Shown here: piece by piece, positions 1 through 35,244 of the stretch
Layout of the letters: every line of letters begins with the position of its first letter
How positions within the stretch are numbered: position 1 is the stretch's first letter
Assembly (NCBI GenBank): GCA_028725265.1
Contig: JAQYSN010000181.1
Coordinates: 1-35,244, forward strand
DNA from: Spirochaetales bacterium
GTDB taxonomy: Bacteria > Spirochaetota > Spirochaetia > Treponematales > Treponemataceae
DNA length: 35,244 nucleotides
Direction: 5' to 3'
Translations under genes and position numbers: made by a program
Notes under the pieces: model-generated
Database searches by the model: none
Told to the model about the DNA's origin: nothing
What the model saw: the letters and a program-made list of their open reading frames with translations, nothing else

Positions 1-411
1 CACAAGGGAAGCGAAATAAACGTAGCCGTAACCGACTTCATGCTCATTTTGGGTCATATCTGGCAAATCAAGGACAACCACTTTGACAACAAGGATGCAA
101 AAGTCTTTTTTGTGCCGAAAGGAACTGCAATCGAAATGTTCCAGACGACCCTCCATCTTTCACCTGCAAAGGTTACGGACAGCGGTTTCAAAGGAATCGT
201 AGTTTTGCCGCGCGGAACGAACACTCCGCTTTCAGATGAAGCAAAAGCAGCACGAGACAAAATCGTTTCAGAAAAAGGCGAAAAAAACTGCGAACAGCGA
301 CTCTTACTTCAGAAGAACAAATGGGTTATCGCACATCCACAGCGTGAACCACTAATTAAGCAGGGCGCGTTTTCTGGAATCATCGGTGAAAACAAGGAGC
401 TGAAATACTAA
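1..411 (+). CDS. DUF4867-like protein, C-terminal part (5' end outside the window)
   Basis: Frame 1 is open from base 1 (HKGSEINVAVTDFMLILGH...) to the stop at 411; cupin-like DUF4867 appearance judged by eye. Confidence 0.6.
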   Translation, partial: HKGSEINVAVTDFMLILGHIWQIKDNHFDNKDAKVFFVPKGTAIEMFQTTLHLSPAKVTDSGFKGIVVLPRGTNTPLSDEAKAARDKIVSEKGEKNCEQRLLLQKNKWVIAHPQREPLIKQGAFSGIIGENKELKY

Positions 412-1196
412 TGGCAGAATCTTTCTCGCTTTCGTATATCATTTTTTATTGCGTTATTCTCCTTGCCAACATAATTCAGGGAATTACGGGTTTTGCAGGA
501 ACAATTCTTGCAATGCCAGTAAGCATGATGACGGTTGGATTCGATGTAGCGCGCCCGGTTTTGAACGGACTTGGCATTTTGGCAGGAATTATGGTTTTGG
601 TAACCTGCTGGCGAAAAATCGACTGGATAGAGTTCACCAAAATAATTCTTGTCATGGCAACAGGAATCGTTTTCGGAATGATTATCAAGCACTACCTTAT
701 CGGACACGAAAAAATTCTATTTATGCTTCTTGGTGTTTTCATCATTATCGTGGCGATTCTAGGGCTGACAAAACTTTTCTTTCCCTTTAAAAAATTGAAA
801 GAGAAAAAAGAAAAACTTCCGCAGGATGCAATCACGATTACCACTTTGATAAGCGACTATGGTTTGCTTTTGGGCTCAGGAATCATTCACGGGATGTTCG
901 TTAGCGGCGGTCCACTTTTGATTGCCTACCTCACGAAAAAAATCAAGGACAAAGACCAGTTCCGCGCAACGATTTCGACCGTATGGATTTTACTCAACGG
1001 AATCATCTTCGCCACGGACTGCATCAACGGCGTATATACCAAGCCGCTCTTGCTGACACAGGGAATTGCAATTCCATTCATGTGCGCAGGCGTTGCTATC
1101 GGCGGATTTTTATACAAACACATGAGTCAGAAAGTTTTTGTAATTCTGACTTATATTTTGCTGATAATTTCAGGCGTATCTTTGTTCTTCAAGTAA
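411..1196 (+). CDS. TauE/SafE (TSUP) family sulfite exporter-like permease
   Basis: 261-aa polytopic membrane protein with 'NIIQGITGFAGTILAMP' and a second repeat 'GIIHGMFVSGGPLLIAYL', typical of TSUP; start overlaps the preceding stop. Confidence 0.85.
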   Translation: MAESFSLSYIIFYCVILLANIIQGITGFAGTILAMPVSMMTVGFDVARPVLNGLGILAGIMVLVTCWRKIDWIEFTKIILVMATGIVFGMIIKHYLIGHEKILFMLLGVFIIIVAILGLTKLFFPFKKLKEKKEKLPQDAITITTLISDYGLLLGSGIIHGMFVSGGPLLIAYLTKKIKDKDQFRATISTVWILLNGIIFATDCINGVYTKPLLLTQGIAIPFMCAGVAIGGFLYKHMSQKVFVILTYILLIISGVSLFFK

Positions 1197-1250
1197 GAAT
1201 TATCAAAGATTAACAAAAATTAACAAAGATGCAAAAGATGAGAAAAAGCC

Positions 1251-1358
1251 GTTTGATTTTCATCCGTGAAAATCAAACTCTGAGAGTTTTCTTTTATCAA
1301 TATTGAAAACTCTCCTTATTTTTATAGAAAATTTAATTTCCGCACCATCCGTGGTGCG
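1251..1358 (+). promoter_or_regulatory. Three consecutive hairpins in the leader of the fucose-isomerase-like gene
   Basis: 1251-1262/1267-1278 (12-bp stem, TCCG loop); 1282-1291/1305-1314 (10-bp stem); 1341-1347/1352-1358 (7-bp stem, TCCG loop). RBS 'gggggaa' follows. Confidence 0.5.
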
Positions 1359-1378
1359 ACATATTATGGGGGAATCTT

Positions 1379-2734
1379 ATGAAAAATTTTCAAGTAGCTT
1401 ATATTCCAATTGGAGTTCCAACTTTCCATCTTGAAAGCGCACAAACTGAGTTTGATAAATCAGTTTCGCTTTTGACAAAACTTTCGAAATCCGTAGAAGC
1501 AGATCTTAAAGTTCCTTCCGAAATGCTTCTTTCAATTGATAAACTAAAAGCATTTATTGAAACAATCGAGCCAGATTTGATTGTCCTACAAAACATCACT
1601 TTCGCCAATGCTGCATACGCAAGCGAAGTCCTTAAAAACTTTGACTGCCCTATCCTACTTTGGACCTTGCGAGAACCTGTTATTGATGGCGGACGTCTCA
1701 GACTTAATTCTCTTACGGGAGCTTATTCTGCTGCAAATGCAATCAAGGAATTCCGTCCTGATGCAAAATTCGAATACATTTTCGGTGCTCCACAGGAAGA
1801 AAAAGTTGAAGCAAAACTCAGTTCGACAATTCGTGCCGCCTACATGGTATTCAAAATGAAGTCTCTCAAACTTGCAGCTATCGGTCACACACCGCAGGGT
1901 TTCGGTTTTGGTCGCGCAATGGATGCAGAAATGATGAAAACTTTCGGTGTTACGCTTGAATCAATCGAAGCACGCGAACTTATAGACAAAGCTAAATCAT
2001 TTTCGGATGACGACATCAAAGAATATCTCAAAGATGCTGAAAGCAAGATGTGCGGACTCGAAAATACACCTGAAAAAAACAGGATAGATTTCGCACGTTT
2101 GTACAGAGCCTACAGCGAGTATGTTAAAAACAACAACATCGGAGCGCTCGCAAGCCGCTGTTGGCCAGACTTTTTCACGGCATTCGGTACTCCGGTTTGT
2201 GCAGTTTTGGCAATGCTAAACGACATGGGAGTTGCCGCAAGTTGCGAAGCTGACACTTACGGCGCCCTTTCGATGTATATTTCTATGCAACTAACAGACA
2301 AAGCTTGTTTCTTTGGAGATCCCGTCTCTATGAACGAAGAAGAAAACACAATTACGTTCTGGCACTGTGGAACTGCGGCTTGCTCGCTTGCCCGAAAAGA
2401 CACAGGTGCAAAAGTTGACGTTCATTGCAACAGAAAAATTGGACCTACACTTGATTTTGGCTGTATTTCTTGCGATAATGTAACCATATTTAGAATTGGT
2501 AAAGATTGTAGAGGAAAATTCCGATTCTTCATTGCCGATGGAAAAGTTTTAGACAAGCCAAAGCAATTTAATGGAACATCAGTCGTTGTACAAACAAAAA
2601 ATTCTGCAGAAAAAATTGTTAACGAAAGTGTTCTTGAAGGTTGGGAACCTCATTTCGTAGTAGCCTATGGAGATATTACGAAAGAACTTACAACCATTGC
2701 TAATATGCTGAATATTGATATTAATATTTGGTAG
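1379..2734 (+). CDS. L-fucose/L-arabinose isomerase family protein
   Basis: 451-aa ORF with 'LWTLREPVIDGGRLRLNSLTGAYSAANAIKEF', 'CEADTYGALSMYISMQL' and 'FWHCGTAACSLA', features of the fucose isomerase-like family. Confidence 0.75.
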   Translation: MKNFQVAYIPIGVPTFHLESAQTEFDKSVSLLTKLSKSVEADLKVPSEMLLSIDKLKAFIETIEPDLIVLQNITFANAAYASEVLKNFDCPILLWTLREPVIDGGRLRLNSLTGAYSAANAIKEFRPDAKFEYIFGAPQEEKVEAKLSSTIRAAYMVFKMKSLKLAAIGHTPQGFGFGRAMDAEMMKTFGVTLESIEARELIDKAKSFSDDDIKEYLKDAESKMCGLENTPEKNRIDFARLYRAYSEYVKNNNIGALASRCWPDFFTAFGTPVCAVLAMLNDMGVAASCEADTYGALSMYISMQLTDKACFFGDPVSMNEEENTITFWHCGTAACSLARKDTGAKVDVHCNRKIGPTLDFGCISCDNVTIFRIGKDCRGKFRFFIADGKVLDKPKQFNGTSVVVQTKNSAEKIVNESVLEGWEPHFVVAYGDITKELTTIANMLNIDINIW

Positions 2735-2741
2735 GAAAAAA

Positions 2742-3839
2742 GTGAACAAACATGGAATGAACATGGAGCTGGTAAAAATACAAAACCGCTCCGTCATTCT
2801 GCATTGTATTAACGATGCAGGCTCTATTTCAAGAAAAGACATTGCAGAAAGGACAGGGCTTACGGCAGCAGCCGTTACCTTGATTTGTAACGAATTTATA
2901 CGTGACAAACTGATAATTGAAGGCGAGTCTGTAAAAAAAGAAATCGGATCGGGAGCAGGCCGAAGAAAGGTTCTGATCTCTATCGATTATAAATCAAACT
3001 ATTTTGTCGCAATTTCAATCGAAACAGACAGAACTGTCATTGCAATCACCGATATGCAGGGAAATCCTTCAAAGATTGAAAAGATCAAAACAAACAAAGA
3101 CTGCTCGCCAGAAGAGTTCCTTAATCAAATCTCCGAATGCACAAAAAAATTGATTTCTGAATGTCCAAATGAAGTTCGGGAAAAAATTTCCATAGGAGCT
3201 GTTTCAATTCCAGGAATCGTTGATAGCGAAAACGGCAAGAGTATACAGGCCTATGGTATCTGGAATGATGAAGTTGATGTCTGCGATATTCTTAAAGAAA
3301 AAACAGGAATTCCTTTCGTAATCGAAAACAATGTTATCGCTTTTGCACGAGCAGAACAGGTTTTTGCAACAGGAAAATACAAAGAAAACGTCCTTGTAAT
3401 AAAATGGGGACCTGGTGTTGGTGCTGCAAATTTCATTGAAAACCAAATTTACACAGGATTCAGAGGTCGTTCTGCAGAACTAGGACACTTTATCGTAGAC
3501 CCGAATGGAGAACAGTGTGTTTGCGGACAAAGAGGATGTCTTGAAACCTTCGTCTCGGCAAAGGCTCTCAGCGAAAAAAACGAAAAGGAAACAGAAGAAG
3601 CCATCGACAAATTTGCCATCACGATTGCAAACCTCGCCAGAGTTCTTACGCCAGACAGAGTCATTTTGTACGGAGAACTTGCGAAAGACGAAAAATATCA
3701 GAATATGCTGAAAGAATCAGCTAAAAAATACTATCGAAATTACACTGATAAAAAGATGCGCTATACAAAACTTGAAAGCTGCGAAGATTTCATCGGACCT
3801 GTTTCAGTTGCAATCGACGTTATTTTTCAAGGAAAATAA
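2742..3839 (+). CDS. ROK family transcriptional regulator (NagC/XylR type)
   Basis: N-terminal HTH (ISRKDIAERTGLTAAAVTLICNEFI) and the ROK zinc motif 'CVCGQRGCLE'. GTG at 2742 with 'aggaa' upstream is the likely start; the ORF track begins at 2715. Confidence 0.88.
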   Translation: MNKHGMNMELVKIQNRSVILHCINDAGSISRKDIAERTGLTAAAVTLICNEFIRDKLIIEGESVKKEIGSGAGRRKVLISIDYKSNYFVAISIETDRTVIAITDMQGNPSKIEKIKTNKDCSPEEFLNQISECTKKLISECPNEVREKISIGAVSIPGIVDSENGKSIQAYGIWNDEVDVCDILKEKTGIPFVIENNVIAFARAEQVFATGKYKENVLVIKWGPGVGAANFIENQIYTGFRGRSAELGHFIVDPNGEQCVCGQRGCLETFVSAKALSEKNEKETEEAIDKFAITIANLARVLTPDRVILYGELAKDEKYQNMLKESAKKYYRNYTDKKMRYTKLESCEDFIGPVSVAIDVIFQGK

Positions 3840-4499
3840 CTAAGACTCCATTACAAAAACGACCCCATCTCCTACAGTTATTGAAACTTCAGGAGATGCC
3901 CACTCATTGCTAATACCAATCGGAAAGTTATTGGTCAGAGTTATATCTTCAATGTCATATTTTGAGCCAGAAATAGAAATATTACGGGCTTTTTCTCCGA
4001 CGCTGAAAACAGAAAAAAACGAATAATCGCTTTTTGGAAAAATACATCGTTCTTTTGAAAGTACCGTACAAACACATCCTTCACCGAAAGCTTTAACCGA
4101 AATTCCATTTTGTTTAAGAAAAATCATGGCCTGAAGATTTGCAAAAGAATGATCGAGCCTTCCTCCGAACGCACAAAGAATATATACGGCTTCAAAACCA
4201 TGTTCAACACAATAGCGGGCTGCATACATCGTATCGGTGTCGTCTTTTTCACAAGGCAGTTTTTTTATGCTAATTTTATTTTCACAAGCTTTTTCAAAAG
4301 CTGCCTGATAATCCATGCTGTCAAAATCACCGATTAAAAGAGAGGTTTTGAGATTCAGTCTTTCGGCATTTTCAAAACCATAATCGCAGGAAATTACAAA
4401 ATCCGTTTTCTTAATCAAATCCTTCAAATCTTCGGGAATATTTGAAAATGGACCTCCAGACACTATCACACAAGTTTTTTTATTCATCATATTATCCAT
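3840..4499 (-). CDS. thiN: Thiamine diphosphokinase
   Basis: Motifs 'SCDYGFENAERLNLKTSLLIGDFDS', 'KDDTDTMYAARYC' and 'GAFGGRLDHSFANL'-type region (here 'CAFGGRLDHSFANLQAM'). Confidence 0.88.
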   Translation of the reverse strand: MDNMMNKKTCVIVSGGPFSNIPEDLKDLIKKTDFVISCDYGFENAERLNLKTSLLIGDFDSMDYQAAFEKACENKISIKKLPCEKDDTDTMYAARYCVEHGFEAVYILCAFGGRLDHSFANLQAMIFLKQNGISVKAFGEGCVCTVLSKERCIFPKSDYSFFSVFSVGEKARNISISGSKYDIEDITLTNNFPIGISNEWASPEVSITVGDGVVFVMES

Positions 4500-4506
4500 C
4501 AGTTTT

Positions 4507-4959
4507 TTAGATTCTTACTACAGTATAACGAACGCGGCCTTCTTCTATAGCCTTCTGAACCTCTTTTTCGCGCTTGCTTTGGATTGCAGAACCAGTTTTT
4601 ATTTCGATAAACAATATTTCATCAATTTTGCGCTCCTCAAGAGGTTTTTCATCATCCTTCGTCACAAATCCGATGAAATCAACAGGCTTTCCCAAAAATT
4701 GAACACATTCAGGGCTACATGGAAAATTCGGAAGATATGGAGCCAGTTGTTCTGAAATCTGACCGGTAATTACAGAACGAGATCTGTTTACGGCATCTTT
4801 TCGCTGTTTTTTAAACTCGCCGTGAAGTTTTATGCGCATATAGAGGCTTCCAATCAGTGCGCCCAAAACAAGAATCACAATAAATCCCATCGCACACAAA
4901 AACCAAAAAAGATGGGGTTTTGTTAAAAGATTTTGCAGAAACTCACTAGAAAGAACCAT
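4507..4959 (-). CDS. Holliday junction resolvase-related endonuclease-like membrane-anchored protein
   Basis: N-terminal TM helix followed by '...FLGKPVDFIGFV...KIDEILFIEIKTGSAIQSKREKEVQKAIEEGRVRYTVVRI', the COG4741-like pattern. Confidence 0.75.
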   Translation of the reverse strand: MVLSSEFLQNLLTKPHLFWFLCAMGFIVILVLGALIGSLYMRIKLHGEFKKQRKDAVNRSRSVITGQISEQLAPYLPNFPCSPECVQFLGKPVDFIGFVTKDDEKPLEERKIDEILFIEIKTGSAIQSKREKEVQKAIEEGRVRYTVVRI

Positions 4960-5022
4960 GCAGTTATTATATCATAAAAGAAAAATATAGTATAAAAGTT
5001 TTTAACTTTCGGAGCTAACTGT

Positions 5023-6231
5023 ATGAAAAAATCAGTCATATCTTTTATTCTTATTTTGTCACTTGTATGTGCCTGCATTTATGCTGAAAAATTTGAATTC
5101 AAATACCATGAAGGAGACTCTTACCGAATTCTTTCAACTGTACACGAAGATGTTCTTGTAAATGGTAAATTAAACCACAAAGCTGAAATCATCAATCGTA
5201 TTTCAGTAAAGGTAACTGGAATCGACAAAGAAGGTCGAGGAATCAATGAAGCACACTTTATGACGAGTGAACGATCTTTGACAACCGATTCAAATTCGCT
5301 CTACACTTGGGGTGAAGAATACGAAAGCGCATTTACAAGAGACAAATTCGGAGTTTACACGATATCTGATGAATATTTCATGCCTGTAGTACGAGATGTT
5401 CCTATTTTCCCGGACAAAGACCTTAAGGTTGGCGAAAAGTGGTCTTATGAAGGACATGAAGCCCATGACTTGAGAAATTCATTCGGAATTGAAAAGCCAT
5501 TCAAGGTACCATTCACCGCAAACTATACTTATTACGGAGAAACAAAAAAGGACGATAAAAAATACCACATCATTAAAGCAAGTTACACGCTTTACTACGA
5601 CAGTCCGAGCACTTCAAAAACAGATTTCTATCCTATTTCAACAATGGGATTTTCAGATCAGACAATATTGTGGGATAATGAACGAGGAATGATTCAGTCT
5701 TATAACGAAAAATTCCGAATTCAGATGGAAACAAACACAGGAGACATCCTTCTGTTCAAGGGAACAGCTAGTGCCGAAGTTCAGGACATCGTTATCGTAA
5801 AAGATGAAAAGACACTTGAAAAAGTTAAGGAACATATTTCTGACCTTGGTATTAAAAATACCGATGTAAAGGCCACTGAAAAAGGTCTTACAATCAACAT
5901 TGAAAACATCAATTTCAAGGCTGATTCAGATATTCTTGAAGAAAGTGAAAAAGCAAAACTCCAGCAGATTACAGAAATTCTTAAGACTTTCCCTTACAAC
6001 GATATTCTTGTTGAAGGACACACTGCCCTTGTCGGAACAGAAGAATCATGCAGGGAACTTTCTGAAAAACGTGCAAATGCCGTTGCCGAATACCTTATCG
6101 AGGCAGGCGCAAAAGACAGACAGCACATATTCACAAAGGGGCTTGGAGCTTCAAAACCTATCGCTTCTAATTCAACGACTGAGGGTATGTCAAAGAACCG
6201 ACGTGTTGAAATTACAATCATGGAGCAGTAA
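5023..6231 (+). CDS. OmpA-family protein with signal peptide and C-terminal peptidoglycan-binding domain
   Basis: Signal peptide; C-terminal 'INFKADSDIL...ILVEGHTALVGTEESCRELSEKRANAVAEYLIEAGA...GLGASKPIASNSTTEGMSKNRRVEI'. Confidence 0.9.
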   Translation: MKKSVISFILILSLVCACIYAEKFEFKYHEGDSYRILSTVHEDVLVNGKLNHKAEIINRISVKVTGIDKEGRGINEAHFMTSERSLTTDSNSLYTWGEEYESAFTRDKFGVYTISDEYFMPVVRDVPIFPDKDLKVGEKWSYEGHEAHDLRNSFGIEKPFKVPFTANYTYYGETKKDDKKYHIIKASYTLYYDSPSTSKTDFYPISTMGFSDQTILWDNERGMIQSYNEKFRIQMETNTGDILLFKGTASAEVQDIVIVKDEKTLEKVKEHISDLGIKNTDVKATEKGLTINIENINFKADSDILEESEKAKLQQITEILKTFPYNDILVEGHTALVGTEESCRELSEKRANAVAEYLIEAGAKDRQHIFTKGLGASKPIASNSTTEGMSKNRRVEITIMEQ

Positions 6232-6299
6232 AAACAACAAAAATTAGTTCAAAATCACATTTTTCAACTATTATTTAAATGAAGGGAGAAAAATGTGAT

Positions 6300-7880
6300 A
6301 TGAACGAAACCTTTCCAAAAAACTTCGTCTGGGCCACAGACCCGGAGGAAGAACCCATCAATCAACACGACATCGTAACGACGACAGCGCAACAAGCATT
6401 CGGCATTAAATATCTTTACCCATGGCAACGCCTGGTAATTGCAAACATCCTAGATGCTGTATCTGCACAAGAAAACCTTGAAAATCTAGAAAAACAATTT
6501 GAAGAAGGCTTAATTTCAAAAGAAGAACTGGATTCAATGATTTACGATCAGGATGGTGCTAATCGTGGAAAACAAATAGTACTTTTGCCAACTGGAGCTG
6601 GAAAATCGATGTGCTTTTTAGTACCGGCAATTCTATTGAACGGTCCAACCCTCATTCTATATCCGCTGCTCGCACTGATGAGCGACCAAGAAAGGCGAAT
6701 GAATGAAGGCGGAATCAGTTCCGTTGTTTTTAGGGGAGGACAAACGATTGAACAGCGCAAAGAAAATTTTAAGAAAATCGAAGAAGGTGCAAAGGTAATT
6801 CTGGCAAATCCGGAAGTTCTGCAGGATGAAAACCTGATGAAAAATCTCAAGAAAGTCGGGATAAAACATATTGCGATTGATGAAAGTCACTGCGTCTCAG
6901 AATGGGGAGATACATTCCGGCCTGCCTATGTCACATTGGGAAAAATCATAAAAGCTCTCGGCAATCCTGTCGTAACGGCATTTACAGCAACAGCCTCCCC
7001 TACGGTCTTGCAAAGAGTTTCAGAAATTCTGTTCGACGGAAGAGCTCATATCGTCAGAAGCGAATCTGACAGGCCAAACATCATTTATCATGTAACAAAA
7101 GCAGAAGCCAAGGAAAAAACCGTAATGGAGCTTGCCATCCAACATGAAAAACCGATGATTATTTTTTGCTCAAGCAGAAAACGAACTGAAAAACTTTCTG
7201 CAACTTTGAGTGAGATTTTCGGTTACGACAAGGTTAAATTCTATCATGCAGGTCTTGAAAAAGAAGAAAAAACAAAAATTGAAAAATGGTTTTTCCCAAA
7301 AAATGATGCAATTCTATGTGCAACTTGTGCCTTTGGGATGGGGATAGACAAAAAGGACATCAAAACCGTAATTCACCTTGATCCTCCGCCAACAGCCGAA
7401 AGTTATATTCAAGAAGCAGGCCGAGGCGGACGCGACGGCTCAATTGCAAACGCAATTCTTGTGTGGAGTAGCCAAGACCTCAAAAATGCGATGAAATTCG
7501 ATGAAAACAGCCGTGAAAGAGTTCTTTCGACATTTGCCGAAACAAAAGAATGTCGACGTCAGGTTTTGCTTGATGCTCTCGGTGGAGAACAGGCCGTTTG
7601 TTCTGGATGCGACAACTGCAACGGAAGTTCCGTCCATTTTGCCATGGATGAAAAAAACGCGCTGAAAATTCTAAAGCGAAACCAGCGATATTTGGATTAT
7701 GATCAGGCTGCAAATTTAATCAAAGAGAAATTCAATGAGAAGTATGAAGAGAAAGGTCTAATACGTTTTTGGGAAATTGCAGATTCACAGATGATTCTTG
7801 ACAACATGTTAAAATCTGGGAAAATCAAAGTCTGCAAATTTCCATGGAAAGGAAAAATCAGCGTCGTAAAAAAGCCGTAG
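6300..7880 (+). CDS. RecQ-like ATP-dependent DNA helicase
   Basis: Walker A 'LLPTGAGKSMCF', DExH variant 'DESHCVSEWGDTFRPAY', 'TAFTATASPTV', 'QEAGRGGRDG', Cys cluster 'CRR...CSGCDNC'. MNETF start at 6300 (ORF track 6279). Confidence 0.9.
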   Translation: MNETFPKNFVWATDPEEEPINQHDIVTTTAQQAFGIKYLYPWQRLVIANILDAVSAQENLENLEKQFEEGLISKEELDSMIYDQDGANRGKQIVLLPTGAGKSMCFLVPAILLNGPTLILYPLLALMSDQERRMNEGGISSVVFRGGQTIEQRKENFKKIEEGAKVILANPEVLQDENLMKNLKKVGIKHIAIDESHCVSEWGDTFRPAYVTLGKIIKALGNPVVTAFTATASPTVLQRVSEILFDGRAHIVRSESDRPNIIYHVTKAEAKEKTVMELAIQHEKPMIIFCSSRKRTEKLSATLSEIFGYDKVKFYHAGLEKEEKTKIEKWFFPKNDAILCATCAFGMGIDKKDIKTVIHLDPPPTAESYIQEAGRGGRDGSIANAILVWSSQDLKNAMKFDENSRERVLSTFAETKECRRQVLLDALGGEQAVCSGCDNCNGSSVHFAMDEKNALKILKRNQRYLDYDQAANLIKEKFNEKYEEKGLIRFWEIADSQMILDNMLKSGKIKVCKFPWKGKISVVKKP

Positions 7881-7916
7881 TTAATAGTGTCAGTTGCCAA
7901 CACGGCAATAGATCAC

Positions 7917-8129
7917 CTATTCTGCAGCCTCTCCTTCCTTAGGAGCTTCTTCTTTCTTTGCTGGTGGTGGAGCTGCGACCTTCTTTTTTGCAGGACGAGG
8001 AGGCCTTTTCTTATATCGCACAATGAAAACCATAAAAGCAAGATATAAAATCACACCGATTGTGCAACAAATCACGGCAGGATCTGAAATTACACCGATA
8101 ACGATTTTCATGATTAATTTAAAGTTCAT
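7917..8129 (-). CDS. Small single-TM protein with a Lys/Pro/Ala-rich tail
   Basis: 70-aa ORF with a hydrophobic segment followed by 'KKRPPRPAKKKVAAPPPAKKEEAPKEGEAAE'; low-complexity tail. Confidence 0.5.
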   Translation of the reverse strand: MNFKLIMKIVIGVISDPAVICCTIGVILYLAFMVFIVRYKKRPPRPAKKKVAAPPPAKKEEAPKEGEAAE

Positions 8130-8216
8130 AACTATTTTATCGGCTAAAAATCAACAAAAATTCATAAAATTATTCAAATCATTGATAAATGTACCTTCAT
8201 TCTGTAAAATAGAAGA

Positions 8217-8867
8217 ATGATTGGAATTATTGATTACAATGCTGGAAATATTAAAAGCGTTGAACGAGCAGTAACATACTTAGGAATTAACTACTTAATT
8301 TCTAAAACGCCGAAAGATCTAGAAAATTGCGACAAGCTGATTTTTCCTGGAGTTGGCGAAGCTAAATACGCAATGGATCAACTGAAAAAAAGCGGATTTG
8401 ACAGTTTTCTAAAGGATGCTTCACAATCTAATAAATCAATTCTTGGGATATGTCTTGGTTCTCAAATCATTTTTGAACATTCAGAAGAAGGCGATACTGA
8501 ATGTCTTGGTTTGCTCAAAGGCAAAATTCAACATTTTTCGACTCTTTTCGATAAACAAGGAATTGATAAAAGTCACTTTAAAATTCCGCAGATTGGTTTC
8601 AACGATATTAGTTTTGCCAAACAGGCCGAAAACGAAGCAATCTTCAAAGGCATCAAGGAATTTTCAAGTTTCTACTTCGTTCATTCTTATGTCATCCAAG
8701 CCGAAAATCCAAACGATGTAATTGCAAGCTGCGATTACGGAATCAAAGTTCCATCAGCAATTCATCACGAAAATATTTATGCCTTCCAGTTTCATCCAGA
8801 AAAATCTGGTGAAGTTGGACTAAATCTACTCAAAAACTTCTGCACTCTTGGAGGTGAATCATGCTGA
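8217..8867 (+). CDS. hisH: Imidazole glycerol phosphate synthase, glutamine amidotransferase subunit
   Basis: 'IIDYNAGNIKSVERA', nucleophile region 'GICLGSQ', 'FVHSYV', 'FQFHPEKSGEVGL'. Confidence 0.95.
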   Translation: MIGIIDYNAGNIKSVERAVTYLGINYLISKTPKDLENCDKLIFPGVGEAKYAMDQLKKSGFDSFLKDASQSNKSILGICLGSQIIFEHSEEGDTECLGLLKGKIQHFSTLFDKQGIDKSHFKIPQIGFNDISFAKQAENEAIFKGIKEFSSFYFVHSYVIQAENPNDVIASCDYGIKVPSAIHHENIYAFQFHPEKSGEVGLNLLKNFCTLGGESC

Positions 8868-9625
8868 AAAAGAGAATCATCGTTTGTCTCGATGTAAAAG
8901 ACGGAAGGACGACAAAGGGCGTTAAGTTTTTGAACAATGTAGATATCGGAGATCCTGTCGAAATGGCAGAAGAATATTACAAACAAGGTGTCGATGAGCT
9001 TGTTTTTTACGACATAATGGCAAGCGCACGTGGCCGAGGCCCAATTCTAGATTTGATTTCTAGAGTTGCAAGCAAAGTTTTCATTCCATTTTGTGTTGGT
9101 GGCGGAATCGGAACAATCGATGATATCCGTTCTACGATTCTTGCTGGCGCCGAAAAAATCAGTCTGAACAGTCAGGCCGTAAAAAATCCTGAGCTTATAA
9201 AAGAAGGTGCACGAATTTTCGGAAATCAATGCATTGTTCTTGGAATGGATGCCGCTCGCGACGAAAAAATGCCAAGCGGATATCGCGTCTACATAAATGG
9301 CGGAAGAGTCGCAACCGAACTCGATGCATTGGATTGGGCAAAGAGAGCCGTCGATTTGGGTGCAGGCGAAATCGTTCTTAACTCAATCGATGCAGACGGA
9401 ACGAAAGAAGGCTACGAAGTCAATCTTACACGCCTTATCGCAGAAAACGTTTCAGTTCCAGTCATTGCATCAGGAGGAGCAGGAAAAACCGAGCACCTGA
9501 CACAAATTTTGACGGAAGGAAAGGCCGATGCAGCCTTGATTGCAAGCATGGTCCACTCGGGTGAATACACAGTAGAAAGCATAAAATCAGAACTGAACAT
9601 AGACGGAATACCTGTCCGACTGTAA
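8861..9625 (+). CDS. hisF: Imidazole glycerol phosphate synthase, cyclase subunit
   Basis: 'RIIVCLDVKDGRTTKGVKF', 'GGGIGTIDDIR', 'DADGTKEGYEVNLTR', 'VIASGGAGKTEH'; overlaps the hisH stop. Confidence 0.95.
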   Translation: MLKKRIIVCLDVKDGRTTKGVKFLNNVDIGDPVEMAEEYYKQGVDELVFYDIMASARGRGPILDLISRVASKVFIPFCVGGGIGTIDDIRSTILAGAEKISLNSQAVKNPELIKEGARIFGNQCIVLGMDAARDEKMPSGYRVYINGGRVATELDALDWAKRAVDLGAGEIVLNSIDADGTKEGYEVNLTRLIAENVSVPVIASGGAGKTEHLTQILTEGKADAALIASMVHSGEYTVESIKSELNIDGIPVRL

Positions 9626-9690
9626 AATTAACAAAGATACAAAAGATGAAAACGATAAGTTCCATCCTTTATATCTTTTTAATCTTTGTT
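9624..9690 (+). repeat. A/T-rich inverted-repeat hairpin between hisF and queD; left arm also present near 1216-1241
   Basis: 9630-9638 pairs with 9682-9690 and 9641-9647 with 9673-9679; 'aaaattaacaaagatRcaaaagatga' also occurs at 1216-1241. Confidence 0.5.
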
Positions 9691-9710
9691 TGTATTTTAG
9701 GAATTTGGAA

Positions 9711-10112
9711 ATGTTTGAAACACGAGTCGAAGCGGATTTTGCCGCAGCACATTTTTTACAAGACTATCACGGAAAGTGTGAAAACCTACATGGCCATAAC
9801 TATAAGGTTTATGCCTATGCGCGTGGCGAAGAATTGGACGAAGGCGGAATGCTACTGGATTTCGGTATTTTAAAAGGCAAGCTACGTGAAGTCTGCAAAA
9901 AGTTGGACCACACAAATTTGAATGATCTTTGCGAAAATGGAGTTTTAGTTTTTAAACAAAACCCAAGTGCCGAACGAATTGCAAAATACATTTTTGATAA
10001 ATTGCAGGCCGAACTAAAACAAACTTCTGATACGGCTAAAAAAAGTGAAGCCCAGCTTTATCGCGTTGATGTGTTTGAAACACCGACAAGCCGGGCAACT
10101 TACAGAGTTTAA
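9711..10112 (+). CDS. queD: 6-carboxy-5,6,7,8-tetrahydropterin synthase family protein
   Basis: 'VEADFAAAHFLQDYHGKCENLHGHNYKVYA', 'LLDFGILKGKL', 'LDHTNLND', 'NPSAERIAKYIF'; MFETRVEAD start at 9711. Confidence 0.9.
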   Translation: MFETRVEADFAAAHFLQDYHGKCENLHGHNYKVYAYARGEELDEGGMLLDFGILKGKLREVCKKLDHTNLNDLCENGVLVFKQNPSAERIAKYIFDKLQAELKQTSDTAKKSEAQLYRVDVFETPTSRATYRV

Positions 10113-10129
10113 AATCCTTAAGACAAGGT

Positions 10130-11644
10130 TTAAATTCCAGAAGTGCTTCCACCATAAATATACTGCACGAATTCTCGCCAAGTATCAGTCTTCCCACGAA
10201 CAGTACCAAAGTTTGCGGCATCGATTCCACCATAGCCTAGAACACCTGCTTCAGTGTAAGGTGAATCTGTATAAAAACCATAGGTACTGTCATAACTGTA
10301 TTTCGTAGAAGCACAGAAAATCCCCATTCCGTATGCCAAGTTCGCGTCATACTTACTTCCATAATTTTCGGAAAGCCAGGCTTTCATCACGACATTCTGC
10401 ATGGCAGATTTTACAGCCGAAACCTGGTTTTGTACGTCAGTACCAAAATCTTGTGCTGAAGAAGAAGCGCCTTCAAAATATTCTAGCATAGAGCCTAACT
10501 CATAATACGGATAGTATTTATAAAGATTTGATACCGTTGCTCCAGCTGTCATAAAGACAACATCAGATGCAATTCCATCTCGAATTGTTTCAGCCCTTAT
10601 ATTTACGTTTCCTAAAGTAATCCATTCATAAAGATAACCTGCCAGGCCATCGATTTCAGTCTTGAGGCTCGAAATATAAGACAAGTCAAAAGCCGTCATG
10701 TTATCCGCGTAGTTTTTATATTCATGATATTTTGTATAATAGCCGTCAACGACATTTATAGCAAAATTCTTTCCAGAAGAACAGGTATCACTCTGAGCAA
10801 AAATATAATCGTATGCCCATCCACCAGTTTCTGAAGCAGGAGATGCTGCCATATATTTTGCGACATTTCTAAATTCATAGGCAACTTCATAAAGACCCAT
10901 GTAGCAAGCATCAAAACCAATCAGCTCAAGCTTGTTATCTTCTGAATAGATGGTTTCAAGTAATTGCTGAATTTCATCAATATAGAGAGTCGTACCAAAA
11001 CTGTCAGTATCACCTTCAGTTTCATCATCAACACAGACATTTCGTACAGAAGTATTAAGCGAATCTGTGTAAGAATAAGTACTGGAAATTCCAGCCCCGT
11101 GATCCCATAAAATCAAAACTTGTTTTGAACAATACGGATAAGTTTCACGTGCCCAATAGATAAAGTTTTTGAGAGTTTCAATGTTTCCCATGTCTTCTTC
11201 TTGTTCGCTAGAAGTTCGCCATGTACCAAGGGAAGAAGATGCGGTTTTTATCAAAGTTGATTCGATATTTGAACTGATGGAAGTTTCGTAGAAAGCTCCT
11301 GGCTGAATTTCATAAAGACGGGTTCCAGACCAAGTAGAATTTTCGCCATCAAGATTATCATAATCAGGATTCAATTGGTCACACAATGCAACCACATGCA
11401 AGTTCAATCTTGTTTCCTTGTCGGCTTCGTAAAGACCGTACTCCATGTCGTTAATATTCCAGACGATTTCCTTGGTAAGATTGTTTGCACCTGCCATGTA
11501 AACCATGACGAGAGTTCCGTCCTGCAATGCATCTTCAGTCACTCTGGCAAAGTTGCCAACTTCCATGTCACAGGAAACACAAAAAAGTAAAGAGAATGCA
11601 ATTAAAACACTTATAAAAAAAGACTGTTTTGTATTTCCAGACAT
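10130..11644 (-). CDS. Clostripain-like (peptidase C11) lipoprotein
   Basis: Lipobox 'SLLFCVSC'; 'MVYMAGANNL', catalytic His region 'VLILWDHGAGI', catalytic Cys region 'LIGFDACYMGLYEVAYEF'. Confidence 0.88.
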   Translation of the reverse strand: MSGNTKQSFFISVLIAFSLLFCVSCDMEVGNFARVTEDALQDGTLVMVYMAGANNLTKEIVWNINDMEYGLYEADKETRLNLHVVALCDQLNPDYDNLDGENSTWSGTRLYEIQPGAFYETSISSNIESTLIKTASSSLGTWRTSSEQEEDMGNIETLKNFIYWARETYPYCSKQVLILWDHGAGISSTYSYTDSLNTSVRNVCVDDETEGDTDSFGTTLYIDEIQQLLETIYSEDNKLELIGFDACYMGLYEVAYEFRNVAKYMAASPASETGGWAYDYIFAQSDTCSSGKNFAINVVDGYYTKYHEYKNYADNMTAFDLSYISSLKTEIDGLAGYLYEWITLGNVNIRAETIRDGIASDVVFMTAGATVSNLYKYYPYYELGSMLEYFEGASSSAQDFGTDVQNQVSAVKSAMQNVVMKAWLSENYGSKYDANLAYGMGIFCASTKYSYDSTYGFYTDSPYTEAGVLGYGGIDAANFGTVRGKTDTWREFVQYIYGGSTSGI

Positions 11645-11676
11645 ATATCTCTCCAGTAAAAAGACAATACTCGGTC

Positions 11677-13353
11677 TTAAAAAAGACCTGAAATAACGCC
11701 GTTATCATCGACGTCGATACTGAGAGCAGCAGGAGTCTTAGGCAATCCAGGCATAGTCATTATATCACCACTCAAAGCAACAATAAAACCTGCTCCTGCA
11801 TAAAGCTGAACATCCCGAACAGGGAACGCATAGCCACTAGGAGCGCCAATCAAAGTTTTGTCGTGTGAAATTGAATTTTGCGTTTTTGCCATACAAACCG
11901 GCAAATTTCCATAGCCACATTCCGTAAATGATTTTAATTTTCGCAATGCCTCGCTAGAAAACTCAACATGATCAGCACGATAAATTTTCGTTGCAATCGT
12001 CTCAATTTTTTCTCGTAATCCCATTTCAAGCGGATAAAGAAAATCGAAATCAGATTTTTCTTCGTTACAGATTCTAACGACTTCTTTTGCAAGGTCTTCA
12101 GCGCCTTCTCCGCCTTTTCCCCATCCTTCAGTAATTTTTACGTTAACTCCAAGCTTAGCAACTTCATCAACGAGGGCTTTAACTTCTTTTTCCGTATCAG
12201 TGATAAATTTATTTACGGCAACAACAACCGGAAGACCAAAATTCTGCATATTTTGGATGTGGACTTTGAGATTTTCAATTCCTTTGATAAGGGCGTCGAC
12301 ATTTTCTGATGAAAGTTCTGCCTTTGGAACACCGCCGTGCATTTTAAGAGCCCTGATGGTTGCTACGATTACGACGCAGCTTGGCTCGATTCCGGCAAGA
12401 CGGCATTTTATGTCCAAAAATTTTTCGGCTCCAAGGTCTGCGGCAAAACCAGCTTCTGTTACGACGTACTCGCCGAGGGCACGGGCACAGTTAGTTGCAT
12501 TTATAGAATTGCAACCGTGCGCGATATTCGCGAACGGGCCGCCGTGCACAAAAGCGGGATTCTTTTCAAGCGTCTGAACCAAATTCGGTCGGATTGCATC
12601 TTTAAGCAAGGCGGCAACTGCGCCCGTGCATTTCAATTCGGCAAATTTTACCATGCGCTTATCGTAGGTATAGCCAATCACAATATCGTCGATACGTTTT
12701 TTGAGTTCAGAAATAGTCTGGGAAAGACACACAATTGCCATAATTTCAGAAGCAACCGCAATCGAAAACTGCTGCTCTCTCGGAACACCTTCCGTTCTTC
12801 CGCCAAGCCCGATAATCGTATTGCGAAGAGCTCGGTCATTCAAATCAACACATCGTTTCCAACTGATTGTGCGAGGATCAATTCCAAGAGGATTTCCCTG
12901 ATGAATAGAATTATCTATCAAACTTGCAATCAAGTTTGTTGCAATTGAAATTGCGTGGATATCACCCGTAAAATGAAGGTTGATATCTTCCATCGGAACT
13001 ATCTGCGCGTAACCGCCACCGCAAGCACCGCCCTTTACTCCAAAACATGGACCAAGACTCGGTTCTCGAAGCGCCAGAACAGCTTTTTTTCCGATTCGGT
13101 TCAAACCGTCAGCAAGTCCGATTGAAACCGTCGACTTACCTTCACCAGCAGGGGTCGGAGTAATTGCCGTAACTAGAACAACCCTTCCTTTTTTTGGCAA
13201 GGCCTGGAGTTCCTTGAGTTTTTCAAAAGTCAGTTTTGCCTTGTATGGTCCGTACAAATCCAAATCTGTTTCTTTAAGATTCAGTTTTGAAGCAACATCG
13301 ACAATTTTTTCCATCTTATTGTTCTGTGCAATTTCTATATCTGTCATTCTCAT
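11677..13353 (-). CDS. fhs: Formate--tetrahydrofolate ligase
   Basis: 'TAITPTPAGEGKSTVSIGLADGLNRIGKKAVLALREPSLGPCFGVKGGACGGGYAQIVPMEDINLHFTGD', full length 558 aa. Confidence 0.97.
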   Translation of the reverse strand: MRMTDIEIAQNNKMEKIVDVASKLNLKETDLDLYGPYKAKLTFEKLKELQALPKKGRVVLVTAITPTPAGEGKSTVSIGLADGLNRIGKKAVLALREPSLGPCFGVKGGACGGGYAQIVPMEDINLHFTGDIHAISIATNLIASLIDNSIHQGNPLGIDPRTISWKRCVDLNDRALRNTIIGLGGRTEGVPREQQFSIAVASEIMAIVCLSQTISELKKRIDDIVIGYTYDKRMVKFAELKCTGAVAALLKDAIRPNLVQTLEKNPAFVHGGPFANIAHGCNSINATNCARALGEYVVTEAGFAADLGAEKFLDIKCRLAGIEPSCVVIVATIRALKMHGGVPKAELSSENVDALIKGIENLKVHIQNMQNFGLPVVVAVNKFITDTEKEVKALVDEVAKLGVNVKITEGWGKGGEGAEDLAKEVVRICNEEKSDFDFLYPLEMGLREKIETIATKIYRADHVEFSSEALRKLKSFTECGYGNLPVCMAKTQNSISHDKTLIGAPSGYAFPVRDVQLYAGAGFIVALSGDIMTMPGLPKTPAALSIDVDDNGVISGLF

Positions 13354-13402
13354 TCCCTTTGAACTTTTATAAACCTTATTTATAGAACTCTATTTTAAAC
13401 GA

Positions 13403-14533
13403 CTAACGACGCAGACGCAACAAAAAATCAACAAATTCTGGTTCTGTCACAATCCTGTCTGGATAAAAATTTCTTCCGTCGTTCAAATTTATTATTTCAT
13501 TTTCAACACAACCCATTATAGCATCAAAATCCGGATTTGAACTGTCTACGTCTGCAATCGGACTCTTTAATTTTGGATTTGCGTTAAAAACCGATGAATA
13601 TTTAGTTTTTGATGATTGTTTTTGCTTGTCCTGAACATAAAAGTTCCACAAAAATCTTGCAGAAAGACGTCTATCCAAAACTTGCGCTTTTACAAACTCT
13701 TGCGCCGTTTTATTCTCATTTTCAGAATCAGAAGTGGCCGTAAAGTACCCAGCCTTTTCCAATGCCTTCATTAACTCTGCTGTTCGAATCTTCTTTCCGC
13801 CCGTAAAAAACGTAAGGATGTCAGAATTGGACTGTGTCAATTCAATCAATCTTATAGGAGTAAGATTCTGATTTTTAACCTGCGTATATCCGTTTCTCTG
13901 AGAATCATTCCATATTGCATTTTTGAGAAGAGTATACTGTTCGACATAATAATCCTTGCCTTTTGCCTTAAGGATAATCAAAGCCTTATCAATTGAAGCA
14001 ACAGCCAGGTCAAACTCTTTTTGTCCGTAATAAATTTTTGCCTTTTCAAGTTCTGCAAGAGAATGTTTTTCATCTCGCAGAAGAAGTTCAGAAAGCCTTT
14101 CGAGCTGTTCTTCGGTATTTCGTCCTAATTTCGTATACAGAATCTGTACGTACGGATCCGAACTTTGCAAATTTTTTGCCTGCTTGAACAATTCCGATGC
14201 GTTGGATTTTTTTCCGCTAAGACAAAGAAGATTTCCTTCCAGTGCACAAATTCGCGCCCGTACAGCAGGTTCCAGATAAGCAGAATTTCTTTCCCTATCG
14301 AGCATATCAATCAACATTGAAATCTGAGAAGGACTAACTTCTTTTCCTAAATTCAAATCAACGTCAATTTTCACATATTGATTTTCATATTCATTGACCG
14401 AAAGATTCGTAAAATCACTTTCGATTGTAGAATAATAGATGTCTTCCTGCAGTGTAGTGCAGGAAAACAAACAGAGTATAAAAACTAAGACACAAGCCAA
14501 ACTATAGTTAAACTTCGCAATTACTTTCGTCAT
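13403..14533 (-). CDS. Lipoprotein with TPR-like repeats and C-terminal SLH-like segment
   Basis: Lipobox 'FILCLFSCTTLQ'; helical repeats; C-terminal 'SPIADVDSSNPDFDAIMGCVENEIINLNDGRNFYPDRIVTEPEFVDFLLRL' resembles an SLH motif. Confidence 0.6.
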   Translation of the reverse strand: MTKVIAKFNYSLACVLVFILCLFSCTTLQEDIYYSTIESDFTNLSVNEYENQYVKIDVDLNLGKEVSPSQISMLIDMLDRERNSAYLEPAVRARICALEGNLLCLSGKKSNASELFKQAKNLQSSDPYVQILYTKLGRNTEEQLERLSELLLRDEKHSLAELEKAKIYYGQKEFDLAVASIDKALIILKAKGKDYYVEQYTLLKNAIWNDSQRNGYTQVKNQNLTPIRLIELTQSNSDILTFFTGGKKIRTAELMKALEKAGYFTATSDSENENKTAQEFVKAQVLDRRLSARFLWNFYVQDKQKQSSKTKYSSVFNANPKLKSPIADVDSSNPDFDAIMGCVENEIINLNDGRNFYPDRIVTEPEFVDFLLRLRR

Positions 14534-14565
14534 ATAACTATAATAGCGTTTTTTTTGTAAAATTA

Positions 14566-17322
14566 CTATTCTATTTTGTATGCATAAAGTTTGTTATCAA
14601 GCGAAAGCGTGATACAGTCTTTTTTGTTGTCACCATTCACGTCCATGAAAACGACATTTCCGTAGCCTGAAAGCGGGAAGCCTTCCAGCATATTCAAGTT
14701 ATTCTTAAAGCCGTAAATCATGTTGCCGTCACCGCAAACAAAAATTTCATCTTCGCCGTCACCATCATAATCGGTCACGCTGATAAAGCCTGTCTTTGCT
14801 GTAAAATACGGAATTTTCACATGTGGAAATTCAGACAAAGTCGAATCAGAACCATCATCTTGAGAAGCAAGTTTAGAAGAAGCAAAGATGTCAATAGAAT
14901 AAAGATTTCCATCTTCACTTAAGGCTACGATATTAGCGCCCCCATGTTTTTTTGCAATCTTAACATTTAAATTGAATACACCTTCGAGAGTGTACTGCTC
15001 AAGGCTGCTTTCTGAAATTTCGTCCGATGAAATTGGCGCTACAAAAAGGTTACCTCCTTGAGTAAGGAAACAAACAGCCCGATATTTTCCAAAATCGGCA
15101 ATCTGAGGAGAACCGAATCCTATTCCCAGAACAGGAACGGAAGAAAGTTTCTTGTCCTTTAGATAAATCAATTCACCAAAAAAGCTTTTATCGTAAAGGG
15201 CTATTCCTCTAGAATCCGTCGCCGGTGATGAAATGACATTTTCAAAATCAACTTCGATTTTTGAAACGACTCCTTTTTCATCAACAGAAATAAGGTAGCT
15301 TTCATTTTCAGGAACGTAAACCAACCCAGAACCGTACGAAACAGGAGATGAAACAGGGACCTGTGCAACGACTGGAAAGTTAGGAACAACATTCAAATCC
15401 TTATCGAAAAGAAAAATCGTTCCATTTTGTGTTACGACCCATACTTCGCCTTTCACTTTTGAACTTACCGAAACAGTCTCAAGCCACTTCGCTCCATCAA
15501 CTTGATAACAGATGTCTTCAAGCGAAAATGTATTGAATGCGTGGATTTTATCGCCTTCAAGAAAATACAGATTATTTGAATTCAAAGAGTTCGATTTTTT
15601 TATCGTAGATTTTTTCCCAGAACCGAGGGCAATCGGAAAGCCTGGAAGTATTTTGGAATCCGTAGTTTTAATCGAAGTTGCATCAAGTTCAAATGAAAGT
15701 ACTGAATTTTTTGAAGAAATGTCAAAACGTCCGATGTGATACAGCTTGAGGATGTTTGCGAAAGTAGAATTGTCCTTCAAGAAAAAAGGAACGCTTCGTT
15801 CAAGGTTGTAAAAAAGGCTCAAGGTTGAAGTTGAACTCTGATTTTCTGAAATACGCTTCCAGTTTTCGCTGTTCACAAGCCTAAATGAATTTTTTCGAAC
15901 AGCATTCATCGTGACAAGGTTTTCCGGTGACTGTGAAAAATAAATGAAGCCATCTTTCACAAGATAATATGGTTTTGGAAGATTGATTCCGAACACGTTA
16001 AGAACATTCTGCAAAGCCTGTGGTATTTCAATTCTAGGCAATCGGACTCCATCAATCAAAAGGCTATCATTGCTTTTTAAGATTGCCGATGAAAGAATGT
16101 TTTCAAAAATATACTGACGTTTTTCCTCATCCTCTATTTTGGCCACAAAAACAGGTTCGGATTTGCCTTCAATTCCACAAAGTGCGTATTCTCCGCCAGT
16201 CCATGAAAACAAAACTTCGTTCAATCCGAGCCCAAAAAGCATTTTGCTAGCCCCATCAGCTGTTTTCCAAATGGATTCAATATTTACTCTTTCCGGTATG
16301 GCTGAAAAAGCCGCATTTTTAATCTCTTCCAGGGACGATGCATTTATCAACGTGTAATATTGAACGTTCTGACTAAGACGAGTAAGTGTCGAAGGCGTCG
16401 TCGAATTTTTCGAAATGATATTCCCAATCGGATGCTTCAAAAACTCTTCGTCTGCCTCAAAATTAAAATCTGCTCGCAATGAGATATCCGTATCGCTTAT
16501 GCCAAATTTTATTCTGCTCAAATTATCAGAAGAAAGATGATTGAAAATATAATCGAGGAAGGCATTTTGAATTTCTTCGCTCTTTGAATTTAGCTTTATC
16601 ATTTTGGAAAGTTTTTTACCGTCAACGGCAATCATAAACGGTTCTTTCAGCCTGGAATTTACGGTTTCTATTGATTTTTCAGAATATTCAGATGCACATT
16701 GCAAACTACAAGCTTTTTTCAACAAATCCAAATCGCTTGTTATAAAAACAAAATTTTTCCTAGGCTTTATATAAACCTTGACCTGATCTGTCGCATAAAC
16801 ATAATAATAGCCAAGGTCGGAATTCGAAAACTGAGTAAAATATGGAATCTGAATTTTTCCGGTTTTGTAGGCCAACGGGAAGATTCTTGTCACTCCCGAA
16901 AGAAATCCCAAATCAAGGACTGCAAGATAAGAACTGTTCTCGTAGACGCTCAAATCAACGCGGCGTTTCAAAGCCATCTTAACGAAAAAATTGTTTCTAA
17001 GTGATGACGAGCGGAAATTTAAAAACATCGTTCTGGCAGACGAAAGAGAAGGATTTGCCAGCAAAATTTCAACAGCCTGCAAGTCCAAAAGAGGCTCTGC
17101 TGAATTCCAGACGGAATCGGTCCTGATGTATACTGAAAAATCAGACGGAATGACATCGCTTGCTTTCTTTTTATCTAAGGCTGAAAAAGCCAACCAAAGC
17201 AAAATCACTGCGATTACGGACAGCAATATAATTCCTAAAACTTTCAAGATTATTAAAAATGAATTTTTTTTCTTCGTTTTTTCCATATATTCCATTTTGA
17301 AATCAGAATTTTTTTTTGTCAA
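14566..17322 (-). CDS. Large membrane-anchored protein with C-terminal beta-propeller/FG-GAP-like repeats
   Basis: 918 aa; N-terminal TM segment; C-terminal 'VTDYDGDGEDEIFVCGDGNMIYGFKNNLNMLEGFPLSGYGNVVFMDVNGDNKKDCITLSLDNKLYAY'. Confidence 0.65.
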   Translation of the reverse strand: MTKKNSDFKMEYMEKTKKKNSFLIILKVLGIILLSVIAVILLWLAFSALDKKKASDVIPSDFSVYIRTDSVWNSAEPLLDLQAVEILLANPSLSSARTMFLNFRSSSLRNNFFVKMALKRRVDLSVYENSSYLAVLDLGFLSGVTRIFPLAYKTGKIQIPYFTQFSNSDLGYYYVYATDQVKVYIKPRKNFVFITSDLDLLKKACSLQCASEYSEKSIETVNSRLKEPFMIAVDGKKLSKMIKLNSKSEEIQNAFLDYIFNHLSSDNLSRIKFGISDTDISLRADFNFEADEEFLKHPIGNIISKNSTTPSTLTRLSQNVQYYTLINASSLEEIKNAAFSAIPERVNIESIWKTADGASKMLFGLGLNEVLFSWTGGEYALCGIEGKSEPVFVAKIEDEEKRQYIFENILSSAILKSNDSLLIDGVRLPRIEIPQALQNVLNVFGINLPKPYYLVKDGFIYFSQSPENLVTMNAVRKNSFRLVNSENWKRISENQSSTSTLSLFYNLERSVPFFLKDNSTFANILKLYHIGRFDISSKNSVLSFELDATSIKTTDSKILPGFPIALGSGKKSTIKKSNSLNSNNLYFLEGDKIHAFNTFSLEDICYQVDGAKWLETVSVSSKVKGEVWVVTQNGTIFLFDKDLNVVPNFPVVAQVPVSSPVSYGSGLVYVPENESYLISVDEKGVVSKIEVDFENVISSPATDSRGIALYDKSFFGELIYLKDKKLSSVPVLGIGFGSPQIADFGKYRAVCFLTQGGNLFVAPISSDEISESSLEQYTLEGVFNLNVKIAKKHGGANIVALSEDGNLYSIDIFASSKLASQDDGSDSTLSEFPHVKIPYFTAKTGFISVTDYDGDGEDEIFVCGDGNMIYGFKNNLNMLEGFPLSGYGNVVFMDVNGDNKKDCITLSLDNKLYAYKIE

Positions 17323-17442
17323 TTGAGAATGTGATAAAAAACTCCATCTAAAAAATCTGGTAGTAACCGTGGTCTGGATTTTTGTTTTGCTGTCAAAAGT
17401 CCAGGTCTTTTTTTTTGCCTGTTTTTTTGATATAGTTGCCTT

Positions 17443-18012
17443 ATGAATTTACTTGTTTTTAGTGATATACACGGATGCTTCAATACGCTCCAGCAGATGA
17501 TTGATATTTTTAACAATGGAACCGACGGTAAAAAGTTTGATTTGATGTTGATTGCAGGCGATTACGATAACCATGGCCCAAGAAATGGCGTTCCACAAGA
17601 TTATGATCCGATGAAATGTGCCGAAATTCTCAATGCCTATGCTGATAAAATCGTTGGAATCAGAGGAAACTGCGATTCTGAAGTTGACCAAATGATACTT
17701 AAATTCCCGATGATGAATGAATCTTCCCAGCTTTTTTTTGAAAGTGCTTCTGGTAAAAAAATGCGAATTTTCATGCACCATGGACACCTAGCCCAGTACA
17801 ATTCGGAAAATCTTGCAAAAATTCTTCCTGTCTCAAATGACTCTGTAAAAACAGTCGTTTTAAGTGGCCACACGCATATCCCAGTTAATGAAGAAAAAAA
17901 TGGGTATCACTTTTTAAATCCAGGCTCAATCACATTTCCAAAGGGCGGAAGCAAAAAAAGCTATGCCACGATAGATACCGAAAGTAGAAGAATTGAAATA
18001 AGGACATTGTAA
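17443..18012 (+). CDS. YfcE-like metallophosphoesterase
   Basis: 'LVFSDIHGC', 'IAGDYDNHGPR', 'GIRGNCDSEVDQM', 'MHHGH', 'LSGHTHIPV', 'LNPGSITFPKGG'. Confidence 0.92.
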   Translation: MNLLVFSDIHGCFNTLQQMIDIFNNGTDGKKFDLMLIAGDYDNHGPRNGVPQDYDPMKCAEILNAYADKIVGIRGNCDSEVDQMILKFPMMNESSQLFFESASGKKMRIFMHHGHLAQYNSENLAKILPVSNDSVKTVVLSGHTHIPVNEEKNGYHFLNPGSITFPKGGSKKSYATIDTESRRIEIRTL

Positions 18013-18026
18013 GAAGTACAGCAATC

Positions 18027-18054
18027 GAGGGGTTCTTAGGGGATTGCCTCTAAG
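18027..18054 (+). repeat. Copy A of a dispersed palindromic module (ggggtYttagggg-N-ccYctaa)
   Basis: 'gaggggttcttaggggattgcctctaag': 8-bp stem with one G.T, ATTG loop; resembles the reverse complement of 33909-33936 and of 23293-23316. Confidence 0.6.
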
Positions 18055-18099
18055 CCGTGCTGAGGAAAGAAAGGGTTAAAGGGAAAGAAAACCCCCGCT

Positions 18100-18162
18100 C
18101 GCTTGAAGCTGCGCTGCGAACGCTTGAAGCTACGCTGCGAACGCTTGAAGCTGCGCTGCGAA
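18100..18162. repeat. 21-bp tandem repeat, 3 copies
   Basis: cgcttgaagctRcgctgcgaa at 18100-18120, 18121-18141 and 18142-18162; one substitution in copy 2. Confidence 0.9.
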
Positions 18163-18230
18163 TCGGAGTAGAGGGGTTGTCGTTCCCTTGAAAAGGCATT
18201 GTGACTGCCTAAAGCCACAAAGGAGAAGAC

Positions 18231-19097
18231 ATGAAAACTATCGCGAAAATCAAAATCGAAGGCGTAATCGAAAAAGAAAACGAAACCTACAATCAAAAAT
18301 GGCTTTTGGAAACGATAAAAAAACTTGAAAAAAATAAATCCAACGCAGGAATCATGCTCTACATTTCCTCTCCGGGTGGCGGAGTCTACGAATCGGACGA
18401 AGTTTATGTCGCACTGAAAAAATACAAGGAAAGGACAAACCGACCTGTCTACGCGTACTTTGCCTCTTTAGCGGCTTCAGGCGGATACTACATCGGATGC
18501 GCGGCCGACACAATAATCGCCAACAGAAACACAATCACAGGTTCAATCGGCGTAATTTCAGGCCGTTTTGTGGATCTTTCGGAACCACTCAAAAAACACG
18601 GAATCAAGGCGGAAACAATCCATGCCGGCCGCAACAAAACGATGGGCAGCGTTACGGAACCCGTTACCGACGAGCAGCGAGCAATCATGCAGAGTCTTGC
18701 CGACGAATGCTACGAACAGTTCACTGGCATTGTAGCCGAAAGCCGCAAAATGGAAATCGAAAAAGTGAAGGAACTTGCAGACGGTAGAATTTATAGTGCA
18801 AAACAGGCAAAAGAAAATGGTCTTGTTGATGAAATTGCAGATTTTGAAGAAGCGGTCAAGATAATGAAAGAAAAAACTTTTGGCGACAAGGAATATGCGG
18901 CAGAAGTAAAGGATTATGAACTGAAGCAGAAAAAATCCCTGAAAAAACTGATAATGGGAACTTCGGCGTTGTTCAGCCAGAAAGCACTCGTAGCAGAGCC
19001 ACTATCACTATCTGGCGCACTTTCTACGGCGAATGCAATTCTAAATCCGTCTACCGTAAAATTCCCCGCGTTCATCTACGAAGGAAATTTACGATAA
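18231..19097 (+). CDS. sppA: S49 family signal peptide peptidase-like protein
   Basis: 'YISSPGGGVYESDEVY', 'PVYAYFASLAASGGYYIGCAADTIIANRNTITGSIGVI'; strong RBS 'aaaggag'. Confidence 0.9.
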   Translation: MKTIAKIKIEGVIEKENETYNQKWLLETIKKLEKNKSNAGIMLYISSPGGGVYESDEVYVALKKYKERTNRPVYAYFASLAASGGYYIGCAADTIIANRNTITGSIGVISGRFVDLSEPLKKHGIKAETIHAGRNKTMGSVTEPVTDEQRAIMQSLADECYEQFTGIVAESRKMEIEKVKELADGRIYSAKQAKENGLVDEIADFEEAVKIMKEKTFGDKEYAAEVKDYELKQKKSLKKLIMGTSALFSQKALVAEPLSLSGALSTANAILNPSTVKFPAFIYEGNLR

Positions 19098-19104
19098 GGA
19101 TTGG

Positions 19105-19725
19105 TTAGTCCTGAAGCCACAAATAGTTGTAGATGATTTTATTGTCTCCATTACCGCCTTCAAGTTTTAGATATTCATCGTTATTTTGGTCCTTACCAAA
19201 ACTAACTATCCAACTTCCTTCGTAAGAATCGAACAAAGCTGCTGCTCCTTTTGCGTTTTCTGAAGGGAGTGAATAATAAGTCTCATCTTCTGTGGAAAAA
19301 GAAACTGTCGTACAAATAATTGTATCATTTGTCGAAATTGATTCATCTTTATAAGCAGGCATATAAAGATACACAATGTCCCATTCATACTGAGTGCCAT
19401 AAAGAGGTGAATCTTCGTAAACGTAATCTTCGGTTATTTTAAGCAAACCTATTTTTGAACCAGTCGATACTTTTACAATCGTAAAAGGCTCAGAACCTTC
19501 AATCGGAATCGTCAATGTAGAAAATTTTTTGGTAGAATCCCATGCAGATTGAAGATCTTCATCAAAACTAAACTCGAAAAATAGATTGTACTTTCCTGTA
19601 AAACCGCCTTCTGCCTGTTTAGCCCAAGTACAAGAATCGTCCCTGTTAAGCGGATCAGCAAAAACTGCAATTGCCAGCAACGCAAGAACCATTAAAACCA
19701 CAGATTTTTTCTTCATATCAAACAC
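19105..19725 (-). CDS. Predicted secreted protein of unknown function
   Basis: 206 aa with N-terminal signal peptide 'KKKSVVLMVLALLAIAVFADP'; no domain recognised. Confidence 0.55.
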   Translation of the reverse strand: MFDMKKKSVVLMVLALLAIAVFADPLNRDDSCTWAKQAEGGFTGKYNLFFEFSFDEDLQSAWDSTKKFSTLTIPIEGSEPFTIVKVSTGSKIGLLKITEDYVYEDSPLYGTQYEWDIVYLYMPAYKDESISTNDTIICTTVSFSTEDETYYSLPSENAKGAAALFDSYEGSWIVSFGKDQNNDEYLKLEGGNGDNKIIYNYLWLQD

Positions 19726-19754
19726 TCCTAAATGTTCATTTTAATGAAATTTTA

Positions 19755-19952
19755 TCATCCAATAAAAAAATTTACAACGAAATTCCAGATGAACCCAGAA
19801 ACGCAAATCATCTTCAGGCCAGTGTCGAAAATAAAACCTGCAAAAGTGCCCATTGCGGCCTTAAAAACTTCCTGAGTATTTCCGTGCTGATGAATCAACT
19901 CAGCGATAAGCACCCAGACAAACGGACCGAGAATCATTCCGAGGGCTTCTAT
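19755..19952 (-). pseudogene. Possible DUF456-like C-terminal fragment, N-terminally truncated
   Basis: 'IFIEALGMILGPFVWVLIAELIHQHGNTQEVFKAAMGTFAGFIFDTGLKMICVSGFIWNFVVNFFIG' resembles the end of DUF456 proteins; it begins directly after the AEC stop, in the same frame. Confidence 0.45.
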
Positions 19953-19958
19953 AAAAAT

Positions 19959-20963
19959 CTACCCTAGACTCATAACAAAACTGATGATAACCGGCATCGT
20001 GATTATTGAAAAGAGTGTCGAAATCGAAACAAGTTCGCTACCCAAAATCGTGTCTCGCTCAAAAATAGTTGCAAACATCACGGTATTGGCCGCACTCGGA
20101 GTGCAAACAGAAATCGCAAGTGCACAAAGCACGACTTCTCGGATGCCGCAAAAATAAAAAATCACAATCGAAATGACAGGTGCTATAACAAGGCGCATGA
20201 CAAGTGCAAGCCAGAAATTTGCATTTTTAAGAACTGCAAAACTCGTTATTTCAGAAAGATAAAAACCGATTATCACCATCGGAAGCGGCGTGTTAAGGGC
20301 AGCAAGACTCGCTATAGGAGACGCTACGATTTTTGGCAACGTTATCGGCAAAAAAAACACGATTAGCCCCAGTGCAACGCCGACGACCCCTGGATTCAAG
20401 AACGCCTTTCGAATGTAAGTGCCGACCTTTCGGGAATCTGTGCGAGGCTGTTCTGCTTGTTGCAATTCTGCGGCGGGGGGTAGCTTTGATTTCGGCTTCA
20501 CTTTGCACGAACTGCTCATCATCAAAACCCCGTAAGTCCAGGTCATTATGTTGAAAATTCCGATGAAAGCGGCACTGTAAAAAACACCTTCGTTTCCCAA
20601 AACCGCCTGCTGAAGAGGAAGGGCCATATATCCGCAATTTGAAAACACAACGCCAAAACGGAGGACTTTTTCCCTGCTTTCATCTTTGTCGTGCATCACA
20701 AGATGAGCTAAAATGATGTTCAAAAGATGTGCCCCGATTGCTGCGGCAAATGTAATCATAAGACCTTTGAACATCTCTTTTTCAAAGTCCCGATTAAATG
20801 AATTTATAATTACGCAAGGAGTGACAAAGTACAAAACGAAGGTACTCAAGTGCTTGATGCTTTCTTTTGTGAAAAACTTGAGTTTGCCACAGAGAAATCC
20901 TACGGCAATCAGAATGCATAAAATGCAAACTTGCTGAAAAACTGACAAAAAATTTTGTAACAT
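19959..20963 (-). CDS. AEC (auxin efflux carrier) family transporter
   Basis: 334-aa polytopic protein; 'VGFLCGKLKFF', 'VLYFVTPCVIINSF', 'FSNCGYMALPLQQAVLGNEGVFYSAAFIGIFN'. Confidence 0.85.
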   Translation of the reverse strand: MLQNFLSVFQQVCILCILIAVGFLCGKLKFFTKESIKHLSTFVLYFVTPCVIINSFNRDFEKEMFKGLMITFAAAIGAHLLNIILAHLVMHDKDESREKVLRFGVVFSNCGYMALPLQQAVLGNEGVFYSAAFIGIFNIMTWTYGVLMMSSSCKVKPKSKLPPAAELQQAEQPRTDSRKVGTYIRKAFLNPGVVGVALGLIVFFLPITLPKIVASPIASLAALNTPLPMVIIGFYLSEITSFAVLKNANFWLALVMRLVIAPVISIVIFYFCGIREVVLCALAISVCTPSAANTVMFATIFERDTILGSELVSISTLFSIITMPVIISFVMSLG

Positions 20964-20973
20964 ATTTTATTTA

Positions 20974-21000
20974 TAGCAAACTTCGTCACTTTTTGCTACA
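20974..21000 (+). repeat. 27-bp imperfect direct repeat, copy 1 (pairs with 21545-21571)
   Basis: tagcaaacttcgtcactttttgctaca vs tagcgaaacccgtcactttttgctaca, 23/27 identical including 17 contiguous. Confidence 0.75.
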
Positions 21001-21133
21001 AGAATGCTATATTATCCTTGAACCACTAGAACAAAATAAAAATAAATCCCCATCTCTGAAAAAAAATTAGACAAAATTTGTTCAAATTTCATTTTCACAT
21101 CTATTATTTAAATGTAGTAACAAGCGAAAAAAG

Positions 21134-21163
21134 TTGACACTTCCCTATTTTATAGGGTATGTT
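21134..21163 (+). promoter_or_regulatory. Predicted promoter with palindromic operator upstream of the HTH gene
   Basis: TTGACA (21134-21139), 18-nt spacer, TATGTT (21158-21163); spacer carries the inverted repeat ccctat-ttt-ataggg (21143-21157). Confidence 0.6.
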
Positions 21164-21176
21164 ATAGGAGCGCAAA

Positions 21177-21500
21177 ATGAGTGAATTTTTTAATGAAATT
21201 ATGACAGGTCTCAATGAAGCCGTTGCTATTGAGCGCGAAGAACTTTCAGGCAAGCGAACCATATATGAAATAGAGCCATTAAAAAAATATGATAATCAAC
21301 AGATAAAAACAATCAGAAATTCTGTGAACATGACTCAAGCTCTTTTTGCAGACTATATGGGCGTTTCACCGAAAACTGTTGAAGCATGGGAAAACGGAAA
21401 AAATCACCCCACAGGTTCTGCATGTCGGCTTATAAGCATGCTCGAAAACAAGAGTTTTGAAAGGCTGCCATTCGTAAGAATTTGTGACAAAACCTACTAA
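21177..21500 (+). CDS. HTH (Xre/NadS/HigA-like) transcriptional regulator
   Basis: 'IKTIRNSVNMTQALFADYMGVSPKTVEAWENGKNHPTGSACRLISML', typical Xre HTH; RBS 'ggag' upstream. Confidence 0.88.
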   Translation: MSEFFNEIMTGLNEAVAIEREELSGKRTIYEIEPLKKYDNQQIKTIRNSVNMTQALFADYMGVSPKTVEAWENGKNHPTGSACRLISMLENKSFERLPFVRICDKTY

Positions 21501-21544
21501 AGAAAAATTTTGAAACAGCAAAAAAATCTTAGAGTAACTTGCCC

Positions 21545-21571
21545 TAGCGAAACCCGTCACTTTTTGCTACA
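21545..21571 (+). repeat. 27-bp imperfect direct repeat, copy 2
   Basis: See 20974-21000; ends 8 bp before the ABC-F start codon. Confidence 0.75.
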
Positions 21572-21579
21572 CTAGCAGT

Positions 21580-23295
21580 ATGAATGTTTTATCGGTGCAT
21601 GATGTAGCAAGACTCGGGCGAGAAAAACCGCTTTTCACAGGCGTAACTTTCGGCTTGAACGAAGGAGAAAAAGCCGCCCTCATCGGAAAAAACGGAGGGG
21701 GAAAATCAACACTCCTTTCGATTATCGCAGGCAACCTGGAATGCGATCAGGGGGAAGTTGTAATCAACGGGCAAAGCGTTTCCTACCTTGCACAAACACC
21801 GACTTTTAATGACGAAGACACCATACTCGACCACTGCTTTAAAAACGCTGACAAAACAAACGGAAGCAAACTTTCAACGATAAAAAACTACGAACAAGTT
21901 TGCGCAAAAATGGCGGAATGCGAAACCGAAGTACCGAAAAGTCTCCAAGATGAATTTGAAAAAATTTCAGTCGAAATGGACAGCAGAAACCTTTGGGAAT
22001 ATGAAAATTCCGTAAAAACGATTCTAACAGATTTAGGAATAACGGATTTTTCAAAAAAAATGAAGGAACTTTCAGGCGGCATGGCAAAAAAAGTTGCCCT
22101 TGCCCAAGTTCTTGTCGAGGACACAAAACTCCTTTTGCTCGACGAACCGACAAACCACCTGGACATCAGCACAATCACCTACTTGCAAGAGTACCTGAAG
22201 GCAACTGACCGAGCCGTTCTGATGGTAACGCACGACCGCTACTTTTTGGATGCCGTCTGCACGAACATCTACGAACTGGATAGACAACGCGTAAAACTGT
22301 ATCAGGGAAACTATTCGACTTACCTTGAAAAAAAGCAAATCGAAATGGAAATCGAAGAAAACACCGACCGTAGAATGGGGGCGTTTCTGCGAGTGGAAAA
22401 AGACTGGCTCATGCGAGGACCTTGTGCACGCGGAACTAAGGCAAAGGCGCGAATCCAGAACATCGAACGCCTCACGAGCGACCACGAATCATTCAAACAG
22501 CAGAAAAAAATCGACGACAAAACTTTCAGCTTTGAAACAAAAAACTCAAGGCTAGGCGGAAAAATCCTTGAACTAGAAAAAATCAGCAAGACCTATGATT
22601 CTGACGAACGCCACAGCATAATCCGCGATTTTTCTTTCACCTTCAACAAAGGCGACAAAATCGGCATCTACGGCAACAACGGAAGCGGCAAATCCACGCT
22701 GCTCAACATAATCACAGGAAAACTGGAAGCCACAACGGGAAGCGTAACTCAAGGACTCAACACGCAAATCGCCTATTACGAACAAAATCCTGCAATCGCA
22801 CTTGGTGAAGGCCCCGAAGCAAAACTTACCGTCCTGGATTACATCAAAGAAAGCGCCGAAAACATCACGCTCAAAAACGGCAAAAGCTACTCGGCCGCCC
22901 AACTTGCCGAACAATTCGGGTTTGAAGGCCGCATCCTCTACTCGCCCGTAAGCGCAATGAGCGGAGGCGAGCGCAAAAGGATTTATCTGGTACGACTCTT
23001 GATGAGCAATCCGAACTTTTTGATAATGGACGAGCCGACCAACGACTTCGATATTTTCACAATGTCGATTCTCGAAACCTTCCTGCAGGACTTTTCAGGA
23101 TGCCTTCTCATCGTCAGCCACGACCGATATTTTATGGACAAAGTCTGCGACACGACTCTGGTCATGAACGGAGATGCCACGATTTCCCTTTTCCCCGGAA
23201 AATGCAGCGACTACATTGAAATTTTGAAAACTAAGGTGGGGGAAAGCCTTCCCCCCTGGAGCGCACGATGTTGCGCTCACACCCCCTTCTCCTAG
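21580..23295 (+). CDS. ABC-F family ATP-binding protein, frameshifted before the C-terminal coiled-coil domain
   Basis: Two ABC domains ('GKNGGGKSTLL', 'LSGGMAKKVALAQVL...LLLDEPTNHLD', 'GNNGSGKSTLLN', 'MSGGERKRIYLVRLL...LIMDEPTNDFD'); reading frame ends in 'KVGESLPPWSARCCAHTPFS'. Confidence 0.93.
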   Translation: MNVLSVHDVARLGREKPLFTGVTFGLNEGEKAALIGKNGGGKSTLLSIIAGNLECDQGEVVINGQSVSYLAQTPTFNDEDTILDHCFKNADKTNGSKLSTIKNYEQVCAKMAECETEVPKSLQDEFEKISVEMDSRNLWEYENSVKTILTDLGITDFSKKMKELSGGMAKKVALAQVLVEDTKLLLLDEPTNHLDISTITYLQEYLKATDRAVLMVTHDRYFLDAVCTNIYELDRQRVKLYQGNYSTYLEKKQIEMEIEENTDRRMGAFLRVEKDWLMRGPCARGTKAKARIQNIERLTSDHESFKQQKKIDDKTFSFETKNSRLGGKILELEKISKTYDSDERHSIIRDFSFTFNKGDKIGIYGNNGSGKSTLLNIITGKLEATTGSVTQGLNTQIAYYEQNPAIALGEGPEAKLTVLDYIKESAENITLKNGKSYSAAQLAEQFGFEGRILYSPVSAMSGGERKRIYLVRLLMSNPNFLIMDEPTNDFDIFTMSILETFLQDFSGCLLIVSHDRYFMDKVCDTTLVMNGDATISLFPGKCSDYIEILKTKVGESLPPWSARCCAHTPFS

Positions 23296-23316
23296 GGGTA
23301 CTACCCCTAAAACCCC
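23234..23316. repeat. Copy C: G/C-rich triple-hairpin element inside the ABC-F gene (borders approximate)
   Basis: Hairpins 23238-23244/23249-23255, 23259-23265/23272-23278 and 23293-23299/23303-23309, each with a 7-bp stem. Confidence 0.75.
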
Positions 23317-23317
23317 A

Positions 23318-23557
23318 AATAATTCTGCAGGGCAAAAACCGCGCAAACTTTCCTACAAAGAGCAAAAAGAATTTGAAGCCTTGGAAAGCGAAATTTTCGA
23401 ACTGGAAGCACGCAAAGAAGAACTTGAGGCACTTATGTCTGGTACAAACGGCGATTTTTCGCAACTTGAAAGTGCAACAAAAGAATACAACGAGCTTACC
23501 GTAACACTGGATTCAAAATACAACCGCTGGGAAGAATTGGCTTCTATCAGTGGGTAA
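23318..23557 (+). pseudogene. Displaced C-terminal ABC-F domain (+1 frame relative to 21580)
   Basis: Frame starting 2 mod 3 reads 'NNSAGQKPRKLSYKEQKEFEALESEIFELEARKEELEALMSGTNGDFSQLESATKEYNELTVTLDSKYNRWEELASISG*', a typical ABC-F CTD. Confidence 0.85.
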
Positions 23558-23586
23558 GATTTCTTTCCACAGTAAAATATCTTTGC

Positions 23587-23667
23587 TTAACATATAGTTC
23601 ATACCTGATATAATTTTAGGTTTGACATACACTAATACAGATACCGATGATTCTGTCAAAAATATAA
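23587..23667 (+). repeat. 81-bp direct repeat, copy 1 (pairs with 24858-24938)
   Basis: 79/81 identity by direct reading: ttaacaYatagttcatacctgatataattttaggttYgacatacactaatacagataccgatgattctgtcaaaaatataa. Confidence 0.95.
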
Positions 23668-23841
23668 TTTATCAAAACAGCTATTCAACCTCTATCACTG
23701 TTTGATAGTCGACTTTTCAAAAAAAAAATTTCACGAAAATTAACTCATAATTGAATTTTCTGTTGATAATTAAGATGTACAGGCTTTAGAGTAAACTGTC
23801 TTTTCTTTTCCTGCAAAAACTTTTTTGAAGGAGTCTACCTT

Positions 23842-24777
23842 ATGGACATTAAAGAACTTTTTTCAGCTGAAATCTTGGAAGAGGCTAGAAAAAACATCGC
23901 TGAGGGGCGGACAATCCCGGTTTACAGCGATATAGGCTTCAAGCTTTTTTTTGCGAGTGATACGGATAACGCTACTTTTTGCAGAAACAGTTTCCTATCA
24001 AGTCTGACTGGCGAAAACATCGTAGAATCCACTGTTCTGAACACGGAAATCTTGCCTGAATTTTTGGGATCAAAAGTTCCTCGGGTGGACCTGTACTGCA
24101 AGACTTCTGACGGAATGCTAATGGACGTGGAAATCCAGATGACAAAAGAGGGCGACGATCAACTGACGCGTACCATATATTATGGTTGCAAGCTTTTTTC
24201 AGGTGCAGGAAAAAAAGGCAATAAGTTCAAGAACCTACCTAGAGTCTATCAGATAATGCTTTCGGATTTCAACCTTTTTAATGACAAGGATTATGTGCAC
24301 CATCTTTTTTTTAAGGATCAGCATAACAAGGTTGCCAGTACAAAACTTCAGCTTGTTTTTATTGAGTTTTCAAAGTTACAGGCACTACTGGAAACTGATA
24401 ATTATGCCGAAGTTTTGGATTCCTTGCAGGATGACGCTTTTTGGGCTATACTCATAAGAAACAGCAACAACAGCGAGTTCATGAAGGCAATTTCCAGTGC
24501 AAAAAGGCGCGCGGAGATTATCGAAAAGGCAGGTGCAAACATGATTGAAGTAAGCAAGGACGAAATCGAATGGGCGTATCATCTTTCCTATGACCGAGCT
24601 GAAATAGACTACAAAAATAATATGGAACTCAGCCGCGAGGAAGGCCTTGCACAAGGGGCGCACGACAAGGCTATCGAAGGAGCAAAGAACTTACTCGCAA
24701 ATAATGTTTCCGCAGAAATAATCGCAAAGTCTCTAGGACTTCCTATTGAAGATGTCAACGCTCTAAAAAATAGCTGA
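23842..24777 (+). CDS. Rpn family recombination-promoting nuclease/putative transposase (PDDEXK)
   Basis: 'FKLFFASDTDNATFCRNSFLSSLTGE', 'RVDLYCKTSDGMLMDVEIQM', 'RTIYYGCKLFSG', C-terminal 'AKNLLANNVSAEIIAKSLGLPIEDVNAL'. Confidence 0.9.
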   Translation: MDIKELFSAEILEEARKNIAEGRTIPVYSDIGFKLFFASDTDNATFCRNSFLSSLTGENIVESTVLNTEILPEFLGSKVPRVDLYCKTSDGMLMDVEIQMTKEGDDQLTRTIYYGCKLFSGAGKKGNKFKNLPRVYQIMLSDFNLFNDKDYVHHLFFKDQHNKVASTKLQLVFIEFSKLQALLETDNYAEVLDSLQDDAFWAILIRNSNNSEFMKAISSAKRRAEIIEKAGANMIEVSKDEIEWAYHLSYDRAEIDYKNNMELSREEGLAQGAHDKAIEGAKNLLANNVSAEIIAKSLGLPIEDVNALKNS

Positions 24778-24857
24778 AAAAACTAGCAGATATCTGACAG
24801 AACGACATCTAATTTTTCATGTAAATATATTAAAAACAAAATCGGTTACGAATGCAA

Positions 24858-24938
24858 TTAACACATAGTTCATACCTGATATAATTTTAGGTTCGACATA
24901 CACTAATACAGATACCGATGATTCTGTCAAAAATATAA
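24858..24938 (+). repeat. 81-bp direct repeat, copy 2
   Basis: See copy 1; offset 1271 bp. Confidence 0.95.
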
Positions 24939-24965
24939 GCAACCAAAATCAATTTTTCGATTTTT

Positions 24966-25823
24966 TCATCCAAGTAGACGTGTTAGCGTTTCTACAGCAC
25001 CTGTCAATTCTTCTTTCAGATGCCAAGGCGGATTGACGAAAAGCATTCCGCTTCCGTAAAGTCCGTGCCCGTCGTCCGTACAATCCGATGATGAAACAAT
25101 CATTTCCTGAGTAAAACATTCAAGTCCGTTTCTTTCCGCTGAAACTTGAATCGTATCAAGCATTTGGGCAAGTTCGCCCGTTCGGTGCTTCAAAAGTGGA
25201 TACCACAAAAGCTGGATTCCAACAGTCCATCGTTTTTGCACCGCGATAAGACTAGAGGCAACATCAGTATAATCGCTTGCAACTTCGTAACTCGGATCCA
25301 TCAGCAAAAAACCGCGTCGGACAGGCGGCGGAGTCAGAGCCTTCAAGCCTTCATAGCAATTCCTGTGATGAATCGCAATCCGCTGGTCACAAATATGGCT
25401 TTTCAGTATTTCAATTTCGTTATTATGAAGTTCCATCAGTATGGCACGATCGGCAAAATCCTGGGAAGCAAGCGGTAACAAAGCATCACCACGCAAAAAA
25501 GCACGAATAATTTCAGGAGAACCTGGATAAATACCGCGCTCGATGTAAGGCCTCACAAAATCCAGGTAGCGTTCAAGTGCGTCAGAATTAGCATAAGATT
25601 GAGCATCTGAAACAGAAAGCAACTTCATTATGCCGTCAGCAGCCTCACCCGTCTTAAGGGAACGCTCGTCATCAAGGTAATAAAACCCCGCACCTGCATT
25701 GCAGTCGATTGCCGTAAAAGGCTTTTCCTTTTTGGTCATCGATTCCAAGACAAGCATAAGGGAAAGATGTTTCAAAATATCAGCGTGATTTCCCGCATGA
25801 AAAGCGTGCCTGTAACTGAGCAT
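24966..25823 (-). CDS. rlmJ: 23S rRNA (adenine(2030)-N(6))-methyltransferase
   Basis: 'MLSYRHAFHAGNHADILKHLSLMLVLE', 'LLMDPSYEVASDY', 'GSGMLFVNPPWHL'. Confidence 0.95.
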   Translation of the reverse strand: MLSYRHAFHAGNHADILKHLSLMLVLESMTKKEKPFTAIDCNAGAGFYYLDDERSLKTGEAADGIMKLLSVSDAQSYANSDALERYLDFVRPYIERGIYPGSPEIIRAFLRGDALLPLASQDFADRAILMELHNNEIEILKSHICDQRIAIHHRNCYEGLKALTPPPVRRGFLLMDPSYEVASDYTDVASSLIAVQKRWTVGIQLLWYPLLKHRTGELAQMLDTIQVSAERNGLECFTQEMIVSSSDCTDDGHGLYGSGMLFVNPPWHLKEELTGAVETLTRLLG

Positions 25824-25898
25824 AACAATACCTTTTCAGATTGTATAGCAGTTTTAGATTTTAGTCATCAGTTTTGCCGTTACACCGTAAAGCCGTAC

Positions 25899-25951
25899 AA
25901 AAAAAATCCCGATGTAAACATTTTCCAAAGCAAAACATTTACAATCGGGGG
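25899..25951 (-). terminator. Rho-independent terminator of the 25976-26647 lipoprotein gene
   Basis: Minus strand: ccccgattgtaaatgttttgctttggaaaatgtttacatcggga followed by TTTTTTTT. Confidence 0.8.
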
Positions 25952-25975
25952 ATAAAACAAAGTCTTTACAAAGTA

Positions 25976-26647
25976 TTAATTTTCTACGAGCGTATAAATA
26001 TAGCCGCCGCCACCGAGTGTAAAGGAATTTTCAGTGTAGGTATATTCGTAAAGCCTACCAACCATTCTAGCTGATCCTTTAATGTGCATTTGTAGGTAAA
26101 ATTCCACATAATCTTCGAAAGTACTGCCACCTGACCATTCATCGCACTCAGCCTTATTATCATTGTAGGCTTTCTGCATTTCTTCTTTTGAAGTATCCTC
26201 ATAAAAATGTTCTGCCAGATAAGCCGAGCTCAAATTTATATATTCTTGTGGAGTTGCTTGTTCTTTTATCACTCCTGTAACAGGATCCTCCCACCGCAGA
26301 TACTTATATCTCATATATAATTTAGTGCCATCATAGGAATACTCGTATGTAGAACCAAGTTGTGTTCTATTTACAGTACCATCACTAGCAAAAATAAAAT
26401 CATCATACGAAATACTACCATCAACATATTCAGTTTCATGCCTAAATGTTTTTCCAGCAAATGGGTCCTCTCCAACGCTTGCAGGCAAATTTGGAAGAGT
26501 AACAATAGGTACGGCAACCGTTATGCCGTCAGGAGTCGTTACAGTCTGTTCATTCGTTTCACTCGGAACGTTGGCAGGCTCCGGACAGCCTGTAAACATT
26601 ACCATTGCACAAAAAACCAAGGCAACCGTCAACATATTTTTTTTCAT
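25976..26647 (-). CDS. Predicted lipoprotein of unknown function
   Basis: Signal and lipobox 'LVFCAMVMFTGC'; no recognised domain. Confidence 0.65.
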   Translation of the reverse strand: MKKNMLTVALVFCAMVMFTGCPEPANVPSETNEQTVTTPDGITVAVPIVTLPNLPASVGEDPFAGKTFRHETEYVDGSISYDDFIFASDGTVNRTQLGSTYEYSYDGTKLYMRYKYLRWEDPVTGVIKEQATPQEYINLSSAYLAEHFYEDTSKEEMQKAYNDNKAECDEWSGGSTFEDYVEFYLQMHIKGSARMVGRLYEYTYTENSFTLGGGGYIYTLVEN

Positions 26648-26701
26648 AAAAAAATCCTTCTTCCCGTAAACTGCATTCCGACAAATTTTACAGGAAACAT
26701 T

Positions 26702-26739
26702 CTTTAATTAAAGATTACACAAGTAATCTTTAATTAAAG
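26702..26739. repeat. Perfect 17-bp-stem palindrome (loop acaa)
   Basis: ctttaattaaagattac-acaa-gtaatctttaattaaag. Confidence 0.95.
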
Positions 26740-26841
26740 GGTACCATTTAATTTTCCCAGACCTCAGACAGAAAAAAATTACGGAGAAAGATGAGTAGAA
26801 TATGATGATGAAAAATTAAAGCTAAATTAAAAATTCTTATC

Positions 26842-27564
26842 CTACAGTACTCGCTGCAAAAACTGCTTGAGCCGTTCGTTCTGTGGATGGTTAAAAATCT
26901 GGTCCGGAGTACCTTGTTCCAAAATCTTTCCTTCATACATAAACCAGACTCTGTCTGCAACTTCGCGAGCAAACCCCATTTCATGGGTAACTACGGCCAT
27001 AGTCATTCCGTTATCAGCCAATTGTTTCATTACGTTAAGAACTTCGCCTACCATTTCCGGGTCAAGCGCCGACGTCGGTTCATCAAAAAGAATGACATCA
27101 GGATTCATTGCAAGAGAGCGCACAATTGCAATTCGTTGTTTTTGACCACCGCTCAAAGTCGACGGATAAGAGTCGGCCTTTTCTTCAAGTCCAACCATCT
27201 TTAAAAGTTCGATTGCCTGCGCTTTCGCTTCTTCCTTAGACTTTAGCTTCAAGGTCAATGGTGCAAGAGTTATGTTTTCCATGACGGTCAAATGAGGAAA
27301 CAAATTGAAGTGTTGGAACACCATCCCCATTTTCTGACGAATTTTATTGATATCAGTTTTTTTAGAAAGGATGTTTGTGCCTTCAAAATAAATTTCGCCC
27401 GAATCAGGCTTTTCAAGCAGATTTAGGCATCGTAAAAAAGTCGATTTACCGCTTCCCGAAGGTCCGATGATAACAACTTTCTCACCTTTTTTGATTGTTT
27501 CAGAAACGCCCCGTAATACATGAAGTTTTCCAAAACTGATGTCAAGATTCCTAGTTTCTATCAC
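26842..27564 (-). CDS. Polar amino-acid ABC transporter, ATP-binding protein
   Basis: '[25 protein letters not shown]', '[40 protein letters not shown]'. Confidence 0.95.
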
Positions 27565-28261
27565 TTTTTGCCAGCCTTTTTTCGAGCAATGAGAAAAGTT
27601 TTGTAAGTCCCAAAGTCAAAATTAAATAAATTACAGCACATGTCAAAAGAGGAATCCATGCGTTATATGTTGCGTTACGAATCATATCACCTGATTTTGT
27701 CAAATCCATTACAGCGATAAAACTTGCGACAGAAGTTTCTTTTATCAAAACGATAAATTCACTCGTATATGTTGGAAGTGCAGCTTTTACGGCCTGAGGG
27801 AGAACTATTTTTATCAGAGTCTGTCTCCTGCTCAAACCAAGAGAACGCCCTGCTTCTGTCTGACCACTGTCCACGCCCTGAATACCAGCTCGGAAAATTT
27901 CCGTACAATATGCCCCAGAATTTATACCGTATGCAAGGATAGCAACAAGAAGACGATCCAAACCAAGAGGAGCAAAAATTACGAAATAAAAAATCATCAA
28001 CTGGGTTGCAAGAGGGATACCTCGAATGACGGTCGTATATACATTAGAAATGCCGTTCAAAACTTTTTTATCCGAAATTTTCATCAATGCAAAAATGAAT
28101 CCCAAAATCGTACCGATGATAATCGCACAGAACGCAATCAAAAGCGTACAGCCAAGACCTTTCGCCATCAAAAGCCATCGGCCCTTATCAATCATCGTAG
28201 CGTAAAACGCATTAAACATCTTTATGCCCTCCAAAAAAACTTGCGAAGCCTCAAAAAGCAC
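27551..28261 (-). CDS. Polar amino-acid ABC transporter, permease
   Basis: '[17 protein letters not shown]', '[48 protein letters not shown]'; overlaps the ATPase gene. Confidence 0.95.
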
Positions 28262-28326
28262 ACTTCAATAAAAACAAAAATGCCGGCAGCTTATGAAAAG
28301 TTTACCGGCACATTCGCATAAAAAAT

Positions 28327-29121
28327 TTATTTTTTGATAATAATTACCTGTTCAGAAGCAAAATAACTGTCAGAGAAATCTACGTTCTGTTTTCTCTCTT
28401 CTGTAACTGACATACCAGCAGCGATGAAATCAATTACGCCAGACTGAAGAGCAGGAATCAAGCTGTCAAAAGCCATATCAACAACTTCAAGCTTAGCTTT
28501 TGCTGTTGCAGCAATTTTCTCACCCATTGAAATATCAAAACCTACGATATCACCTTCAACATATTCGAATGGAGGAAATGTTGCATTTGTTCCAAGTTTC
28601 AAAACTCTCTGTGAGTCTGTTACGACAGATTCTGGAATAACGATTGCACCATCAGCAGGCATAAAAGCTGCAACCAATGCTTCGTATTCTCCGTTTTCTT
28701 TCATCGTAGCAATTGTATTGTTGATTGCATTCAAAAGGTCTGCATTTCCCTTTTTAACTGCAATTGCATATTCTTCTTTATTTTCTGCAAAATATGGATC
28801 ACGAACGATAGCCAATTTCGGATTTCGAGCTACGATTTCCTGTGCAGGAAGTTCATCCAAAACAACAGCATCTATTGAACCATTCATCAAGTCCAATGCA
28901 GCGTCAATACCTGACTTAAACGAAGACATCTTTGCTCCTGGCAAATTTTCTTCTACCCACATTTCACCAGTTGTGCCTGTCTGTACACCAATTTTCTTTC
29001 CGTCCAAATCAGCAATACCATTGATAACAACAGCATTCTTTTTCTTACAAGAACTCAATGTAAGGACAGATGCTACTGCCAAAACACAAGCAAATATTGA
29101 AATAATTTTTCTAACTTTCAT
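28327..29121 (-). CDS. Polar amino-acid ABC transporter substrate-binding lipoprotein with circularly permuted SBP_bac_3 fold
   Basis: Lipobox 'TLSSC'; lobe-2 motifs ('DLDGKKIGVQTGTTGEMWVEENLPGA', 'DAVVLDELPA') precede lobe-1 motifs ('LKLGTNATFPPFEYVEGDIVGFD', 'IAAGMSVTEERKQNVDFSDSYF'). RBS ggagg supports MKVRK start at 29121. Confidence 0.92.
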   Translation of the reverse strand: MKVRKIISIFACVLAVASVLTLSSCKKKNAVVINGIADLDGKKIGVQTGTTGEMWVEENLPGAKMSSFKSGIDAALDLMNGSIDAVVLDELPAQEIVARNPKLAIVRDPYFAENKEEYAIAVKKGNADLLNAINNTIATMKENGEYEALVAAFMPADGAIVIPESVVTDSQRVLKLGTNATFPPFEYVEGDIVGFDISMGEKIAATAKAKLEVVDMAFDSLIPALQSGVIDFIAAGMSVTEERKQNVDFSDSYFASEQVIIIKK

Positions 29122-29152
29122 ATAGTCCTCCAAATATCTCTACTTTTTCATT

Positions 29153-29743
29153 CTAACGAAGGCAACAAGACTTTTCAAGACGTTCACATTCAGATTTTCC
29201 GACAAGCAAATCACAAAGTGCCATCGCAAATTCTTCGCTTGTTCCACATGCGCAGGCTGTAACAAGATTTCCATCAACTATGACGCGTTTTTCACCTTCA
29301 AAAAAACTACCATCCGAATTTTCAGCGCAATCTGACATTCCTGGATAACAGGTCCATTTTTTTCCTTTCAAAAGAGAAGTTTTTCCCAGAACTACGGCAG
29401 GACTTGCACATATTGCAGAAACAATTTTGCCTTGAGCATAGCATTTTTCAAGATGATCCAAAAGTTCAGGACAATTACTTAAATTTTTGGCACCATTCGA
29501 ACCGCCTGGACAAACTACAGCATCAGGGAGAGTCTGGGAAAACTCCGTCATATACTCTTCAAATGACATATCGGTTTTTATCTGGACATTATGTGAACTC
29601 GTAACGGTTTGTTTTTCCTTCATTGTGTTCGATGGAACGGCAACAGTGATAACTTCAATCTTCGCCCGCCTCAAATAATCAACTGGAGAAAGAGCTTCTA
29701 TCATTTCAAAGCCATCAGCAAAAAAAACAGCAACTTTTTTCAT
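29153..29743 (-). CDS. DJ-1/PfpI (ThiJ) family protein
   Basis: 'VAVFFADGFEMIEALSPVDYLRRA', 'VVCPGGSNGAKNL', 'VSAICASPAVVLGK'. Confidence 0.92.
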   Translation of the reverse strand: MKKVAVFFADGFEMIEALSPVDYLRRAKIEVITVAVPSNTMKEKQTVTSSHNVQIKTDMSFEEYMTEFSQTLPDAVVCPGGSNGAKNLSNCPELLDHLEKCYAQGKIVSAICASPAVVLGKTSLLKGKKWTCYPGMSDCAENSDGSFFEGEKRVIVDGNLVTACACGTSEEFAMALCDLLVGKSECERLEKSCCLR

Positions 29744-29758
29744 CTACAAATTCCTTTA

Positions 29759-31195
29759 TTATTCTTTTAAGCCAATTTCATTGAGTTTTCGGTGATAATT
29801 CATCCACCATTCAAGTTCATTGGCATTTTTTTCAGATTCTTCGGCCTTGAACTGTTGGTCAACAGCGGCAATCTGGCTCTTGCACCTCATTACACTTTCT
29901 GCAATACAAGGTTCAAAATGAGTTCCGCTTGATTCAGCAAAAATCTTCATGGCATCATCCAATGTCATCGGTGACTTATAAAGACGCTGACTTATAAGTG
30001 CATCCAAAACATCGGCGGCAGCCATAATTCGAGCAGAAAGCGGTATTTCCAAACCGATTATATTGGAAGGATAACCCGTTCCATCCCATTTTTCATGATG
30101 ACAATAAGCCATTTCAATCGCAATTTCGTTAAATCGTCCATCACCTATCTGCGGTAAAAATTTCAGAAGTTTTTTTCCTTCCGTCGTATGAGTCTTCATC
30201 AATTCAAATTCTTCTGGCGTAAAACGGCTCGTGCTGTTCAAAATGCTTTCTGGTATATGAACCTTTCCGATATCGTGAAGAAATGCAGCCATCTCATAAT
30301 AGCGGATTTCTTCGTCCGTCAGTACATCCTGATAAAATCCATGGTCTCTAAGGTCTCTGGCAATAATTCCGACATAAACCTGTGTATGCAGGATGTGGTT
30401 TCCAGTAAACAAATCATGGCTTCCCAATACCTCGCCTATAAACAGAATGATTTTATCCTGGATTTCAAAAAGATGATACGTATTTTTTATCAATTCGTCG
30501 TTTGCTGCAAAAACCATGTTCGATTCATCTTGAAGCCTATACTTGACTTCATCAGCTTTTTCCTGCTCTTTCTGAAGCTGATCATAATTAGTCTTAAGAT
30601 GTTTTTCTATGGTCATCGCTACCAAGAACGAAATAAAATATTCTATAGAAAAGAAAACAATTGCCGAAAGCAACCATTCCTTTCTAGTATAAATGACGCC
30701 GGATATCGGTTCCATCCAAATTTCATGTTTAGAACGTACTATCAGTGAACTTATCATTGTCACGTATCCAAAGATGGAATTTACCAAAACCGTTTTCTGA
30801 CTATAGTACATGCAACTCAAAAAAGGAATCAATCCATAAGTGATATAAATACTTACATCACCTTGTGAGGCAAGAGTTCCCACAAATAATGAACAAAACC
30901 AAATTTGATAATAAGCAGAAAGTCGCGTACATTTTTCATTTTTTATTCCGTTTAAAATGATTGAAAGAACGCTCAGCAAAAATGATAAACCGAATAAAAC
31001 CTTCAAAAATAAGGGATCAATCGAATAAAAGCCAACTCGGGACAAAACCATAAAAAGAGGAGAGAGCAAAATAGTCGAACACAAAATCAATTCGATAAGA
31101 TGGCTGACTTCTTCAATATTCTTTAAATAAAACTTATTCTTTCGCTTGAACAAACTCAAACTGTTCTTTTTCTTTTTGTTTCGGCCTTTTATCAT
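29759..31195 (-). CDS. Membrane HD-GYP domain protein (putative c-di-GMP phosphodiesterase)
   Basis: N-terminal TM region; 'AAFLHDIGKVHIPESIL', 'YCHHEKWDGTGYPSNIIGLEIPLSARIMAAADVLDALIS'. Confidence 0.92.
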   Translation of the reverse strand: MIKGRNKKKKNSLSLFKRKNKFYLKNIEEVSHLIELILCSTILLSPLFMVLSRVGFYSIDPLFLKVLFGLSFLLSVLSIILNGIKNEKCTRLSAYYQIWFCSLFVGTLASQGDVSIYITYGLIPFLSCMYYSQKTVLVNSIFGYVTMISSLIVRSKHEIWMEPISGVIYTRKEWLLSAIVFFSIEYFISFLVAMTIEKHLKTNYDQLQKEQEKADEVKYRLQDESNMVFAANDELIKNTYHLFEIQDKIILFIGEVLGSHDLFTGNHILHTQVYVGIIARDLRDHGFYQDVLTDEEIRYYEMAAFLHDIGKVHIPESILNSTSRFTPEEFELMKTHTTEGKKLLKFLPQIGDGRFNEIAIEMAYCHHEKWDGTGYPSNIIGLEIPLSARIMAAADVLDALISQRLYKSPMTLDDAMKIFAESSGTHFEPCIAESVMRCKSQIAAVDQQFKAEESEKNANELEWWMNYHRKLNEIGLKE

Positions 31196-32616
31196 AATGC
31201 ACCGCCTTTCTCGTTAAGCGGCTTATGAAAATTCTGCCACCACTCTTTGTCCAACTCGTTAGAAGAATTTTCCTTTCTGGTAAATTCACGGTTCATGTAT
31301 TCAATTTTATCCCGACAATGTAAAACCGATTCTACAATGCAAGGCTCAAAGTGAGAGCCGGCGTTGTCACGGAATACGTTCATGGCATCGTTCAGCGTCA
31401 TAGGCTGCTTATAAAGACGGCGACTAATAAGAGCATCCAAAACATCGGCAGCAGCCATAATACGAGCCGAAAGAGGAATTTCTTCTCCGACGAGCCCCTG
31501 AGGATAGCCCGTTCCATCCCATTTTTCGTGATGAGAATAGGCCATTTCCTTTGCAATTTCATTAAACTTTCCGTCATCAATTTTTGGAAGATAATTCAAA
31601 AGCTTCAGTCCTTCTGCAGGATGCGTCTTCATAAGCTCAAATTCTTCTGGCGTAAATTTCTCGCTCTTGTTCAAAATACCTTCTGGAACATGAACCTTTC
31701 CGATATCGTGCATGAAAGCCGCCGTTGAATAAAGTTGTATCATTTCGTCCGTCAAAATATCCGAATAATAACCGTCTTTTTGCATCTGTTCTGCAATGAT
31801 TACGACATAAGCCCTTGTATGTGCAATATGATTTCCAGTAAACAAATCATGACTGCCTAAAACTTCTGCCACAAAACTGATAATCTTAATATGATTCTGC
31901 TGGATTCGGTTGTTGTAGTTTCGCCGTTTTTCTTCCGATTCCATCAAAAGGGATTTACTTTCCTCAAGCTGATTATTAAACTGATTTTTTTTATCAAGAG
32001 TGATTTGAAAATCTTTCAAAAGTTTTGAAGAACGTGATGAAAGAGAAATCGCTACAAGATAAGCAAAAACAAATTCAATCGTAAAACCACTTGAAAGATA
32101 TATAAACGTCATAAACTGAGAATATGGCTGATTTGAACTTTCACAGACCATGTAGATATCGTGACTTCTAAACCAAACTGAAACAATCATCAGGATATAG
32201 GCAAAAGCGGAAGAATAATTGACAAGCCTTCTGTTTAGGTAAACACAACTAATGAGAGGCGGCAACACGAAAATAATGAAAATCGGAACAAAATTCAGCA
32301 AGGCAAATCCCGTAATCAGAACGCTTAGCGACAAAACAGAAAAATACATCGAAACGACCTGCATTTTTTTGTCATTGCGATACTTCTTGGAATTTAAAAT
32401 AAATTCAATTATGTTTATAACGATGTTAATGACAGTGTAAACTGCAAGCCAAAGAAAAGAAGTCTTTATCGGAGCAAAAAAAGATGCGGCCAACATTACT
32501 ACAGGAATCAGCAACGTAAAGTAGTAAAATCTCTGAAATTCCATGTTGACCCGTTGGACATTGTCTTCTATGTTTATTTTTTGTTTGTTATTCGACATTA
32601 ATGTCATGCTCCTCAA
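31192..32616 (-). CDS. Membrane HD-GYP domain protein, paralogue of the adjacent gene
   Basis: 'AAFMHDIGKVHVPEGILN', 'YSHHEKWDGTGYPQGLVGEEIPLSARIMAAADVLDALIS'; overlaps the downstream paralogue by 4 bp. Confidence 0.92.
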   Translation of the reverse strand: MRSMTLMSNNKQKINIEDNVQRVNMEFQRFYYFTLLIPVVMLAASFFAPIKTSFLWLAVYTVINIVINIIEFILNSKKYRNDKKMQVVSMYFSVLSLSVLITGFALLNFVPIFIIFVLPPLISCVYLNRRLVNYSSAFAYILMIVSVWFRSHDIYMVCESSNQPYSQFMTFIYLSSGFTIEFVFAYLVAISLSSRSSKLLKDFQITLDKKNQFNNQLEESKSLLMESEEKRRNYNNRIQQNHIKIISFVAEVLGSHDLFTGNHIAHTRAYVVIIAEQMQKDGYYSDILTDEMIQLYSTAAFMHDIGKVHVPEGILNKSEKFTPEEFELMKTHPAEGLKLLNYLPKIDDGKFNEIAKEMAYSHHEKWDGTGYPQGLVGEEIPLSARIMAAADVLDALISRRLYKQPMTLNDAMNVFRDNAGSHFEPCIVESVLHCRDKIEYMNREFTRKENSSNELDKEWWQNFHKPLNEKGGAL

Positions 32617-32716
32617 AAACCAATTTTAACATGGAAAATCGCTTTTATCAATTTAAAAAAAATGCAGGCTGAATTTACACCAACCTGCATTGAATAAAAG
32701 ATTTGAATTAAAATGA

Positions 32717-33895
32717 TTAACCGAAAATAGGGCGAACCTTTGTTACAGTATCGCAGGAAGCAAGTTTTGCGATAATATCGTCAGTTACGACACCGTTTAC
32801 GTCAATGATATTGTAGGCAACATCACCCTTTGCCTGATTAATAAAACTTTCGATATTCAACTTTGCTTCACCAAGAATTGTCGTAAACTTCGAAATCGTA
32901 TCAGGAATGTTTTTATGGCTGATACAAAGTCTGGTTCCTCCAACAGGAATAGGATTATCGTTACAAGTCTTAGGGAAGTTAACTGAATTGTTGATATTTC
33001 CCTTTTCGATGAAATCTTTCAATTCATTTGCAGCCATGACAGCGCAATTGTCTTCAGCTTCTGGAGTTGAAGCACCAAGATGTGGCAAGCAAATTACTTT
33101 TTCATGATTGATAAGTTCATCAGCCGCAAAATCTGTTACAAGGCAAGAAACTTTTCCGCTGTCGAGAGCTGCAATGATATCTGCATTGTTCACGAGTCCG
33201 CCTCGGGCAAGGTTAATGATTCGAACACCATCTTTCATCGTCTTGATTGAAGCTGCATTAATCATTCCTTTTGTATCGTTTGTCTGTGGAACATGAACTG
33301 TTATGTAATCTGATTTTGCATAAACAGCATCAAGCGTTTCAGCATGTTTTACATTGTGATCAAGTCGCCATGCAGCATTTACAGAAAGGAACGGGTCGTA
33401 TCCAATTACTTCCATACCAAACTGAATTGCAAGGTTTGCAACCATAACACCGATTGCACCAAGCCCGATTACACCAAGAGTCTTTCCCTTAAGTTCAGGT
33501 CCTACGAACTGGCTCTTTCCTTTTTCAGCCAAATCAGGAATCTGATCGCCCTGACCAGCAAGAGTTTTCACCCAATTATTTGCTTTTACGACAGGTCGGC
33601 TTGAAATAAGAAGTGCAAGCATGACAAGTTCTTTAACGGCATTTGCGTTGGCACCAGGTGTATTGAAAACAACGATACCTTTTTCTGTAAGTTCAGGAAT
33701 CGGGATGTTGTTTGTTCCTGCTCCTGCTCGTGCCACAGCCTTTACGGTGTCTGAAATTTTCATTTCATGCATGTCAGCAGAGCGTACAAGATATGCATCA
33801 GGATTGTTCATGTCTGATGCAACTTCGTAATTATCACGGTCAAAAACATTAAGACCGCATGAAGCAATTTTATTTAATGTCTGTATTTTATACAT
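32717..33895 (-). CDS. serA: D-3-phosphoglycerate dehydrogenase
   Basis: 'GKTLGVIGLGAIGVMVANLAIQFGMEVIGYDPF', 'INLARGGLVNNADIIAALDSG', C-terminal ACT-like domain; MYKIQTL start at 33895. Confidence 0.93.
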   Translation of the reverse strand: MYKIQTLNKIASCGLNVFDRDNYEVASDMNNPDAYLVRSADMHEMKISDTVKAVARAGAGTNNIPIPELTEKGIVVFNTPGANANAVKELVMLALLISSRPVVKANNWVKTLAGQGDQIPDLAEKGKSQFVGPELKGKTLGVIGLGAIGVMVANLAIQFGMEVIGYDPFLSVNAAWRLDHNVKHAETLDAVYAKSDYITVHVPQTNDTKGMINAASIKTMKDGVRIINLARGGLVNNADIIAALDSGKVSCLVTDFAADELINHEKVICLPHLGASTPEAEDNCAVMAANELKDFIEKGNINNSVNFPKTCNDNPIPVGGTRLCISHKNIPDTISKFTTILGEAKLNIESFINQAKGDVAYNIIDVNGVVTDDIIAKLASCDTVTKVRPIFG

Positions 33896-33908
33896 AATAT
33901 ATCCTTTT

Positions 33909-33936
33909 AGGGGCAATCCCCTAAGACCCCCCCAAG
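33909..33936 (-). repeat. Copy B of the palindromic module, between serC and serA
   Basis: Minus strand ggggggtcttaggggattgcccctaa; 7-bp stem, ATTG loop; matches copy A. Confidence 0.65.
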
Positions 33937-33976
33937 TTATTCTCAGACCCCCAATCAGGTAGTCCTATCTTTATTA

Positions 33977-35098
33977 TTAGTTCTCAGCTGCGAATTTTTT
34001 CATAAATTCGACCAAAGCCTTAACGCCGTCGAGAGTCATTGCGTTGTAAATACTAGCTCGCATACCGCCTACAAGTCGGTGACCTTTGAGGTTTACAAGA
34101 CCGTTAGCAGTAGCCTCTTTGACGAATTTATCGTTAATTTCCTTTTCTTTTGCAACGGCTGCTTCATCGTCTGCAGCATGATTGCTATATTTTGTCAGAA
34201 AAGGAACGTTCATAATTGATCGGCTTCCCTTCTGTGCTGTTACATGATAGAAATCACTTGAATCGAGGAAGTTGTAAAGGTATTCTGCCTTTTCATAGTT
34301 TCGCTTCTTCATTCCTTCTGCGCCACCATTATCCTTAATCCACTGGAGAACTTTTCCCATAACATAGATTGTATAGCATGGTGGAGTATTAAACATAGAA
34401 CCATTATCACTATGAGTCTTATAGGTAAGCATAGTAGGTGTTCCAGCCAAAGGAGTTTCCGTGATAAGATCGTCCCTGATGATTACAAGAGTAACACCTG
34501 CTGGAGCAAGGTTTTTCTGAGCACCGGCATACAAAAGAGCGAATTTTGAAACATCAAGAGGTTCACTCAAAATGCATGATGAAATATCAGCAACAAGAGG
34601 AATGTCACCTGTTTCAGGGATGTACTCATAGTGTGTTCCCATAATCGTATTGTTAAATGTGATGTGAACATAATCGTAATCACCTGAAATTTTTTCTACT
34701 TTTGGAATGTAATTAAATCCCTTGTCTTCGCTTGAAGCAAGAACATCAACAGCAACACCAAGTTTTTTAGCTTCGGCAATTGCCTTTTTAGACCAAACAC
34801 CAGTGTTGATGTATGCAGCTTTTTTATTTTTAAGAGCCAAGTTCAGTGGAATCATTGCAAACTGAGTTGAAGCTCCACCTTGCAGAAAAAGAACCTTGTA
34901 GTTTTCTGGAACGTTCATCAATTCTCGAACAAGTTTCTCTGTATTTTCAATAATCGGTTCATAAGCCTTTGACCTATGGCTCATCTCCATTACACTCTGA
35001 CCTGTTCCGTTGCAATCCATCATTTCATCAGCACAAGCTTTTAATACCTCTTCCGGCAAGCATGATGGACCAGCACTAAAATTATAAACTCTACTCAT
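33977..35098 (-). CDS. serC: Phosphoserine aminotransferase
   Basis: 'YNFSAGPSCLPEEVLKAC', 'EMSHRSKAYEPI', 'LFLQGGASTQFAMIPLNL', 'LLYAGAQKNLAPAGVTLVII'. Confidence 0.96.
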   Translation of the reverse strand: MSRVYNFSAGPSCLPEEVLKACADEMMDCNGTGQSVMEMSHRSKAYEPIIENTEKLVRELMNVPENYKVLFLQGGASTQFAMIPLNLALKNKKAAYINTGVWSKKAIAEAKKLGVAVDVLASSEDKGFNYIPKVEKISGDYDYVHITFNNTIMGTHYEYIPETGDIPLVADISSCILSEPLDVSKFALLYAGAQKNLAPAGVTLVIIRDDLITETPLAGTPTMLTYKTHSDNGSMFNTPPCYTIYVMGKVLQWIKDNGGAEGMKKRNYEKAEYLYNFLDSSDFYHVTAQKGSRSIMNVPFLTKYSNHAADDEAAVAKEKEINDKFVKEATANGLVNLKGHRLVGGMRASIYNAMTLDGVKALVEFMKKFAAEN

Positions 35099-35111
35099 TG
35101 TTTACTCCCAT

Positions 35112-35214
35112 AAAAAGTCAATGCGGAAATTTCAATTTCAACATCGACTTTTTAGCGCACATTCGCAATGAAATGAGAATGTGCAATATATAAGGCAGTT
35201 TGCAACGCAAACTG
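35112..35214 (-). promoter_or_regulatory. Three-hairpin leader upstream of serC
   Basis: Stems 35112-35123/35142-35153 (12 bp, one wobble), 35157-35164/35177-35184 (8 bp), 35196-35203/35207-35214 (8 bp, 3-nt loop). Confidence 0.5.
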
Positions 35215-35244
35215 GCAAGATAAAAACTGACGCCATTTTAGGAA

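Follow-up and report, generated by a model that had tools for sequence, protein, structure and literature searches.

How did an amino-acid-binding lipoprotein come to carry its two halves in reversed order? The question is raised by one gene of the window, the whole 35,244-nucleotide stretch of spirochaete DNA analysed here. A preliminary description had taken this gene to encode a naturally circularly permuted member of the SBP_bac_3 family (PF00497), with each half present once, the conserved positions retained, and normal permease and ATPase genes beside it. The gene is a single open frame starting with MKVRKII...LTLSSC, and a GGAGG sequence lies just 5' of its ATG. The features of the locus are collected in Table 1.

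Table 1. Features of the permuted binding-protein gene and of its operon
Feature	Position	Strand	Basis
Circularly permuted SBP_bac_3 lipoprotein, 264 aa	28327..29121	(-)	Profile matches; kept in 90/196 family genomes
Lipoprotein signal peptide, residues 1-24; lipobox LSSC, then lipidated Cys25	29050..29121	(-)	Sequence
Canonical second half, now first; residues 33-157	28651..29025	(-)	Profile matches; secondary structure of the model
Linker from old C terminus to old N terminus, MPADGAIVIPESVVTDSQR	28606..28662	(-)	Sequence comparison
Canonical first half, now last; residues 173-264	28330..28605	(-)	PF00497 model 1-92
Strong GC hairpin with U-run, terminator- or attenuator-like	28274..28317	(-)	Fold -19.1 kcal/mol, z -4.4
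Permease, PF00528, polar amino-acid type; start codon uncertain	27551..28261	(-)	Profile matches
ATPase, GlnQ-like ABC_tran	26842..27564	(-)	Profile matches

A Pfam search of the protein gave a PF00497 match of 120.5 bits (gathering cut-off of 26.4), which was split into two stretches. Model positions 1-92 corresponded to residues 174-264, and in the genome scan model positions 97-130 fell at 28660-28854, so that the later part of the model leads in the protein. The match became collinear only after the two pieces were swapped, in agreement with the preliminary description. The TIGR01096, GlnH and ArtJ models likewise needed two stretches. With the pieces swapped in silico, TIGR01096 gave one match from 26 to 249 of 250 with 170.9 bits, compared to 159.9 bits for the unswapped sequence, and the GlnH, ArtI, ArtJ and HisJ models each gave one match. 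The best-scoring model was that for Lys/Arg/Orn (TIGR01096), yet the score was far under its curated cut-off. Only 31 bases separate the upstream DJ-1 gene from the start codon, so that there is no room upstream for a hidden, in-frame second copy of lobe 1. The protein is thus made of the SBP_bac_3 halves, once each and in reversed order, a swap rather than a duplication, and the conserved positions are retained. In Pfam it matched neither Peripla_BP (type I sugar-binding) nor an OpuAC family.

The layout first described held for the linker, of approximately 18 residues (residues ~155-172), but the cut into two clean halves did not. Besides lobe 2 and the second hinge strand, the first-placed half keeps the helices at the C-terminal end of lobe 1 (residues ~127-153), so that the lobes as such are not cleanly exchanged. 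The last-placed half reads LKLGTNATFPPFEY...AAGMSVTEERKQNVDFS...EQVIIIKK, where EQVIIIKK, the first hinge strand, forms the protein end and marks the position of the cut. The motif MPxDGxIxIP in the linker is kept among spirochaetes. Gln47, Thr50, Asp89, Thr178 and Arg243 are among the residues invariant across 46 permuted sequences, and we take them, by alignment to E. coli GlnH, to lie at or beside ligand-contact positions; Arg243 and Asp89 would presumably be the GlnH-type contacts of the alpha-amino acid.

Structure prediction, proposed as a check in the preliminary description, gave a confident AlphaFold2 model (46 permuted sequences; pLDDT 89.8, pTM 0.79), in which strands 116-118, 121-123 and 258-263 are located at the expected hinge. 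The best match in a sequential fold search was the GlnPQ SBD1-SBD2 tandem (6h30), which was also the top PDB match by sequence, in which the sequence match passes from SBD1 (lobe 2) into SBD2 (lobe 1). Sequential alignment to single binding proteins gave TM values of approximately 0.3-0.5, which a permutant would be expected to give but which are in themselves not informative. Among solved structures no permuted member was found, and the tandem 6h30 alone spans the junction. In the GlnH-type topology, the lobes of a protein cut in its first hinge strand would stay connected by one covalent crossover, not two, and a lipid anchor at the N terminus would sit on lobe 2 rather than on lobe 1.

The permease and ATPase genes lie directly downstream on the same strand, as they do in most relatives, and are normal, as first noted. 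The hairpin sits between the binding-protein and permease genes, and this position would be in keeping with the excess in which binding proteins are usually made relative to the permease. Among the loci compared, the upstream DJ-1/PfpI gene was found only in a 95% identical relative and is thus not a conserved partner. No Rfam match was found within the window. Riboswitches were considered as a guide to the substrate, and 20 loci gave a single T-box (L057:8039-8259), located not before the binding-protein gene but before a different one, leucyl-tRNA synthetase by eye. Further downstream of the ABC operon, a 223-aa lipoprotein (25976-26647, minus strand) is devoid of any Pfam match. Two adjacent paralogous membrane proteins (29759-31195 and 31192-32616, minus strand) possess an HD domain resembling, by eye only, HD-GYP phosphodiesterases.

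Homologues with the same order are present in spirochaetes, as the preliminary description had suggested looking for. A full-length same-order match was observed in 90 of the 196 sampled genomes of the window's family, with two further same-order genes split by contig ends, and ten other genomes possessed a close canonical-order orthologue instead. The scan of the genome collection showed the permuted order in about 50 spirochaete loci and, among Bacillota, in Drancourtella massiliensis, a Lachnospiraceae genome and a Bacillota MAG. The isolates concerned include Treponema sp. JC4 and T. bryantii strains as well as D. massiliensis. In the Lachnospiraceae (the family of locus L058), at least 82 of the 396 sampled genomes gave a full-length match, a lower bound with six candidates scored per genome. 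The gene is under purifying selection, with a Ka/Ks of 0.026/0.495 (~0.05) against the 95% identical relative.

The permuted order occurs as free lipoproteins and as fusions of a permuted (2-1) module to a permease (2-1-TMD), and in spirochaetes also as (2-1)x2- and (2-1)x3-permease arrays. The divergent spirochaete proteins of these three fused types measure 500-1047 aa. In eight of them (L209, L211-L216 and L221, 780-1047 aa), two or three divergent 2-1 modules stand in tandem before the permease; the differing modules suggest that one permease serves several binding specificities. One of the 82 Lachnospiraceae matches (L187 in genome G397, 2413-5331) was a 973-aa protein in which a canonical (1-2)x3 array of three nearly identical modules is joined to a permease, and it is possible that it represents an intermediate between the lobe orders. 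The remaining 25 long Lachnospiraceae frames, read individually, were all 2-1-TMD. At locus L184 (3424-5184, genome G314), two adjacent permuted binding-protein genes precede a single permease, and the first of the two has a long branch.

When both lobes, the permease and the ATPase were concatenated, the tree grouped nine canonical Treponema orthologues with the permuted L174 and L175 and placed this group within the clade of permuted spirochaete genes (100/99 and 100/98). Forcing the permuted spirochaete genes into a single clade was rejected (p-AU 0.00125). Trees of each lobe taken separately, and of the permease, likewise place the canonical Treponema genes with L174 and L175, and this agreement indicates that they are not lobe chimeras. 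All of the canonical Treponema proteins carry a C-terminal tail of 13-14 residues, MPxDGx(I/V)x(I/V), with Glu for Asp in one, and this tail, for example AFMPVDGQIRVLSASDL, corresponds to the first part of the linker in permuted proteins, AFMPVDGNIVIPE.... Every other canonical relative lacks the MPxDGx tail, including the nearest spirochaete ones (L269-L272), and finishes at the last helix or in an unrelated tail. The spirochaete ancestor was reconstructed as permuted at 0.93, and the Lachnospiraceae ancestor came out undecided (0.49). The nesting, the concordant trees, the shared tail and the permuted ancestor all argue for a reversible lobe order, and we consider it rather likely that the canonical Treponema orthologues (about 10 of the 196 genomes) go back to a permuted ancestor that underwent circular permutation a second time. 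However, a canonical ancestor that already carried the tail and was permuted twice independently would fit too, as a tail of 13 residues and a leader of 5 add up to the linker of 18. On the wider tree, four order switches at equal cost compare with five when only gains are allowed, and the likelihoods of the reversible and irreversible models are close (-19.5 and -19.7, respectively).

This wider tree resulted from a change in sampling. The early trees had been seeded by similarity to the permuted protein and favoured a single ancient permutation followed by later reversals. Permease-based sampling then added many canonical Lachnospiraceae and some spirochaete orthologues, which weakened the support for a single origin, and the wider tree separates reversals from repeated gains in the Treponema subgroup only. 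Two genes cut by contig ends (L055 and L061) were excluded from the later trees, and the divergent permease-fused arrays were placed by a permease tree predating the wider sampling. Among the 30 nearest Lachnospiraceae permeases, 16 accompany a permuted and 13 a canonical protein, one being cut by a contig end, and the canonical Lachnospiraceae proteins show ordinary short C termini with no linker relic. This intermixing would be expected if canonical ancestors had been permuted several times independently, each time at the same hinge point, and no reversal had followed; five such gains suffice. We hold this to be the less probable course, at perhaps one chance in three, as the cut would have had to fall five separate times in almost the same spot, and as this course, taken alone, leaves unexplained the tail MPxDGxI shared solely with the permuted linker. 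A misassembly, frameshift or pseudogene, which the fragmented draft genome of the window (257 contigs, 87.7% complete) might have suggested, is already refuted by independent genomes, since about 90 family genomes, and isolates too, repeat the order, with frames free of stops and a low Ka/Ks. Repeated switching of the lobe order is well supported, and its direction is supported in Treponema only.

Taken together, the swapped order, the single halves, the many genomes, the purifying selection, the operon and the confident fold lead us to propose that the gene product very probably works as an amino-acid substrate-binding lipoprotein, naturally circularly permuted, and feeds the adjoining permease and ATPase. 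In this model the protein would keep the usual two-lobed fold, the old termini being bridged by the 18-residue linker and the new termini falling in the first hinge strand. Such an arrangement would place the lipid anchor on lobe 2 rather than on lobe 1 and leave a single covalent crossover between the lobes. It may also alter lobe closure or anchoring, as the preliminary description put forward. The amino acid would be bound in the cleft and then handed to a homodimeric permease. The swapped order probably arose, and at times probably flipped back, when a gene was duplicated in tandem and in frame and the outer lobes were then lost: trimming of the outer lobes would convert (1-2)n into 2-1 and (2-1)n into 1-2, with the arrays as natural intermediates. 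On balance, we are inclined to see circular permutation as reversible in nature, with lobe order flipping repeatedly, plausibly through tandem arrays, and with the Treponema subgroup back in canonical order and retaining a piece of the linker as a C-terminal fossil.

The closest known proteins are the family-3 polar amino-acid binding proteins (PF00497: GlnH, ArtJ, TmArgBP and the SBDs of GlnPQ), with which the permuted protein shares homologous halves, operon partners and conserved positions. It differs from them in the reversed halves and, presumably, in the anchor on lobe 2 and the one hinge crossover instead of two. The GlnPQ-type SBD1-SBD2-permease fusions (6h30) resemble the arrays described here in joining tandem binding proteins to a permease, the type of array able to yield a permutant, but their modules are canonical (1-2), whereas the 2-1 order prevails among the arrays of this study. 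A lipid-anchored binding protein known to be circularly permuted in nature is TpMglB-2 (Tp0684) of T. pallidum, a glucose-binding lipoprotein which binds its ligand and changes conformation, and whose permutation was reported in treponemes and Gram-positive gut bacteria (PMC4990184). The hosts are of the same kind, but TpMglB-2, of the type Ic class, is a type I sugar binder of another family, in which the first three strands of the N-lobe are at the C terminus and a fourth hinge crossover is added. A search for a TpMglB-2-like Peripla_BP_4 gene in the genome of the window gave one match under the cut-off, falling by eye in another kind of ABC binding protein. The glycine betaine-binding proteins OpuAC and ProX differ from each other by a circular permutation (PMC2395249), and provide another natural case among bilobal binding proteins, in a different family and for a different ligand. 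No report of a permuted family-3 amino-acid-binding protein was found in the open-licence papers searched. The permutation is real, widespread and apparently functional; as far as this literature goes it is new for family 3, although the kind of event is known. Its unusual part is the repeated and probably reversible flipping of the lobe order.

Profile searches break the permuted proteins into two partial matches, and module boundaries in tandem arrays may be misdrawn. The family-3 binding proteins serve as models for Venus-flytrap closure, ancestral reconstruction and biosensor design, where a fixed lobe order is normally assumed. Orthologues differing in order, together with the tandem and permease-fused forms, provide a direct test bed for segment order, hinge crossovers and anchor site, which would address their effects on ligand binding and on permease docking. 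The permuted order is common to many gut bacteria, and the protein of the window belongs to the nutrient uptake of a gut Treponema. Lobe order appears not to be fixed in such proteins, and to have flipped several times within one transporter family.
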